A model generated the notes under the pieces. The model was not told the DNA's origin, made no database searches, and saw nothing but the letters and a program-made list of their open reading frames with translations. A program made the translations under genes and the position numbers. This document shows, piece by piece, positions 1 through 64,000 of a stretch of 64,000 bases of DNA. Numbering within the stretch: the stretch's first letter is position 1; every line of letters starts with the position of its first letter. Origin of the DNA: an uncultured Bacteroidota bacterium (lineage in GTDB: Bacteria > Bacteroidota > Bacteroidia > NS11-12g > UBA9320). The DNA is taken from contig CAJWLP010000001.1 of assembly GCA_913043145.1 (NCBI GenBank), forward strand, positions 62,001 to 126,000. The letters are read 5' to 3'.

Positions 1-17
1 AATTTAAAAATAACATA

Positions 18-30
18 GCGGTATTTCCGC
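18..30. other. Short GC-rich hairpin before pnp
   Basis: A stem GCGG/CCGC with a five-base loop TATTT ends six bases before the pnp start codon. It may be the tail of an upstream terminator or a leader structure of pnp. Only 36 bases precede the gene, so the upstream context is missing. There is no T tract behind it. Confidence 0.25.
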
Positions 31-36
31 ACAATT

Positions 37-2262
37 ATGAATGTATTTACACAAAAATTAAGTTATGGTGATGGCAAAGACATTACCATCGAAACTGGGA
101 AATTAGCACGTCAGGCACATGGATCTGTAGTAGTTTCTCAAGGAAAATTAAAACTATTGGCAACGATAGTTTCTAACAAAGACGCTAGAGATGGAGTAGA
201 TTTTCTCCCCATGTCTGTAGATTATCAAGAAAAGTTTGCTGCTGGAGGAAGAATTCCGGGTGGTTTTTTGAGAAGAGAAGGAAGACTGTCCAATGCAGAA
301 ATATTGGTTTGTAGAATTGTAGATAGAACACTGCGACCACTTTTTCCATCTGATTATCACTCTGAAACTCAAGTAATGATTCAATTAATTTCTGCTGATT
401 CAGAGGTTATGCCGGATGCACTGGTTGGTTTAGCTGCCTCTGCAGCACTAACCATTACAGATATTCCATTTGAAGGTCCTGTTTCTGCTCTCAGAGTTGG
501 TAGAATTAATGGAGAGTGGCTAATTAATCCTTATGCCAGTCAAATGGCAGACTCAGATGTTGATTTGATGGTAGCTGGAACAGCTGCAGATATTAATATG
601 GTAGAGGGTGAGATGAACGGTATTTCTGAAAAGGAAATGGTTGAGGCTCTCAAATTTGCACATACCCACATCAAAAATGATTGTGCAGCACAGTTAGCAC
701 TATGTGATCAAATGGGTGGTCGAAAGACACCAAGAGAATATAATCACGAGACTAATTCGGATGAATTGAAGAAGCAGGTTATGGATGCTACCTATCAAAA
801 ATACTATGATGCAGCCAAAACACCTTCTGTTAAAGAAGAACGTGCCGAAAAGTTTAAAGCCATTGATAATGAATATGTAGACTCCTTACCAGAGGATACG
901 GATGATACTAAAATGACTATGATAAAAAGGTATCTCGGTAAATCAAAGAAAGAGGCTGTACGTAATATGATGTTGGACAATAAGCAGAGGTTAGACGGTA
1001 GAGCATTAAATGAAGTACGTCAAATATGGACAGAAGTTGATTACCTTCCATCCGTTCACGGATCTGCACTATTTACAAGAGGTGAGACGCAATCATTAAC
1101 ATCGGTTACGTTAGGTTCTAAACTAGATCAGCAGATGATTGATAATTATCAAGAGAAGTCATTTAGTAAATTTATGTTACATTATAACTTCCCTTCATTT
1201 TCAGTAGGTGAAGCAAGACCAAATCGAGGTCCTGGTAGACGTGAGATAGGTCATGGTAATTTAGCTGAGCGTGGACTCAAACGCATGATACCTGACGACT
1301 TTCCATACACACTTCGAATCGTTTCAGATATTTTAGAAAGCAATGGGAGTAGTTCTATGGCTACAGTATGTGCTGGTAGTATGGCCATGATGGATGCTGG
1401 TATTCAAGTGAAAGCCGGAGTTTCTGGTATTGCAATGGGTATGGTAGCCGATGATAAAGGTCGATATGCAATTCTTTCAGATATTCTAGGAGACGAGGAC
1501 CATTTGGGAGATATGGACTTCAAAGTTGTAGGCAACGAAGATGGTATATATGCATGCCAAATGGATATGAAAGTGGACGGTTTATCGTATGATGTACTTG
1601 AAGAGGCACTCATGCAAGCCAAAGAAGGTCGTATGCACATATTGAACGAAATGGAAAAGACCATTTCTAAACCAAACAAAGGGTTGAAAGATCACGCACC
1701 TCAGATTGAAGTAATGACTATTCCTAAAGATAAAATTGGTGCTGTCATTGGTTCTGGAGGGAAAGTAATTCAAGAAATTCAGCAAGAAACAGATGCTATA
1801 GTAACTATCGAAGAAGATGGCGACTTTGGTATTGTAGAAATTTCTGGTGTTGGTAGTGGTCCAATAGAGGCAGCGAAAGAATGGATTCTTGGTATTATAA
1901 CGGATCCAGAAGTAGGAACAGAATATGTTGGTAAGATAAAGTCAATTGTTGATTTTGGTGCTTTCGTAGAAATTCTTCCTGGAAAAGAAGGATTACTTCA
2001 CATATCAGAGATTAGCTGGGAACGATTAGAGTCCATGGCTGATGTATTTGAGGAAGGCGAAGAAGTAAAAGTTAAGCTAATCGAGTTCGATGAGCGTAAC
2101 GGTAAACTTCGTCTGTCAAGAAAAGTTCTTCTTGAAAAACCTGAAGGATATGTAGAACGTCCGCCAAGAGAGCGAAGAGACAACAACCGAAATGGTGGTG
2201 ATAGAAGAGGTGGGAGAGACAATAGAGGACGCGACAATCGAGGAAGAAATAATCGAAAATAA
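37..2262 (+). CDS. pnp: Polyribonucleotide nucleotidyltransferase (PNPase)
   Basis: Phosphorolytic 3'-5' exoribonuclease that degrades mRNA in the cytoplasm, usually as a trimer. The 741 residues match the family's usual length plus a short tail. Two RNase PH-like domains fill the first ~545 residues. A KH domain follows (about 557-615, with the GSGGK loop in IGAVIGSGGKVIQEI), then an S1 domain (about 626-696, VGKIKSIVDFGAFVEILPG). The last ~35 residues are very rich in Arg, Gly and Asn, an RGG-like tail probably adding RNA affinity. The ATG start gives a normal N-terminus. A strong terminator lies 25 bases after the stop, so transcription is separate from the dcw cluster. Confidence 0.97.
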   Translation: MNVFTQKLSYGDGKDITIETGKLARQAHGSVVVSQGKLKLLATIVSNKDARDGVDFLPMSVDYQEKFAAGGRIPGGFLRREGRLSNAEILVCRIVDRTLRPLFPSDYHSETQVMIQLISADSEVMPDALVGLAASAALTITDIPFEGPVSALRVGRINGEWLINPYASQMADSDVDLMVAGTAADINMVEGEMNGISEKEMVEALKFAHTHIKNDCAAQLALCDQMGGRKTPREYNHETNSDELKKQVMDATYQKYYDAAKTPSVKEERAEKFKAIDNEYVDSLPEDTDDTKMTMIKRYLGKSKKEAVRNMMLDNKQRLDGRALNEVRQIWTEVDYLPSVHGSALFTRGETQSLTSVTLGSKLDQQMIDNYQEKSFSKFMLHYNFPSFSVGEARPNRGPGRREIGHGNLAERGLKRMIPDDFPYTLRIVSDILESNGSSSMATVCAGSMAMMDAGIQVKAGVSGIAMGMVADDKGRYAILSDILGDEDHLGDMDFKVVGNEDGIYACQMDMKVDGLSYDVLEEALMQAKEGRMHILNEMEKTISKPNKGLKDHAPQIEVMTIPKDKIGAVIGSGGKVIQEIQQETDAIVTIEEDGDFGIVEISGVGSGPIEAAKEWILGIITDPEVGTEYVGKIKSIVDFGAFVEILPGKEGLLHISEISWERLESMADVFEEGEEVKVKLIEFDERNGKLRLSRKVLLEKPEGYVERPPRERRDNNRNGGDRRGGRDNRGRDNRGRNNRK

Positions 2263-2286
2263 AATCGATTAGTTAATTCAATAAAT

Positions 2287-2322
2287 TAAAAAAAGGTGAG
2301 CTTAACGGCTCACTTTTTTTTT
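2287..2322 (+). terminator. Rho-independent terminator of pnp
   Basis: Stem GTGAGC/GCTCAC with a six-base loop, flanked by an A run on the left and nine T's on the right. The A/T flanks extend the pairing, so it could work in both directions. It separates pnp from the dcw cluster. Confidence 0.92.
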
Positions 2323-2451
2323 GAATAAAATTTACTTTTAGATCATTTTTTAATGAAATTAATCCGTTTCTAAACGATTAAACGAAAAATGTGGGAATCT
2401 GTTTAAGTATTCAAGTTATTGATTATCAGCAACTTAACATTTTGTGTGGAT

Positions 2452-2459
2452 TATTTTTG
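2452..2459 (+). promoter_or_regulatory. Probable -7 box of the dcw cluster promoter
   Basis: TATTTTTG matches the Bacteroidota -7 consensus TAnnTTTG. It is the best match in the ~210 bases between the pnp terminator and mraZ. Transcription would start near 2464, just before the MraZ-type boxes. I see no convincing -33 TTTG at the usual spacing. Confidence 0.55.
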
Positions 2460-2466
2460 TAAAAAA

Positions 2467-2501
2467 GTGGTAGATAGTGGGAGAAAGTGGGAAAATTGGT
2501 T
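2467..2501 (+). promoter_or_regulatory. MraZ-type operator: phased GTGGG repeats
   Basis: GTGGT (2467), GTGGG (2477) and GTGGG (2487) recur exactly every 10 bases with five-base spacers, and a weaker TTGGT sits at 2497. MraZ proteins are known to bind TGGG/GTGGG direct repeats with five-base spacers upstream of their own gene. The array lies between the -7 box and the mraZ start, so bound MraZ would repress the cluster. One more GTGGG lies at 2391, out of the array. Confidence 0.8.
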
Positions 2502-2530
2502 TTATTTTTACAGCATTAAACCAATAAAAC

Positions 2531-3001
2531 GTGTCCAAATCATTATACATCGGAGAATTTGCTGCTAAGCTTGATGACAAGGGTCGGGTAGTTTTGCCAG
2601 CTGGTTTGAAGAAGCAATTGCCAAAAGATGCAATTGATAAGTTGGTAGTTAATCGAGGTTTTGAAAAATGCCTTACACTATACACACGAAAAGATTGGGA
2701 TATTGAGCTTGGCAATTTGAGCTCATTGAATCACTTTAATAAAAAACATAGATTATTTATTCGGCATTTTAGTAATGGTGCGACTGAGGTCAACTTAGAT
2801 AATGCTTCAAGAATGCTGATTCCAAAAAAGTTGTGTGAGTATGCTGGAATTCAAAATGATGCTGTCTTTTATGCTTATGGTAATCGTATAGAAATTTGGG
2901 GTCTAAATCATTATAATGAAATGATGAATGTAGATGCAGATGATTTTGCTGAACTTGCTGAAGATGTAATGGGAGACAAGAATGGAGGTGATGATGAATA
3001 G
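2531..3001 (+). CDS. mraZ: MraZ, transcriptional regulator of the dcw cluster
   Basis: DNA-binding autoregulator of the division and cell wall cluster. The 156 residues hold two SpoVT/AbrB-like repeats: the first has the classic KLDDKGRVVLPA (about 12-25), the second reads NLDNASRMLIPKKL (about 88-101). The start is GTG; no upstream ATG fits and the N-terminus IGEFAAKLDDKG aligns normally. The acidic C-terminal tail (EDVMGDKNGGDDE) is longer than in many relatives. It is the first gene of a 14.7 kb run of same-strand genes, downstream of repeats of the type MraZ binds, and overlaps rsmH by 8 bases. Confidence 0.95.
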   Translation: MSKSLYIGEFAAKLDDKGRVVLPAGLKKQLPKDAIDKLVVNRGFEKCLTLYTRKDWDIELGNLSSLNHFNKKHRLFIRHFSNGATEVNLDNASRMLIPKKLCEYAGIQNDAVFYAYGNRIEIWGLNHYNEMMNVDADDFAELAEDVMGDKNGGDDE

Positions 3002-3899
3002 TTATCACGCTCCAGTCATGTTGGATGAGTGCATTAAAGGGTTAAATATAAATCCAGACGGAACATACGTTGATGTCACATTTGGCGGCGGTGGTCATTC
3101 AAGAGCAATTCTTAGCCAGCTAAGTGAAAAAGGAATTTTATTAGCTTTTGATCAGGATTTGGATGCATTGGATAATAAGGTTGATGATCCACGTTTAATT
3201 TTTTGTGAGGCCAATTTTGAGTATTTAGCAAATTTTTGTTCATATCACAAGCTTAATGAAATTGATGGCTTGTTAGCTGATTTAGGGGTAAGTTCTCATC
3301 ATCTTAATGAAAAAGATCGCGGTTTCTCTTTTCGATTTGAGGAATCTGATTTAGATATGCGGATGAATTCTTCTTCAGAAATATCTGCTGTAGACATTTT
3401 GAACACCTATGATCAGCCTAGATTGGCAAAAGTTTTTAGGTCTTATGGTGAATTAGATAAGGCTTCTCCTATAGCGAATGCAATTATTTCATATCGGGAT
3501 ATTCAACCAATTACAAGAAATGCAGATTTGATCGCAGCGGTATCAAAATTCACTAATGATCGATCGAAGAATAAGATGTTGGCTAAGATTTATCAAGCAT
3601 TAAGAATAGAAGTTAATCGTGAGATTAGTACATTAAAATCCCTTCTCAATCAGGCCACAGTATTGCTAAAACCTCAAGGGAGACTAGTTGTGATGGCGTA
3701 TCATTCTTTGGAGGACAGAATTGTAAAAAACTTAATCCAAACAGGAAATGTAGAAGGAGACCGACAAAGCGACCACTTTGGGAGAGTGACTCGATTATAT
3801 AAGGCAATAAATAAAAAGCCAATTGAAGCAACCAAAGAAGAGATTGAGCAAAATTCAAGAGCTCGAAGTGCCAAATTAAGAATAGCAGAGAAAATTTAA
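2994..3899 (+). CDS. rsmH: 16S rRNA (cytosine-1402 N4) methyltransferase RsmH (MraW)
   Basis: SAM-dependent enzyme that methylates C1402 of 16S rRNA. Family motifs are visible: YHAPVMLDECI at the N-terminus, the SAM loop VDVTFGGGGHSRAIL, DGLLADLGVSSHHL, RGFSF, and YHSLEDRIVK near the C-terminus. I chose the ATG at 2994 because GGAGG lies five bases before it, one of the few clear Shine-Dalgarno matches here; in-frame ATGs at 2982 and 2991 are alternatives. With 301 residues it is of usual size. It overlaps mraZ upstream and ftsL by one base (TAATG) downstream, so translation is probably coupled. Confidence 0.95.
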   Translation: MNSYHAPVMLDECIKGLNINPDGTYVDVTFGGGGHSRAILSQLSEKGILLAFDQDLDALDNKVDDPRLIFCEANFEYLANFCSYHKLNEIDGLLADLGVSSHHLNEKDRGFSFRFEESDLDMRMNSSSEISAVDILNTYDQPRLAKVFRSYGELDKASPIANAIISYRDIQPITRNADLIAAVSKFTNDRSKNKMLAKIYQALRIEVNREISTLKSLLNQATVLLKPQGRLVVMAYHSLEDRIVKNLIQTGNVEGDRQSDHFGRVTRLYKAINKKPIEATKEEIEQNSRARSAKLRIAEKI

Positions 3900-4207
3900 T
3901 GACTAAAGAGAAAAGAACAGCCACATCACAAGAGTTTAGGCTTTCGCCGGAGTGGATTTATTATCTCTTTTTTTTATTCACACTAGCTCTCACTTATATC
4001 TATTTATCTCATCGAACAGATAACATTGTCAGAGACATAGAATCAACAAAGAAAAACCTCATTGAATTGAGGGCGGAGAATATTACGTTAAAATCTGATA
4101 TCATGAAGAATAGACTTCGAGAAAATCTTGAAGTTAGACTGAAAGACAAAGACGTGAAAGAGCCTAATAGGGCAGTTACTGTAATAAAAGAAGTCCATGG
4201 CGAATAA
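3899..4207 (+). CDS. ftsL: FtsL-like division protein
   Basis: Small bitopic protein of 102 residues: cytoplasmic N-terminus, one membrane helix (about 20-38, IYYLFFLFTLALTYIYL), then a polar, heptad-like periplasmic segment predicted as coiled coil (about 45-80). That architecture, with its place between rsmH and ftsI, identifies it as FtsL, which joins the FtsQ/B/L complex and activates septal synthesis. FtsL sequences diverge strongly, so the call relies on topology and synteny. The start overlaps the rsmH stop and the end overlaps ftsI by 11 bases. Confidence 0.82.
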   Translation: MTKEKRTATSQEFRLSPEWIYYLFFLFTLALTYIYLSHRTDNIVRDIESTKKNLIELRAENITLKSDIMKNRLRENLEVRLKDKDVKEPNRAVTVIKEVHGE

Positions 4208-6269
4208 TATTAAAAAGAGTATAACATGGCGTGTGGTATTTGGTATGGGTGTGGTGGTATTATTCGCGTTTTGGGTTTCTTTTCAGATGTTTCGGATTCA
4301 ATTAGTTGAAGGGAATAAGTGGTTAGTAATGTCAGACAGTATTACGATTCGTCATCAAGACATTAGTCCAGCCAGAGGTAATATTTATTCTGATAATGGA
4401 AGCCTACTTTCTACATCAATGCCCATATATGAAATCAGATGGGATGCAACTGTTGTTAATGATGATACATTTCATTTTTATGTTAATGAATTAGCTCAAC
4501 AATTGGCTCGTTTATTTCCAGATAAAACCAGTTTGTACTATAAGTCAAAACTAAATACAGCTAAAAAGTCCAAAAGCAGATATGTTCTCATTAGAAGAAA
4601 AGTCAATTATCACGAGCAAAAGACGATGAGGGACTTTCCGATTTTCAGAAAAGGGAGATACCGAGGTGGATTTATGGCAGAGTTGAATACTAAGCGAGTA
4701 AAACCTGCAGGGAATCTAGCTTTTAGAACAATTGGTTATCGAACAAAAGATAACCTAGGGGTTGGTTTAGAACGAACTTATAACGACGATTTAGGAGGCG
4801 TTAAAGGGAAGCGATTAGTGCAAAAAATATCAGGGGGATATCGTCCATTGAATGATGAAAATTTGATTGAGCCAAAAAACGGGAGAGATATTCATACGAC
4901 CATCAATATTGATTTTCAAGAAATAGCTCAACGGTCACTCGAAAAGTCATTGATCAAGCATAAAGCTGATCATGGTTGTGTAATTGTAATGAAGGTATCG
5001 ACAGGGGAGATAAAGGCTATATCAAACTTATCAAAAAGAGAAGAAGGAGTATATAGTGAGCAGTATAATTATAGTATTGGAGAGAGTTATGAGCCGGGAA
5101 GTGTTTGGAAGGTTTTTTCTGCTATGGCCGCATTTGAAGATGAATTAATTAGTCCCAATGATTCTATGGATATTCAGAATGGAGTTCGAGAATATTTCGG
5201 AAAAAAAATGCAAGATTCTGATAAAGGAAGATTCAAAAAAATGAGTTTTAAGCAGGCTTTTGCAAGGTCTAGTAACGTTGCTTTTTCTTCAGTAATTTTT
5301 GATAATTACTCAAGTAAGCCAAGTAATTATATATCATATTTAAAAAAATTAGATTTAGATAAGCCAACGGGTATCGAAATATTAGGTGAGCCAGATCCCT
5401 TTTTGAATCATCCGGCTAGCTCTAGTTGGTCTCAATTAACTCTACCATGGTTGGCTATTGGGTACGAAAATCAACATACGCCACTTCAGTTACTAACTGC
5501 TTATAACGGAATTATCAATGATGGGATTATGATTAGACCACAAATTGTTAGCTCTGTTACTGATGCAGGTATTATAATAAAGGAAAACAATAATTCAAAT
5601 AAAACAGTTCGTGTTTGTTCGGAAGAAACTTCTAAAAAAATAAAAGAATTAACTGCTGAGGTATTTATCAGTGGTTCTGCAAGAAATGTGAGGAGTGATG
5701 TAGTTACTATGGGAGGGAAAACAGGAACAGCACAGATAGCTTCCTCCAGTGGTTATCAAAAGGCAAAAATGTACAATGCAAGTTTTGTTGGCCACTTTCC
5801 AGCAATGAAACCTGAATATTCTATTTATGTCATGGTCAACAAGCCCAGCAATGGAATATTTTATGCTTCTTATGTTGCTGCTCCAGTTTTTTCCGAGGTA
5901 GCCAAAAAGATTTTTACAATTAGTGTTAAAAAAGAGGTTGTGGATTCTTTGATTTATAAGCCTAATTATCATGCTGGATTTTTTAAGGATATAAAAATTA
6001 TTAACAATCAACTTGGATACATTATGGATGAAAATTCATCTGCAGATTTTGTAAGGGTGAATTCCAATAATAGTATGACGGAAGATGTTGTAGTCGAAGA
6101 GGGTAAAATGCCCGATTTTAGAAATTTTGGTGTTAAGGATGCGGTATACGTGTCAGAGCTCTTAGGGTTAAAACCGATTGTAGCTGGAAGAGGGAGAGTA
6201 GTAGAGCAGAGTCCCAAGCCTGGGGCTGTTATCCATAAAAGTCAAACTGTTTATATCCGATTAAATTGA
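4197..6269 (+). CDS. ftsI: Septal peptidoglycan transpeptidase FtsI (PBP3) with PASTA domain
   Basis: Class B penicillin-binding protein that cross-links septal peptidoglycan in the periplasm. One N-terminal membrane helix (about 12-30) precedes a dimerisation/pedestal region (SPARGNI at 57). The transpeptidase domain carries all three catalytic motifs: SVWK (Ser302, Lys305), SSN (358-360) and KTG (508-510). The last ~60 residues form one PASTA domain (MPDFRNFGVKDAVYVSELLGL), so the protein is longer (690) than E. coli FtsI, as is usual in this phylum. It overlaps ftsL before it, and murE starts inside its stop codon. Confidence 0.95.
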   Translation: MANNIKKSITWRVVFGMGVVVLFAFWVSFQMFRIQLVEGNKWLVMSDSITIRHQDISPARGNIYSDNGSLLSTSMPIYEIRWDATVVNDDTFHFYVNELAQQLARLFPDKTSLYYKSKLNTAKKSKSRYVLIRRKVNYHEQKTMRDFPIFRKGRYRGGFMAELNTKRVKPAGNLAFRTIGYRTKDNLGVGLERTYNDDLGGVKGKRLVQKISGGYRPLNDENLIEPKNGRDIHTTINIDFQEIAQRSLEKSLIKHKADHGCVIVMKVSTGEIKAISNLSKREEGVYSEQYNYSIGESYEPGSVWKVFSAMAAFEDELISPNDSMDIQNGVREYFGKKMQDSDKGRFKKMSFKQAFARSSNVAFSSVIFDNYSSKPSNYISYLKKLDLDKPTGIEILGEPDPFLNHPASSSWSQLTLPWLAIGYENQHTPLQLLTAYNGIINDGIMIRPQIVSSVTDAGIIIKENNNSNKTVRVCSEETSKKIKELTAEVFISGSARNVRSDVVTMGGKTGTAQIASSSGYQKAKMYNASFVGHFPAMKPEYSIYVMVNKPSNGIFYASYVAAPVFSEVAKKIFTISVKKEVVDSLIYKPNYHAGFFKDIKIINNQLGYIMDENSSADFVRVNSNNSMTEDVVVEEGKMPDFRNFGVKDAVYVSELLGLKPIVAGRGRVVEQSPKPGAVIHKSQTVYIRLN

Positions 6270-7723
6270 AAAGTCTAGATTCACTCATATCTGCTATTGA
6301 ATTAATAGATTCGTTCGGATCCAAAAATGTTCAAATTTCTGGGCTTGCTCTTGACTCCAGAATGGTACAATCTGATAACTTATTTGCTGCAACTCGTGGT
6401 GCTAATACAGATGGTCATTTATTCATAGAAAAAGCAATTGGATTAGGAGCTGCTGTAATCTTATGTGAGGAAGTAGTTAATCCAAAAGATCATGTTACTT
6501 ACTTAGTGGTTGAAAATTCAGCCAAGACATTAGGTCTAATTGCTTCAGCATTTTATGATAATCCAAGTAACCAACTTAAGCTGATCGGGGTGACAGGCAC
6601 CAATGGAAAAACTTCAGTAGCATCAATGCTTTATGAGTGTTTTCGAAATTTAGATCACAATTGTGGATTGTTGTCTACCATTAAATATAGCATTAATGGA
6701 GTTGATACCATCAGTACTCACACTACGCCCAATAGCATTCGAATAAATGAATTGTTAGCAGATATGGTTGATGATGGCTGTGAATATGCATTTATGGAAG
6801 TGAGTTCTCATGCTCTTCACCAGAATAGGACGGCAGGGTTAAAATTTGACGGTGCAATATTTACGAATATAACCCGTGATCATCTGGATTATCACACAGA
6901 TTTTAAAGAATATTTATATACCAAAAAAACACTTTTTGACCACTTAGATACTTCAGCTTTTGCATTAACTAATAAGGACGATAAAAATGCAAAAGTGATG
7001 GTTCAAAATACATTAGCGAGTTCTTATACTTATAGCCTCAAATCATTTAGTGATTTCAAGACCAAAATTGTTGAGCACGATTTTGATGGTATGCTTTTAA
7101 ATATCAGTGACTCAGAAGTGTGGTTGAGATTAGTAGGTAAGTTTAATGCATACAATGTTTTAGCTGTTTATTCAACTGCATTTTTACTCGGTAAGGAACA
7201 TTTAGAAATCATAACAGCACTCAGTGCAATAAACAGTGTTGATGGTCGATTCCAAAATATAAAAGAATCTGGTATAACCGCCATTGTCGATTATGCTCAT
7301 ACCCCGGATGCTATTCAGAATGTATTGGATACAATTAATGCCATTCGGACCACTAATGAGGAGTTGATAACTGTTATTGGGTGTGGAGGAGATAGAGATA
7401 AAGGCAAACGACCTATCATGGCAAAAATTGCTTGTGATTCTTCAACGAAAGTGATTTTTACCTCTGATAATCCCAGAACAGAGGATGCTGATGAAATCAT
7501 TTCTGATATGATGTTAGGAGTAGATCCAAGACACTTCAAAAAGGTACTAAAGATAACTAACAGGGAGGAGGCTATTAAGACAGCAATCAGTCTCAGCAAT
7601 AAAGGTGATATCATTCTTGTGGCTGGGAAAGGACATGAAACTTATCAAGATATAATGGGTGTAAAACATCCTTTTGACGACAAAGAAATTTTAACCCAAA
7701 ACCTAAAACTATTAAAAGAATAA
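6266..7723 (+). CDS. murE: UDP-MurNAc-L-Ala-D-Glu:meso-diaminopimelate ligase MurE
   Basis: Cytoplasmic ATP-dependent Mur ligase that adds the third residue of the peptide stem. Motifs: P-loop GTNGKT (111-116), the [12 protein letters not shown] segment, [12 protein letters not shown], and DNPR near residue 400. DNPR is the meso-diaminopimelate recognition motif, so the cell wall is predicted to be DAP type. The start is TTG overlapping the ftsI stop (TTGA); the N-terminus [10 protein letters not shown] is plausible for the family. Its stop shares a base with the mraY start. Length 485, normal. Confidence 0.96.
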
Positions 7724-8973
7724 TGCTGTATCATTTATTTGAATATTTAGAAGAAGTATATAATCTGCCTGGAGCGGGAGTCTTTCAGTATATTTCATTT
7801 CGTGCATCACTTGCCGTAATTGTATCTCTAATTATTTCATTGCTGTTTGGTAAAAGACTGATTGCAAAGTTGCAAGACTTGCAAGCTGCTGAGACCATTC
7901 GCACACTCGGTCTAAAAGGAGAGGAAGCTAAGCGTGGAACACCAACAATGGGAGGTCTCATCATATTGGCTGCAATTCTAATTCCAACATTATTATTTGC
8001 TAAACTTAATAATGTCTATGTGCTACTTATGATTTTTAGTACCATTTGGTTAGGGTTAATTGGTTTTATAGACGATTACATAAAGATTTATAAAAAGGAC
8101 AAAGCTGGGTTGGCTGGTAGATTTAAAATCATAGGTCAAGTTGGCCTTGGAATTATTGTGGCGTTAGTACTTCATTTTAATGATAGTGTCGTTGTCAGAG
8201 AGCAATACAAAATAAACACGATAAATGAGGCACCTGCCGATGTAGAGATGAAAAATATCAATGGTCAATTGATGTATTTTAAAGATGTAAAAAGTACAAC
8301 AACGACACTTCCATTTATTAAGACTCATGAGGTAGATTATTCAAAATTTTTATTTTGGATGAATGAAACAAAGGCCAATAAATGGGCATGGGTGGTATTT
8401 ATGGTAATAGCTGTTCTGGTTATTACAGCAGTGAGTAATGGGGCTAATTTAACGGATGGAATAGATGGATTGGCTGCGGGTAGCTCAGCGATAATTGGGA
8501 TAACATTAGCAGTTTTAGCATTTATAAGTGGTAACTTAATATTCTCTGATTATCTCAATATCATGTTTATACCTAATCAGGGTGAACTAGTAATTTTTGC
8601 AGCAGCTTTCACAGGAGCTTGTATTGGCTTTTTGTGGTACAATAGTTTCCCAGCTCAAGTTTTTATGGGAGATACAGGTAGCCTTGCACTTGGGGGAATT
8701 ATCGCTGTCTTGGCGTTGATGATTCGAAAAGAATTAGTTCTTCCCATTCTATGCGGCATCTTTTTAATTGAAAACTTGAGTGTTATGATACAAGTCAGTT
8801 ATTTCAAGTATACCAAGAAGAAGTTCGGTGAGGGGAGACGAATATTTAAGATGTCACCACTTCACCATCATTATCAAAAGCTCGGATATGCAGAGCCCAA
8901 GATCGTAACCCGATTCTGGATTGTAGGAATCATCTTAGCCATATTCACCATAATAACCTTCAAACTAAGATAA
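7723..8973 (+). CDS. mraY: Phospho-MurNAc-pentapeptide transferase MraY
   Basis: Integral membrane enzyme that makes lipid I from UDP-MurNAc-pentapeptide and undecaprenyl phosphate. It has about ten hydrophobic helices. Conserved cytoplasmic segments are visible: [43 protein letters not shown] and the MSPLHHHYQ loop. With 416 residues it is longer than E. coli MraY because of a soluble insertion around residues 160-220 ([19 protein letters not shown] onward), a common feature in Bacteroidota. It starts in the murE stop (TAATG) and is followed immediately by murD. Confidence 0.96.
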
Positions 8974-10317
8974 TTGAGTGAATTAATATCCATATTAGGT
9001 GCCGGTGAGAGTGGAGTAGGTTCAGCTATTCTGGCTCAAAAACAAGGCTTTGATGTTTGGGTTTCTGATTACAATCAGATTCAACCTAAATATAAGGCTG
9101 AGCTTGATAAATATGGAATCAAATACGAGGAAAATGGTCATGATGAGATGCTCATAAAATCCTCTAGTAAAATTATTAAAAGTCCTGGTATAAGTGACAA
9201 AGCTCCAATTGTTGTAGCCGCTACTTCAGTGAACATTCCAATTGTATCTGAGATTGAGTTTGCAGTAAATTACACGAATGCTTCATTAATAGGTATTACT
9301 GGAACAAATGGAAAAACCACGACAACAATGTTGACTTACAGCATTTTAAAGAGTGCTGGTTTATCAGTTGGCTTGGCTGGAAATGTGGGCTATAGTTTTG
9401 CAAAACAGGTTGCTCTTGAAAACTACGAATACTATGTGCTCGAATTGAGTAGTTTTCAATTGGATGGAATGCATACAGTAGCTCTGGATTATGCTGTTCT
9501 ACTTAATATCTCGCCAGATCACCTTGATCGATATGCAACCTATCAAGACTATATTGACGCTAAGCTACGAATCAATTTAAATCAAGACGCTAATCAAAAA
9601 TTTATTTTTTGTGCAGATGACGATGAAATCACAAACCAACTAAAAAATCATGCTACCCCAGCTGATCTGATACCATTTACATATGATAATGGGCCATTAG
9701 ATCAAGGTGCTTGGGTAGAAAATAATCAATTAAATATTCAATTAACAAACCCAAAAATTAACTTCAATATGTCATTAGATCAACTTACTATAGCCGGTAG
9801 ACACAACACGTATAACTCGATGGCTGCTTCAATTATCGCTAATTCTCTACTTATAAGAAAAGAGACCATACGTGAGAGTTTACTGGATTTTAAAAATGTA
9901 GAGCATCGATTAGAATTTGTTTCCAAAGTGAAAGGAATAAGTTTTGTTAATGACAGTAAAGCAACGAATGTCAATGCAGCATGGTATGCATTAGAAAGCG
10001 TTGAAGACCCAATTATTTGGATTGCAGGTGGAGTGGATAAAGGCAATGATTATGAATCATTAAGCCCACTAATTAAGGAGAAAGTAAGAATCATTGTATG
10101 CTTGGGTAAAAATAACCTGAATTTACATAAAGCATTCAGGAAAGATGTTGATATGATGATTAATGCAAGTTCTGCTCAAGAAGCAGTTAATATTGCCTAT
10201 GGTTTAGGTGAAAAAGGAGAGACGGTTTTGTTATCTCCGGCATGTGCCAGTTTTGATCTGTTTGAAAATTTTGAAGACAGAGGAAATCAATTTAAAAGAG
10301 CTGTAAGAAATCTGTGA
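8974..10317 (+). CDS. murD: UDP-MurNAc-L-alanine:D-glutamate ligase MurD
   Basis: Cytoplasmic Mur ligase adding D-glutamate. The Rossmann-like N-terminus reads LISILGAGESGVGSAILA. The ATP loop is GITGTNGKTTTT (about 108-119), followed by LELSSFQLDG, LNISPDHLDRY, the H of the AGRHNTYN segment, and FVNDSKATN. It starts at a TTG directly behind the mraY stop with no gap. The stop overlaps ftsW by four bases (GTGA). Length 447 is normal. Confidence 0.95.
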   Translation: MSELISILGAGESGVGSAILAQKQGFDVWVSDYNQIQPKYKAELDKYGIKYEENGHDEMLIKSSSKIIKSPGISDKAPIVVAATSVNIPIVSEIEFAVNYTNASLIGITGTNGKTTTTMLTYSILKSAGLSVGLAGNVGYSFAKQVALENYEYYVLELSSFQLDGMHTVALDYAVLLNISPDHLDRYATYQDYIDAKLRINLNQDANQKFIFCADDDEITNQLKNHATPADLIPFTYDNGPLDQGAWVENNQLNIQLTNPKINFNMSLDQLTIAGRHNTYNSMAASIIANSLLIRKETIRESLLDFKNVEHRLEFVSKVKGISFVNDSKATNVNAAWYALESVEDPIIWIAGGVDKGNDYESLSPLIKEKVRIIVCLGKNNLNLHKAFRKDVDMMINASSAQEAVNIAYGLGEKGETVLLSPACASFDLFENFEDRGNQFKRAVRNL

Positions 10318-11462
10318 GAGAATTTTTGCAAAAAAATATCAAGGGAGATTACTACATATGGTTTGTAGTATTGGCACTTTCTATTTTCGGAATTCTTGCA
10401 GTGTATTCTGCAACGGGTACACTTGCCTATGCTGAAAAAGGTGGTAATACAGAATACTACCTTATGAAACATGCTTTTTTGGTATTTTTTGGTTTAGCAA
10501 CGATGTGGTTAACTCACCTGATTAGTATTCAATACTTTTCAAGGATTGCTCAGATTATGCTATTTGTTGCGATTCCATTACTAATTTACACCTTAATTTT
10601 TGGGGTTGAAATAAATGATGCTCGAAGATGGATTTCTTTGCCTGTGGCCGGCCTTACTGTACAAAGTTCAGATTTTGCAAAGCTTGCACTAGTTGCTTAT
10701 GTTGCTCGTTTTATGGCTAAAAGACAGGGGGAGGTTCATGATTTTAAAAAAACACTTCTTCCAATACTTTCCATAATTTTACTCGTTTGTTTATTGATTT
10801 TTCCAGAAGATTTTTCAACTTCTGCAGTACTATTTGTAACGAGTATGTTGGTGTTATTCTTGGGTCGAATACCACTCAAACAGATCGGTTTGCTAGCAGG
10901 TATTGGAATATTCGTTCTAGGAGGTGCTTTTGCTTATGTAATGAACTCTGATGTTCAATTTGGACGAATAGCTACTATGAAAAGTAGAATTGAGGCATTT
11001 TCAAATGGTAGTGATGACGGAGGAACATATCAAAGCAGGCAAGCTAAAATAGCTGTTGCCCGTGGAGGATTTGTCGGAACTGGTCCTGGAAGAAGTAGGC
11101 AGAAAAATATTTTACCATCCCCATTTGCAGATTTTATTTATGCAATTATTATCGAGGAGTACGGGTCGATTTTTGGTGGACTCACTCTTGTCTTACTTTA
11201 TTTATTATTGCTTTATCGATCATTTAGAATTGTCTTATTAACAGAAGATCCGCTGGCAGCTCTTTTAGCCATTGGATTGGCCTTTAGTTTGGTAGTTCAA
11301 GCTTTGATAAATATGGGTGTAGCCGTCAATATTCTTCCTGTTACAGGTCTAGCACTTCCTATTGTAAGCCGCGGAGGAACATCCATATTATTTGTAAGCA
11401 TTGCATTTGGAATTATTCTGAGTGCAAGTAGAACCATTTATCCAGAGAAAGAAAATGAGTAA
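10314..11462 (+). CDS. ftsW: Septal peptidoglycan glycosyltransferase FtsW (SEDS family)
   Basis: Ten-helix SEDS protein that polymerises lipid II at the septum together with FtsI. Recognisable segments are GDYYIWFVVLALSIFGILAVYSAT at the N-terminus, the ARRWISLPVAGLTVQSSDFAKLALV loop with the family's catalytic-region residues, PEDFSTSAVLFVTS, and the C-terminal INMGVAVNILPVTGLALPIVSRGGTS block. The start is GTG inside the murD stop. Length 382. It overlaps murG by eight bases. Confidence 0.94.
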   Translation: MREFLQKNIKGDYYIWFVVLALSIFGILAVYSATGTLAYAEKGGNTEYYLMKHAFLVFFGLATMWLTHLISIQYFSRIAQIMLFVAIPLLIYTLIFGVEINDARRWISLPVAGLTVQSSDFAKLALVAYVARFMAKRQGEVHDFKKTLLPILSIILLVCLLIFPEDFSTSAVLFVTSMLVLFLGRIPLKQIGLLAGIGIFVLGGAFAYVMNSDVQFGRIATMKSRIEAFSNGSDDGGTYQSRQAKIAVARGGFVGTGPGRSRQKNILPSPFADFIYAIIIEEYGSIFGGLTLVLLYLLLLYRSFRIVLLTEDPLAALLAIGLAFSLVVQALINMGVAVNILPVTGLALPIVSRGGTSILFVSIAFGIILSASRTIYPEKENE

Positions 11463-12543
11463 AAAATATCGAGTTCTTATATCTGGTGGAGGTACAGGGG
11501 GACACATATTCCCTGCTATCGCAATAGCTAACGAAATAATACATAAGTATCCGGAGAGTGTTATTGAATTTGTTGGTGCTAACGGGAGAATGGAAATGGA
11601 TAAAGTTCCAGCTGCAGGATATAAAATTCATGGGCTATGGATATCGGGACTTCAAAGAAGGTTAACCGCCAAAAACCTCAGCCTGCCATTTAAGTTATTA
11701 GCTAGTTTATTGAAATCAAGTTGGATTATTAAAAGATTCAAGCCAGATTTTACCATTGGCGTTGGAGGTTATGCAAGTGGTCCATTAAATTATATGGCAA
11801 GCATGATGGGGGTTCCTGTGTTTTTGCAAGAACAGAATTCTTACCCAGGAATAACTAATAAGTTATTGAAAAAGTATGCGGTAAAGATTTGTGTAGCATA
11901 CCAACAAATGGAGCAATTTTTCCCGAAAGAGAAATTAGTTTTAACGGGCAATCCAATAAGACAAGATCTCTTGTCGAAGTTGGATAACCAGACTAGTGCT
12001 TTTGAACATTTTTCTCTAAATCCAAAAAAGAAAACAGTTTTGGTAGTTGGAGGAAGTTTAGGTGCCAGAACAATTAATGAGGCAATCGATGAAAATTTAA
12101 GTAGACTAGATGATCATGAGGTACAACTTTTATGGCAAACAGGAAAAAACTTTACAGATGATTTTGGAACATTTGATTGGGGAACACGAACAGCTTTCAT
12201 TCAACGAATGGACTTGGCATATCAAGTAGCAGATATAGTTGTGAGCAGGGCAGGAGCCATGTCTGTTTCCGAACTTTCTGCTCTTGGAAAGGCTACAATA
12301 TTTGTTCCGTCACCTTTTGTTAGCGAAGATCATCAGACTAAGAATGCACTTAATTTAGTCAATAAAAATGCTGCTTTACTTTGTCCAGATAAAGATGCAA
12401 AGGATCAGTTAGGTAAGTTAATTATAGATTTAATGAAAGATGAAGCTCAACAAAATAATCTCAAATCGGAAATTTTAAAATTGGGTTTGCCACATGCTGC
12501 AAAAAGTATCGTAAATGAAATAATCCAAGGTGTCATTAAATAG
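11455..12543 (+). CDS. murG: Lipid II synthase MurG
   Basis: Membrane-associated GT28 glycosyltransferase that adds GlcNAc to lipid I. The N-terminal GGGTGGHIFPAIAIANEI loop is diagnostic, followed by VGGYASGPL, EQNSYPGITN, GGSLGARTINEAI, and SRAGAMSVSELSALGKATIFVPSPF with the SEDHQTKNA end. I start it at the ATG that gives MSKKYRVLISGGG, eleven codons inside the longest frame, overlapping the ftsW end. The 362 residues fit the family. Confidence 0.96.
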   Translation: MSKKYRVLISGGGTGGHIFPAIAIANEIIHKYPESVIEFVGANGRMEMDKVPAAGYKIHGLWISGLQRRLTAKNLSLPFKLLASLLKSSWIIKRFKPDFTIGVGGYASGPLNYMASMMGVPVFLQEQNSYPGITNKLLKKYAVKICVAYQQMEQFFPKEKLVLTGNPIRQDLLSKLDNQTSAFEHFSLNPKKKTVLVVGGSLGARTINEAIDENLSRLDDHEVQLLWQTGKNFTDDFGTFDWGTRTAFIQRMDLAYQVADIVVSRAGAMSVSELSALGKATIFVPSPFVSEDHQTKNALNLVNKNAALLCPDKDAKDQLGKLIIDLMKDEAQQNNLKSEILKLGLPHAAKSIVNEIIQGVIK

Positions 12544-13897
12544 AAAAAATATCTTTTTCATAGGAATCGGTGGAATCGGTATGAGTGCACTCGCCCGTTA
12601 TTTTAATTCTGAAGGATATTTTGTTTGTGGTTATGATCGAACATCTTCTCCCATTACAGATCAATTGAATCAAGAAGGGATTGGGGTGTTTTTTGAAGAT
12701 CATCTGTCTTCTATCGACAATAAATTTATTCAAAACTCTGATGAGTGCTTTATTGTCTATACTCCCGCAATCCCCCAAAGTAGTTATTTAATGAATTATT
12801 TCCTGAAGAATGATTATGCCATGTACAAGCGTGCTGAAATTCTTGGAGAGGTAACCAAAAATACCATTAATTTGAGTGTAGCAGGAACACACGGAAAAAC
12901 AACGACTAGTAGTATTGTCGCATCAATTTTTCAACAATCGAATCTCTCTTTTTCAGCATTCCTTGGAGGGATAAGTGCCAATCTAAATAGTAATTATTTC
13001 AAGCAAGATAAAGGTGGAAGTAATTTTTCAATTACTGAAGCCGACGAGTTTGATCGGTCATTTTTATACCTTAAACCAACTTATGGTATTATAACTAGTA
13101 CGGATGCAGATCATCTAGATATTTATGGTAGCAAAGAATATTTAGAGGACTCTTATGTTGAATTTTCTAACTTAGTTGTAGAGGATAAACATACTTTTTA
13201 TGCTAAAAATAAAGTAAAAAATATAAGGGGTATTAGTTATTCAGCTACAGATCAAGAGGCCATGTTTTATGCAGTGATACATTCTCAAGATTCCAAAGGA
13301 ACATATTTTGACATTTGTGATCATCTTGGAAATCTATTTATAAATGATTTGTTTGTCAGTTTACCTGGTATTCATAATCTTGAGAATGCTGTTGGTGCAG
13401 CGTTGATGTGCAGTAATGCTGGGGTTGATGAACAAGCTATTCGAATTGGTCTAAAAGAATTTAAAGGCATCAAACGAAGATTTCAATATGTGATAGAACG
13501 GAATGATTTTTTGTATATCGACGATTATGCTCATCATCCAAGTGAGTTGAAAGCAATCATTTCTTCAGTAAGAAATTTGTATCCAAACCGTAAGATTACA
13601 GCGATTTTTCAACCCCATTTATATAGTCGAACACAGGATTTTATGACAGAATTTGCTCAAGAACTTTCTAAAGTAGATAGCCTGATTTTATTGCCTATTT
13701 ATCCAGCAAGAGAGCTTCCTATTGAAGGGGTGACATCAGATGTATTATTGAAAAATATTAGCCATCCAAATGCTATTTGTGTGCCTAAGAGTGAAGTGAT
13801 CAAAAATTTAAAACAAAAAGAAGTAGACATACTCATGACCCTTGGTGCTGGAGATATCGACCAATTAGTAAAACAAATTTATGAGTTCTATGGCTAG
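12530..13897 (+). CDS. murC: UDP-MurNAc:L-alanine ligase MurC
   Basis: Adds L-alanine to UDP-MurNAc, the first peptide-stem step. Motifs: the FIGIGGIGMSALARYF nucleotide loop, SVAGTHGKTTTSS P-loop (about 117-129), EADEFDRSFLYL, TSTDADHLDIY, and DDYAHHPSELKA. The start is GTG, fourteen bases inside murG; the N-terminus aligns well from there. Length 455 is typical. No ddl gene follows, unlike in Proteobacteria. Confidence 0.95.
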   Translation: MSLNRKNIFFIGIGGIGMSALARYFNSEGYFVCGYDRTSSPITDQLNQEGIGVFFEDHLSSIDNKFIQNSDECFIVYTPAIPQSSYLMNYFLKNDYAMYKRAEILGEVTKNTINLSVAGTHGKTTTSSIVASIFQQSNLSFSAFLGGISANLNSNYFKQDKGGSNFSITEADEFDRSFLYLKPTYGIITSTDADHLDIYGSKEYLEDSYVEFSNLVVEDKHTFYAKNKVKNIRGISYSATDQEAMFYAVIHSQDSKGTYFDICDHLGNLFINDLFVSLPGIHNLENAVGAALMCSNAGVDEQAIRIGLKEFKGIKRRFQYVIERNDFLYIDDYAHHPSELKAIISSVRNLYPNRKITAIFQPHLYSRTQDFMTEFAQELSKVDSLILLPIYPARELPIEGVTSDVLLKNISHPNAICVPKSEVIKNLKQKEVDILMTLGAGDIDQLVKQIYEFYG

Positions 13898-14624
13898 TAA
13901 AATTATACCATATCTACGAAAGAGCCTGTATGTCTTATCAATTCTCATCGTTTTTGTGATTTTATTTCTACTTAGGAAAAATCAACAACATCAGATTTGT
14001 ACGTATGTAAAGATTGTGATTGAGGCACCAGCTCAAAAACAATTAATAACTCAAGAAATCATCAAAAACAAGTTGGATAAATGGTATATCGGTGGATTAT
14101 CTGGTGTTCCTCAAAATAGTATCTCTTTATCAGATATCGAACAAAAATTAGAAAATATATCCGCGATAAAGAAGGCTGAAGTAAGTTTTGATTTGAAAGG
14201 GGAATTAAAGATAGATATTCTTCAGCATGTCCCATTGGTGAGAATCATGCCTCCAAATCAAAAATCTTTTTATCTAGCAGATGATTTGGTAAGAATTCCA
14301 TCCTTTGATTTAGATATTGCACGAGTTCCAGTGGTCAATGATTATGTAAGTCCTGAAATGATTAAGAAAGTGTACACCCTATCCACCTATGTGCATGAAA
14401 ATGCATTTATAGATGCTATTACAGAGCAGATATTTGTAGACAAGGGTGACTTAATCATCATACCAAAAATTAATAACCAAAAAATAGTGATCGGAGATAC
14501 CACTAATATTCCAGCAAAATTTGATAAACTCATTGATTTTTACGTCGATGGACTAAGTCATATTGGGTGGGATAAATATCGAATCATTAATTTAAAATAT
14601 AAGAATCAAATCGTTTGTAAATAG
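13890..14624 (+). CDS. ftsQ: FtsQ-like division protein
   Basis: Bitopic divisome protein: short basic N-terminus, one membrane helix (about 14-31, SLYVLSILIVFVILFLL), then a periplasmic part with a POTRA-like first domain (ITQEIIKNKLDKWY...SISLSDIEQKLENISAIKKAEV) followed by a region like the FtsQ beta domain (LVRIMPPNQKSFYLADD). Sequence identity to model FtsQ is low; the position between murC and ftsA and the topology support it. In-frame ATGs at 13881 and 13890 both overlap murC; I prefer MASKIIPYLRK. Confidence 0.83.
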   Translation: MASKIIPYLRKSLYVLSILIVFVILFLLRKNQQHQICTYVKIVIEAPAQKQLITQEIIKNKLDKWYIGGLSGVPQNSISLSDIEQKLENISAIKKAEVSFDLKGELKIDILQHVPLVRIMPPNQKSFYLADDLVRIPSFDLDIARVPVVNDYVSPEMIKKVYTLSTYVHENAFIDAITEQIFVDKGDLIIIPKINNQKIVIGDTTNIPAKFDKLIDFYVDGLSHIGWDKYRIINLKYKNQIVCK

Positions 14625-14628
14625 TAAC

Positions 14629-15912
14629 ATGGCAGAATCACAAGAAAAAATTATTGTTGGATTAGATATAGGTACAACTAAGGTTTGTGCCATTGTAGGT
14701 AGAGCAAATCAGTATGGAAAAGTAGATATACTCGGTATGGGTAAAGTAGCTTCTCATGGAGGGGTAACCAGAGGTGTTGTCTCAAATATTGATCGTACAG
14801 TAGCTGCCATACAAGCGGCTATCAAAGAAGCATCCGAAAAATCCAACGTGGATATACAACGTGTTGAAGTGGGTATAGCAGGAGCTCATATAAATAGTTT
14901 GCAACATCGCGGTATGATTATTCGCAATGATGGAGAATCAGAAATAAATGCCGATGATTTGAAAAAATTAGAAAATGATATGTTCAAGCTTGCGGTAAAA
15001 CCTGGAGATCGAATTTTACATGTGTTACCTCAAGAATATACAGTAGATGATGAGCCAGGAATCATTGATCCAATTGGGATGGCTGGGGTTAAAGTTGAGG
15101 GGAATTTTCATGTTATTACAGGTCAGATTTCTGCTGCCAAAAATATTTATAAGTGTGTTGAGAAATCCAATTTGCAAGTGACAGATATTGCACTTGAACC
15201 TCTTGCATCTTCGGAAGCTGTTTTAAGTAGCGATGAACTTGAAGCTGGTGTCGTATTGGTAGATATTGGTGGAGGTACCACAGACGTGGCAATATTTTAT
15301 GATAATATCATTTGCCACACAGCTGTAATTCCATACGGAGGAAATATTATTACTGAAGATATTAAACAAGGGTGTAATGTTATGAAAGCACATGCTGAAC
15401 TTCTTAAAGTGAAGTTTGGAAGTGCGTTGGCTAGTGAGTTAGATGAAAATGAAATTGTTACTATTCCTGGAATAAGGGGGAGAGCAGCCAAAGAAATATC
15501 GGTTAAAAACCTTTCAAAGGTAATTCAAGCACGTATCCAAGAGATTATGGAGCTTGTACATTTTGAGATAAAACAGAGTGGTCTAGAAAAAAAATTAGCT
15601 GGAGGAATTGTAATCACAGGTGGTGGATCACAACTCAAACATGTTGACCAACTTGCTGAGTTTGTTACAGGACTTGACGCAAGAATTGGTTACCCTAACG
15701 AGCATTTGGCTAAGGGAATGGTTGAAGAAGTTAAGAGTCCTATTTATGCTACGGGTGTAGGGTTGGTTCTCAGAGGATTAGCGGCAGAACGAATAGGAGG
15801 TGGAGATATTATTAGTCCTGGACCAAAACAGCCAGGCGATAAAGTAGGAATATTCTCTCGTATTAAAGAATGGTTAAAAGATGAAGTAGAAGTTGAAGAT
15901 TTCAAAAAATAA
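14629..15912 (+). CDS. ftsA: Divisome actin homologue FtsA
   Basis: Actin-like ATPase that tethers FtsZ filaments to the membrane. Phosphate-1 loop VGLDIGTTKVCAIVG at the N-terminus, the SHUT2-like subdomain 1C (about residues 85-165), phosphate-2 VLVDIGGGTTDVAIF, and adenosine motif GGIVITGGGSQLKHV. The C-terminus (IFSRIKEWLKDEVEVEDFKK) looks like the amphipathic membrane-targeting helix. Length 427. It lies five bases before ftsZ. Confidence 0.96.
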   Translation: MAESQEKIIVGLDIGTTKVCAIVGRANQYGKVDILGMGKVASHGGVTRGVVSNIDRTVAAIQAAIKEASEKSNVDIQRVEVGIAGAHINSLQHRGMIIRNDGESEINADDLKKLENDMFKLAVKPGDRILHVLPQEYTVDDEPGIIDPIGMAGVKVEGNFHVITGQISAAKNIYKCVEKSNLQVTDIALEPLASSEAVLSSDELEAGVVLVDIGGGTTDVAIFYDNIICHTAVIPYGGNIITEDIKQGCNVMKAHAELLKVKFGSALASELDENEIVTIPGIRGRAAKEISVKNLSKVIQARIQEIMELVHFEIKQSGLEKKLAGGIVITGGGSQLKHVDQLAEFVTGLDARIGYPNEHLAKGMVEEVKSPIYATGVGLVLRGLAAERIGGGDIISPGPKQPGDKVGIFSRIKEWLKDEVEVEDFKK

Positions 15913-15917
15913 AAAAT

Positions 15918-17243
15918 ATGAGTTTTACAGTAGAATTACCCAAAGATAGATCGTCCATCATTAAAGTAATTGGTGTAGGAGGCGGAGGAGGAAATGCCGT
16001 AAATCACATGTATTCTGAAGGAATACAGGGTGTTGACTTTTTTATCTGCAATACCGATGCTCAAGCACTAGAGAAAAGTCCAATCATAAACAAAGTCCAG
16101 ATTGGTAGTTCGCTCACTGAAGGAAGAGGAGCTGGATCAAATCCAGAGATAGGAAGAAAAGCAGCAGAAGAGAGTATTCATGATATTATCGAGTCATTAG
16201 GATCAAACACTCAAATGGTATTCATTACTGCGGGTATGGGTGGAGGTACTGGTACTGGGGCAGCCCCAGTAATAGCTAAAGCTGCCAAAGACAAAGGAAT
16301 TTTAACGGTAGGTATTGTTACCACTCCATTCCTGTTTGAGGGAAACAAACGATGCACGGCAGCCTTTCATGGAATTGAGGAAATCAGAGATAGTGTTGAT
16401 TCACTATTGGTTGTTTCTAATGATCGAATCAAGGAAATCTATGGAAATTTACCAATCAGCAAAGCTTTTGGATATGCAGATAATATCCTAGCTACAGCTG
16501 CCAAGGGGATAGCAGAGATTATCACGATCGCAGGAAGTATAAATGTTGATTTTGAGGATGTTAAAACCGCAATGACAGGCAGTGGCGTATCTATCATGGG
16601 AATGGGAACTTCAGAGGGAGATGATCGAGCCATGCGTGCAGTTAATCAGGCCTTGAATTCTCCATTGTTAGATGACAATAAGATACAAGGAGCTAGTGAC
16701 CTGCTTGTTAATATTTCATATGGTGATGAGGAGGCTACCATGGATGAATATGCTACGATTAATGAATATCTACAGGCAGAAACTGGAAGTGATGCCAACT
16801 TAAAATGTGGTCTTTGTTATGATGAAAATTTAGGCAGAAGTCTTAGTGTAACAGTTATAGCTACTGGTTTTAATCGAGTGGAAAATAGATACAATGCCAT
16901 TGCCTCAAATAGTGATGTAGAGTATAATTTGGGTGATGTAAATGTCAATGATAATTTAACACAAGAGGAATTGGATGCACAGAAGCAAATTACCATTTTT
17001 GATACATTAGCAAATAGTGATACCCAAAAAGATTCAAATTCATCTCATGTCAACAGTCATTCGGGTCAAGAGGGTATTGAGAAAATGGAAAATATACCTG
17101 CATACAAACGGAGAAATGTGACTTTAAATGAAGTAAATCATTCTTCGGAGATGGAAATATCACGAACAAGTCTTATAGAGGAGCCGGAGTCAAAACCAGA
17201 GTTGAGGACTAACAACTCCTTTCTACATGATAATGTAGATTAG
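15918..17243 (+). CDS. ftsZ: Cell division GTPase FtsZ
   Basis: Tubulin-like GTPase that forms the Z ring. N-terminal [15 protein letters not shown] loop, tubulin signature [13 protein letters not shown] near residues 105-117, and [11 protein letters not shown]. The globular domain ends near residue 325. A variable, polar linker follows, and the protein ends in [10 protein letters not shown], a terminal peptide I know from other Bacteroidota FtsZ rather than the proteobacterial DIPAFLR form. It is the last gene of the dcw run. Confidence 0.97.
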
Positions 17244-17285
17244 AATCGCTAATTCCGATATTATCATAAATGGGAAGGATATCCG

Positions 17286-17301
17286 TCATATTTTAATATG
17301 A
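17286..17301. terminator. Weak AT-only hairpin between convergent genes
   Basis: TCATATT/AATATGA with a TT centre lies between the ends of ftsZ and the minus-strand gene. It may end transcription from both sides but has no GC pairs in the core and no long T tract. Confidence 0.3.
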
Positions 17302-17318
17302 TATTGGATGATAGGATT

Positions 17319-19727
17319 TTAGTCAAAGTATCCATATTTTGGATACAAGAATTCGGTGCCAGTTATTTTTCCAAGTCCCTCACTATAGTGCCTCATGGCT
17401 TCTACCAATCCTGGAATGAGTATATGGTTGAACTTATCATCAATCGGGAAAAGTGCTTTCCAACCGTTGTAGGTACCAAGACTCAGATCAAACTTCTCGA
17501 GTTGTTCATAAAGCCCTGTGATACGTCCGCAATAGGCCAATAGTCCGCTAGTATTGAAGTGAATATTTTCATGAGTATTGCGTCTGTTTTTTAGTTTGAG
17601 TTGCTGTATTTGCTTTCTGAATTGATCTGCATCTTTTATGACGGATATTTGGTCGTCCAAACCCTGATCAAACCTTTTTGCAGTATTCAGAATGGCTTCA
17701 GGTCTTAGATCCACAAAACCATTGTTACAAACCAACCAATTAATCATGGAGTCCCTTTCAAGCTTGTGCTCTTTGCAAAGTTGGTCTATGGTTTCAATGA
17801 GGGTGTAATTGGTGTCCAATACCAAATCAAGTGGAGCAAAATAGGGGCCAGCTAATATTTGGTCTTTGCCAGCATTGTTTCGAAAAATAATAGGATTTCC
17901 AAGTGAAGTAATCGCTCGAACAGTTTGTGATACAGCAGCGTATAACCCATTGAAAAACACCTTTACAAATCCGGTAAGTTCGCCAGTGTAACCTGTGAAT
18001 TCCGCCATTTCTCCAACAGATTTAATGGAGAGAAGCGAGCTAAATGTTGCAGCCAATGCTTGGGTGTCTTTCCCATAGGATACAACGTCCTCCAAGAGTA
18101 GTTGGGGCGTATTAGTATCTACAAAATCTTTGACTTCTTGCTCTTTGTATTTTGAAGTAATCACAGATGCAATATTCTGAGAGCTCAAATTTTTCAATTT
18201 GTGCATCAAAATAAATAATCCATGCATGTGAAGCTCCGCTTGATGCTTACTACTTCCCAGTTCCTGAAAAGCCTTTACAGTAAATGCACTAGTTTGGTAT
18301 TTTCTAAATTCTTTACGATTGTTTAACAGGGCAAAAATTAAACTGGAATTATCCGTTTGGGTATAATAGCAAATGCCGTGTTGGTCGAACCATGGTTTTT
18401 GCTTGTCATCACCCAGAAGGGCATTACTCACCAATACGTGAGCTAATTCCTCTTGGGATGCAATCTTCATATTCAGATAGAGGGCATAAGCATTATCCAA
18501 AGAGAACAGTCCATTTTCTCCACTTCTTAAGGCATAATTTACATTGAGACTGGGTATATTGTCTTTGTTGTTACCAAAATTAAGGTTGGTCTTGGCTACG
18601 GGATTACCTTTTGTATCGGCTACAGGGTGGCTAACAGGTAGCGACTGAAATGGAAAAATTTTGTTTAAGAGTCGTTCCCCTTTTTTGTCATAAGTTACTT
18701 TTAAATCAAAGGGAAGTTTGTTTTTTTCTGCTGCGGTGCGATATTTTCGAGAAACACCACTACTCAGAGGTAGTGTGCTACTTGTATAGATATAGTCGAT
18801 ACCAATAGCACTTGCTGTTACAAGACTCTTTAGGTTAAAATTTGAATAATGAATGGTTAATTCATTGGCATAGAACTGCTTTTCTTTGAGAAGATCTCCG
18901 AGTGATGAGTGAGCATATCCCAGCTTAATCACGGGTTCACCATTGATAATCTGATACATGCCTCCCACAGATGTAGTGTGGGCCATGAGTACTTCTTCAG
19001 CATGGTGTTTTTTAATATCTCCAAAATCTTCGGCTAGTCCTTTTAAAATTTCTTTTTTGATGGATCTTTCAATGTGCTTGTCGGTGTCTCCTTGAGCTAT
19101 TCCATGCTTGATAAGTAATTTATCAATGGATTCAAAATGGTAGGTGGCTACACTAGGGACTGGAATTCCACTGAAAATTGCTCTAAAACAGTCATTTGAT
19201 CCGAGACCTAATTCTTGTTTTGTTTTTTTAACAAATGCCTCGAATGGTGACGTTGTTTTACTCGCTTCTGAAATCAGATAATTCACCTTTTCCTCCTTGC
19301 TTTCAAATTGATTCAAGGCCTTATCTAAATCAACGTGAAATTTGGGCACAGCCATTAATGTTTTGAAATGAAGCTCGATGAATTGGTCATATAATAGTGT
19401 GGACTCATCGCCATTTTTTTCAATCTCTTCAAATTTTTGCTTTCCGAATATTTGAAATAGTTTACTGCAAAATTGATCAATTTGACTTCTATTTATCCCA
19501 GTAATGACTAATTTCGGAGTTGTATTTGGAAGGGAATTTTGAGCGTCTTTCATATAATCGAAAGACGATATAATTTCAATCACTGCTTGTCCGCCTACTG
19601 CACCAGTTCCTCCAAAAAATATCATTTTGAAATTAAAAGGTGCAATAGAATTAGACCGAGCTAATTCTTTCAGTTTCAGAAAAAACGATTGATGTTTATA
19701 GCTTGTAAAATTGTCTTTACTTAACAT
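17319..19727 (-). CDS. Uncharacterised 802-residue protein with N-terminal Rossmann-type loop
   Basis: I do not recognise the family. After a ~30-residue lead, KMIFFGGTGAVGGQAVIEII fits a beta strand and glycine loop of an NAD(P)-binding Rossmann fold. VATYHFESID, AEEVLMAHTTSVGGMYQI, GIDYIYTSSTLPLSSGVSRKYR and the C-terminal LGTYNGWKALFPIDDKFNH look like conserved enzyme segments. No signal peptide or membrane helix is evident, so it is probably cytosolic. I start it at the second ATG (19727): the longer reading (ATG at 19790) would contain a perfect TAnnTTTG box at 19751-19758. It lies tail to tail with ftsZ and downstream of another unknown minus-strand gene. Confidence 0.8.
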   Translation of the reverse strand: MLSKDNFTSYKHQSFFLKLKELARSNSIAPFNFKMIFFGGTGAVGGQAVIEIISSFDYMKDAQNSLPNTTPKLVITGINRSQIDQFCSKLFQIFGKQKFEEIEKNGDESTLLYDQFIELHFKTLMAVPKFHVDLDKALNQFESKEEKVNYLISEASKTTSPFEAFVKKTKQELGLGSNDCFRAIFSGIPVPSVATYHFESIDKLLIKHGIAQGDTDKHIERSIKKEILKGLAEDFGDIKKHHAEEVLMAHTTSVGGMYQIINGEPVIKLGYAHSSLGDLLKEKQFYANELTIHYSNFNLKSLVTASAIGIDYIYTSSTLPLSSGVSRKYRTAAEKNKLPFDLKVTYDKKGERLLNKIFPFQSLPVSHPVADTKGNPVAKTNLNFGNNKDNIPSLNVNYALRSGENGLFSLDNAYALYLNMKIASQEELAHVLVSNALLGDDKQKPWFDQHGICYYTQTDNSSLIFALLNNRKEFRKYQTSAFTVKAFQELGSSKHQAELHMHGLFILMHKLKNLSSQNIASVITSKYKEQEVKDFVDTNTPQLLLEDVVSYGKDTQALAATFSSLLSIKSVGEMAEFTGYTGELTGFVKVFFNGLYAAVSQTVRAITSLGNPIIFRNNAGKDQILAGPYFAPLDLVLDTNYTLIETIDQLCKEHKLERDSMINWLVCNNGFVDLRPEAILNTAKRFDQGLDDQISVIKDADQFRKQIQQLKLKNRRNTHENIHFNTSGLLAYCGRITGLYEQLEKFDLSLGTYNGWKALFPIDDKFNHILIPGLVEAMRHYSEGLGKITGTEFLYPKYGYFD

Positions 19728-19750
19728 GAATTTACATAAATAAAAGTAAG

Positions 19751-19758
19751 CAAAGATA
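19751..19758 (-). promoter_or_regulatory. -7 box of the 802-residue protein gene
   Basis: On the minus strand the bases read TATCTTTG, a perfect TAnnTTTG match, 23 bases before the ATG at 19727. It decides the start codon choice for this gene. Confidence 0.6.
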
Positions 19759-19781
19759 ACAAAACGCTTGTCTTTGTTATC
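19755..19781. promoter_or_regulatory. Operator-like inverted repeat over the promoter
   Basis: GATAACAAA (19755-19763) and TTTGTTATC (19773-19781) form a perfect nine-base inverted repeat with a nine-base spacer. It overlaps the -7 box of the minus-strand gene. Centre-to-centre spacing of 18 bases would put both half-sites on nearly the same DNA face, as for dimeric repressors. No regulator gene lies next to it. Confidence 0.4.
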
Positions 19782-19849
19782 GCATTGCAAGTCATAAGAA
19801 ATCTAAATAGATAATTGCTATTATTCAGTGTAGCTTAGCATGATTGGAA

Positions 19850-20371
19850 CTACGATACTGAACTAAATAGAGTGATATTTTTGGATACGAATTCTTTTAG
19901 AGGGGAGTACATGGCCATTTTTTCCTCTTTTGTTTTCAAGTCTAATATACTTGGGGATAATAAAAGATTTGGGTGCTTAATTTTTAATATTTTAGCTTCC
20001 ATATCATGAGGTAACCCCAAACACCAAACGCATTTATAATCTTTCAACTTTTCAAGACTTAAATCTGTGGTTAAATATTTTTTTGCTGGGCTGATGCCTA
20101 ATGCTTCTATGATTTTTTGAAAACTACTTCCATTACTCATAAAGTTCTCTTTAAGTTCTAAAGTTGTTAGTATAACACATGATTGATTGGGAGTACTTAA
20201 TGTTTTTAGGGGTTCACTGACTTCACTTTTCGAGCTTTTATCATTGTATGATTCAGCCTCATCTAATTTTTTTTCTACACCAGATTTTTGCTCTTTTTTA
20301 GAAGAATCTTGAGGTAAAATGACTACTGATTTGAAGAGTAGTCCAATATCTTCTTGGTCAAATGATTCCAT
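19850..20371 (-). CDS. Small protein, possibly DNA polymerase III psi-like
   Basis: The 173 residues have two parts. Residues ~1-65 are polar, charged and probably disordered (KKEQKSGVEKKLDEAESYND). Residues ~66-173 look like a compact alpha/beta domain: CVILTTLEL, FQKIIEALGISPAKKYLT, LKDYKCVWCLGLP, and LLLSPSILDLKTKEEKMAMYSPLKEF. The order and spacing of these elements resemble E. coli HolD (VSDVLRALTVSP ... SPALTDLRANPTARAALWQQI). The similarity is at pattern level only. It has no signal peptide. It lies upstream of the 802-residue gene on the same strand, and divergent from ilvE. Confidence 0.7.
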   Translation of the reverse strand: MESFDQEDIGLLFKSVVILPQDSSKKEQKSGVEKKLDEAESYNDKSSKSEVSEPLKTLSTPNQSCVILTTLELKENFMSNGSSFQKIIEALGISPAKKYLTTDLSLEKLKDYKCVWCLGLPHDMEAKILKIKHPNLLLSPSILDLKTKEEKMAMYSPLKEFVSKNITLFSSVS

Positions 20372-20501
20372 TTTAAAGACAAATCAACAATTTTTTTTGG
20401 ATAGATTTATTTTTTTGTGAAAAACATCTGAAAATAAGCCATTTAGGTGTGCTATTTTTAACTATTTGGTTAGAAGTAACCGAAGATAGAAGAATAGGTT
20501 A

Positions 20502-20509
20502 TAACTTTG
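20502..20509 (+). promoter_or_regulatory. -7 box of ilvE, implying a near-leaderless mRNA
   Basis: TAACTTTG matches TAnnTTTG and ends only five bases before the ATG at 20515. The expected transcription start falls on or beside the start codon. Confidence 0.6.
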
Positions 20510-20514
20510 CACCA

Positions 20515-21555
20515 ATGAAAATCAGTCACGTTTCTAATACCAACCTTAAAGATGTAGATTTTAACCAACTTGATTTTGGGAAAACATTTTCAGATTATAT
20601 GATGGTTATGGATCATGATATTAACTCTTGGGGTGAATATTCTATTGAGCCATTAAAAGCGTTAAGTTTTCATCCAGCCATGTCTGTTTTTCACTATGGT
20701 CAAGCAGTTTTTGAGGGATTAAAAGCGTATAAATTAGATAGTGGTAAGGTAAATATCTTTAGGTTACATGACAATCTAAATCGATTCAATAAATCTGCTG
20801 AGCGTCTTTTGATGCCTCAAATTGATATTCCACAAGCACTGGATGCTATAAAGAAGTTTGTGGAGCTCCAGCGTGAATGGGTTCCTAACCGAAGTCAGGG
20901 TTCTTTGTATGTTCGACCTTTTATGATTTCTACAGATAATACATTAAGGGCGGTGCCAAGTAAGAGCTACAAGTTTATAGTCATTGCATGTCCAGTAGGT
21001 TTTTACTATTCAGTGCCTCTTCGCGTAATGATCAATAAACAATTCCGAAGAGCTGCTACAGGTGGTATAGGTTATGCGAAGGCTGCAGGTAATTATGCAG
21101 CCTCATTTTATCCATCTAATCAAGCAAAGGAGTTAGGATTTGATCAGGTTTTATGGACAGATATTACCGATGATTTTAAACTTGAAGAACTAGGAAGTGC
21201 CAATTTCTTTTATGTAAAGAAGGGTGCTTTATATACCCCAAAAATGAGGGATAGCATACTCAATGGAATTACTCGAAATACCGTGATTGCTTTAGCTCGT
21301 GAATCGGGTATGGAAGTATATGAGGAGGCCATCTCTGCAGATCGAATAAAATCTGAATTAGGTGCTGGTGAAGTAGATTGTCTTTTTGCTACAGGAACAG
21401 CTGCAGCTGTTACTTACATTAACGAACTTATGATTGATGATCAATTATTTAAGGTGAACTCTGACACGTATACTCCTATTGTTCAAATCAAACAAGACCT
21501 GGACGATTGTAAATTTGGTTTGAAAAATCACGATGAGTGGAACGTTTGGGTTTGA
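20515..21555 (+). CDS. ilvE: Branched-chain amino acid aminotransferase
   Basis: PLP-dependent transaminase of leucine, isoleucine and valine metabolism, cytosolic. Fold type IV motifs: HYGQAVFEGLKAY, GSLYVRPFM, the GIGYAKAAGNYAAS segment with the probable PLP lysine, LWTDI, LNGITRNTVIALARE, and FATGTAAAVTYI. I use the ATG at 20515 (347 residues) rather than the longest frame, because the -7 box lies just upstream and N-terminal similarity begins here. The gene is monocistronic: divergent from the psi-like gene and convergent with the porin gene. Confidence 0.93.
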   Translation: MKISHVSNTNLKDVDFNQLDFGKTFSDYMMVMDHDINSWGEYSIEPLKALSFHPAMSVFHYGQAVFEGLKAYKLDSGKVNIFRLHDNLNRFNKSAERLLMPQIDIPQALDAIKKFVELQREWVPNRSQGSLYVRPFMISTDNTLRAVPSKSYKFIVIACPVGFYYSVPLRVMINKQFRRAATGGIGYAKAAGNYAASFYPSNQAKELGFDQVLWTDITDDFKLEELGSANFFYVKKGALYTPKMRDSILNGITRNTVIALARESGMEVYEEAISADRIKSELGAGEVDCLFATGTAAAVTYINELMIDDQLFKVNSDTYTPIVQIKQDLDDCKFGLKNHDEWNVWV

Positions 21556-21581
21556 TGAATTAATTTCATCCAATCAAAATA

Positions 21582-23462
21582 TTAATTATATAAATCCCAA
21601 CGAATATTTAATCTCAAACTTCTTGGCATCATTGGATAACCAGGAGAACTATAATAATTTTCTCCCATCAACCCTTGTTGGGAATGAAAAAATTCAATTC
21701 CGAAGCAAAAGCTTTTTACCCGAGCGTTAGTATATACTTGTATTGGTGGTGTAGATTCAAAGGATTGAGCGGTATTATGCCATGCCCTGGTGTATGGATT
21801 GTATTTTGGGCTGTTAAATGTGCTGAACCAAAAAGATCGGACACCCAATTGAACCTTGAGTTTCTTCTGGAATAATTTGAATTGAGTGAAGATATTACCC
21901 GAAATAGCAGTTTTTGGTCTTGGTAGTATCGCTTGATTAGAGGTTTGTTGGAATGTTAAATTAAAGTCAGATCCAAAATTATCGTGCAAGAATTGGTGGC
22001 TGACTATAGCTCTTAACCAACTTAAATTATTATCATATTGAGCTATTTTATCTTCATCGTGGTAGTAAATAAGGCCATTGGTGTTTTCTGCAGTGATGTC
22101 AAATTTCAAAGAATGGTTTATGAGATTAGTTGATACAGATCCATGGAGCTGATTGATACTAATTTTTGAAAAGTCATTCTGCCATTGAACGGCATTGCTC
22201 CTGAATTTATTTTGCATGAAAGTAGGCTCAACTTTTTGTATTGAAAAACCACCAATAACGTTGAAATTGTTAAAACTAGTTGATAGAATTCCGTCAATTG
22301 AATAGTCTCCAGCATTGTATCCTAAAACACCAATTTTAGCTTGTGGTCTGAAATTGATTTTATTCAGTTTAATTACTGCATTTGTGTTGAAATATAAATT
22401 CTGAAATGATTCTTTAATGGTGTTTTGATAGATTGAACTCAAGTCATGAATGATGCTCGACGATATGCTATAATTTCCAATCGTTTTCATGTAACCGAAT
22501 TCGTTTTCTATGGAACGATGATAGCTTGAATCTTTAAATGGCAATATAGAGAAACCATAATTCAAACTATCGGGGCTTTTATCCTCAAACTCGACTCGCT
22601 CATTTTTTAAAGCACTAGATATAAAAAATTGTTGATCAAATTGGCTTAGACTAGCATCTAGTGTGGAGTCATTTGAAAGGCCACCGGGTCTAAAATATTG
22701 GGTTAGTTTAAATTGATTTTGAGCCAATGTACCCAGTCCATCAGTAAAGTTTACTGAGCTGTTGTTCAACTTGTTTCGACCTGATTGAGAATTAAACGAA
22801 GAGTCTGAAGAAATTCCACCAAATTCTACATTTTTTGACCTATTCCAAATGTAGGATGCCACCATTTCATATTTTCGTTCTGGTGAATAGTAGCTGGTAT
22901 AAAATTTGGTATTAAACAAATTTCCCATTCTGACTCTCGAAAAATTTTCAAGATTTGAGAAATAAAAATTTTGATTTTTGATTCTACGGTAATCAACACC
23001 AAATGATAATCTCTTAGAAATTTGTTGGGCATGAGTTGCAACGATGGACAGCATCTCATTAGCTCCTTGGGAATAGTTGAGTCGGGTGAATGGTTTATCT
23101 GTTTGATATATGTGTATTTTGTCATCATAGAAGTACGGACTCATTTGATCTGCCCCTAATCGAAGTTTTAATTGTTGTCGGTTGGATTGAGATAGGGACA
23201 AAACTGGTGTTGCTTCCAATCCTAAATCAATGAAAGGAAAAGCTTTTTTATATGTTGGGTAGTAGTCGTAAAATAAGTTTAAGCTCGTGTCTAAATTTGT
23301 TTCATAATCTTCTAGAAATTCCATGTATTCCATATGCTGAACTTGGACATCAGTCGGGTTATAATTATGAGCAGATGATGTGTCTAGAAGTTGAGCGTAT
23401 GCTATGGATTGAGCTGATAATATTAACGAACTCAGAAGGAAAAACTTAAACTTGTGAGCCAT
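21582..23462 (-). CDS. Putative outer membrane porin (Porin_10-like)
   Basis: Predicted outer membrane beta barrel. A signal peptide ends near residue 23 (LSAQSIAYAQ). The rest is full of alternating amphipathic strands rich in aromatic residues. The segment YFYDDKIHIYQTDKPFTRLNYSQGA followed by ISKRLSFGVDYRRIKNQNFYF resembles the Bacteroidota 'putative porin' family. It probably forms a transport channel; the substrate is unknown. It begins in the stop codon of the lipoprotein gene (TAATG), so the two are probably co-expressed and may act together. Confidence 0.75.
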   Translation of the reverse strand: MAHKFKFFLLSSLILSAQSIAYAQLLDTSSAHNYNPTDVQVQHMEYMEFLEDYETNLDTSLNLFYDYYPTYKKAFPFIDLGLEATPVLSLSQSNRQQLKLRLGADQMSPYFYDDKIHIYQTDKPFTRLNYSQGANEMLSIVATHAQQISKRLSFGVDYRRIKNQNFYFSNLENFSRVRMGNLFNTKFYTSYYSPERKYEMVASYIWNRSKNVEFGGISSDSSFNSQSGRNKLNNSSVNFTDGLGTLAQNQFKLTQYFRPGGLSNDSTLDASLSQFDQQFFISSALKNERVEFEDKSPDSLNYGFSILPFKDSSYHRSIENEFGYMKTIGNYSISSSIIHDLSSIYQNTIKESFQNLYFNTNAVIKLNKINFRPQAKIGVLGYNAGDYSIDGILSTSFNNFNVIGGFSIQKVEPTFMQNKFRSNAVQWQNDFSKISINQLHGSVSTNLINHSLKFDITAENTNGLIYYHDEDKIAQYDNNLSWLRAIVSHQFLHDNFGSDFNLTFQQTSNQAILPRPKTAISGNIFTQFKLFQKKLKVQLGVRSFWFSTFNSPKYNPYTRAWHNTAQSFESTPPIQVYTNARVKSFCFGIEFFHSQQGLMGENYYSSPGYPMMPRSLRLNIRWDLYN

Positions 23463-23866
23463 TATTTAGTTGTAAAAAAATAGACTTCATTATTAGAGTT
23501 TCCGACTACATCAACAGCTTTTACGTAGGCCTCGTAACGCGTACTATCATTTGTTGGAAGAGGATAACTCAGGTTGAAGATATAGATGCTATCATTAACG
23601 GCCGTTTTGTAAGTGAATAATTCTGAAGAAAAATCAGCGGGTTGAATTTCAAAGAAAAAGCTATCAATTTCGTAATCGTCTTTACAAATTATCTCAAAAT
23701 TAATGCTGTCTTTACCTATAATGGTTGTGTCTATGCTTGGATAGATAATCTCGAAACTGGGGCCGTTGCTGTCCACGTAGCTATCGTATTCAGGGATATT
23801 AATTTCATCCTTACAAGCTGTTAAGATTATTGTTGTAATCAAACCAATTACAAATAATTTATTCAT
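23462..23866 (-). CDS. Small lipoprotein with Ig-like fold
   Basis: A 134-residue protein with a lipoprotein signal peptide: VIGLITTIILTACKDE places the lipid-modified Cys near 18. The mature part has strand-rich, Ig/cadherin-like repeats of the type GPSFEIIYPSIDTTI ... SINFEIICKDDYEIDSFFFEI, similar in style to DUF4625-type Bacteroidota lipoproteins. The function is unknown. Tight coupling to the porin gene suggests an outer membrane accessory role. Its promoter region is divergent with the DAO gene and contains the palindrome CTTTGCAAAG (23900-23909). Confidence 0.7.
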   Translation of the reverse strand: MNKLFVIGLITTIILTACKDEINIPEYDSYVDSNGPSFEIIYPSIDTTIIGKDSINFEIICKDDYEIDSFFFEIQPADFSSELFTYKTAVNDSIYIFNLSYPLPTNDSTRYEAYVKAVDVVGNSNNEVYFFTTK

Positions 23867-23895
23867 ACTGCAAATAACATAAATTATTGTCAGAG

Positions 23896-23903
23896 TATCT
23901 TTG
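23896..23903 (+). promoter_or_regulatory. -7 box of the oxidoreductase/LtaS-like operon
   Basis: TATCTTTG, a perfect TAnnTTTG match, ends 11 bases before the ATG at 23915. Confidence 0.6.
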
Positions 23904-23914
23904 CAAAGACATTC

Positions 23915-24937
23915 ATGAATGTAGATTATTTAATTGTTGGTGGAGGCATAACTGGAAGGCTGTTACAATCAGAACTCATGGTAAGAGGTTACAATGCAAT
24001 AGTCTATGATAAGTCAAATGCTAATCATAGCACGCGTGTAGCAGCAGGATTAGTAAATCCAGTAGTGGGTAAATTTTTTACAATTGGATGGCGATCTGAT
24101 CAGTATTTCCCGTCTTTGTCAAGCTATTACAGGAACTTAGAGAAGACACTTAAATCTAAATTTTTCTCAAGTAAACCTATGAAGCGAATCATTGCGAGTG
24201 CAGGTGAGCAAAATAGGTGGTTGAGTAAAGCACATTTAGATAAATATATTGACTTCTGTTCTTTTTCACATGAGGACATTAAAGGTCTAAATACGTCATT
24301 TGGTGTTTTAAACATTCATCTTGCAGGAGAGATAGACACTGAAGCTTTTTTATCAGCATGTAATAAAATGCTTCCCACACAATCAGAATCCTTTGATCAT
24401 ACTTTGTTAGATGTAGAAAAGAAGGAATACCAATCCTTTTCTTATAAAAATATTGTCTTTTGTGAAGGGTATGAATCCTACAAAAACCCTTATTTTAAAA
24501 ATTATATGGACGTTGTGCCTACAAAGGGAGAACTTTTGGAAATTCGAGCTCTGGGAATACCCAAAGACAGTATTTATCTTGGCCCAGTTTTCATTCAGTT
24601 TATTGGGAATGACTTATGGAGAGTAGGAGCCACATATGAACAAAACCAAATTTCTCTAGAACCTACATCCTTAATGAGAAAAGATCTAGAGTTGAAGTTG
24701 AATAAACTAATTGATGTGCCTTATGATGTGGTAAATCATTATTGTGGGATAAGACCAGCATCTATTGATAGAAAGCCCATCATGGGCAAGCATCCACACA
24801 TTGATTCCATGTACGTAGTTAATGGGATGGGAAGTAAAGCAATAAGTATGGCACCACTATTAATGCGAGAAATGTCAGATTATATGGAGCAAGGTATACC
24901 TTTGCCATCGGAAGTTGATTTAAAACGATTTTGTTAA
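23915..24937 (+). CDS. FAD-dependent oxidoreductase, DAO family
   Basis: Cytosolic flavoenzyme of 340 residues with an N-terminal Rossmann FAD loop (YLIVGGGITGRLLQSEL), a second FAD-contact segment (HSTRVAAGLVNPVVG) and the C-terminal CGIRPASIDRKPIMGKHP typical of D-amino-acid oxidase/glycine-oxidase-like proteins. The substrate cannot be told; this subgroup is widespread in Bacteroidota. It shares a transcript with the LtaS-like gene, which starts seven bases before this one ends. No obvious functional link between the two is visible. Confidence 0.8.
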   Translation: MNVDYLIVGGGITGRLLQSELMVRGYNAIVYDKSNANHSTRVAAGLVNPVVGKFFTIGWRSDQYFPSLSSYYRNLEKTLKSKFFSSKPMKRIIASAGEQNRWLSKAHLDKYIDFCSFSHEDIKGLNTSFGVLNIHLAGEIDTEAFLSACNKMLPTQSESFDHTLLDVEKKEYQSFSYKNIVFCEGYESYKNPYFKNYMDVVPTKGELLEIRALGIPKDSIYLGPVFIQFIGNDLWRVGATYEQNQISLEPTSLMRKDLELKLNKLIDVPYDVVNHYCGIRPASIDRKPIMGKHPHIDSMYVVNGMGSKAISMAPLLMREMSDYMEQGIPLPSEVDLKRFC

Positions 24938-26688
24938 GAACAATTAATTATTATCTAAAAATTGGGTTAATGTGGTTAAGTCTTTTTGCCCTTACTAAGA
25001 TTTATTTTTTGTGGGTGAATGTAGGAATAGATCGTTCATTTTTTTTAAATTTCAAACAGGTTTGGTGGGCAGGATTACCTTTAGATTTGTCAATGGTAGG
25101 GTATTTGACTGTAATACCAATTTTGGGTTTCTTTCTCAGTAAAATAGCACCTTATGTAGTCAATAAACTTCTATTTTTCTATGGCTGGTTCTCATGGTTA
25201 TTTCTAATTTTAGTAATGGCCACTGATCCATATTTCTTTTATTATTGGGGTCAGAAAACTAATTTGGGTTTTACTCAATTTTTAGGTCTAGAAAATGCTG
25301 GATTGTTCTCAATAGAAACGCAAACATTGATTGGAGCATTTTTATTTTTTATTCTGAGCATTATTTGGTTTTCAAAAAAAGGTATTCGATTATTCAAGTT
25401 ACTTGAACGAGGAAATATTTGGGCAGGAATCCTGTTGTTAATGCTTTCTTTGATAATGATTAGAGGTGGGCTGAGTAATGTACCTATCAATATATCAAGT
25501 GCTTATTACAGTGATAATAACACATTGAATAATGCTGCTGTTAATCCCGCATGGTGTTTTTTAGCTACCGAGTTAGAGCGAGACAAACATGCTCCTTTAG
25601 TATTTTTTGAAAATAGAGATGAAGCAGAGAAAATTTTTAATCAGAGAGATAGTGAGGTAAAAGATTATTCGTCACTACTTCAACCCTATGATTCGAACAC
25701 AAACGTTGTACTTATTGTACTGGAAAGTTTTAGTGCAAAAGTGGTAGGGTCAATCAGTGGAAAAAAATACGCATCAACTCCGTGTTTAGATTCAATTGCA
25801 GGCATGGGGATTTCATTTTCAAGAGCATATGCTTCGAGTTTTCGATCAGACAAAGGCCTTTTATCAATTACCACAGGATTTCCAAGTGGTGCAAGGCAAA
25901 CGCTTACCAATTTTCCCGCTGAATTGTCCTCAAAGTCCAACATATTCAAACTTTTTGATAACCGATATTTGAGTTCATTTTATTATGGAGGTAATCTAGA
26001 CTTTGCGAATATCAAAGTATTGTTTAGTCATGCTAATGAGACAAAGTCTCAAGATGACTTTATATCTACCAATAAAAATACATGGGGTGTTCATGATGAG
26101 GATGTCTTTCAAACATTTTCAGACGATTTTATGACTAGGCAAATGCCTCAATTTTCGATGTTATTTTCTTTAAGTAGTCATGAACCGTTTGATGTCCCTA
26201 ATTACCATAAAAAAGATGATCCTTATTTAAATAGTATTTCATATACGGATAGCTGTTTGGGGCGGATGATTCATCGGTTGAAAAAAAGTGATAAATGGTC
26301 TAATACATTAGTTATTATTACAGCAGACCATGGTGTTAGACGCCCAGACAATGCACCAATATATAGTGAGAAAAACTTTCATATTCCGCTTATCCTCACT
26401 GGTGGGGTTGTTCAAAAGGATACGACTATTCTTGAAATTGTCAGTCAAGCAGACTTGCCATCAACGTTAGCTAACTACTTGAATAAACCATCTATTTTTC
26501 AGCAGCATTCGATTTTAACGCCCAGTAATAGTGCCTTTTATTCCTATCATAATGGCATCGTATCTGTCACTTCAGATTGCATTCAGTATTATGACATTGA
26601 CCAAAAGAAATACTTGTTTGATTCATGTAATCACCCGCTTGAAAAGGCATATTTTCAATTGGGTAATGACGATTTTTTTAATCGTTAA
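24931..26688 (+). CDS. LtaS-like membrane enzyme (alkaline phosphatase superfamily)
   Basis: About five membrane helices in the first ~190 residues are followed by a periplasmic sulfatase/phosphotransferase domain. Metal-site residues are visible in VVLIVLESFSAK and TLVIITADHGVRR. The nucleophile position lies in SSFRSDKG: Ser306, where LtaS-type enzymes usually have Thr. By family it transfers a polar head group (for example phosphoglycerol or phosphoethanolamine) to an envelope glycan or lipid; a Gram-negative cell has no lipoteichoic acid, so the acceptor is unknown. The start is TTG overlapping the oxidoreductase gene. It ends tail to tail with the next gene, overlapping four bases. Confidence 0.82.
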   Translation: MLRTINYYLKIGLMWLSLFALTKIYFLWVNVGIDRSFFLNFKQVWWAGLPLDLSMVGYLTVIPILGFFLSKIAPYVVNKLLFFYGWFSWLFLILVMATDPYFFYYWGQKTNLGFTQFLGLENAGLFSIETQTLIGAFLFFILSIIWFSKKGIRLFKLLERGNIWAGILLLMLSLIMIRGGLSNVPINISSAYYSDNNTLNNAAVNPAWCFLATELERDKHAPLVFFENRDEAEKIFNQRDSEVKDYSSLLQPYDSNTNVVLIVLESFSAKVVGSISGKKYASTPCLDSIAGMGISFSRAYASSFRSDKGLLSITTGFPSGARQTLTNFPAELSSKSNIFKLFDNRYLSSFYYGGNLDFANIKVLFSHANETKSQDDFISTNKNTWGVHDEDVFQTFSDDFMTRQMPQFSMLFSLSSHEPFDVPNYHKKDDPYLNSISYTDSCLGRMIHRLKKSDKWSNTLVIITADHGVRRPDNAPIYSEKNFHIPLILTGGVVQKDTTILEIVSQADLPSTLANYLNKPSIFQQHSILTPSNSAFYSYHNGIVSVTSDCIQYYDIDQKKYLFDSCNHPLEKAYFQLGNDDFFNR

Positions 26689-28688
26689 TATTTTATAAAC
26701 TTTTGACTAAAGCCGTTTAACATTAGAAAATATACTCCAGACTCTAATTGTTGAACATTTATGGATTCCTTTTGAGATAGAATCTCACCTTCAATAATAT
26801 TCATGCCCAAACTATTCTGAATGCTGTAGGATGATTTTTGAGTATTTTTTTGTTCTACATGAATTATATTTTGAACAAGCGTTGGATATATCTTAATTTT
26901 TGATCGGTCAATTATGGATATGTTCGATTGGGATTTTTTTATACCACTAATTGAATCGGCAAGACCGATACTCATATTCATGTAACTTCCACTGCCTGTT
27001 TCCGTAATTTTAACAGCTTTTACAAGGTAGTGATTGGTGCCTTCATATGGTTGACTGTCTATATAACTTGTTCCTTCTATCAAGCTGACATTAATAGGAT
27101 TACCATATCCACCATTGGGGTTTTGACTTCTATAAAGGTGATAACCAATAATATCAGTTGCTGTGCTAGCAGTCCATTTGATGGTCACTTTATTCTTATC
27201 AGTATTTGTTTCTAACACTAAATTAGTTGGGGGTGAAATCATATGATGCCTTAAAGAAGGATCTCCCATCAGAGCCATATGTGTGCCATTTTGGTAGTAA
27301 CCAGCATCATAATTAATTGAATTTTGTGATAATTTAGTTACTTCACCGTAGGTGTTACCCAATCCAAGGGAATGAGTTAGCCATTTTGGTCGTCCAGACC
27401 ACATGGATGCAAAACCAAGCTTTGAGGAAGCCAAAGAACCTCTTAGTAGGTTGTTTTCACTATTAAAGTCTCCAAAGTAACTCCCATAGAGATGATTAAA
27501 TGCAGCTGCATTTTTTGTGTTGAAATTGATAGTAGCACCAAAGCCATTGCATGAATAATACCAACCAGCACCACAGGTGTAGGATAGGGCATAATTGCGA
27601 TCTTTTGTTTGAGTAAATACATCGTCGAAGATGATTCCATCCTTTCCGCAAATGGCCGAAAAATCTCGAACAGCTCCAGCACCAAATCCTTCAGCCATTG
27701 TGCTGAAGTTGTCTTCTATAATTCCTTGGTTGATTATGTTTACCTGTCCAAGCTTGTATGCGTGTATTTTATTTAGATATTGTCGTGTGAGTTCCATTTC
27801 ATTTTTGGTAAGAGCAGGAAGATTGCTAAAATCTACTCGACCAACCCCAATAACGACCTCACCTGGAATTCGGCTGTTGTCAAATTTTCCGTCACCAATT
27901 CGGTTTTTATTTTGTTCACGAGTACCCAGCGTTGTAGAATCTTCATCGGTCCATGCACCGTCGATCACACCATAGTAAACGTCTGAAGACCATGCCCCAC
28001 AATGAGAACTTGGACCTGTTTTGTGGCCATCAGGAGGAGATTGATAATTAATATCTTCACAATATAAACCAGAATAAGGGACAGGCACATTTCCTAGGAG
28101 GTATAAGGCGTTGCAGCCCTCATTATTATAATGTTTTTTGATTATTGAACTGACCTCTGGGACTCCTGCCGAAGATGAGATCACCTCTTTAAAAACTTCC
28201 CAACCATCGGCAACTAAATCTTGACTTAAGGTACTGATTTCGCTAGAAAGACTATTGTCAATGTAGTCCATTACTAAAAGACCGATTACACCTCGGCTAT
28301 GGATCACTGGTTTTTGGTGTGCAGTGGAAATATAAGCTTGACCTTTAAGCTTATTTGGTCGGTTGAATGGATCGGTGATTGTGGTTGTTTTTTCGACAGT
28401 ATATTCATAAATCGATGTAGCATCAACGTTTTTATCTTGATAAAAGCTATCAGCTGAGGTGAGATTTGCTATGGAGCTTCCCCAGGATTCAGTACCATAG
28501 ACTCGTTTGAAAATAGCATACGATTGAGCATTGCTCTCCCATTTCCATCGTAGGGTAACAGATAAGTCAGACTCGTTCCATTTGGCATAAGCTTGAACAG
28601 CTCTATGGTTGGAATATGTTTGACCCTGCAATGAGTGGCACAATAAGAACAACAAGGCTGCAGTTGCGTATTTTATCGTATTTTTCAT
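26685..28688 (-). CDS. T9SS-sorted protein with gingipain-like (C25) core, probably inactive
   Basis: Secreted protein of 667 residues. Signal peptide MKNTIKYATAALLFLLCHSLQGQ; an Fn3-like domain (~25-125); a central gingipain-like region (ALYLLGNVPVP, SDVYYGVIDG, EVVIGVGRVDFSNLP, ALMGDPSLR); a second Fn3 domain (~480-570); and a type A T9SS sorting domain (KIKIYPTLVQNIIHVEQ...GVYFLMLNGFSQKFIKY). In C25 peptidases a His-Gly and a Cys are catalytic; the matching stretches here read GAGWYYSCNGFG (~366) and LYGSYFGDF (~399), without them. I start at the ATG at 28688; the longer frame begins with TTG and spoils the signal peptide. Divergent from the M1 peptidase with 20 bases between. Confidence 0.72.
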   Translation of the reverse strand: MKNTIKYATAALLFLLCHSLQGQTYSNHRAVQAYAKWNESDLSVTLRWKWESNAQSYAIFKRVYGTESWGSSIANLTSADSFYQDKNVDATSIYEYTVEKTTTITDPFNRPNKLKGQAYISTAHQKPVIHSRGVIGLLVMDYIDNSLSSEISTLSQDLVADGWEVFKEVISSSAGVPEVSSIIKKHYNNEGCNALYLLGNVPVPYSGLYCEDINYQSPPDGHKTGPSSHCGAWSSDVYYGVIDGAWTDEDSTTLGTREQNKNRIGDGKFDNSRIPGEVVIGVGRVDFSNLPALTKNEMELTRQYLNKIHAYKLGQVNIINQGIIEDNFSTMAEGFGAGAVRDFSAICGKDGIIFDDVFTQTKDRNYALSYTCGAGWYYSCNGFGATINFNTKNAAAFNHLYGSYFGDFNSENNLLRGSLASSKLGFASMWSGRPKWLTHSLGLGNTYGEVTKLSQNSINYDAGYYQNGTHMALMGDPSLRHHMISPPTNLVLETNTDKNKVTIKWTASTATDIIGYHLYRSQNPNGGYGNPINVSLIEGTSYIDSQPYEGTNHYLVKAVKITETGSGSYMNMSIGLADSISGIKKSQSNISIIDRSKIKIYPTLVQNIIHVEQKNTQKSSYSIQNSLGMNIIEGEILSQKESINVQQLESGVYFLMLNGFSQKFIKY

Positions 28689-28708
28689 AATAGGTTTATC
28701 TTCGTACA

Positions 28709-31105
28709 ATGTTAAAGGAAATGTCTAAAAAAGGTATCATTGGAATGTTATTTTTAATGATGGCCTCAAGTTTTTGTTATGCACAAAAATTTTGTCGTCA
28801 CATGAAAATGAATCAAGAATATGAAGCACATAATACCATCGATTCAAGAGCAGATACTTTTGACGTACTACATTATACAATTAATGCATCTTTTTTAAAC
28901 TACTCAATTGATAAGAGGATTGATGCACAAACCACACTCCATGTGCTATTGAAAAATGAAGCCTCACAAATGCGTTTAGATCTATTGGAATTACCAGTTT
29001 CTTCAGTTTCTGTGAATGGACAGTCTGCTTTGTATAGTTATAACAGCCCGAATTTGCTTATTGATTTTGATAATGTCAAAAGTGGAGATACGCTTCAAGT
29101 AGTTGTTTCTTACGAAGGCAAACCAGTACAAGATCCTCAGTGGGGTGGATTTTATTTTTCTGGGAAATACGCCTTTAATTTAGGGGTAGGATTTGCTTCA
29201 GATCCTCATAATTTTGGACGAGTTTGGTTCCCGTGCTTCGATAATTTTGTGGACCGATCAACGTATGATTTTTCGATTACAGTAGATTCAAGCTACAAGG
29301 CCTATGCTAATGGATTACTTCAAAAAACCACTAAAAATTCAGATCATACGGAGACATTTCATTGGCAAATGGACGACCCAATTCCTACTTATTTAGCAGC
29401 TGTAGCCATTGCTCCGTACGAGGAGATTCGAATGATGGTAGATGGTATACCTGTAATCCTAACGGCTCTTGCATCTGATACGGCTAATTTGAGAAAAAGT
29501 TTCGAAAACCTTCCAGCCTGCATACGCACGTTTGTGTCATCCTATGGAGAGCATACCTTTGATCGGGTAGGTTTCAATACGGTACCTTTCAACAGTGGTG
29601 CTATGGAGCATGCTACCAACATAGCCTACCCAAGATATGCTATAGCCAATGGAGATAAAACTTCTGAAACCTTATTTGCTCATGAGTTAGCACACCACTG
29701 GTGGGGAAATACCATTACTTGTAAAACGCAAGAAGACATGTGGCTCAACGAAGGTTGGGCATCCTATTCCGAGCGTCTTTTTTTAGAGGCGGTTTATGGC
29801 AAAAAAGCCTATGAAGATGATATCGAAGCTAATCACCATAGCGTATTACAGTTTGCCCATGTGTTGGATGGAGCGGTCTTGCCTGTGAGTGGTATAGGCC
29901 ATGCCAATACTTATGGAAGACACGTTTATGATAAGGGAGCAGATATGGTACATACCTTGCGAGGGCTGATGGGAGACCTGCCCTTTTTTGAGGCCTGTAA
30001 AAGCTTTCAATCCACCTTCCAATTCAAAGATGTGACTACCGAGGATATGCGTACCCATTTTCAGTCCTATACCACATTGGATTTGACTGGTTTTTTTGAA
30101 CAATGGGTAAAAACTGCTGGTTTTGCTCATTTTGATATCCTATCAGCCACCAAGCAAAATGATGCCTATCAACTAACTATCAAACAAACGCCACGATTCA
30201 ATCAAGAGACCTACACCGATGTACGACTGACTCTAGCCGCTATTGCCAAAGACGAGCGTTATGATACGACCATTGTAGTGAGTCAATCCCAACAAACATT
30301 TTTAATAACCTGTCCATTCAAACCTCAGTTTTGGTTAATCGACCCTGATGATAAAATCAGCGATGCTACTACTACCGATCAGGTAGCAATTACCTCAGAG
30401 GAACAAAACCTAACGCACGGAATGATGAAAAAAGTGAGACTTGAAAATGCCAATCAAGATTCAGTCCAGTTGTGGGTTACCCACCATTGGGCTCCAGCAG
30501 ATGGTACATACGGTAAACCGCAAGGGGCACAAATCAGCAAAGAACGCTATTGGGAGGTGCAAGGATATTGGGACGAAAACACCCAAGTGTCTGCACAGCT
30601 TATTTATAGCGGACTAAAAGCCACAGCTCCAGACTATGGATTTTTGGATACTGATTTGATACGTACAACCGAAGATAGCTTGGTGCTCCTTTATCGTCCG
30701 CATGCAAAATCTCCATGGACAGTGGCCATGGACTATTCCAAAAACACCATGGGGTCGCTTTTTGACAAACGAGGTACTATTAGCATTTCGCATCTTCGCA
30801 TGGGTCAATACTGTCTTGCCATGTACGATGCGTCTTTATCCAAGGTTGTTGGATCAGACAAAAAACCTGCGTTTAAGCTATTTCCAAATCCAGCAAGTCA
30901 AGAAATTAATGTAGAATTGTCGAGTCCACAAACGGGGATTTTAGAGATTACGAATCTGGACGGTCAGGTGATACATACTTATCCGTTAAATGGATCTGAA
31001 TTGACGCATAAAATTGACATTTCGTTTTTAGGTTCCGGAGTGTATTTGGTTGGAATTTCCATCCAAAACCAAGCCTATGATATTCGTCGTTTTGTGGTAG
31101 AGTAA
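28709..31105 (+). CDS. M1 family metallo-aminopeptidase with T9SS sorting domain
   Basis: Secreted zinc peptidase of 798 residues. The signal peptide (KKGIIGMLFLMMASSFCYAQ) is followed by an M1 beta-saddle domain. The catalytic domain has GAMEHATNIAYP and the zinc motif HELAHHWWG ... NEGWAS near residues 325-350. The last ~75 residues are a type A T9SS domain (KLFPNPASQEINVELSS ... SGVYLVGISIQNQAYDIRRFVVE), so it should be exported by the T9SS. ATGs at 28709 and 28721 are both possible. Base composition changes within the gene: sampled 60-base lines are 32% G+C at 28801 but 50% at 29941 and 30541. Confidence 0.9.
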   Translation: MLKEMSKKGIIGMLFLMMASSFCYAQKFCRHMKMNQEYEAHNTIDSRADTFDVLHYTINASFLNYSIDKRIDAQTTLHVLLKNEASQMRLDLLELPVSSVSVNGQSALYSYNSPNLLIDFDNVKSGDTLQVVVSYEGKPVQDPQWGGFYFSGKYAFNLGVGFASDPHNFGRVWFPCFDNFVDRSTYDFSITVDSSYKAYANGLLQKTTKNSDHTETFHWQMDDPIPTYLAAVAIAPYEEIRMMVDGIPVILTALASDTANLRKSFENLPACIRTFVSSYGEHTFDRVGFNTVPFNSGAMEHATNIAYPRYAIANGDKTSETLFAHELAHHWWGNTITCKTQEDMWLNEGWASYSERLFLEAVYGKKAYEDDIEANHHSVLQFAHVLDGAVLPVSGIGHANTYGRHVYDKGADMVHTLRGLMGDLPFFEACKSFQSTFQFKDVTTEDMRTHFQSYTTLDLTGFFEQWVKTAGFAHFDILSATKQNDAYQLTIKQTPRFNQETYTDVRLTLAAIAKDERYDTTIVVSQSQQTFLITCPFKPQFWLIDPDDKISDATTTDQVAITSEEQNLTHGMMKKVRLENANQDSVQLWVTHHWAPADGTYGKPQGAQISKERYWEVQGYWDENTQVSAQLIYSGLKATAPDYGFLDTDLIRTTEDSLVLLYRPHAKSPWTVAMDYSKNTMGSLFDKRGTISISHLRMGQYCLAMYDASLSKVVGSDKKPAFKLFPNPASQEINVELSSPQTGILEITNLDGQVIHTYPLNGSELTHKIDISFLGSGVYLVGISIQNQAYDIRRFVVE

Positions 31106-31110
31106 CCTCA

Positions 31111-31227
31111 AATTACCAGGTAGCTGACAGTATGCAAGTAGATTTAAATGGTCAGATTTCAGGTGTTTATTTGTTGGTTATTCAAACCAATACAGGAACT
31201 ATGACGAAAAAAGTTGTGAAGTTGTAG
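31111..31227 (+). pseudogene. Remnant of a T9SS C-terminal sorting domain
   Basis: Between the M1 peptidase stop and the end of engB, a frame without a proper gene start reads NYQVADSMQVDLNGQISGVY then LLVIQTNTGTMTKKVVKL and a stop. This is the last third of a type A T9SS domain, in a different frame from the M1 gene. It has no room for the rest of a gene, so it looks like the tail of a lost cargo gene or of a replaced CTD. Confidence 0.65.
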
Positions 31228-31230
31228 TCT

Positions 31231-31836
31231 TTATGGATGGGCAATGGATTGTACCTGTTCTTCAATCCATTCGCTGAGGGTTTCGATGCCCTGTTTGGTA
31301 TTGGCACTGGTTTCGAAAGTAACAGGAAGGTGTTCAAACAATCGGCTGAGTTCGTCTTCGAATGCCGTCATATTGGCTTCCACAATTTTGCTCTTTTTCT
31401 TATCCGTTTTGGTGAATATAACGCCTACAGGTACCCGATGTTCACCACACCAAGCCATGAACTCCAGATCGATTCGTTGGGGTGGAATGGCTGCATCAAT
31501 GAGGGCAAAGACTATAAACAAATTGTCACTTCTTAATAAATACTCAGTAATTAATTCCTCAAAAACTTCCCTTTTTTGTTTGCTTACTTTAGCATATCCA
31601 TATCCTGGTAAATCCACTAAATTTAGGATGCTCTCCACATCAAAAAAATTGACTAGTTGAGTTTTGCCGGGTTTGGCACTTGTTTTTGCCATGTCTTTTT
31701 TACTAGTTAGAGCATTAATCAAGGAGCTTTTTCCTACATTACTCCGCCCAATAAAAGCAAATTCTGGATTTTTATTATCCGTGATTTGTTCCACTAAACT
31801 GTAGCTTCTTAAAAATTTGGCATTAGCAAAATTCAC
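31231..31836 (-). CDS. engB: Ribosome biogenesis GTPase EngB (YsxC/YihA)
   Basis: Essential GTPase for 50S subunit maturation. G1 PEFAFIGRSNVGKSSLINAL, G2 region KPGKTQLVNFF, G3 DLPGYGYA, G4 FTKTDK, G5 around SANTKQGIE. Starts considered: GTG at 31854 (longest frame) and GTG at 31836, giving VNFANAKFLRSYS, which aligns with the usual EngB N-terminus. A near -7 box (TATCTTCG, 31841-31848) lies directly before the second, so I prefer it (201 residues). Divergent from ubiE. Confidence 0.92.
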   Translation of the reverse strand: MNFANAKFLRSYSLVEQITDNKNPEFAFIGRSNVGKSSLINALTSKKDMAKTSAKPGKTQLVNFFDVESILNLVDLPGYGYAKVSKQKREVFEELITEYLLRSDNLFIVFALIDAAIPPQRIDLEFMAWCGEHRVPVGVIFTKTDKKKSKIVEANMTAFEDELSRLFEHLPVTFETSANTKQGIETLSEWIEEQVQSIAHP

Positions 31837-31933
31837 ACTGCGAAGATAGAACACAAACTGGATAGTGGTTTGTTATACTGTGATAGATTATTAAGTTTAA
31901 AAACGGGGTGAATAAAAATCGCAAGATTCAACC

Positions 31934-31941
31934 TAAATTTG
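31934..31941 (+). promoter_or_regulatory. -7 box of the ubiE-porT-tgt operon
   Basis: TAAATTTG matches TAnnTTTG and ends 13 bases before the ubiE ATG. Confidence 0.55.
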
Positions 31942-31954
31942 CACAACCTTTAAA

Positions 31955-32674
31955 ATGGGCACTAAAGTAAAACCATACCAAGCCGATGGCTCCAAGAAAG
32001 AGCAAGTTCAACAGATGTTTGACAACATAGCTCACAAATACGATTTTTTAAATCGTTTTTTATCCCTAGGAATTGATGTAGGTTGGCGAAAAAAAGCCAT
32101 CAAAATGCTTGCTAAGCACGAACCTAAAAAGATATTGGATGTAGCTACTGGTACGGCAGATTTTGCTCTAGCAACCTTGCCGCTTGAACCCGAGGAGGTC
32201 ATTGGTGTTGATATATCGGAGGGTATGCTTGAGGTGGGTAGACAAAAAATTGCTGATCGAGGCATAACAAATGTTCGATTGGAACAAGGAGATAGCGAGC
32301 AGTTGAAATTTGAAGATAACCAGTTTGATGCCGTAATTGTTGCTTTTGGCGTACGAAACTTTGAAAATTTGAGCAAAGGGTTAGCAGAAATTAACCGTGT
32401 ACTCAAGCTTGGTGGGGTGGTGATGATCTTGGAGTTTTCTAAACCAACAGGTTTGTTTGGTCTGATATTTAATCTTTACAATAAAACATTACTACCACTA
32501 TGGGGAAAGTTATTTTCAGGAGACGCTGCAGCTTACACCTACCTACCTGAATCTGTAGCAGCATTTCCAGAAGGGGATGAGTTTAAGCAAATAATGAGAA
32601 GCCTATCATACCGAAAAGTGGATGACAGGCGTTTAACTTTTGGCGTATGTTCCATATACACAGGAATAAAATAA
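31955..32674 (+). CDS. ubiE: Demethylmenaquinone methyltransferase UbiE/MenG
   Basis: SAM-dependent C-methyltransferase, last step of menaquinone synthesis, which feeds the respiratory chain including NQR. Motifs: [25 protein letters not shown] at the N-terminus, [14 protein letters not shown] (SAM motif I), [36 protein letters not shown]-like block (here KLGG), and [12 protein letters not shown]. Length 239 is normal. It overlaps porT by 28 bases, an arrangement common in Bacteroidota. Confidence 0.95.
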   Translation: [239 protein letters not shown]

Positions 32675-33342
32675 TAATAACTAGTCTTCTTTGTTTGCTT
32701 GGCATGTTTGCTCAAGCACAAGAGCTGAACCCATTGTATGATCGAAGACCCATTCGTTTTGGTTTCGGGATAATGGGTAATACAGCTAAAATGAAGTTTG
32801 CGGTGGATGATAATAATTTGAATTATGATTCCCTTAAACGAATAGAGTCGGTATCATATCCTGGCTTTGGTTTGGGTGGATTGGTCAATTTCAGATTGGC
32901 AGAACATTGGGATTTGAGAACCATGTTGAACATTCAATTTGCCCGCAGAGATTTGAACTATCATTTCAAAAATGATATTGTAAAAATAGCCAAAATGGAA
33001 TCGACCTACATGGAAGTACCTTTCACATTTGAATACAAAAGTGTTCGTCACAAAAATGCACGACTGTACCTTCTAGGGGGGGTGACTTATCGTTTTGATT
33101 TTACTAGCGATATCGAAACAGATCGAAGTGATACTAAGCCTATTGTAGCCATGTACCCTCATACATTTTCGTATGATGTTGGTTTTGGGTTTGATTTTTA
33201 CTACGAATATTTCAAATTCAGTCCAGAACTTAAATTAAGCAATGGTTTAGGCAATCAATTGGTCCCGGATGAATATATTTATGCTTCAAGCTTGAAAAGA
33301 ATATCACCTAAATTAATTCAAATTAGTTTCATATTCCAATAG
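32647..33342 (+). CDS. porT: Type IX secretion / gliding outer membrane protein PorT (SprT)
   Basis: Outer membrane-associated beta-barrel protein needed for T9SS function. A signal peptide ends near AQAQ (residue ~25) followed by LNPLYDRRPIRFGFGIMGNTAKMKF, a typical PorT opening. The rest is strand-rich (NLRTMLNIQFARRDLNYHF-like region, YMEVPFTFEYKSVR, YRFDFTSDIE) and ends in an aromatic strand (LIQISFIFQ), as barrel proteins do. Length 231. Its place directly behind ubiE supports the call. Translation is coupled to ubiE upstream and to tgt (TAGTG) downstream. Confidence 0.9.
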   Translation: MFHIHRNKIIITSLLCLLGMFAQAQELNPLYDRRPIRFGFGIMGNTAKMKFAVDDNNLNYDSLKRIESVSYPGFGLGGLVNFRLAEHWDLRTMLNIQFARRDLNYHFKNDIVKIAKMESTYMEVPFTFEYKSVRHKNARLYLLGGVTYRFDFTSDIETDRSDTKPIVAMYPHTFSYDVGFGFDFYYEYFKFSPELKLSNGLGNQLVPDEYIYASSLKRISPKLIQISFIFQ

Positions 33343-34460
33343 TGTTTTTCGAACTTCAACACACCGATAAAAATACCCAGGCTAGAGCCGGATTGATAAC
33401 TACAGACCATGGTCAGATTCCAACTCCAATCTTTATGCCTGTTGGGACACAAGGTACTGTAAAAGCGGTAGATCAAGCAATATTAAAGGACAAGATAGAT
33501 GCAAAAATTATTTTAGGTAATACGTATCATTTGTACTTAAGACCAGGATTAGATATTTTAAAGGGTGCTGGGGGACTACATCAGTTCATTAATTGGGATA
33601 GACCCATGCTGACAGATAGTGGTGGTTTTCAAGTTTACAGTATTTCTGATCAACGGAAAATAACAGAAGATGGAGTGATTTTTAGGAGTCATATCGATGG
33701 ACATAAACTACTCTTTACTCCCGAAAATGTAATGGATACGCAGCGTATCATTGGAGCAGATATAATTATGGCATTTGATGAGTGTACTCCATACCCTTCC
33801 ACACGAGAATATGCTACAAACTCCATGCACACGACTCACCGATGGTTAGATCGTTGCATTAAAAGGTTTAAAGAGACAGAGCCTATTTATGGATACAATC
33901 AGCAGCTTTTCCCAATTATTCAGGGAAGTACTTTCCCCGATTTGAGACAACAAAGTACAGAATATTGCTTAAAGCATGACACAGACGGTATTGCCATAGG
34001 GGGATTATCGGTAGGGGAACCTCACGAAGATATGTACGCCATCAGTGATCAAATATGTCAAATCATACCCAAAAGCAAGCCAAGATATTTGATGGGAGTG
34101 GGCACTCCTAGCAATATTTTGGAGTGTATCCATTTGGGCATTGATATGTTTGATTGTGTCATGCCAACACGAAATGCAAGAAATGGAATGTTGTTTACTA
34201 AAGAGGGTACAATCAACATGAAAAATAAAAAGTGGGAAGATGATTATTCTTCAGTTGATGAAGAATTGACCCCCCAGTATAGCAAGGCTTATCTCAAGCA
34301 TTTATTCAAAGCAAAAGAATATTTAGGAGCTCAAATAGCGAGTGAGCACAATTTGAAGTTTTACTTGTGGCTGGTAGGAGAAGCAAGAAAACATATATTG
34401 AATGATACCTTTGTGAGTTGGAAGAATAATATGGTGAAAAAATTAGATCAACGTTTATGA
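33342..34460 (+). CDS. tgt: tRNA-guanine transglycosylase
   Basis: Exchanges guanine-34 for preQ1 in queuosine tRNAs. Core motifs are intact: MPVGTQGTVKAV, GNTYHLYLRPG, MLTDSGGFQVYS (general-acid Asp), GGLSVGEP, YLMGVGTP and FDCVMPTRNARNG (nucleophile Asp). The zinc site normally seen as CxCxxC...H is missing: the segment reads SSVDEELTPQYSKAYLKHLF, then SEHNLKFY with only the His. GTG start at the porT stop. The next pathway step, queA, is also in this window. Length 372. Confidence 0.95.
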   Translation: MFFELQHTDKNTQARAGLITTDHGQIPTPIFMPVGTQGTVKAVDQAILKDKIDAKIILGNTYHLYLRPGLDILKGAGGLHQFINWDRPMLTDSGGFQVYSISDQRKITEDGVIFRSHIDGHKLLFTPENVMDTQRIIGADIIMAFDECTPYPSTREYATNSMHTTHRWLDRCIKRFKETEPIYGYNQQLFPIIQGSTFPDLRQQSTEYCLKHDTDGIAIGGLSVGEPHEDMYAISDQICQIIPKSKPRYLMGVGTPSNILECIHLGIDMFDCVMPTRNARNGMLFTKEGTINMKNKKWEDDYSSVDEELTPQYSKAYLKHLFKAKEYLGAQIASEHNLKFYLWLVGEARKHILNDTFVSWKNNMVKKLDQRL

Positions 34461-34810
34461 TAGAAAATATCTATGACCGTACGAAAGTTTTGAGCAAGAC
34501 TTGCTTGAAAATAGCACTTGTTTTACCTAAGGATGTTTTAATGAGTAATGTGACTCGAGAACATTTAATTACCCATTCATCTAACCTGGCGATTAAATCC
34601 AAAGGACTTATGGTGACACAAAATCCTGACTTTTTTCTTCAAAAATTAAATGATGCACGTGAGTCTGTTGACGGATGCTATTATTGGATAGATACAATCA
34701 AGGATGAAAGTTGGGTAAGTTCGGAGATTTTAAATCCAGTGTTGGAAGAGTGTAATGCTATATCTCATTTATTTGGTGCAGCCATAAAAAAAATTAAACC
34801 CAATGGATAA
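34457..34810 (+). CDS. Divergent four-helix bundle protein
   Basis: A 117-residue, all-helical, soluble protein. The pattern KTCLKIALVLPKD ... REHLITHSSNLAIKSKGLMVTQNPDFFLQKLNDARESVDGC ... IDTIKDESWVS ... EECNAISHLFGAAIKKIK follows the 'four helix bundle protein' family (23S rRNA intervening-sequence protein/Avd-like), though key residues are diverged. Functions in this family are mostly unknown. It starts in the last codons of tgt (ATGA overlap) and precedes lptG by 19 bases, so it is part of the operon. Confidence 0.6.
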   Translation: MIENIYDRTKVLSKTCLKIALVLPKDVLMSNVTREHLITHSSNLAIKSKGLMVTQNPDFFLQKLNDARESVDGCYYWIDTIKDESWVSSEILNPVLEECNAISHLFGAAIKKIKPNG

Positions 34811-34829
34811 TCCATAGCAACATATACAA

Positions 34830-35912
34830 GTGAAACTAACTAAGATCGATTACTATATTATAAAAAGATTCCTTGGAGCATTTTTGCTTGCATTAGGACT
34901 TTTTACGGTAATTATTATAGTCTTTGATGTTTCAGAAAAGATTGACGAATTTATTGAAAATAATGCTCCATTCTATGAAGTAGTTTTTAATTATTATGTG
35001 AATTGGGTCCCTTTCTTGCTCAACCTCTTTAGCCCTGTTTTTGTGTTTATTTCAGTCATTTTCTTTACCTCTAAAATGACTCAGAATTCTGAAATAGTAG
35101 CCATATTAGCGAGTGGAGTATCCTACAAGAGACTCATGGTCCCATATGCGATTACAGCAATTTTTTTAGCAATCGTGTCTTTTTCGCTATCGGCGTGGAT
35201 TATTCCCAAAGCTGATAAGACTCGAGTGGACTTTGAAAATACATACATACGCGAGCGTTCGCATTATTCGCAATCTCAAATTAAAACTCAGATTTCACCG
35301 GGTAATATTCTTAGTATAGGTAACTTTAATTTTTCAGACAGTACAGGTTACAAAGTGAGTATAGAGAACATTAGTAATGGGGAGTTAAAATCTAAGTTAT
35401 ATGCTAATCGTATGAGTTGGAATGAGGAGACAGAAAAATGGAAACTAACCAAGTGGTGGATTAGACGTTTTGAAGATTCTAGTGAAGTGTTGACAAAGGG
35501 AAAGTTTATGGATACAATTATTCCTTTCAATCCAGAGGATTTTTTTCGTAAAAATGACGATGTTCAGATGTTTAATTTGAGGGAGTTGGATCAGATGATT
35601 AGCCTGGAAGAGATGCGAGGAACAGGGAATACTTTTTTTTATTCAACAGAGAAATATAAACGTTTTTTAATGCCACTAGCCATTGTCATATTAACACTTA
35701 TTGGAGTTTCTGTATCAACCAAAAAGACAAGAGGGGGAATAGGATTAAATCTTGGTGTAGGTTTACTTATAAGCTTTACATTTTTGATTGTTTTTCAATT
35801 TTTCTTAGCCTATGGATCGAGTGGCTCAATGCATCCTTTTTTGGCTACCTCTATTCCTAATATAATATTCGGTATTGTTGCATTTGTCATGTATCGTTTA
35901 GCTCAAAAATAA
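34830..35912 (+). CDS. lptG: LPS export permease, LptF/LptG family
   Basis: Inner membrane YjgP/YjgQ-family permease that passes lipopolysaccharide to the periplasmic bridge, powered by LptB. It has three N-terminal membrane helices (from KIDYYIIKRFLGAFLLALGLF), a periplasmic beta-jellyroll (about 115-265) and three C-terminal helices. 360 residues is the usual length. The start is GTG. Only one of the LptF/G pair is in the window, so F versus G is not certain; the LTKIDYYIIKRFLG opening is typical of the copy Bacteroidota annotations call LptG. Confidence 0.87.
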   Translation: MKLTKIDYYIIKRFLGAFLLALGLFTVIIIVFDVSEKIDEFIENNAPFYEVVFNYYVNWVPFLLNLFSPVFVFISVIFFTSKMTQNSEIVAILASGVSYKRLMVPYAITAIFLAIVSFSLSAWIIPKADKTRVDFENTYIRERSHYSQSQIKTQISPGNILSIGNFNFSDSTGYKVSIENISNGELKSKLYANRMSWNEETEKWKLTKWWIRRFEDSSEVLTKGKFMDTIIPFNPEDFFRKNDDVQMFNLRELDQMISLEEMRGTGNTFFYSTEKYKRFLMPLAIVILTLIGVSVSTKKTRGGIGLNLGVGLLISFTFLIVFQFFLAYGSSGSMHPFLATSIPNIIFGIVAFVMYRLAQK

Positions 35913-35913
35913 A

Positions 35914-36612
35914 ATGGGAGATTTGACAATTGAAGAAGGGGGATTTTTACTCATAGACAAGCCTATCCGTTGGACAAGTTTCGATGTAGTTAAAAAACTT
36001 AGAAATATTTCTCGTATTAGGAAAATAGGCCACGCAGGAACACTAGATCCATTGGCAACTGGATTGTTAATCATTTGTTATGGTAAATACACTAAAAAAA
36101 TCGAATCCATTCAAGCCCAAGAAAAAGGATATAAAGGAACATTTGAATTGGGTAAGACCACACCGTCATATGATTTAGAAACAGCTATCGATAACGAGTA
36201 CCCATATGATCATATTTCGCCCGCTTTTCTCGAAGAAACATTGGAGCAATTTCGAGGGGAAATAAAGCAAGTTCCACCACAATTTTCGGCGGTAAAAGTA
36301 AACGGAAAACGAGCCTATGAACATGCCAGAAAAGGTAAAAAAATTGAGCTAAAAATTCGAGATGCATACATTTCTAAATTTGATGTAAATCATTCTTCAT
36401 TCCCTACATTACATTTCGAAATAAATTGTAGTAAGGGCACTTATATACGTTCATTAGCAAGAGATTTAGGTTATGCTCTAGATAGTGGTGCTTATATGTC
36501 CTCTTTGGTCAGAACATCAATAGGAGATTATCCCTTAAGTGATGCCGTTCAAATATCAGATATTCGAGATACTGATGATTTTTTCAAATTTGCAAGACAC
36601 CTGAAATCATGA
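35914..36612 (+). CDS. truB: tRNA pseudouridine-55 synthase TruB
   Basis: Converts U55 of the tRNA T loop to pseudouridine. Motifs: GGFLLIDKPIRWTSFDVV, KIGHAGTLDPLATGLLI with the catalytic Asp, YDLETAID, and VPPQFSAVKVNGKRAYEHAR. Also FEINCSKGTYIRSLARDLG near the C-terminus. 232 residues; the C-terminal PUA-like extension of longer homologues is absent, as often in this phylum. Sits one base after lptG and overlaps ribF by four bases. Confidence 0.95.
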   Translation: MGDLTIEEGGFLLIDKPIRWTSFDVVKKLRNISRIRKIGHAGTLDPLATGLLIICYGKYTKKIESIQAQEKGYKGTFELGKTTPSYDLETAIDNEYPYDHISPAFLEETLEQFRGEIKQVPPQFSAVKVNGKRAYEHARKGKKIELKIRDAYISKFDVNHSSFPTLHFEINCSKGTYIRSLARDLGYALDSGAYMSSLVRTSIGDYPLSDAVQISDIRDTDDFFKFARHLKS

Positions 36613-37538
36613 AAGTAATATACGACATCGAAGAATTTGATCCTCAAAAACCAGTAGTTCTTACTCAAGGAACATTTGATGGTGTTCACTTTGGACATCG
36701 AAGAATTTTAAGACATGTAGTTTCAGAGGCAAAAAAAATAGATGGAGTAAGTGTATTACTTACGTTTTATCCTCATCCACGTTTAGTGCTTTATCCAGAT
36801 GATAATGAGCTAAAACTATTAACAACGATAGAGGAAAAAGTGGATTTAGTCTCAGCACTTGGGATTGATTATTTGATTATCATACCCTTTACAAAAGAAT
36901 TGAGTAGACAAAGAGCTTCAGATTTTGTGCGAGATATATTAGTTGAGCAGCTGCACATTTCAAAATTAATCATTGGGTATGACCATCGTTTTGGAAGAAA
37001 TAGAGAGGGAGGACTAAAGGAAATGGCACTATTTTCAGACACCTATAATTTTGATTTAGAGGAAATTCCACCCCAAGATATCGATGACAGCATTGTAAGT
37101 AGCACCAAAATCAGAAATTCACTTTTGGAGGGAGATGTTCATCTAGCTAAGGATTATTTAGGTGATTTATATACCATTTCCGGCAAGGTAGAAGAGGGGC
37201 TTCAAAGGGGTACTGCTATAGGTTATCCCACTGCAAATGTTAGGGTCAGTAGTAGTTATAAGTTGATACCTCAAAATGGTGTCTATGCAGTGTGGGTATA
37301 TGTTGACAAAATAAAATACGCAGGAATGTTAAATATTGGTTACAATCCTACATTTGAAGACAAGAAGTGGAGCATGGAAGTTCATATTCTTAATTTTAAT
37401 AAGAATATTTATCACCATAAGATTTTAATCTCATTTTGTTCTCGAATTAGGGAAGAGATGAAGTTTGAAAATGTGACTTCATTAGTAAACCAATTAACTA
37501 AAGATGAGAGAAAAGTTAGATCGAGACTGGAAGTATAG
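36609..37538 (+). CDS. ribF: Bifunctional riboflavin kinase/FAD synthetase RibF
   Basis: Makes FMN and then FAD in the cytosol, cofactors needed by NQR and ApbE elsewhere in the window. N-terminal nucleotidyltransferase domain with TQGTFDGVHFGHRRIL and YDHRFGRNREGG, and SSTKIRNSLLEGDV. The C-terminal riboflavin kinase domain has RGTAIGYPTANV, IPQNGVYAVWV and LNIGYNPTF. 309 residues, normal. Overlaps truB by four bases and the M23 gene by 35. Confidence 0.95.
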   Translation: MKVIYDIEEFDPQKPVVLTQGTFDGVHFGHRRILRHVVSEAKKIDGVSVLLTFYPHPRLVLYPDDNELKLLTTIEEKVDLVSALGIDYLIIIPFTKELSRQRASDFVRDILVEQLHISKLIIGYDHRFGRNREGGLKEMALFSDTYNFDLEEIPPQDIDDSIVSSTKIRNSLLEGDVHLAKDYLGDLYTISGKVEEGLQRGTAIGYPTANVRVSSSYKLIPQNGVYAVWVYVDKIKYAGMLNIGYNPTFEDKKWSMEVHILNFNKNIYHHKILISFCSRIREEMKFENVTSLVNQLTKDERKVRSRLEV

Positions 37539-38367
37539 CCTAGTTTTAGGATTCTGTTTTTCATTCTTTACGGTATTTTCACAACAAGACACTGCAAAAT
37601 CAGATTCACTTCCATTAGTTCATTCATCATTAGATTTAGCACCGGCTCAATCTATCTATGGTCGAAGTTGGGATCACGCTAATGTAGATCTCCCAAAATA
37701 TAATCATGAACTAATGAAATTGGGATACCACTTAAATTTGGTTGACTCCAGTTGTGGTTATGTTCATCCATTTGCGGGCAGAGTGACAAGTAAATATGGA
37801 TGGAGAAGAAGTCGTTGGCATAAAGGAATTGATATAGATCTGGAAATTGGAGATCCTGTTTATGCTGCATTTGATGGAGTCATAAGGATTCAACGATACA
37901 ATAGGGGTGGCTTTGGTAACTATGTTATGATTAGACACTACAACGGGGTAGAAACCTTGTATGCTCATTTGTCCAAGGCACTAGTTAAGGTTAATCAATC
38001 CGTTAGGGCTGGGGATATTGTCGGTTATGGTGGGAGTACTGGAAGAAGTACAGGTTCTCATTTACATTTTGAAGTTCGTCTGATGGGTCAAGCTTTTGAT
38101 CCTGCAAGAATTATTGATTTCAATACTTTTCAGCTTAAAGATTCACAGGTTTTTGTCAATCACACATGGTTTCCTTATATCAAAAATGGGAATCCAAGGA
38201 ATCAGGTATACCCTTCATATGCTAAGCGTTACCATCGAATTCGTTCAGGCGATACGTTGTATGGTTTGTCTCTAAAATATGGAACATCAGTGAATACAAT
38301 TTGCAGAATGAATGGCATTCGAAGAACTACAGTGTTAAGAATCGGAAGAACCTTGAGGGTGAAATAA
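37504..38367 (+). CDS. M23 peptidoglycan endopeptidase with LysM domain
   Basis: Predicted periplasmic or secreted zinc endopeptidase acting on peptidoglycan cross-links. A signal peptide (YSLVLGFCFSFFTVFSQ) is followed by an M23/LytM domain (about 85-200): HKGIDIDLEIGDPV and the HxH motif GSHLHFEVRLMG are complete, so it should be active. The last ~45 residues form a LysM (YHRIRSGDTLYGLSLKYGTSVNTICRMNG), which binds glycan. The start lies inside the ribF end. It is tail to tail with gldD, six bases apart. Confidence 0.88.
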   Translation: MREKLDRDWKYSLVLGFCFSFFTVFSQQDTAKSDSLPLVHSSLDLAPAQSIYGRSWDHANVDLPKYNHELMKLGYHLNLVDSSCGYVHPFAGRVTSKYGWRRSRWHKGIDIDLEIGDPVYAAFDGVIRIQRYNRGGFGNYVMIRHYNGVETLYAHLSKALVKVNQSVRAGDIVGYGGSTGRSTGSHLHFEVRLMGQAFDPARIIDFNTFQLKDSQVFVNHTWFPYIKNGNPRNQVYPSYAKRYHRIRSGDTLYGLSLKYGTSVNTICRMNGIRRTTVLRIGRTLRVK

Positions 38368-38373
38368 GTCTAT

Positions 38374-38940
38374 TTAATCAAAGTTGATGCTTTGAATACT
38401 TTTAAGTATATCCTTATTAATGAAATTGTATATAGGGAGAATGCTATCTCTATTAGTTCTAGAATTAAAGTAGAATGACCCTCTTAAGAAATGATTTTGA
38501 CCATCTGAAATAAAGAAATTGAAAGGTGTAGCTGTTTTCCCTTGAAGATCGTATATCATCCCATACAGCCCCCTAAGAGTATCGTTAATTTCTCGTTCTA
38601 CAATTTCTTCTGCTCTTTGCAAATGAGGCTTAAAAACCAATCGATAGGCATCTTCAGTCAGACTATCTAAGTCACGCTGACCTTGAATGGGGATATAGCT
38701 TAGATGAAGAGTAGCATCGAACTGACTGAAATTGACGTTGTACCAACAGTTTTTATCCTCAGATGGATAAGGTATTAATTGACTATATTTTGGTATATAA
38801 ATCGAAAATGGACACGTAGTTTTGGCAAGGGTAATGCCCGATTCTGGATAATTTATTTTAGGATATGCTTTTGGCTTTGGGGTGTAATTTGAACAGCCAA
38901 TTAAAAACAAAAGACCTGTAAAGAATAAAAGTTTATGCAT
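38374..38940 (-). CDS. gldD: Gliding motility lipoprotein GldD
   Basis: Lipoprotein of 188 residues required for gliding and T9SS function in flavobacteria. The lipobox is LLFLIGCSN. The mature protein opens with NYTPKPKAYPKINYPESGI and has CPFSIYIPKYSQ, CWYNVNFSQFDATLHLSYIPI and NFFISDGQNHFLRGSFYF, a GldD pattern. The start is the ATG at 38940, inside the gldE end; the longer frame would put 36 residues before the signal peptide. Fourth gene of mutY-ssb-gldE-gldD, an order conserved in Bacteroidota. Confidence 0.92.
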   Translation of the reverse strand: MHKLLFFTGLLFLIGCSNYTPKPKAYPKINYPESGITLAKTTCPFSIYIPKYSQLIPYPSEDKNCWYNVNFSQFDATLHLSYIPIQGQRDLDSLTEDAYRLVFKPHLQRAEEIVEREINDTLRGLYGMIYDLQGKTATPFNFFISDGQNHFLRGSFYFNSRTNRDSILPIYNFINKDILKSIQSINFD

Positions 38941-40327
38941 TTTCCTTACCAATATCTCTTGTAATTTTAAGTTTAACCCTTTTAATCTTTCGATTATCTG
39001 CACTTTCAATGGTGAAAACCATTTCTTGAAAATATATGATATCGCCAATTGATGGTATTTTCTTGTGAATTTCTAAAATTAGTCCACCAATCGTATCGGC
39101 ATCTTCTTTAACTTCCTCAAAATAATCAAGAGGAAGGTCTAAAATTTTGATGATGTCATGAAGAGCAGTTTTACCTTCAAATACAAATGTATTATTGTCT
39201 AATTTTGAAAATGCAAGTTCTTCTTCATCGAATTCATCTTTGATTTCACCAAAAACCTCTTCTAAGATGTCCTCCATGGTAACAATTCCACTAGTGCCTC
39301 CATATTCATCAACTACTATGGCCATGTGAACTCTCTTTTCCTGGAATTCCTCTAAAAGATCATCAATTTTCTTGTGTTCTGGTACAAATAGCGTAGGACG
39401 GATGAGATGATGCCAATCAAATTCTTTTTGTTCATGAATATGAGGTAACAAATCTTTTATATAAAGTATCCCCTTTACTTGATCAAAGTTTTCTTCATAG
39501 ATTGGGATACGGCTATAAGTCCATTTAATTGCGGTGTTTAACAGCTCATTAGATGGAGTTTGCATTTCGAGACAGCTTACTTCCGTTCGAGGTTTCATAA
39601 TTTGTTTAACACTAGTATTACCAAAACTTATTAGGCCTTTGAGAATATGTTTTTCCTCAATCTCTTTATTTCTATCAGCTATGTCAATGGCTTGACTAAT
39701 TTCTTCAACAGAAATATTATGTTGTCTGCTCTTTAGGTAGCGATCAAAAATTGATGAGCTCTTGACTAGAAGGACAATCAGTGGTTTAAAAGCAATGTAG
39801 CAAACATTTAACGGTTTGGACATTAAACGCACGATTCTTAGATTGTTTTGTGTGGCATAAATTTTTGGAATAATTTCACCAAACAATACAATCAAAAAAG
39901 TGATAAATACTACTTGAAATAAAAAATTCAGGTTAATGAATCCAAATGGTGTTTGAATAGATTCGAATTGGAACCAGTTGCTAAATAAATAACTAGAATA
40001 TAACACTATAAATATATTTACTAAATTATTCATTAATAATATGGTAGCTAATAGTCTGCGAGTTGCAGTATGGCGGTCTGGGTCATTTATTAGCTTTAAT
40101 GCAATGTGGCTTCCTGGCGAATCCTCATCGTTCAACTCAGCAAGATTTTCAGGGCTGAGACTAAAAAAAGCATTTTCTGAACAAGAAAAAAGAGCTGATA
40201 TGCCTAGAAAAAGTAAAATAATTAATAAACCAATTAACAAAGAGGTAATGGGTAAGTTAATTTCTGCTATGAACAAAGGTTGAAGCAGTGATTCAATGTG
40301 TTGATAAGGATCGGGGTCGCTTTTCAA
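38933..40327 (-). CDS. gldE: GldE, CorC/HlyC-type membrane protein of the gliding cluster
   Basis: Inner membrane protein with a DUF21/CNNM transmembrane domain (about 20-205, three to four helices), two CBS domains (about 220-340; IMKPRTEVSCLEM and MAIVVDEYGGTSGIVTMEDILEEVFGEI) and a C-terminal CorC/HlyC domain ending near KRVKLKI. GldE is linked genetically to GldD in gliding; its biochemical role is unclear, though relatives bind ions or adenosyl ligands. Start TTG, followed by KSDPDPYQHIESLL as in other GldE proteins. It follows ssb by 15 bases. Confidence 0.92.
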   Translation of the reverse strand: MKSDPDPYQHIESLLQPLFIAEINLPITSLLIGLLIILLFLGISALFSCSENAFFSLSPENLAELNDEDSPGSHIALKLINDPDRHTATRRLLATILLMNNLVNIFIVLYSSYLFSNWFQFESIQTPFGFINLNFLFQVVFITFLIVLFGEIIPKIYATQNNLRIVRLMSKPLNVCYIAFKPLIVLLVKSSSIFDRYLKSRQHNISVEEISQAIDIADRNKEIEEKHILKGLISFGNTSVKQIMKPRTEVSCLEMQTPSNELLNTAIKWTYSRIPIYEENFDQVKGILYIKDLLPHIHEQKEFDWHHLIRPTLFVPEHKKIDDLLEEFQEKRVHMAIVVDEYGGTSGIVTMEDILEEVFGEIKDEFDEEELAFSKLDNNTFVFEGKTALHDIIKILDLPLDYFEEVKEDADTIGGLILEIHKKIPSIGDIIYFQEMVFTIESADNRKIKRVKLKITRDIGKENA

Positions 40328-40342
40328 TGGTGTGATTTTGGA

Positions 40343-40792
40343 TTAAAATGGTAAGTCGTCATCTCCGCTATCGATGATGCTATCTACGGCATCATCATTC
40401 TGTTTAGCAATTGACTGACTGGATTCTTGAGACGATGTTGGAGCAGAGGCAGTTTCATTTGAACTTCCACTAGCCTTATCCATCATATTCATGGTTGTGA
40501 CTCTTATACGAGTTGTATATCTTTTAATGCCATCTTTTTCCCACTCCTCGGTTTTTAGTTTACCTTCTACATATACTAAAGATCCTTTTTTGAGATATTT
40601 TTCAGCTACTTTGGCTAATCCATCCCACATTTCAAGATTATGCCATTCTGTAGTTTCTACCCTGTTACCGTTTCTATCATTGTAACGTTCGTTAGTAGCT
40701 AAAGTAAGGTTAGCAACAACTCTATCTTTTTCTAAATATCTAACTTCAGGATCTTTTCCAAGGTGTCCGATTAATGTTACTTTATTGATCAT
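40343..40792 (-). CDS. ssb: Single-stranded DNA-binding protein
   Basis: OB-fold protein protecting single-stranded DNA in replication and repair. N-terminal MINKVTLIGHLGKDPEVRYLE and WHNLEMWDGLAKVAEKYLKKGSLVYVEGKL cover the first ~105 residues. A disordered Ser/Gln-rich linker and the acidic tip DDDLPF follow, the protein-interaction tail. 149 residues. It starts eleven bases inside the mutY end. If the 173-residue protein at 19.8-20.4 kb is psi-like, this tail would be the chi/psi contact. Confidence 0.96.
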   Translation of the reverse strand: MINKVTLIGHLGKDPEVRYLEKDRVVANLTLATNERYNDRNGNRVETTEWHNLEMWDGLAKVAEKYLKKGSLVYVEGKLKTEEWEKDGIKRYTTRIRVTTMNMMDKASGSSNETASAPTSSQESSQSIAKQNDDAVDSIIDSGDDDLPF

Positions 40793-41828
40793 AGGTTATA
40801 TTTTTTAAATAATTCTGCGTTAAAATACTTACGGGGTATTTAGTACTCATCTCTGTCAACTGTATTTCAAATATATTGTTTTTTGAAAAAATGGGTTGGG
40901 TGTCCACGTATATTGTGTAAAATATTGCATCAATTTTACGATGGGATAATATGTGTTTGGATTCATATTTACCAGATATTTCAAAGTTGGAGGTCTTTTC
41001 TAAGAAATTATCTAAAAACTTAGCAATTTCATTTGGACCAATGTATTTTTCAATCATTGGAAATTGATATAAATTTTGCCAAATACCTTCCGTCCTTTTT
41101 TGTATGAAGGTGTTTTTTTTGAAAATTAGGCATAAATAAGTATGACTGATTCTGAGAACTTTAGTCTTCCCTTTTTTGAATGGTATATTCTCTACTTTAT
41201 TTATTCGATGAGCTTCACATTTATTGATAAATATGCAAGTTGAACATTTCGGTTTTTTGGGTGTGCAGTGTATGGCACCAAATTCCATGATGGCTTGATT
41301 GAAAAGACCTGGATTTTCATGGTTGAATACCAGGTCAAGAGCTTCTGTAACTTCCTTTTTCCCTAGCGAGATGTCAATAGGCTTTTCAATTCCAAAAAGT
41401 CTGCTAACAACTCGATAAACATTGCCATCTAAAACAGGGTAAGCCAAGCCAAAGGCAAAGCTTGCTATTGCTGCGGCAGTATATTCTCCAATTCCTTTAA
41501 GTGCAATTATTTCTGCATAGTTGTTTGGAAAATTTCCGTGGTATTTATCGACAATAATTTTAGCAGTTTGATGCATATTACGAGCCCTAGAATAGTATCC
41601 TAAGCCTTGCCATAATAATAAAATGTCTTGTTCATCTGCACTTGCCAGATCTTTTATAGTAGGATAGTGATGAATAAATCGCTCAAAATATGGGAGGCCT
41701 TGTTGAACACGCGTTTGTTGAAGAATAATTTCTGAGAGCCATATTTTATAAGGATCAGATGTATTACGCCAAGGTAATTCTCTTTTATTCTTTTTATACC
41801 AATCGATAAGTAAACTGCCCGTGTTCAA
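40782..41828 (-). CDS. mutY: A/G-specific adenine DNA glycosylase MutY
   Basis: Base-excision enzyme that removes adenine opposite 8-oxoguanine. HhH region LKGIGEYTAAAIASFAFG and the following DGNVYRVVSRLFG hold the catalytic region; the [4Fe-4S] cluster Cys pattern C-x6-C-x2-C-x5-C is complete (CTPKKPKCSTCIFINKC). The C-terminal ~120 residues form a NUDIX-like lesion-recognition domain. The start is TTG giving NTGSLLIDWYKKNKRELPWR, a normal MutY opening. First gene of the gld run; divergent from HU. Confidence 0.95.
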   Translation of the reverse strand: MNTGSLLIDWYKKNKRELPWRNTSDPYKIWLSEIILQQTRVQQGLPYFERFIHHYPTIKDLASADEQDILLLWQGLGYYSRARNMHQTAKIIVDKYHGNFPNNYAEIIALKGIGEYTAAAIASFAFGLAYPVLDGNVYRVVSRLFGIEKPIDISLGKKEVTEALDLVFNHENPGLFNQAIMEFGAIHCTPKKPKCSTCIFINKCEAHRINKVENIPFKKGKTKVLRISHTYLCLIFKKNTFIQKRTEGIWQNLYQFPMIEKYIGPNEIAKFLDNFLEKTSNFEISGKYESKHILSHRKIDAIFYTIYVDTQPIFSKNNIFEIQLTEMSTKYPVSILTQNYLKNITYDQ

Positions 41829-41876
41829 AACTTCTTCAAAAAAACAGATATTGATCCAATATTTGTGAAAAAAAAT

Positions 41877-41884
41877 TACTTTTG
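41877..41884 (+). promoter_or_regulatory. -7 box of the HU gene
   Basis: TACTTTTG matches TAnnTTTG; a TTG at 41851-41853 lies 23 bases upstream as a possible -33 element. The leader before the ATG at 41910 is about 20 bases. Confidence 0.5.
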
Positions 41885-41909
41885 CATACTAATCTAATAT
41901 TTTGTAAAA

Positions 41910-42188
41910 ATGACCAAAGCAGAGGTAATTAACGAGATTTCAGAAAGAACAGGAGTTGAAAAAGCAATTGTTCAAGAAACGATAGAATGCTTTTTTAAAG
42001 TAGTTAAGGGTTCTTTGGTTAATAATGAAAATGTTTATTTCAGAGGTTTTGGAAGTTTCACAGTTCAAAGAAGAGCTGAAAAAATAGCAAGAAATATTTC
42101 TAAAAACACTCAAATAACTATCCCTGCTCATAACATCCCTAAATTCAAGCCAGCAAAAACTTTTACAGAAAAGGTTAAGAAGGGATAA
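41910..42188 (+). CDS. HU/IHF-family DNA-binding protein
   Basis: Nucleoid protein that bends DNA as a dimer. It opens with MTKAEVINEISERTGVEKAIV and has VYFRGFGSFTVQRRAEKIARN, the arm with its IPAHNIPKFKPAK, a standard HU pattern. 92 residues. It is the first gene of a set that continues with the TPR protein and the COX24-like peptide. Whether it is HU alpha-like or IHF-like cannot be decided here. Confidence 0.94.
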   Translation: MTKAEVINEISERTGVEKAIVQETIECFFKVVKGSLVNNENVYFRGFGSFTVQRRAEKIARNISKNTQITIPAHNIPKFKPAKTFTEKVKKG

Positions 42189-42208
42189 GATATTAAAAAT
42201 AAAATCTA

Positions 42209-42667
42209 TTGAAAAAGAATCTGTCTGTTTCCAATACCCTAATTATTGTATTGGGAATCTTGTTAATTATCATACTCGTAATTTCTGGTTACAAAACTAA
42301 GTTCAAAGAAGTGGTAATTTCCGATCCTCATAGCAACTCAAAGGTTGATTCATCAAGTTCCGAAATAATAACAGATATTGATCTCAGTATCGATGAAGAA
42401 ATTGATTTGGCTTTAGAAAATATAGAAAAAGGGAAGTCGAACGGAGATATGGCACTTGTTATGAATGAGGGTATAATGAAGCTCTTAACAGTGACGAGAA
42501 AAGATAGTAATAATGTACGTGCTATTTACTATCTGGGTCTGTTCTCTCTTGAATCAGGACAACTTGAAAAAGCCGAAAAAAGATTTGAAAAATTAGTATC
42601 TTTGCAGCCCCAAAACGAAGAGTATGTAAATACTCTGCAAGAAATAAGAAATCAAATAGGAAAATAA
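42209..42667 (+). CDS. Membrane-anchored TPR protein
   Basis: 152 residues with an N-terminal membrane helix (about 9-27, TLIIVLGILLIIILVISGY), an acidic Ser-rich linker and a C-terminal TPR-like pair (VRAIYYLGLFSLESGQLEKAEKRFEKLVSLQPQNEEYVNTLQEI). The start is TTG, KKNLSVSN. Similar small TPR proteins sit between HU and rng in other Bacteroidota; their role is not known to me. Probably a periplasm-facing scaffold. Confidence 0.75.
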   Translation: MKKNLSVSNTLIIVLGILLIIILVISGYKTKFKEVVISDPHSNSKVDSSSSEIITDIDLSIDEEIDLALENIEKGKSNGDMALVMNEGIMKLLTVTRKDSNNVRAIYYLGLFSLESGQLEKAEKRFEKLVSLQPQNEEYVNTLQEIRNQIGK

Positions 42668-42680
42668 ACTATAAAATATT

Positions 42681-42773
42681 ATGCCAAGCGGTAAAAAAAG
42701 AAAAAGACATAAAATAGCTACACACAAGCGAAAAAAACGTCTGAGAAAAAACAGACACAAGAAAAAGAAATAA
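42681..42773 (+). CDS. 30-residue basic protein, AURKAIP1/COX24-like (mS38/bS22 type)
   Basis: A short frame (MPSGKKRKRHKIATHKRKKR, then ten more basic residues). Two thirds of its residues are Lys, Arg or His. The composition and the KRKRHK...HKRKKRLRKNRHKKK layout match the COX24/AURKAIP1 domain found in mitochondrial mS38 and in actinobacterial bS22, both small-subunit ribosomal proteins. I expect a ribosomal role; this is inference. It lies 17 bases before rng and is easily missed because of its length. Confidence 0.8.
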   Translation: MPSGKKRKRHKIATHKRKKRLRKNRHKKKK

Positions 42774-42790
42774 CTTAATTCTTAAGAAAT

Positions 42791-44353
42791 ATGACCTACG
42801 AAATGATTATAGACGTAGGGCGTGAAGGAGAAAGAATAGCTCTTCTTAAGGATAAGAAACTTGTTGAATTACACCAAGAAAAGACCGATTCAGGAAATTT
42901 TTTGGTTGGTGAAATTTATTTAGGTACTGTAAAGAAAATAATGCCCGGACTAAACGCTGCTTTTGTAGACGTTGGTCATGAAAAAGATGCATTTTTACAT
43001 TATCACGATTTAGGACCATACATTAAATCTTGGTTGAAGATAACCAAGGATACAATGAATGGTAAACGAAAAGACGGTGATTTATCACACTTTGATTTAG
43101 AGCCTGAAACAGTTAAGACGGGTAAAATCAACCAGATTTTAAAACGAAATCAACAAATTCTTGTCCAGATTGCAAAAGAGCCAATCTCTTCCAAAGGTCC
43201 TCGATTAACTACTGAAATCTCTATTGCTGGGCGGTATTTTATTCTTGTACCCTTTTATGACACAGTAAATGTTTCAAAAAAAGTAAGCACATTTGACGAA
43301 CGTAAAAGACTGAAAAATTTAGGAAATAGCCTAAAAACTCCCAAATTAGGTCTAATTTGTAGAACAGCTGCAGAACAAAAAGGTGGACAAGATTTACATC
43401 AGGATATCCTAGAACTTCAAAAAAAATGGAATGATATCTTCTTGAAGTTGCCTTCTGCTTCGCCCAGAGACCGTGTTCACGGTGAAGCTCAAAAAAGTTT
43501 TACCATACTCAGAGATTTACTTAGCTATGATTTTGCTACTATAACGGTAAATCAAAAGATGTTGTTCGAGGATATGAAATCCCATTTGTCCAACATTGAT
43601 AAAAAACTTCTAAAGGCTCTAAAGTATTACTCCAGTAAAGAAGATATATTCAGCCATTACGGTATTGATAAACAAATTCAAAGTTCATTTGGTAAAACAG
43701 TTTCTTGTCCAGGAGGATCTTACCTGATTATTGAACATACTGAAGCACTGCATTCAATTGATGTGAATAGTGGGAGCAAACAAGCTCGTTCGTCTAATCA
43801 AGAAGAGAATGCTTTGGCTACAAATTTAGATGCAGCAAAAGAAATAGCAAGACAGTTACGCCTGCGAGACATGGGGGGGATTGTAGTAATTGATTTTATA
43901 GACTTAAGAACCCCAAATTTTAAAAGACAGCTTTATAATACCCTTCGTGATGCAATGGCAGATGATAAAGCCAAGCACACTATTTTGCCTATGAGTAAAT
44001 TTGGTTTGATTCAGATTACTAGACAAAGGGTGAGGCCAGAGATGTCAATAAAGACAGCTGAAAAATGCCCCACATGCTCTGGAACAGGTTCTATTGTTTC
44101 CAGTGTGATGATAGTTGATAATATTGAGAAACATCTTGATCATTTGTTTACTACAGCACCCTATAAACAAATTACGATTGTTACCAATCCTTATCTTGCT
44201 GCATACTTGTTGAAGGGAGTGCCTTCTATGCGAATGAAATGGTACTTTAAGTATAAGAAATGGGTCAATGTTAAATCAGATATTAAGTATGGAATGTTGG
44301 CTTATAGTTTCTTTGATAAGAATAATGAGCTGATTGATACAGATATTCCATAA
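42791..44353 (+). CDS. rng: Ribonuclease G/E family endoribonuclease
   Basis: Single-strand-specific endonuclease in rRNA maturation and mRNA decay. An N-terminal S1 domain (about 38-130, VGEIYLGTVKKIMPGLNAAFVDVG) is followed by the RNase H/DNase I-like catalytic core with IDVNSG (metal-binding Asp) and GGIVVIDFIDL (second Asp). The zinc-link CPTCSGTG is intact. At 520 residues it has no long RNase E-type scaffold tail, so RNase G is the better name. rlmH follows with no gap. Confidence 0.95.
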   Translation: MTYEMIIDVGREGERIALLKDKKLVELHQEKTDSGNFLVGEIYLGTVKKIMPGLNAAFVDVGHEKDAFLHYHDLGPYIKSWLKITKDTMNGKRKDGDLSHFDLEPETVKTGKINQILKRNQQILVQIAKEPISSKGPRLTTEISIAGRYFILVPFYDTVNVSKKVSTFDERKRLKNLGNSLKTPKLGLICRTAAEQKGGQDLHQDILELQKKWNDIFLKLPSASPRDRVHGEAQKSFTILRDLLSYDFATITVNQKMLFEDMKSHLSNIDKKLLKALKYYSSKEDIFSHYGIDKQIQSSFGKTVSCPGGSYLIIEHTEALHSIDVNSGSKQARSSNQEENALATNLDAAKEIARQLRLRDMGGIVVIDFIDLRTPNFKRQLYNTLRDAMADDKAKHTILPMSKFGLIQITRQRVRPEMSIKTAEKCPTCSGTGSIVSSVMIVDNIEKHLDHLFTTAPYKQITIVTNPYLAAYLLKGVPSMRMKWYFKYKKWVNVKSDIKYGMLAYSFFDKNNELIDTDIP

Positions 44354-44818
44354 ATGGGCTTAAAACTTATAGTTGTAGGAAAAACTAAAACACTTTTTTT
44401 TGAGCAAAGCGAAAAAGAGTATTTGAAACGACTAAATAAGTACTGTAGACTGAACTATATAGCAGTTTCATCTTCCAAAAAGTCGTATGTTAAAGATGTT
44501 TGTTTAAAAATGGAAGAAGAGCAGATTCTTAAAAATATTAACAATCAAGATTTTGTAATTTTATTAGACGAGAAGGGGAAGCAGTTTTCCAGTCGAGATT
44601 TTGCACATCAAATTAATGAAAGATTAATTCGTGATTCAAACATAACCTTTGTAATTGGAGGGGCATTTGGGTTTTCTGAAAAAATCTATCAACGATCTAA
44701 TTTAATCTGGAGCTTGTCATCACTTACTTTTCCTCATCATATGGTTAGGACTATTTTTTTAGAGCAATTGTACAGAGCCTTTACTATCCTCAAGGGAGAG
44801 CAGTATCATAATGATTGA
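44354..44818 (+). CDS. rlmH: 23S rRNA pseudouridine-1915 N3-methyltransferase RlmH
   Basis: SPOUT-fold methyltransferase acting on assembled 70S ribosomes. LKLIVVGKTKTLFFEQSEKEYLKRL at the N-terminus, ILLDEKGKQFSSRDFA, FVIGGAFGFSE (SAM knot) and the C-terminal SLTFPHHMVRTIFLEQLYRAFTILKGEQYH are diagnostic. 154 residues, the usual length. Confidence 0.96.
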   Translation: MGLKLIVVGKTKTLFFEQSEKEYLKRLNKYCRLNYIAVSSSKKSYVKDVCLKMEEEQILKNINNQDFVILLDEKGKQFSSRDFAHQINERLIRDSNITFVIGGAFGFSEKIYQRSNLIWSLSSLTFPHHMVRTIFLEQLYRAFTILKGEQYHND

Positions 44819-44874
44819 AGAACTTTTTTATTTTCATAATCTCACATAAACTTATAATTATTCGCAAACTTTGA

Positions 44875-44882
44875 TATGTTTG
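44875..44882 (+). promoter_or_regulatory. Possible -7 box of the 93-residue protein gene
   Basis: TATGTTTG matches TAnnTTTG, 91 bases before the ATG at 44974, so the leader would be long by the standards of this window. Confidence 0.35.
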
Positions 44883-44973
44883 TAGCGTTTTGTATTGGAA
44901 TGACGTTATGAGGCGTTTTTTATACAGACAGTTGATAGTTTTAAATAGAAAGCCCAAAAATATATAAAATACC

Positions 44974-45255
44974 ATGGGGAAAAAGAGTAAAGAAAAGCCA
45001 GAAGAGAAAAGAAAAATGGGTAGACCGCCCACCAAACCCGTTACTAAAAGACCTGCTTATTATGTGAACGTCAAAGTAAGTAATTCAATGAACTATCAAA
45101 CGACTAACGTTCTAATCAGTAAAGACACAATACCAGAAATTAAGCAGTTGATTGCCAGGTCGCCGCAAAAGGTTGAGTTATTAGGTTACTGGAATGGTAA
45201 GTCATTTGATAAAGTTCCTGAACTTGAGGAGTTTATTAAAAATAGACAGAAATAA
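44974..45255 (+). CDS. Small basic protein with AT-hook-like N-terminus
   Basis: 93 residues, family not recognised. Residues 1-27 are very basic and contain KRKMGRPPTKP, an AT-hook-like GRP core suited to minor-groove binding. Residues ~28-93 look like a small alpha/beta domain: YYVNVKVSN, YQTTNVLIS, IPEIKQLIARSP, KVELLGYWNGKSFD. No signal peptide. It stands alone between rlmH and a strong terminator, so it is a separate transcription unit. A chromatin-type or regulatory role is a guess. Confidence 0.72.
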   Translation: MGKKSKEKPEEKRKMGRPPTKPVTKRPAYYVNVKVSNSMNYQTTNVLISKDTIPEIKQLIARSPQKVELLGYWNGKSFDKVPELEEFIKNRQK

Positions 45256-45278
45256 ATTTACTCAATTAAAAAAATTAC

Positions 45279-45305
45279 AAGGAGTGTTTGACACTCCTTT
45301 TTTTA
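45279..45305 (+). terminator. Rho-independent terminator
   Basis: AAGGAGTGT/ACACTCCTT stem with a TTG loop, followed by a run of T's. It ends just before the MFS gene and closes the 93-residue gene's transcript. Confidence 0.92.
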
Positions 45306-45312
45306 TTTAATT

Positions 45313-46485
45313 ATGCTTCAGCGATATACAATACAGTTTTGGCTTCTATGCTTGAGTACGCTTTTATTTTTTTTTAGTTTTACGATAATCATTCCCGAGT
45401 TGCCTGATTACATAACGTCTTTAGGTGGGGGAGATTATAAAGGGTTTACAATAGGTTTATTTACAATATCCGCAGGATTATCTCGTCCTATTAGTGGTAA
45501 ACTAGCAGATTTAATTGGTCGAAGGCCTGTAATGATTTTTGGAGGGCTAGTTTGTGTGGTTGTTTCTTTTTTTTACCCATTGTTTAGTAGTGTCTTTGGT
45601 TTTTTATTTCTTCGGTTTATTCATGGAATGAGTACAGGTTTTATGCCAACAGGGACAGTGGCTTATATTGCTGATATAGTCCCTTCAGATAGGAGGGGAG
45701 AGGCAATGGGTCTTGTTGGAGTAATGAATAATGTAGGTTTAATGTCGGGGAATGCTTTAAGTACGAGTATTGTCTCCATGATAGGACTAAATAACTTATT
45801 TCTATTATCTGGTCTCATCTCACTACTATCTATTTCAATTATTTTTTGGATGAAAGAAACACTGCCTTATCCACAAAAATTATCGTTTAAATCATTTCAT
45901 GTGAAACTAAGTGATTTTTGGGATAATAGAGCAAAAGAACCAGCGATTGTTATGCTACTTAGCGTTACAGTTTTCGGAACAATTATCACATTGATACCCG
46001 ACTATTCCGTTGGATTAGGCATAAAAAACAAAGGTTTATTTGTTTCAATAATGACCATTTCAACTGTAATGGTGAGGCTTTTTACAGCAAAATTTTCCGA
46101 CAAATATGGTCGACTAATAAGTTGTAAAATAGGTACATCTTTGTATTTAGTAGCTTGTTCACTTTTGATGTTTAGGCAGATAGATTTGTTTTATACCTCT
46201 GCAATTATTTGTGGGCTGGCCTCCGGAATCAACACGCCAGCCATATTTGCATGGGTAGTAGATGTTGCAAAAGGTAAGAATTTAGGTAGATCTGTTGCTA
46301 CCCTATTCATAGCATTGGAAGCAGGAATTACAATAGGAGCCTTCTCTAGTGCATATATCTACGATAATGTATTTTCAAATTTTACCTATGTATTTATGTT
46401 TTTAAGTTGCATAATTTTATTGGCCATGGGATACTTATTTTTTGGTGTTACAAATACAAAAATATCAAACGAAAACACCTTGTAA
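45313..46485 (+). CDS. MFS transporter
   Basis: Major facilitator of 390 residues with twelve predicted membrane helices. Motif A is visible between helices 2 and 3 (GKLADLIGRRPVMI) and a weaker copy in the second half (AKFSDKYGRLI). The segment GIADIVPSDRRGEAMG-like (here YIADIVPSDRRGEAMGLVG) is typical of drug or small-molecule efflux members. Substrate unknown. The start lies eight bases behind the terminator, so its promoter must overlap the preceding gene or lie within the terminator region. Confidence 0.88.
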   Translation: MLQRYTIQFWLLCLSTLLFFFSFTIIIPELPDYITSLGGGDYKGFTIGLFTISAGLSRPISGKLADLIGRRPVMIFGGLVCVVVSFFYPLFSSVFGFLFLRFIHGMSTGFMPTGTVAYIADIVPSDRRGEAMGLVGVMNNVGLMSGNALSTSIVSMIGLNNLFLLSGLISLLSISIIFWMKETLPYPQKLSFKSFHVKLSDFWDNRAKEPAIVMLLSVTVFGTIITLIPDYSVGLGIKNKGLFVSIMTISTVMVRLFTAKFSDKYGRLISCKIGTSLYLVACSLLMFRQIDLFYTSAIICGLASGINTPAIFAWVVDVAKGKNLGRSVATLFIALEAGITIGAFSSAYIYDNVFSNFTYVFMFLSCIILLAMGYLFFGVTNTKISNENTL

Positions 46486-46608
46486 GTTTGAATTTTTCAT
46501 GGGTTAAAATAATAACCCTAATCGTACCTAATTAAGGGCTATTCTGGAGACATCAAAAAGAAGATTTTTTTTTTTCGTTTTAAGGTATTTTTTCTTTAAT
46601 CAAAAGAA

Positions 46609-46616
46609 TACATTTG
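46609..46616 (+). promoter_or_regulatory. -7 box of the nqr operon
   Basis: TACATTTG matches TAnnTTTG, 22 bases before the nqrA ATG. The 150-base gap upstream also has the weak inverted repeat GGGTTA/TAACCC (46501-46518), not followed by T's. Confidence 0.55.
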
Positions 46617-46638
46617 CATCAAAATTCAACAAATTTCC

Positions 46639-47988
46639 ATGGGCAAAAACGTGAAAATCAAACGAGGAATGGATATCCCATTAGAAGGCAAACCTTCTAC
46701 CCATATTCATGCCATTTCTTCTTCAACAACTTTTGCAATAAAACCAACGGACTTTAAAGGTTTAATTCCAAAATTGAGGATTAAACAAGGAGAAGAAGTG
46801 AGCGTTGGTGATTGCTTGTTTACGGATAAAAAGAACGATAAAATATGTTTTACATCACCTGTTAGTGGTGAAGTTGCGGAGATTGTTCGTGGAGATAGAA
46901 GAGCAATTACTGCAATTAAAATTTTAGCTGATTCATCAGAATACAAATTCAAGGAGTTTGATATTCAAAATTATCCTTCCAAGAATGTAGATGAGATTAA
47001 AGCGATTTTACTTGAGTCAGGATTGTGGCCGTTTATCACTCAAAGACCCTACGGTGTCATAGCTGATACTGAAGTGACACCAAAATCTATTCACGTATCT
47101 GGGTTTGATTCATCACCACTTGCTGCTGATCTTGGTGTTTCATTGAGAGGTCAAGAATCTCAACTTGAGACGGGTTTTAAGATTTTGAATATGTTGAGCG
47201 AAGGTGGGGTGTATTTGAACTTGCATGCAAAAAAAGACAACACCATTTACCAAAATATCAAAGATGTTAACGTTAGTTATTTTGATGGTCCTCATCCTAG
47301 TGGTCTTGTTGGAGTTCAGATTAACAACTTGGATCCCATAAATAAGGGGGATATTGTTTGGACCATAAAGCCTCAGCATGTTGCTTTCATTGGAAAATTG
47401 TTTGAAACAGGTAAGCTAGACTTTGAACAAAATATTGTAATCGCTGGGTCTGAAGTTAAAGAACCGGCATATTACACAACAAGACTTGGAGCTTCTGTGG
47501 ATAGTCTGATGAATGATAATTATAAATCTGAAAATGTAAGAGTAATCAGTGGTAATGTTCTTACAGGAACGAAAATTGACAAAGATGGGTATCTTGGTTT
47601 TTTTGATAATCAAGTAACAGTTATTCCAGAGGGAAATCAGTATGAGTTACTCGGTTGGTTATTTCCGTCTTATGCAAGACCTACATTAAGTCCCTCATTG
47701 CCAATATCAAAGTATCTTAAAAAGTCGTTTAATGTAAACACCAACCCTCACGGTGAGCCCAGAGCATACGTGGTAACCGGTCAGTATGAAAAAGTATTAC
47801 CCATGGATATTATGCCCCAGCAATTAATAAAAGCTGTGATGGCAAAAGATTTAGAGCTAATGGAAAATTTAGGCATATATGAAGTTATAGAGGAGGATAT
47901 GGCCTTATGTGAGTTTGTATGTACTTCGAAGATAAATGTTCAACAAGTCCTTTCAGAAGGATTAGAATTAATGGCAGAAGAAAGTTAA
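46639..47988 (+). CDS. nqrA: Na+-translocating NADH:quinone reductase subunit A
   Basis: Cytosol-facing subunit of the Na+-NQR sodium pump, proposed quinone-binding partner of NqrB. Opens with VKIKRGMDIPLEGKPS and has a lipoyl-like fold (ITAIKI region), GQESQLETGFKIL, PHPSGLVGVQI, and GWLFPSYARPTLSPSLP near the end. 449 residues, normal. First gene of six in the order A-B-C-D-E-F. Confidence 0.96.
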   Translation: MGKNVKIKRGMDIPLEGKPSTHIHAISSSTTFAIKPTDFKGLIPKLRIKQGEEVSVGDCLFTDKKNDKICFTSPVSGEVAEIVRGDRRAITAIKILADSSEYKFKEFDIQNYPSKNVDEIKAILLESGLWPFITQRPYGVIADTEVTPKSIHVSGFDSSPLAADLGVSLRGQESQLETGFKILNMLSEGGVYLNLHAKKDNTIYQNIKDVNVSYFDGPHPSGLVGVQINNLDPINKGDIVWTIKPQHVAFIGKLFETGKLDFEQNIVIAGSEVKEPAYYTTRLGASVDSLMNDNYKSENVRVISGNVLTGTKIDKDGYLGFFDNQVTVIPEGNQYELLGWLFPSYARPTLSPSLPISKYLKKSFNVNTNPHGEPRAYVVTGQYEKVLPMDIMPQQLIKAVMAKDLELMENLGIYEVIEEDMALCEFVCTSKINVQQVLSEGLELMAEES

Positions 47989-47989
47989 T

Positions 47990-49171
47990 ATGAAGTTTTT
48001 AAGAGATCAAATTGATAAGTTAAAGCCGACCTTTTCTGAAGGGGGTAAGTTGAGTTTTTTACATTCAACTTTTGATGCATTTGAAACATTCCTATTCGTT
48101 CCTAACCATACTACCCAAAGTGGATCTCACATTCGTGACGGAATTGATCTGAAACGAACCATGTTCATTGTGATTATTGCAATGCTACCTGCATTGATGT
48201 TTGGCCTTTGGAATGTTGGTCACCAACAGTCACTCGCCCTAACAGGTGCCGATGGGTCTTTGTGGGATAATTTCTTTGTTGGATTAATCCAGACGTTACC
48301 TATTATAATCGTTTCTTATGGTGTAGGTTTAGGTATAGAGATGGGATTTGCTCAGTTTAGAGGTCATCCAGTTAATGAGGGTTTCCTTGTTACAGGGATG
48401 CTTATTCCGTTGTGTATGCCACCTGATGTTCCTTTGTGGATGGTAGGTTTAGCTACGGCATTTTCAGTAGTAATTGGAAAAGAAGTTTTTGGTGGTACAG
48501 GCATGAATCTACTAAATCCTGCTCTTACAGCACGAATGTTTTTGTACATAGGATACCCCTCCAGTATGAGTGGGGATTCTGTTTGGACATTCCTACCTGA
48601 GGGGTCAAAAACAGTGGATGGCTATTCTGGAGCAACCAATCTTGGTGAGCTTGCTTCAGCGACTGCTGAGGGAAAACCTTGGAGCGATGATATTTTATCA
48701 GCAAGTATTATGGATAGCTTTTGGGGTAACATTCAAGGATCAATTGGTGAGACTTCGGTTGTTGCTTGTCTCATTGGTGCAGTTATTCTTATATCTGCTG
48801 GTGTGGGTAGCTGGAAAATCATGGTAAGTACGATTTTAGGAGGCCTTTTTATGGGTTGGATATTTAATATTTCTGTTGCAGATGGAGCCTACATGGACAT
48901 GCCAGCCTACTATCACTTAATTATTGGTGGTTTCATGTTTGGAGCAATTTTTATGACTACAGATCCCGTATCTGCAGCTCAGACAGAAAAAGGTAAATGG
49001 ATTTACGGTTTCTTAATTGGTGTTCTAACCGTCCTTATTCGGGTTTTCAATCCAGGATATCCAGAAGGAATTATGATGGCAATTCTTCTTATGAATGTTT
49101 TTGCACCTCTTATCGACTATTATGTAGTTCAGTCTAACATTAAAACAAGATTAAATCGTGTCAAAGTTTAA
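47990..49171 (+). CDS. nqrB: Na+-NQR subunit B (covalent FMN, riboflavin)
   Basis: Membrane subunit with about ten helices. The flavinylation site for ApbE is visible as DGYSGAT, Thr216 carrying FMN by phosphoester. Other segments: DLKRTMFIVIIAMLPALMFGLWN, TGMLIPLCMPPDVPLW, GGTGMNLLNPALTARMFLY, FMTTDPVSAAQTEKG. 393 residues. It follows nqrA by one base and overlaps nqrC by 14. Confidence 0.96.
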   Translation: MKFLRDQIDKLKPTFSEGGKLSFLHSTFDAFETFLFVPNHTTQSGSHIRDGIDLKRTMFIVIIAMLPALMFGLWNVGHQQSLALTGADGSLWDNFFVGLIQTLPIIIVSYGVGLGIEMGFAQFRGHPVNEGFLVTGMLIPLCMPPDVPLWMVGLATAFSVVIGKEVFGGTGMNLLNPALTARMFLYIGYPSSMSGDSVWTFLPEGSKTVDGYSGATNLGELASATAEGKPWSDDILSASIMDSFWGNIQGSIGETSVVACLIGAVILISAGVGSWKIMVSTILGGLFMGWIFNISVADGAYMDMPAYYHLIIGGFMFGAIFMTTDPVSAAQTEKGKWIYGFLIGVLTVLIRVFNPGYPEGIMMAILLMNVFAPLIDYYVVQSNIKTRLNRVKV

Positions 49172-49895
49172 TAAAAATAGTAATAATTATATAATAACCT
49201 ATGCTGTTATTATGACATTAGTTTTCGGTTCTGTTTTGGCTGTTGTAGCCATGGTTCTTAAACCAAAGCAGGATATGGAGGTATTATTAGAGAAGCAAAA
49301 TTTTATACTCAAAGCAGCTTTAGGAGAGGAAACTATCAAATCAATGAGTGATGAAGAAGTTACTCGTTTATATACAGAAACAGTAGTAGCTGATGTAGTT
49401 AAATCATCAGGAGACCTTGTTGAAACAGAGGAAGCAAGTGTTAATGTTTTTAAGGAATACAAAAAACCTAAAGATATTAGAAACCTCCCTGTTTATAAAA
49501 TTTATGAAACCAAGGAGAAGAAAGATGTTGTCTCCTATGTTTTCCCAGTTTATGGAAAAGGACTATGGGATTTCATATGGGGATATGTAGCCATTAAGTC
49601 TGATTTAGAGACAGTATCTGGCGTTGTATTTGATCACAAAGGAGAAACACCAGGACTTGGTGCGAGAATTACAGATGCTGAAGTTCAAAGCCGATTCATA
49701 GGTAAGAAGATTGTTAATGCCGATGGTGCAATGAGCGTACCATATTTTGAGAAAGGAGAGGGAAATGATTACTCCAATAATCCTCAACAAGTTGATGGAC
49801 TCAGTGGAGCCACCATAACAGCTAATGGAGTAAGTAGTATGCTAGAAAGCTATTTATTGTTATACAAACCATTTATTTTATCCAATAAAAAATGA
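49158..49895 (+). CDS. nqrC: Na+-NQR subunit C (covalent FMN)
   Basis: One N-terminal membrane helix (about 10-32) and a periplasmic FMN-binding domain. Flavinylation motif DGLSGATITANG with Thr219 as acceptor. GYVAIKSDLETVSGVVFDHKGETPGLGARI is the family's central block. 245 residues. It overlaps nqrD by four bases. Confidence 0.95.
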   Translation: MSKFNKNSNNYIITYAVIMTLVFGSVLAVVAMVLKPKQDMEVLLEKQNFILKAALGEETIKSMSDEEVTRLYTETVVADVVKSSGDLVETEEASVNVFKEYKKPKDIRNLPVYKIYETKEKKDVVSYVFPVYGKGLWDFIWGYVAIKSDLETVSGVVFDHKGETPGLGARITDAEVQSRFIGKKIVNADGAMSVPYFEKGEGNDYSNNPQQVDGLSGATITANGVSSMLESYLLLYKPFILSNKK

Positions 49896-50554
49896 GTACA
49901 GAAACACTAGAAAAAGAAGTTAATGAGGTCAAAAAAACCTCAGAACCGCTTCTCAGCAAAAAAAGAAGGACACTTCTAACAAACCCACTGGATGAAGATA
50001 ATCCAATAACCATTCAGGTGCTAGGAATTTGTTCGGCTCTTGCGGTGACAGTTGCCCTCAAGCCTACAATGGTTATGGCTATCGCTGTAACAGCAGTTTT
50101 AGTACTTGCTAATGTTGTTATTTCAGCTTTAAGGAATACAATTCCAAATCGAATTCGAATTATTGTTCAATTGGTTGTTGTAGCATCATTAGTTGCTATT
50201 GTAGATCAAGTATTAAAAGCATATAGTTATGATGTATGGAAAGAACTTTCTGTATTCATTGGTTTGATTATTACCAATTGTATTGTTATGGGAAGATTAG
50301 AGGCGTTTGCATTAGGCAATAAACCATGGGATGCTATGCTTGACGGTTTAGGCAACTCATTTGGCTATGCTTGGATTATTTTAGCCATAGCATTTTTTAG
50401 AGAACTTACGGGAAGCGGAAAGTTATTTGGTATAAAAGTTCTTCCAGATGAATACATTGGTAATGGAGTCATGATGTCGCCTGCTGGGGCTTGTATTCTT
50501 TTAGGAGTATTAATTTGGATTATTAGAAGTAGAAACGGATACGTAGAAGATTAA
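49892..50554 (+). CDS. nqrD: Na+-NQR subunit D
   Basis: Six-helix membrane subunit related to RnfE. After a ~25-residue polar start come [54 protein letters not shown], and [32 protein letters not shown], which hold the half-helices that ligate the intramembrane iron centre with NqrE. The Cys in TNCIVMGR is present. 220 residues. Confidence 0.95.
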
Positions 50555-50556
50555 AC

Positions 50557-51267
50557 ATGGAAAATTTACTAAACATATTTGTTAAATCGATTTTCATCGA
50601 CAACATGATTTTTGCCTATTTCCTAGGTATGTGCTCATACTTAGCTGTATCAAAAAAATATAAAACTGCCGCTGGACTTGGAATGGCCGTAATATTTGTA
50701 TTAGGAATAACAATCCCGTTAAACTGGTTGGCTTATAATTTTCTATTGAAGGAAGGAGCATTAACTTGGATCAGTGAGGATTTTGCATCAATTGATTTGG
50801 AGGTGCTTAAGTTCATTGTTTTCATTGCTATCGTTGCTGCGTTCGTGCAACTTACAGAGATGGCTGTTGAAAAATTCTCGCCTTCATTATATAACTCACT
50901 AGGAATATTCCTTCCACTTATTGCTGTAAACTGCTCGATCTTAGGAGGTGCATTATTCTTGCCAACAAGGGATTATGAATTTGTTGAGGCTATAACCTTT
51001 AGTTTAGGTTCAGGTATAGGATGGTTTCTAGCCGTAGTTTCTCTCGCTGCTATACGCGAAAAAATGGCTTATGCTGATGTTCCAAAACCACTTAGAGGTC
51101 TTGGTATTACATTCATTATAGTTGGTCTAATGGCTTTCGGATTTATGAGTTTTGGAGGGTTTGAACTTCCATTTAAAAATAAAGAACAACAACAAGCTGA
51201 ACTTGAAAAGACTTCTCAAAATACGGAGGATGTTAAGGAAGTATCAGTTGCAAATTTTTCAGAATAA
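50557..51267 (+). CDS. nqrE: Na+-NQR subunit E
   Basis: Six-helix membrane subunit, inverted-topology partner of Nqr[24 protein letters not shown] and [15 protein letters not shown] carry the two Cys regions for the intramembrane [2Fe-2S] centre. The C-terminus has an extra ~25 residues after FELPFKNK, polar and Glu/Gln-rich ([19 protein letters not shown]), beyond the usual end. 236 residues. Confidence 0.94.
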
Positions 51268-51270
51268 AAA

Positions 51271-52593
51271 ATGATTTTAGCTATAAATACAACTGTAATT
51301 GTACTTGCTGCAGCAGTCTTTTCCTCTATCATTATACTTCTAGTAGCCATGCTTATGGTTGCAGCGAAGCGACTTGTGAATTCGGGTGCTGTAAAATTGA
51401 CCATTAATGGTGAACGAGAAGTTGAGGTAGATGCTGGAGGCACGCTTTTAAATGTGCTTCAAGATCAACAATTATTTTTGCCATCAGCATGTGGTGGTGG
51501 AGGTACTTGTGCTATGTGTAAGTGTCAAGTTCATGAAGGTGGAGGTGATATTTTACCTACTGAAACAGGTCATATTAAGAGAAGAGAGCAGAAAGATAAC
51601 TGGAGATTAGCATGTCAAGTTAAAGTGAAAGAGGATATGGTTGTTGAGGTTCCAGAAGAAGTATTTGGAATCAAGAAATGGGAATGTGAAGTAGTTTCAA
51701 ATTACAATGTGGCCTCATTCATCAAAGAATTTGTTGTAAGACTTCCTGAGGGAGAAACACTTGATTTCGAAGCGGGAGGATATATCCAAGTTGATGTACC
51801 TTCAACTGTTATTAACTTTAAGGATATAGACATCACTGCCCACCCTGAGTTAGTTGCTCTTGGAAGAGATCCAATGGATTTTAAATCGGAGTGGGATAAA
51901 TACGGTTTATGGGATTTGAAAATGGAAAACGACGAGCCTATTTTTAGAGCTTATTCTATGGCAAATCATCCAGCAGAAGGAAATATTGTGATGTTAAACA
52001 TACGAATAGCTACACCGCCATGGGATAGAAAAAATAATAAATGGATGGATGTTAATCCTGGAATTTGTTCTTCTTATGTATTTGGTTGCAAGCCAGGTGA
52101 TAAGGTGACTATTTCTGGTCCTTATGGTGAATTTTTTATCAAGGAAACAGATGCAGAAATGCTTTACATTGGGGGAGGTGCTGGAATGGCCCCAATGCGT
52201 TCACATTTATTCCATTTATTCCATACATTGAAAACGGGAAGAAAGGTAACCTATTGGTATGGAGGACGATCAAAACGAGAATTATTCTACCTCGATCATT
52301 TTAATAAAATAGCAGAAGAGTTTCCAAATTTTAAATTTTTTGTGGTACTCTCGGATGCTATGCCTGAAGATAATTGGGTAGTAAAGACAGATGTTGACGA
52401 TAAAAAAGGAGATGGATTCTCTGGGTTTGTTCATCAGGTTGTAATTGATCAGTATTTGAGCAAACATGAAGCTCCTGAGGATATTGAGTTTTACTTCTGT
52501 GGTCCTCCGCTGATGAATCAAGCTGTATTAAAAATGTGTGATGACTGGGGTGTACCACCAGAAAATGTTGCTTTTGACGACTTCGGTGGTTAA
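51271..52593 (+). CDS. nqrF: Na+-NQR subunit F (NADH dehydrogenase module)
   Basis: Entry point of electrons from NADH. One N-terminal helix (about 7-31), a 2Fe-2S ferredoxin domain with C74, C80, C83 and C115 ([14 protein letters not shown] ... RLACQV), then an FAD/NADH reductase domain with RAYSMANHP (FAD), [12 protein letters not shown] (NADH), and [10 protein letters not shown] near the C-terminus. 440 residues. The operon's apbE starts eight bases after its stop and a terminator-like hairpin lies within apbE. Confidence 0.96.
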
Positions 52594-52601
52594 TTTTACA
52601 T

Positions 52602-53630
52602 ATGAGTCATTTCAAAAACATATCAAAAGGCAGATTAATCTGCCTTTTTTTTGTTTTTATATTTTTACAGTCTTGCAAGTCTGATAAACCACTTCAACAT
52701 AAATTAGCAGGCTCTGCACTTGGGACAACCTACCACATTTCGTATTTAGGTGAAGAGATAGATAGTCTTGAATCTTCAATTGATTCCATTGTTTTTGTAA
52801 TCAATCATAGTTTATCTACCTATCAAGATAATTCTCTTATTTCATGTTTTAATTTGAATAGTGACACGCTATGGGATAATCCCAATGAATTGAAATATTT
52901 TGAAACGGACATGTTCCATTTTAAATATATGGTTCGATTATCAACTGAAATTTCTGAAAAAACATCAGGTGCTTTCGATCCGAGTTCTGGCTGTCTTTTC
53001 AGTGAGTATTCAAGAGCAAAAGCATCAAATGAACCAATGAATGAGAGCGTAATTCAATCTTGTTTGATGCATCAAGGAATGGATAAAATAAAGTTTGACA
53101 GCCTAGACTATCCCTACAAATTAGATTCATTCGTTCAATTAAATTTTAATGCAATTGCAAAGGGTTACTTAGTAGATCAAATTGGAGCGTATTTTAATCA
53201 ATTAAGTGTCAAAAATTTCATGATTGAAGTAGGTGGAGAGGTAATTACAAAAGGCACGAATCAGAACAAAAAACACTGGAAAGTTGGAATTAATACTCCG
53301 GTGATAGGTGCAGATCCATTGAATTTTTTTGAAGTTGTAGAGTTAAAAGATCAAGCTCTTGCCACTAGTGGTAATTATCAAAATTTTTATATCGTTGATA
53401 ACGAACTTATTGGTCATACCATCGATCCACAATCAGGAAAACCAATAATTAATGAACTTAGAAGTGCAAGTGTATTGCATAAAAGTTGTGCAGTAGCAGA
53501 TGCTTATGCTACAGCTTTTATGACTCTTGGGTTTGATGAATCAAAACAAATAATACTAAGTGACACTTCGTTGTCTGCTTTCTTAATTTATGAGAAGGAT
53601 AGTGTGCTTCAAGGAGTTTTTGTTCAATAG
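52602..53630 (+). CDS. apbE: FAD:protein FMN transferase ApbE (lipoprotein)
   Basis: Periplasmic flavin transferase that attaches FMN to the Thr of NqrB and NqrC. Lipoprotein signal: KGRLICLFFVFIFLQSCKSD, Cys near 25. Motifs: AGSALGTTYHISYLG, INHSLSTYQDNSLIS, FDPSSGCLF, NAIAKGYLVDQIGAYF, FMIEVGGEV, GHTIDPQSGKP and CAVADAYATAFMTLG (metal-site Asp and Thr). 342 residues. Codons 8-17 lie within a perfect palindrome plus T tract, so expression may be attenuated relative to nqrA-F. Confidence 0.95.
   Translation: MSHFKNISKGRLICLFFVFIFLQSCKSDKPLQHKLAGSALGTTYHISYLGEEIDSLESSIDSIVFVINHSLSTYQDNSLISCFNLNSDTLWDNPNELKYFETDMFHFKYMVRLSTEISEKTSGAFDPSSGCLFSEYSRAKASNEPMNESVIQSCLMHQGMDKIKFDSLDYPYKLDSFVQLNFNAIAKGYLVDQIGAYFNQLSVKNFMIEVGGEVITKGTNQNKKHWKVGINTPVIGADPLNFFEVVELKDQALATSGNYQNFYIVDNELIGHTIDPQSGKPIINELRSASVLHKSCAVADAYATAFMTLGFDESKQIILSDTSLSAFLIYEKDSVLQGVFVQ
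52625..52652 (+). terminator. Terminator-like perfect palindrome inside the start of apbE
   Basis: Bases 52625-52648 are a perfect palindrome with 12-base arms. As RNA it folds into GGCAGA/TCTGCC with a TTAA loop and an AAAA/TTTT base, followed by a T tract running to 52652. This is a canonical intrinsic terminator shape, 32 bases after the nqrF stop but within apbE codons 8-17. There is no later Met that would leave apbE with a signal peptide. Confidence 0.8.
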
Positions 53631-53672
53631 TATTCCCAAAAGTGAGTTGGTTTTATTTTACTTTGCAATCAT

Positions 53673-54917
53673 ATGAATGATTTGGGTCAAAGTGTAGCCG
53701 AAAAATTGATGAGGTACGTTCAAGTTGATACTCAAAGTGATCCTGAAAGTTTAACTTTTCCAAGTACTGAAAAACAAAAAAATCTGAGTAGGATGCTTGT
53801 AAAAGAGCTAATTGCAATGGGAGTTTCAGATGTAGAAATGGATGAGTGGGGGTATGTTTTTGCTACCATACCCAGCAATTCATCAAAAGAAAACATTCCA
53901 ACTATTTGTTTCTGCTCACATGTGGATACAGCTCCAGATTGTAGCGGTGCGAATGTGAAACCAATCTTACATAAAAATTATCTAGGTCAAGATATCATTT
54001 TACCAGATGATCCAAGTCAGGTAGTTACGGTAAAAGAACATCCCTATCTAGGCAAGCGTATCGGTGATGATATTATAACTGCAAGTGGTCTAACTCTTCT
54101 GGGAGCTGACGATAAAGCTGGAGTTGCCATTATCATGCAGCTTGCACATGAGTTAATCAATGATCCGTCCCATATTCATGGAGATGTACGAATTTTATTT
54201 ACACCAGATGAGGAAGTAGGAAGAGGAGTAGATAAGTTGGACATGGATAAGCTGAATGTGGATATTGGTTATACATTAGATGGGGGGCCAAGAGGTTCGC
54301 TAGAGGGCGATACATTTTCCGCAAATTCCATGACCATTCGGTTTAAGGGCGTTAGTGCACATCCTGGATATGCCAAAGGTAAGATGGTCAATGCGGTGAA
54401 GGTGATGAGTTATTTTATTAATCAATTACCTCAAGCAGCATTTTCACCTGAGACCACCTCGGGGTCGCAGGGATTTGTACATCCGTATAACTTAAAGGGG
54501 CAATTGGAAGAATCGAGTGTCGATTTTTTGATTCGTGATTTTGATACACAGAATTTGGAAAAACATCAGAAGGTATTAGCAGATTTAGCAGAAGCTACCA
54601 TCAATCATTTTGAGGGTTCATCATTTGAGGTGGAGGTCAAAGAGCAATATCGAAATATGCGAGAGGTACTGGCTGAGCATCCACATATAGAGGCCAATGC
54701 ACTTCAGGCCATGAAACGAATTGGAATAGAACCGCAACAAGATTTAGTAAGAGGCGGAACAGATGGTTCACGCTTATCATTCATGGGACTCCCATGCCCC
54801 AATTTATTCACGGGAGAGATGGCCATTCATAGCAAGCATGAATACGTAAGTGTTCAAGATATGGAGGCGGCTGTTAAAACCTGTATGGAAATACTAAAAG
54901 TGTATGAGGAAGGTTAG
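53673..54917 (+). CDS. pepT: Peptidase T (tripeptide aminopeptidase)
   Basis: Cytosolic M20-family di-zinc aminopeptidase that cleaves tripeptides. Zinc and catalytic motifs: FCSHVDTAPD, LLGADDKAGVAI, FTPDEEVGRGVDKLD, ANSMTIRFKGVSAHPG and the C-terminal HSKHEYVSVQDMEAA. 414 residues, normal. A near -7 box (TTACTTTG) ends eight bases before the ATG. It separates apbE from the NqrM-like gene. The second half is richer in G+C than its surroundings (50% in the 60 bases from 54421). Confidence 0.95.
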   Translation: MNDLGQSVAEKLMRYVQVDTQSDPESLTFPSTEKQKNLSRMLVKELIAMGVSDVEMDEWGYVFATIPSNSSKENIPTICFCSHVDTAPDCSGANVKPILHKNYLGQDIILPDDPSQVVTVKEHPYLGKRIGDDIITASGLTLLGADDKAGVAIIMQLAHELINDPSHIHGDVRILFTPDEEVGRGVDKLDMDKLNVDIGYTLDGGPRGSLEGDTFSANSMTIRFKGVSAHPGYAKGKMVNAVKVMSYFINQLPQAAFSPETTSGSQGFVHPYNLKGQLEESSVDFLIRDFDTQNLEKHQKVLADLAEATINHFEGSSFEVEVKEQYRNMREVLAEHPHIEANALQAMKRIGIEPQQDLVRGGTDGSRLSFMGLPCPNLFTGEMAIHSKHEYVSVQDMEAAVKTCMEILKVYEEG

Positions 54918-54966
54918 GATTTCAGCATATCCTTGAGAAAGTTGAAGAACCTGAATAAGTAAATTC

Positions 54967-55167
54967 CTAGTCCTCTTTCTTACACTCTTCACTGGGCAAT
55001 GCTCCACACATAGAACAGGCAGTTCCTTCTTCTTGCATCATGGGGTTTTTGCCCGCACATCCACCTCTAACTTCACCGTCTTTTAACAAAAAGACGCGAA
55101 TAGCCATGCCAATAAATGCGACAGACATAAATACTAGGATTAGACCGAGTAAGGGTAAAAATTGCAT
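54967..55167 (-). CDS. nqrM: NqrM-like Na+-NQR maturation protein
   Basis: A 66-residue protein with one N-terminal membrane helix (about 5-27) and a short Cys-rich tail with four Cys: C37, C51, C54 and C62 (GGCAGKNP ... CSMCGALPSEEC). NqrM (DUF539) has this design, and is needed to deliver iron to the NqrD/NqrE centre. The match is by architecture and by nearness to nqrA-F and apbE; the gene is on the opposite strand behind pepT with its own promoter. 66 residues is close to the family minimum. Confidence 0.8.
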   Translation of the reverse strand: MQFLPLLGLILVFMSVAFIGMAIRVFLLKDGEVRGGCAGKNPMMQEEGTACSMCGALPSEECKKED

Positions 55168-55190
55168 AATTTTTAATGGCTAATTTATAG

Positions 55191-55198
55191 CAAAGATA
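55191..55198 (-). promoter_or_regulatory. -7 box of the nqrM-like gene
   Basis: The minus strand reads TATCTTTG, a perfect TAnnTTTG match, 23 bases before the ATG at 55167. The spacing equals that of the 802-residue protein gene. Confidence 0.55.
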
Positions 55199-55326
55199 GC
55201 TTAGATTTAGGGATAACTACAAACAAAAAGAGAAGACTGCTTGACTACTTGTTCTTTGTATACTTCTAATTCGATCATAATTACGTCATTTCTTATTTTT
55301 TAAACCTATCCTTAAGCCCTAAAACC

Positions 55327-55334
55327 TATATTTG
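55327..55334 (+). promoter_or_regulatory. -7 box upstream of the small membrane protein gene
   Basis: TATATTTG matches TAnnTTTG, 23 bases before the ATG at 55358. It may also drive the LytS/LytTR genes downstream. Confidence 0.55.
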
Positions 55335-55357
55335 TACAACAATTTACGCATATTAGC

Positions 55358-55591
55358 ATGCAAAAGTTAAACATTTTAAACCTAATTAGAACCATGAGAA
55401 AATCAACTAAGTTGATTGTAGTCTTATTGTTCTTGAATGCCCTTACCTTTTCATTTGTACTATCACGAACCAAACCTCAACAGACTAATGAGAATCAAAC
55501 AGAACAAATTGTTAACCAGAATAAGTACATTAAAGCTGGTACATTAGTTATTGACTGGAGTTATAGGATGCTTCATTATTTCAAAAACTAA
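55358..55591 (+). CDS. Small single-helix membrane or secreted protein
   Basis: 77 residues, not recognised. One hydrophobic helix (about 18-34, TKLIVVLLFLNALTFSFVL) after a basic stretch; then a polar Gln/Asn-rich segment (QQTNENQTEQIVNQNK) and a C-terminal aromatic end (VIDWSYRMLHYFKN). It could be a membrane anchor or have an uncleaved signal. ATGs at 55358 and 55394 both fit; the spacing from the -7 box favours the first. It lies ~70 bases upstream of a LytS-type kinase gene on the same strand. Confidence 0.6.
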   Translation: MQKLNILNLIRTMRKSTKLIVVLLFLNALTFSFVLSRTKPQQTNENQTEQIVNQNKYIKAGTLVIDWSYRMLHYFKN

Positions 55592-55662
55592 CTCTAGAAC
55601 TTATTATTCTTCTTTGAATAAAGAAATTACTTGAACTTCCATTAAATTTGGAGTATTCAAGT

Positions 55663-56730
55663 ATGTCTAGCACGGCTAATTCTCTTGTAAATTCAAAATT
55701 GTACGGGTTTATAACTCGTTATAATATTCATCATTTGGTATTATGGATTTTATACTTTCTTTTTTGGGTATTTGTTCTTAGTCCAGGGATTACGCGAACT
55801 GATTTCTTTGTAAATTCATTTGTCATCGTATCAATTCATGCTGCAGTTAGCTATTTTAACATGTATGTATTGTTGCCCTTTTTTCTTCAGAAACGAGCAT
55901 ATTTAAGGTATTTTGTTACCATCGGCTTAGCTCTATTCCTTGGGGCTTTTATGGAATCAGCAATATTTTCTGTAATATCTACAATTGGTCCAGATGATAA
56001 ACGAGCATTGCTTTCACTTCGATTTATATTAAATACCATTATGGCAATTACGTATACAGTCGCCATAACTATGAGTCTCAAATTAGTGAAACATTGGTAT
56101 GAGAAAGAAAAATTAACAAAAGAGTTAGAGATCTTGAATACAGAAACCGAACTCAAGTACTTGAAATCTCAGATAAATCCTCATTTTTTATTTAATAGTT
56201 TGAATAGCATTTACGCTTTGGCACTCCAAAAGTCAGATTTGGCTCCAGAACTAATTTTAAAGTTGAGTGACATATTGCGATATATATTGTACGAGGGGAG
56301 TGATAAAAGAGTTAGTTTAGATAAAGAAATCAAATATTTGAAGAGTTATGCTGAACTTGAGAAAGTGAGGCATGGTGATCGTGTTAATTTATCATTGGTC
56401 ATTGATGGAGATATTGAAACTCAAGAAATTATTCCAATGCTTTTAATTCCTTTTGTTGAAAATAGTTTCAAGCATGGCTTTGGTAAGGATATGGAAGATG
56501 GTTATGTCAACATTCATGTCAAAGTAAACCAAAACGAACTTAACCTAGAGCTTTCAAATAGTAAGCCTTTAGCTGGTACGGAATTGAAAAATAACGAAAA
56601 TTATCAAGGGGGTATTGGTCTTCAAAATGTAAATAGGCGATTGAGATTAATGTATCCAGATAAACATAGTATGGAGATTAAAGAAACTGATATTGATTAT
56701 AAAGTAAACTTAAAAATAGATTTAGCATGA
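55663..56730 (+). CDS. LytS/YehU-type sensor histidine kinase
   Basis: Membrane kinase with four helices in the first ~135 residues and no large extracytoplasmic sensor. A short coiled coil (WYEKEKLTKELEILNTETEL) leads to the His_kinase box LKSQINPHFLFNSLNSIYAL with the phospho-accepting His. The ATPase domain has IPMLLIPFVENSFKHGF (N box) and GGIGLQNVNRRLRLMY (G box). I use the ATG at 55663; a TTG at 55648 adds five residues. Its partner regulator begins four bases before the stop. Confidence 0.9.
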   Translation: MSSTANSLVNSKLYGFITRYNIHHLVLWILYFLFWVFVLSPGITRTDFFVNSFVIVSIHAAVSYFNMYVLLPFFLQKRAYLRYFVTIGLALFLGAFMESAIFSVISTIGPDDKRALLSLRFILNTIMAITYTVAITMSLKLVKHWYEKEKLTKELEILNTETELKYLKSQINPHFLFNSLNSIYALALQKSDLAPELILKLSDILRYILYEGSDKRVSLDKEIKYLKSYAELEKVRHGDRVNLSLVIDGDIETQEIIPMLLIPFVENSFKHGFGKDMEDGYVNIHVKVNQNELNLELSNSKPLAGTELKNNENYQGGIGLQNVNRRLRLMYPDKHSMEIKETDIDYKVNLKIDLA

Positions 56731-57440
56731 TGAATTGTATTGCACTAGATGACGAACCATTAGCCCTAGATATAATTGAGGCATATGTAAAAAAACACCC
56801 TGAACTTAACTTAATCGCTCGCTGTAATAATGCAGAGGAAGCAACTGATATTTTGAATAATCATTCAATTGATTTGATGTTTTTGGACATCCAAATGCCT
56901 GGAGTTACAGGGTTGAACTTTGTTCGATCACTTGAAAATAAGCCTTTATTTATGTTTACAACTGCTTATTCTGAGTATGCAATTGATGGGTTTGAATTGG
57001 ACGCCATTGATTATTTGTTGAAGCCAATAGCTTATGACCGATTTGAAAAAGCAATTGAAAAGGCTATAGAATATTATACCATAAAAAACAACTCTGGACC
57101 TACGGAGTCTGACCTAGAAAATGAGTTCATTTTTGTGAAAGCAAACCAACAACTTATAAAATTATCGTATGGTGAAATTCAGTATGTTGAAGCGTTTGCA
57201 GATTATGTTAAAATATTTTTAAATGATCGTAAAATAGTGACACTTCAGACGATGAAAAAAATGGAGACTAAATTACCAAGCGATATGTTTAGTAGAGTCC
57301 ATCGATCTTTTATTGTGAATAGAAAAGCGGTACAATCTTTTTCAACAACCATTTGCGAGGTGAATGGAACTAAAATACCGGTGGGTAAGAACTATAAAAA
57401 TGACTTTGTTAAATTGATGAAATCAAATCCAATATTGTAA
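56727..57440 (+). CDS. LytTR-family response regulator
   Basis: 237 residues. A receiver domain (1-~120) with phosphorylation site LMFLDIQMPG, acid pair DDEPLA, switch Thr in FTTAYSEYA and Lys in YLLKPI. The C-terminal LytTR DNA-binding domain begins near FIFVKANQQLIKLSYGEIQYVEAFADYVKIF and ends with RVHRSFIVN. It would bind direct-repeat sites; targets are unknown. Start overlaps the kinase gene (ATGA) and its stop is directly followed by mazG. Confidence 0.93.
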   Translation: MMNCIALDDEPLALDIIEAYVKKHPELNLIARCNNAEEATDILNNHSIDLMFLDIQMPGVTGLNFVRSLENKPLFMFTTAYSEYAIDGFELDAIDYLLKPIAYDRFEKAIEKAIEYYTIKNNSGPTESDLENEFIFVKANQQLIKLSYGEIQYVEAFADYVKIFLNDRKIVTLQTMKKMETKLPSDMFSRVHRSFIVNRKAVQSFSTTICEVNGTKIPVGKNYKNDFVKLMKSNPIL

Positions 57441-58195
57441 TGGACGATAGATTAAAAGCATTTGAACGACTCTTAATAATAATGGATGAATTAAGAGAAC
57501 AGTGTCCATGGGATCGTAAACAAACCAATGAAACGCTTCGTCATTTAACCATTGAAGAAACGTATGAGTTAAGCGATGCTCTATTGGAAGGTGATGATGA
57601 AGAAATCAAAAAAGAGTTAGGAGATTTATTTTTACACTTGGTTTTTTATTCCAAAATTGGTGATGAAAAGGGAGCATTTAATGTGACGGATGTATTGAAT
57701 AGTGTGTGTGAAAAATTAATTTCTCGTCACCCACATATCTATGGAGATGTTGAAGTAAAAGATGAGGAAGAGGTAAAGCAAAACTGGGAGCAATTAAAAT
57801 TAAAAGAGGGGAATAAATCTGTATTGGCCGGAGTACCGAATAGTATGCCTAGTATGATAAAAGCATCGAGAATGCAAGATAAGGCAGCTCAGGTTGGATT
57901 TGATTGGCCACAAAAAGAACAAGTATGGGAAAAAGTAGAGGAGGAACTGAACGAGTTTAAAGATGCCCAGGGTTCAGAAAAAAAGGAGGAATTTGGAGAT
58001 TTAATTTTTAGCTTAATAAATTATGCAAGATGGTTGAAAATTAACCCAGATGATGCTCTCGAATCAACAAATAGGAAATTCAAATATAGATTTGAATCGA
58101 TTGAAAAGTATGCTCAGAAAAAGAATATTAAAATGGAGGAAATGACCTTGTCTGAAATGGACGAAGTATGGGAGCAGGCAAAAAAAACATTTTAG
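57440..58195 (+). CDS. mazG: Nucleoside triphosphate pyrophosphohydrolase MazG
   Basis: All-alpha NTP pyrophosphatase that cleans up aberrant nucleotides. Two MazG repeats: first with CPWDRKQTNETLRHLTIEETYELSDAL and KKELGDLFLHLVFYSKI (EExxE...D metal motif), second with WEKVEEELNEFKD and EEFGDLIFSLINYARWL. 251 residues, typical. It starts at the last base of the regulator's stop codon, so it is in that transcript. Confidence 0.94.
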   Translation: MDDRLKAFERLLIIMDELREQCPWDRKQTNETLRHLTIEETYELSDALLEGDDEEIKKELGDLFLHLVFYSKIGDEKGAFNVTDVLNSVCEKLISRHPHIYGDVEVKDEEEVKQNWEQLKLKEGNKSVLAGVPNSMPSMIKASRMQDKAAQVGFDWPQKEQVWEKVEEELNEFKDAQGSEKKEEFGDLIFSLINYARWLKINPDDALESTNRKFKYRFESIEKYAQKKNIKMEEMTLSEMDEVWEQAKKTF

Positions 58196-58254
58196 CTTAG
58201 ATATAATTTTTGCTAGTCTTTAAGAGTTCATAGTTTATCATCTTTTATTGCTTG

Positions 58255-58262
58255 TATATTTG
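58255..58262 (+). promoter_or_regulatory. -7 box of the T9SS plug protein gene
   Basis: TATATTTG matches TAnnTTTG. It lies inside the longest reading frame of the gene, which supports the ATG at 58278, 15 bases downstream. Confidence 0.55.
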
Positions 58263-58277
58263 AACAATAGTCATCAA

Positions 58278-59540
58278 ATGAAAAAAATACTGTTATTTTT
58301 ATTTCTTATTTCATTTCAAATATCTTTTGGTCAGAGGATTTATGACAATACATGTTATGATGATAAAATAGCGACTGTTATTCTTCAGAAAAATATTGAT
58401 ATTTATGATCCGGTTCCAATCATTAATTTAGGGTCTAGTGAGGCCCTTAAACTTTCATTTGATATGCTTGACCCACAAAATGAATTTTTGAATTACTCAT
58501 TGGTTCATTGTGATCGAAATTGGATGCTGAGTGATCTTCAGCCAATGGATTATGTTAGTGGGAATACAATGGGAGAGATAACAGATTATAAGTTTTCTAC
58601 GAATACATATCAAACCTATACGCATTATTCACTGAATTTTCCATCGGATGATATGGCAATTACCAAAAGTGGTAATTATATTCTAAAAGTATTCCGAAAT
58701 TTTGACGAGGAAGATATCCTGTTAACTCGTCGATTTATGGTGGTAGATCCTCAAACTAAAATTACAACAACAGTTAAAAGTGCTACCATTCCAGAATTTC
58801 GTTTTACTCATCAAGAGATTGATTTTACAGTAAATTATCTGGGATTTAACATTCCTAATCCTTTTTTAGATGTTCATGCCACAATCCTTCAAAACAATAG
58901 TTGGAGTAATGCGATAAGGAATCTTAAGCCTCAGTTTGTAAACAATAATGAATTGAGTTTTAATTATGAGAATGAGAACATCATGTCAGGAACCAATGAG
59001 TTTAGATTCTTCGACATTCGTTCACTGCGATTTTTTAGTAATAATGTGATTAAGAAATATATAGATACTGTGCAGAATGTGGTACTGAGGCTAGAAGAAT
59101 CTAAGGCTTACCTCAATTATGTAAGGTGGATTGATTATAATGGTAAACGGGATATCTTCAATTCAGATGGAATGAATTTAGTGGAAGATGGAGATTATGT
59201 ATTGGTGCATTTTAACTTCAAATCCAATAGTTTGAATGACATGGGAGAGATATTTGTTTATGGAGAGTTATCCGATTGGCAAACCAAGGATAAGTTTAAA
59301 ATGACCTATTCTCCAGAATTGAAAATGTATACTTGCTCAGTGCTTTTAAAACAGAGTTACTATAACTATCATTTTGTGTTGAGAGATAAAGATGAAAAGA
59401 TAGACTATACATTCACTGAGGGAAATCATCAGGAAACAGAAAATGATTATACGATTCTATTATATCATAAAAATATCTTTTATGGTTATGATGAAATTAT
59501 TGGATTAGCTACTCGTAATTCAAATACTCTAAGAAAATAA
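58278..59540 (+). CDS. Type IX secretion system plug protein (DUF5103)
   Basis: Secreted or periplasmic protein of 420 residues. Signal peptide KKILLFLFLISFQISFGQ, then a first domain with NLGSSEALKLSFDMLDP, YSLVHCDRNWMLSDLQPMDYVSG, THYSLNFPSDDMAITKSGNYILKVF and LLTRRFMVVDP, the DUF5103 pattern now named for the protein that plugs the SprA (Sov) translocon on its periplasmic side. The C-terminal half is strand-rich (DKFKMTYSPELKMYTCSVLLKQSYYNYHFVLRD). SprA itself is not in the window. The start at 58278 follows the signal peptide and the -7 box. Confidence 0.9.
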   Translation: MKKILLFLFLISFQISFGQRIYDNTCYDDKIATVILQKNIDIYDPVPIINLGSSEALKLSFDMLDPQNEFLNYSLVHCDRNWMLSDLQPMDYVSGNTMGEITDYKFSTNTYQTYTHYSLNFPSDDMAITKSGNYILKVFRNFDEEDILLTRRFMVVDPQTKITTTVKSATIPEFRFTHQEIDFTVNYLGFNIPNPFLDVHATILQNNSWSNAIRNLKPQFVNNNELSFNYENENIMSGTNEFRFFDIRSLRFFSNNVIKKYIDTVQNVVLRLEESKAYLNYVRWIDYNGKRDIFNSDGMNLVEDGDYVLVHFNFKSNSLNDMGEIFVYGELSDWQTKDKFKMTYSPELKMYTCSVLLKQSYYNYHFVLRDKDEKIDYTFTEGNHQETENDYTILLYHKNIFYGYDEIIGLATRNSNTLRK

Positions 59541-59580
59541 CTAATTTTCATCTAGGTTTTATATTTTCGTTATTCAGACT

Positions 59581-60681
59581 ATGGATAATGATTTAATCTA
59601 CAAAATAGCACTCACCCGAATTCCAAGAGTAGGTAGTGTGATAGCCAAAAATTTAATCAGTTATTGTGGGGGAGTTAAAGAGGTGTTTTCAAGAACAAAA
59701 CATTTCTTAAAAAAGATTCCAGGAGTAGGTGAAGTTCTTGCTAATAATATTAATTCTTATAAAAACTTTGAGAATGACAATTTAGAGATTGACTTCATTA
59801 ATCAGAACCAAATTGATGTTCATTTTTTCTTAGATGAATCCTATCCATATCGACTTAGGCAAATTCCAGATTGCCCAATTATTATCTATTCAAAAGGGGC
59901 TTCAAATTTGAACCCTGATAAATGCATAGCTATTGTTGGTACAAGAAAAATGACTTCATATGGCAAACAGTTCGTTAAAGAATTGATGGAAGAGTTAAAT
60001 GCATATCAACCAACGATAGTGAGTGGGTTGGCCTATGGTGTTGATGTTTTTGCACACAAGCAGAGCATTAAAAATGAGATGCCAACCTATGGTGTTGTCG
60101 CTCATGGTTTAGATCAAATTTATCCTTCAGCACATAGAGGAGTAGCACGTGATATGATAAAAAACAAAGGAGCTGTTATTACTGAATATACATCCAATAC
60201 AATACCCAACAGAGAGAATTTTCCAATGAGAAATAGATTGGTAGCAGGAATGGTGGATGCTGTAATTGTTGTTGAATCTGCAATTAAAGGAGGGTCACTT
60301 ATTACGGCAGAGTTGGCAAATCAATACAACAGGGATGTACTTGCTCTACCAGGTGCAATTAATCAAAAGTATTCTTCGGGGTGCAATTATTTGATAAAGA
60401 AGAATAAAGCTCATGTGATTGAAGGGATAGAAGATTTAGTTCATTTGCTGAATTGGGATATTAAGGTTGAGAAGAAAATTCAAAAACCATTCATCCCAAA
60501 ATTTACAAATAACGAAAAAAAGCTCTTTTCAATTATACAAGAAAAAGATGAAGTTGGGATTGATGATTTACAGATAAAATCGGGTTTTGTATCTAGTTTG
60601 TTAGCTATAACTTTGCTGGAGTTAGAAATGAAAAACTGCATAATTAGTTTGCCAGGCAAGAGATATAAATCAATAAAGTGA
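59581..60681 (+). CDS. dprA: DNA-processing protein DprA
   Basis: Loads RecA onto incoming single-stranded DNA during natural transformation. A SAM/HhH-like N-terminal part (KIALTRIPRVGSVIAKNLI) precedes the Rossmann-like core: IAIVGTRKMTSYGKQ, TIVSGLAYGVDVFAHK, ENFPMRNRLVAGM and ESAIKGGSLITAELANQYNR. A winged-helix-like C-terminus follows. 366 residues, normal. Its stop overlaps the queA start (GTGA). Confidence 0.94.
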   Translation: MDNDLIYKIALTRIPRVGSVIAKNLISYCGGVKEVFSRTKHFLKKIPGVGEVLANNINSYKNFENDNLEIDFINQNQIDVHFFLDESYPYRLRQIPDCPIIIYSKGASNLNPDKCIAIVGTRKMTSYGKQFVKELMEELNAYQPTIVSGLAYGVDVFAHKQSIKNEMPTYGVVAHGLDQIYPSAHRGVARDMIKNKGAVITEYTSNTIPNRENFPMRNRLVAGMVDAVIVVESAIKGGSLITAELANQYNRDVLALPGAINQKYSSGCNYLIKKNKAHVIEGIEDLVHLLNWDIKVEKKIQKPFIPKFTNNEKKLFSIIQEKDEVGIDDLQIKSGFVSSLLAITLLELEMKNCIISLPGKRYKSIK

Positions 60682-61859
60682 GGTTAGTACGTAAATCAGA
60701 TTTTTTCTTTGAGTTAAACGAAGATCAAATTGCAAAATATCCACTTAATAAAAGAGATCAATCGAAGTTACTTTGTTATCAATATGGTAAGATAACTCAT
60801 CATAAGTTTACAGATGTATCATCAATTCTTCCAAAGGATTCACTCTTGATAATGAATAACGCAAAGGTTATCCCTGCTCGACTTTATTTTAAGAGAAAGA
60901 CGGGAGCACTAATTGAAGTATTACTTCTTGAGCCTGTTAAACCAAGTAGTTACGAAAAATCATTTGCTAGTACTCAAGCTTCCCAATGGAAGTGTATGAT
61001 TGGAAATAGCAAGAAATGGAAAGAAGGGGAGTTTTTAGATTTAAGTATTCAATCTGGACTCATTCAAGCCCAATTGATTAGCAAAACTCATAGAATTGTA
61101 GAACTTTCTTGGACAAATAAAAAGCTGTTTACAGAAGTACTTCAGAAAATTGGTGAATTACCGCTCCCTCCATATCTTAATAGGAAAACGGAAGATAGTG
61201 ATATAAAAACATACCAAACGGTATTTGCTAAAAATGAGGGCTCTGTTGCTGCACCAACTGCAGGTCTTCACTTTACAGATGATGTCTTGAGTAATATAGT
61301 TGATAAAGGAGTCGCAATTAGTGAGGTTACACTTCATGTTGGTGCGGGTACATTTCTGCCAGTAAAAGAGGATGATGTTATAAATCATGAAATGCATCAA
61401 GAACATTTTGAGGTAACCATAGATACGCTTAATTTATTGATGAATCATGATCAGCGAATTGCTGTAGGAACCACAAGTTTGAGAGTACTGGAGAGTTTAT
61501 ATTGGATTGGTATTCAATTAAGTCAAAATGATGAATCATTTTTTGTATCTAAATTAGAGCCGTACGAAAAAAACTCAAAACTCACTTTTAAGGAGTCCAT
61601 AGGAATTATAAAGTCTTATATGCATACTCACAATATAACTGTAATAGAGGCAGCTACTGAAATTTTAATATTGCCGGATTGTGAATTAAAAAGTATTACC
61701 GGTTTAATTACTAATTTCCATTTGCCTGAGAGTACATTATTGATGTTAATAGCAAGTATAGTAGGGGAGGAATGGAAAGATATCTACGAAACTGCTAAAG
61801 CTGAAAAATACCGTTTTTTAAGCTACGGAGACAGCAGTATTTTATTTAAAAATTTATGA
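60678..61859 (+). CDS. queA: S-adenosylmethionine:tRNA ribosyltransferase-isomerase QueA
   Basis: Converts preQ1-34 to epoxyqueuosine-34 in tRNA, downstream of Tgt. Segments: FELNEDQIAKYPLNKRDQSKLL, LIMNNAKVIPARLYFKRKTGA, LPLPPYLNRK, YQTVFAKNEGSVAAPTAGLHFT, TLHVGAGTFLPVK, and ITNFHLPESTLLMLIAS. GTG start within the dprA stop. At 393 residues it is longer than E. coli QueA by ~35, spread over the middle. Tail to tail with the decarboxylase gene, three bases apart. Confidence 0.95.
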   Translation: MRLVRKSDFFFELNEDQIAKYPLNKRDQSKLLCYQYGKITHHKFTDVSSILPKDSLLIMNNAKVIPARLYFKRKTGALIEVLLLEPVKPSSYEKSFASTQASQWKCMIGNSKKWKEGEFLDLSIQSGLIQAQLISKTHRIVELSWTNKKLFTEVLQKIGELPLPPYLNRKTEDSDIKTYQTVFAKNEGSVAAPTAGLHFTDDVLSNIVDKGVAISEVTLHVGAGTFLPVKEDDVINHEMHQEHFEVTIDTLNLLMNHDQRIAVGTTSLRVLESLYWIGIQLSQNDESFFVSKLEPYEKNSKLTFKESIGIIKSYMHTHNITVIEAATEILILPDCELKSITGLITNFHLPESTLLMLIASIVGEEWKDIYETAKAEKYRFLSYGDSSILFKNL

Positions 61860-61862
61860 GAA

Positions 61863-63251
61863 CTATGTTGCAATCATTGAGAGCATGTTTTTGTTTTCTA
61901 ATTCTTTAGCTCCTTCTTCAAGTACTTTGAAAAAGTGAAGAATTTCTTTTTGTGTATTGGTTGCATTAATGGTAATTAGTCGAATGAACTCGATGGGACC
62001 ATACTTTCCATACCCAACCAATGCAGAAGCTTTTTCATACAGATGAGTACAAAGTTTGTTGGCAGGTATGTTTTTATAATTAAAGCAAATGGATATGGAG
62101 TCTTGGAAGCTGTATAACCTATAGTCAGGGTGACTCTCAATATATTGTCGTGCTATATCTGCTAAGTAGAATTGTTGATTAATGATATCTTCTAACCCTT
62201 TATTTCCAACAGATTTCCATAATGTCCAAAATTTAAGTGCATCATTTCTCCTACCACATTGTAGACTTGTTCTTCCGAGATCAAAGTCGTCCGATTCAGT
62301 CTGGTAAAGATACTCAGCTTCGTTGCTAAATGATTTAGTTAAAAAGTTTTTATCTTTTACAACAACGATTGAGCAACTAAGAGGTGTCCCTAGCATTTTA
62401 TGTGCATTAAAACTAAAACTATCACTTAGCTCAATTCCTTTTACCAGTCTTTTGTATTTTTTGCTAAAGATTACACCGCCACAATATGCACCGTCAACGT
62501 GCAACCAAATCTGGTGCTGTTGGCAAATTTTATGAATGTCTTCTATATCATCAAATGCTCCTAAAACAGTTGTTCCAGCAGTAGCATTTACAAAAAATGG
62601 TTTAAATCCTTTTTCTTTATCTTGTAAAATAATTTCATTTAAATGTTGGATGTCCATTTTGCCTGATGGATCAGTTTTAATATATCGTACTTGGTCTCTT
62701 CCTATGCCTGCAAATGCAGCATTTTTGGGAATGGAATAGTGTGATTCTTTTGATGTGTAAAGTATCATTTTTTGACTGACACCTGCATTTGGGATGTCTG
62801 TTGAGAAGGCATCTCTGGCCATAATAAGTCCCATAAAATTACTCATACTACCACCAGGAGCGATGGTCCCATCAGCAGTATTTGGATATCCAATGAGTTG
62901 ACAAACTTTTCGAATAATGACTTTTTCAATACCTGCTTGTGGACCAGCAACCTTATAGGTATACATGCTACTATTCAACATAACAGCTAGTAAATCACCC
63001 AGTACAGATTTGGGCTGTCTACCTCCAAACAATTGATTGAAAAAGAGTTTGGATGAAGTTTTGGGTGTTTTAAGAGCCACATTTTCAATTAATCTTTCCC
63101 AGTCCTCATCATTGATTCCTTCTTCCTCAAATTCTAAATTTAGTTTGTCAATGACTAGATCGTTATCTATAGGCTTAGAAACAGGAATTGTTTCCTCTAT
63201 ATTCATCAATTTTTCAACTAATCGACTAAAAAAATGTAACTCTTTTTTCAT
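61863..63251 (-). CDS. PLP-dependent decarboxylase, cysteine-sulfinate decarboxylase-like
   Basis: Group II decarboxylase of 462 residues. PLP Lys285 in FNAHKML, stacking His171 in TSKESHYSI, Asp253 in LHVDGAYCGG. Long blocks resemble animal CSAD and GAD: FFNQLFGG, SMYTYKVAGP, APGGSMSNF, NATAGTTVLGAFDDIEDI, LQCGRRNDALKFWTLWKS. Substrate could be cysteine sulfinate, aspartate or glutamate. The divergent cysteine dioxygenase gene, which makes cysteine sulfinate, favours the first; the product would be hypotaurine. The sequence does not resemble the E. coli GadA type. A small hairpin (GCGGT/ACCGC) lies four bases before its start codon. Confidence 0.85.
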   Translation of the reverse strand: MKKELHFFSRLVEKLMNIEETIPVSKPIDNDLVIDKLNLEFEEEGINDEDWERLIENVALKTPKTSSKLFFNQLFGGRQPKSVLGDLLAVMLNSSMYTYKVAGPQAGIEKVIIRKVCQLIGYPNTADGTIAPGGSMSNFMGLIMARDAFSTDIPNAGVSQKMILYTSKESHYSIPKNAAFAGIGRDQVRYIKTDPSGKMDIQHLNEIILQDKEKGFKPFFVNATAGTTVLGAFDDIEDIHKICQQHQIWLHVDGAYCGGVIFSKKYKRLVKGIELSDSFSFNAHKMLGTPLSCSIVVVKDKNFLTKSFSNEAEYLYQTESDDFDLGRTSLQCGRRNDALKFWTLWKSVGNKGLEDIINQQFYLADIARQYIESHPDYRLYSFQDSISICFNYKNIPANKLCTHLYEKASALVGYGKYGPIEFIRLITINATNTQKEILHFFKVLEEGAKELENKNMLSMIAT

Positions 63252-63255
63252 GTGT

Positions 63256-63269
63256 GCGGTAATAACCGC
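63256..63269. other. Short GC-rich hairpin between the divergent pair
   Basis: GCGGT/ACCGC with an AATA loop, in a leader that is otherwise AT-rich, four bases before the decarboxylase start. It may form in the mRNA leader or be a protein site. The rest of the 121-base divergent gap shows no clear TAnnTTTG box for either gene. Confidence 0.3.
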
Positions 63270-63372
63270 TAAATAATTTGCTTAACCAAGTTTTATCCCT
63301 TCTAAACAGAGGCTGTTGTTTTTCTTTAAAATACTTCTAATTAGTGAAAAAATATTAAATTCGAGGACTTAA

Positions 63373-63930
63373 ATGGGTGCAGAAAAACAATCTTTAGAGC
63401 TTATATCATCATTGAATGAGCTCATTTCTGCACTTGAATCAGGTTATTATCAGGAAGCTCTTAATCAGTCTTATGATTTAAATGTTTCAGAGTCTGAAAT
63501 AGCAAATTACACCTCTTGGAATAAAAGTAGGTATACAAGAAATTGTATCGCTAGAAATAGAGATTTTGAGTTGATTCTGCTCTGTTGGGAAGAGGGTCAA
63601 AAAACAGCAATACATTCTCACAATCAACAAGAATGTTGGGTGAAAGTAATTCAAGGTAATTTCGCTGAGTATCTTTATGAGTATGATGATGTGAATAATC
63701 GGATGAACCCAACAAATGAAGTTTATGTTGCTCAAAATGAGGTGACGACCATTGAGGATTCAAATACCTATCACAGTTTAGAAAATACGTATAAAGGAAG
63801 AAGTATAAGCCTTCATCTATATATGAAGCCAATTGTAAAATGTAATGTGTATAATCAAGCAACCAATCAATTGGAATGTAAATATCTAACTTATGATACA
63901 TTTGAAGGGGAGGTCTTTATAAAATCTTAG
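63373..63930 (+). CDS. Cysteine dioxygenase
   Basis: Cupin iron enzyme oxidising L-cysteine to cysteine sulfinate. 185 residues. The iron triad is H81, H83 (IHSHNQQEC) and H134 (NTYHSLEN). RYTRNCIARN carries the substrate Arg56. C88 and Y150 (SLHLYMKP) fall where animal enzymes have the Cys93-Tyr157 thioether cofactor. Many bacterial homologues have Gly at the Cys position, so this one looks animal-like. It is divergent from the CSAD-like gene, giving two steps of hypotaurine synthesis. Confidence 0.92.
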   Translation: MGAEKQSLELISSLNELISALESGYYQEALNQSYDLNVSESEIANYTSWNKSRYTRNCIARNRDFELILLCWEEGQKTAIHSHNQQECWVKVIQGNFAEYLYEYDDVNNRMNPTNEVYVAQNEVTTIEDSNTYHSLENTYKGRSISLHLYMKPIVKCNVYNQATNQLECKYLTYDTFEGEVFIKS

Positions 63931-63952
63931 TTGTATATACTTCCTTCTGACT

Positions 63953-64000
63953 ATGGATAAAATGGGTATTTCAAATTTTATCTTTTTCAATCTTGCTGAT
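63953..64000 (+). CDS. Partial open frame cut by the window edge
   Basis: An ATG 22 bases after the cysteine dioxygenase stop opens a frame MDKMGISNFIFFNLAD that runs off the end. It may be the next gene of the same transcript. Sixteen codons are too few to say what it is. Confidence 0.35.
   Translation, partial: MDKMGISNFIFFNLAD

Follow-up and report, generated by a model that had tools for sequence, protein, structure and literature searches.

How should a terminator-like palindrome be understood when it lies inside the first codons of a gene that follows an operon almost without a gap? The window, by which we mean the whole 64,000-nucleotide stretch of DNA that was analysed, raises this question on its forward strand. 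Here the Na+-NQR operon nqrA-F (46639..52593, +) runs through nqrA (46639-47988), nqrB (47990-49171), nqrC (49158-49895), nqrD (49892-50554), nqrE (50557-51267) and nqrF (51271-52593). The product of nqrF matches TIGR01941 (591.8 bits, cut-off 295), while the other five genes are named from gene order and from the naming in an earlier sequence-only reading of this DNA. A gap of 8 nt separates the nqrF stop, with its last base at 52593, from the ATG at 52602 that opens apbE (52602..53630, +), the gene for an FAD:protein FMN transferase lipoprotein of 342 aa (PF02424, 207 bits; lipobox FLQSC). It is the one ApbE match in the assembly, which is 80% complete. ApbE is the lipoprotein that loads NqrB and NqrC with FMN (PMC12052999); fewer copies of it than of the pump should therefore suffice. 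Its lipoprotein signal peptide, MSHFKNISKGRLICLFFVFIFLQSC (52602..52676, +), was assigned by eye and by pattern, the gene starts being predictions. From the hairpin described below to the lipobox, the window apbE contains no start codon (ATG, GTG or TTG) in frame, so that this signal peptide is possible from the upstream start only.

At 52625-52648 (+), beginning 31 nt 3' of the nqrF stop, AAAAGGCAGATTAATCTGCCTTTT forms a perfect 24-nt palindrome with TTTTGTTTTTATATTTTTA directly 3' of it. The stem-loop reads AAAAGGCAG-ATTAAT-CTGCCTTTT, with its core at 52629-52644, and lies within apbE codons 8-16. The T8 tract (52645..52652, +), which would be the U tract of the terminator, stands directly 3' of the GC core and codes for part of LFF, the hydrophobic core of the signal peptide. 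Palindrome and tail together (52625-52652) occupy apbE codons 8-17, ahead of the lipobox Cys25 (FLQSC). The element thus has a stable GC-containing stem-loop, a U tract right after the stem (8/8 T past the core) and a location 3' of an operon end, its core standing +35 nt from the nqrF stop; the 3' end of the RNA is predicted at about 52650-52656. The sequence-only reading had described a textbook terminator made of a perfect palindrome and a T tract, placed behind the six nqr genes and within codons 8-17 of apbE, in its signal peptide. The palindrome, the gene order and the codon numbers all hold on re-examination.

Within 45000-56000 of the window this hairpin is the best terminator-like site. 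The 81 nt around the palindrome fold at -17.3 kcal/mol, against -6.1 +/- 2.1 for dinucleotide shuffles (z -5.33), none of 200 shuffles equalling the native stretch; the minimum-free-energy fold of these 81 nt consists of the extended terminator hairpin alone. The assembly contains a single copy of the exact motif, the plus- and minus-strand matches being one palindrome, and no Rfam family was matched within 46000-54500. The core has a stem of modest stability (-7.8 kcal/mol, 32nd of 42 hairpins in a genome sample), and the T tail is among the longest of those 42. When the window apbE was recoded synonymously with its amino acids fixed, an equal or better hairpin with T tract arose in 1.6-2.9% of cases. 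Judged from this recoding by itself, the hairpin is unusual yet possible by chance; the conservation in relatives removes that doubt. Elsewhere in the window, an ordinary intergenic terminator at 45279-45299 (+), GGAGTGTTTGACACTCC followed by a T tract, is succeeded after 14 nt by an MFS-transporter-like ORF at 45313, which may need read-through for its transcription, or a promoter that overlaps that terminator.

The nqrF-apbE junction was read in the relatives obtained, the nearest named ones being Bacteroidia metagenome-assembled genomes. A stem with a T-rich tail lies inside the apbE signal peptide at 23 of 25 distinct same-family junctions, spread over seven genera. Stem letters vary between genera: the core is GGCAGnnnnnnCTGCC-T8 in g1 and g3, and the stems are GGGCAG..CTGCCC in g6 and g10, GGCGGT..ACCGCC with a weaker tail in g2, GGCCTGTT..AACGGGCC in g9 and GGTCGTTTCCC..GGGTAGCGACC in g7; GGCAG..CTGCC and GGTCG..CGACC are among the stems of the family. 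The T-rich tail accompanies every one of the 23 embedded hairpins, the weakest being that of L045 (TTTTGTCG), which was counted with 5/8 T, below the standard 6/8. The two exceptions are G025, a same-family genome without a comparable hairpin, and G009, which belongs to the same genus. In G009 (L039, G009:C1, about 1484142-1484397) the nqr terminator and apbE are uncoupled: a different, intergenic terminator is present, apbE lies 236 nt downstream with a spacer of 185 nt, and the gene has an ordinary signal peptide without a hairpin and a promoter-like TAACTTTG immediately 5' of its ATG.

Two loci that were first scored as embedded, L170 and L196, were dropped, as their apbE most likely begins 3' of the hairpin. 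Among Flavobacteriales of high GC content, eight (L051, L154, L156, L157, L159, L077, L081 and L092) carry hairpins in the apbE signal peptide; these were left uncounted, since their U tracts are poor and equal hairpins arise in about 5-35% of recodings. L058 and L155 are better candidates for embedded terminators (0/400 recodings). Together with L084, L100, L073 and L075, they are Flavobacteriales in which apbE sits tight to nqrF and strong hairpins lie in the signal peptide, the U tract being poor in some of them; these are possibly further or decaying embedded terminators.

Codon use was compared over an alignment of 18 same-family ApbE genes. Of the columns that the hairpin covers, six are conserved at the amino-acid level, and every one of them is written with a single codon in the 18 genomes (AAA, GGC, TGC, CTT, TTT, TTT), whereas only 1 of 105 conserved columns outside it reaches 95% codon identity, with a mean major-codon share of 0.59; the contrast gives a Fisher p of 3e-9, with columns taken as independent and the tree ignored. 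The stem codon for Cys14 is TGC in 18/18 genes; for Cys25 of the lipobox, a residue just as invariant, 6 genes have TGC and 12 have TGT. GGC makes up 10% of the Gly codons of the source genome. When synonymous codons were redrawn, 0-4% of the trials for any one sequence produced a hairpin of equal strength. Over 19 distinct sequences, 97.7% of the cells of the apbE stem are paired, with two-sided changes at two pairs; covariation is slight because the stem is nearly invariant within genera. Since the codons under the hairpin are frozen relative to the rest of apbE, selection acts on the nucleotides, and the hairpin DNA is, judged from these alignments, conserved past what the protein requires. 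The sequence-only reading had named an alignment of this junction as the check on whether base pairing is kept beyond the needs of the amino acids, and that is what the relatives display.

The terminator seems to belong to nqr rather than to apbE. Hairpins were sought with 5 or more stem pairs, 3 GC pairs, a loop of 3-10 and 6/8 T, so that long-loop hairpins (e.g. that of L058) were missed. By these criteria, on which the counts depend, a terminator hairpin lies at most 80 nt from the nqrF stop at about 108 of 164 distinct Bacteroidota nqrF 3' junctions, and at 60 of these about 108 no adjacent apbE was found. The hairpin is also present near the nqrF stop where apbE starts further down. Because it occurs with apbE absent or further down, the element can be assigned to the nqr operon, and apbE would so have grown over the operon's own terminator, or both have merged. 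A terminator is not obligatory here, since at about 32 other Bacteroidota junctions apbE adjoins nqrF without a hairpin under the strict criteria. From stop to core the distance is +35 nt in the window and 34 nt in the embedded set, as compared to medians of 25 for terminators sampled in the source genome and 24.5 for nqrF elsewhere; the window value is still within range. Over the 164 junctions this distance peaks sharply at about 22-28 nt, with few values below 10 nt, which may bear on ribosome-polymerase coupling in Bacteroidota. In other lineages apbE starts shortly past the hairpin, often by 15-57 nt, a gap too small for a promoter. Reaching apbE through the nqr terminator may thus be common in Bacteroidota, with the embedded form as its extreme case.

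The arrangement has a counterpart in the source genome. A sample of stretches totalling 454 kb, with 377-389 ORFs and 42 terminator hairpins, contains two hairpins that fall within the opening codons of an ORF, those of apbE and lptC. The lptC gene (L236:2249-2830, identical to G000:C1:2249-2830, +; TIGR04409, PF06835) lies outside the window, 6 nt behind a gene for a TPR protein. Its hairpin, GCGATAGC-TATCATA-GCTATCGC-T6, starts 27 nt past the ATG, and the terminator GCGATAGCTATCATAGCTATCGC-TTTTTTC lies in codons 10-17, encoding KAIAIIAIAFFF of a lipoprotein signal peptide. The hairpin is kept at all same-genus loci obtained (15 besides the query's own) and at one of another genus. In 15 distinct aligned sequences 100% of the stem cells are paired and 5 of 9 pairs have changed on both sides; no shuffle of 500 reaches the covariation score, and controls slid along the alignment score far lower. 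These data are strong evidence that the lptC hairpin is an RNA-level element. The arrangement is not peculiar to nqr-apbE, which refines the sequence-only reading. Across 1.65 Mb from four genomes, six of six terminators embedded at ORF starts fall in signal or membrane N-termini, where about 59% of ORFs are classed as cytosolic, a comparison in which the N-terminus classification is crude, n=6 is small and T-rich DNA encodes hydrophobic residues regardless. That coding property is likely why terminator and signal-peptide codes are compatible.

We favour the reading, at a probability of roughly 0.7, that the normal nqr terminator is dual-coded with the apbE signal peptide and throttles apbE to read-through. 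On this view the nqrA-F operon would end in the palindrome as its intrinsic terminator, spaced from nqrF about as such elements usually are, and since apbE starts 8 nt past nqrF, the terminator also forms apbE codons 8-17. In the apbE frame, the A-rich 5' flank, GC stem and T tract of the terminator would spell a Lys/Arg n-region and a Phe/Leu-rich core. Termination behind nqrF would be constitutive: most polymerases would be expected to stop near 52650-52656, yielding the bulk of the pump subunits, and the minority that read through would supply apbE mRNA, as befits an enzyme of which catalytic amounts are enough. Because the terminator is inside the gene, every apbE transcript must cross it, whichever upstream promoter it comes from. 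Termination at the hairpin, its frequency and read-through as the main source of apbE are what we infer from this arrangement.

Other accounts of the same features differ in what they take the hairpin to be. It could be a by-product of a conserved peptide, KG[RS]xxCLFF, and in some relatives 1-4% of synonymous recodings do yield an equal hairpin; against this stand the p of 3e-9 for codon freezing, the unrelated peptides that accompany other stems in g7, g9 and g2, and the ordinary ApbE signal peptide of G009, from which the motif is absent. Conservation of the peptide only is ruled out by the frozen codons, barring another cause of the codon pattern, and the by-product account is hardly credible. 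Alternatively, the element might be a DNA palindrome bound by a protein, as the perfect dyad of the window copy would allow, or a hairpin controlling mRNA stability or translation, in keeping with the ability of early-ORF hairpins to tune initiation. The stem letters turn over while stem and T tract stay, and the position equals that of the intergenic nqrF terminators of other lineages, both of which speak against either role. A regulator's DNA dyad is further disfavoured by the relatives' non-palindromic loop (GGCAGTTTTATCTGCC), an asymmetry that adds to the stem turnover. We regard this pair of roles as very unlikely.

The remaining alternatives accept a terminator and dispute its effect on apbE. 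In the simpler one, the overlap merely follows from short intergenic space, and apbE is expressed mainly by leaky read-through whose level is unselected, or else from a hidden promoter within nqrF whose transcripts have to read through too. Compact gene spacing and a stop-to-terminator distance near the usual value, with or without apbE overlap, fit this account. Yet the overlap persists over seven genera with new stem sequences, and G009 illustrates that uncoupling is possible. Nor is there a convincing Bacteroidota-type promoter 5' of apbE: a single site at 52573, with one mismatch, lies over the ATG, and the 64 such one-mismatch sites on the plus strand of the window place it at background density. 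Passive overlap is a possible though doubtful explanation. The other alternative is a translation-gated valve, in which the ribosome finishing nqrF re-initiates at apbE, occupies the hairpin's 5' arm and allows the polymerase to pass. Its appeal lies in the small gaps (8 nt at apbE, 6 nt at lptC) and in the start-to-core distances, which in apbE relatives span about 18-31 nt and in most lptC relatives are 27 nt, so that a ribosome would melt the stem once it had advanced 3-5 codons. Re-initiation by a ribosome leaving nqrF, 8 nt upstream of apbE, could still matter for read-through. A ribosome on the nqrF stop would not itself reach the apbE hairpin, given the usual footprint size. In many other Bacteroidota, however, the hairpin lies wholly 5' of the apbE ATG, mostly by 15-57 nt, where gating is impossible and the gene order is nevertheless kept. 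Moreover, E. coli terminators less than 100 nt into an ORF have a termination efficiency close to 100%, ribosomes not having caught up (Li et al. 2015, as reviewed in PMC7858274), and the stem in the window starts 24-27 nt past the ATG. Gating is unlikely on these grounds, and the proposal of the sequence-only reading that read-through depends on apbE initiation finds no support.

If the dual-coded nqr terminator does throttle apbE, a broader picture can be drawn, which we advance tentatively and hold to be rather unlikely in full: where genes for envelope lipoproteins directly follow operons (apbE, lptC), a terminator within the signal-peptide code of each would keep its dose low, at a level under selection, as a recurring Bacteroidota device selected as both RNA and protein, with read-through tunable by re-initiating ribosomes. 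The favoured reading would make one DNA stretch jointly selected as transcription terminator and protein code, the composition of the terminator spelling a signal peptide. It offers a testable way in which a cofactor-transfer enzyme would stay scarcer than the complex it serves, points to places where gene calling and terminator prediction should conflict, and lends itself as a natural test of how transcription and translation are coupled in Bacteroidota.

Both partial terminators within operons and terminators internal to ORFs have been described before; what would be new is a conserved terminator that doubles as the signal-peptide code of the downstream gene. We found no paper treating nqr, apbE, operon and terminator together and no described case of a terminator overlapping a signal peptide, in a search that covered little of the subscription literature and is thus weak evidence of novelty. 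The nqr-apbE cluster described in PMC12052999 has the identical gene order, with apbE downstream of nqr, and no terminator between or within the genes is described there. Leader-peptide attenuators resemble the apbE case in having a terminator within translated RNA that is potentially ribosome-influenced, but here there is no leader peptide, no competing antiterminator was found and the ORF is a full enzyme gene. Intra-operon partial intrinsic terminators are alike in their GC stem and U tract between co-directional genes and in read-through that would set the downstream dose; they are normally intergenic, whereas the apbE terminator is downstream coding sequence, conserved at the codon level. 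In E. coli, 3'-end mapping has established that RNA 3' ends within ORFs can come from intrinsic termination, and such ORF-internal terminators are reported for attenuation or for ORF-internal small RNAs (PMC7815308). In contrast to those cases, the apbE and lptC signals belong to the upstream operon and coincide with signal-peptide codons, at two gene pairs.
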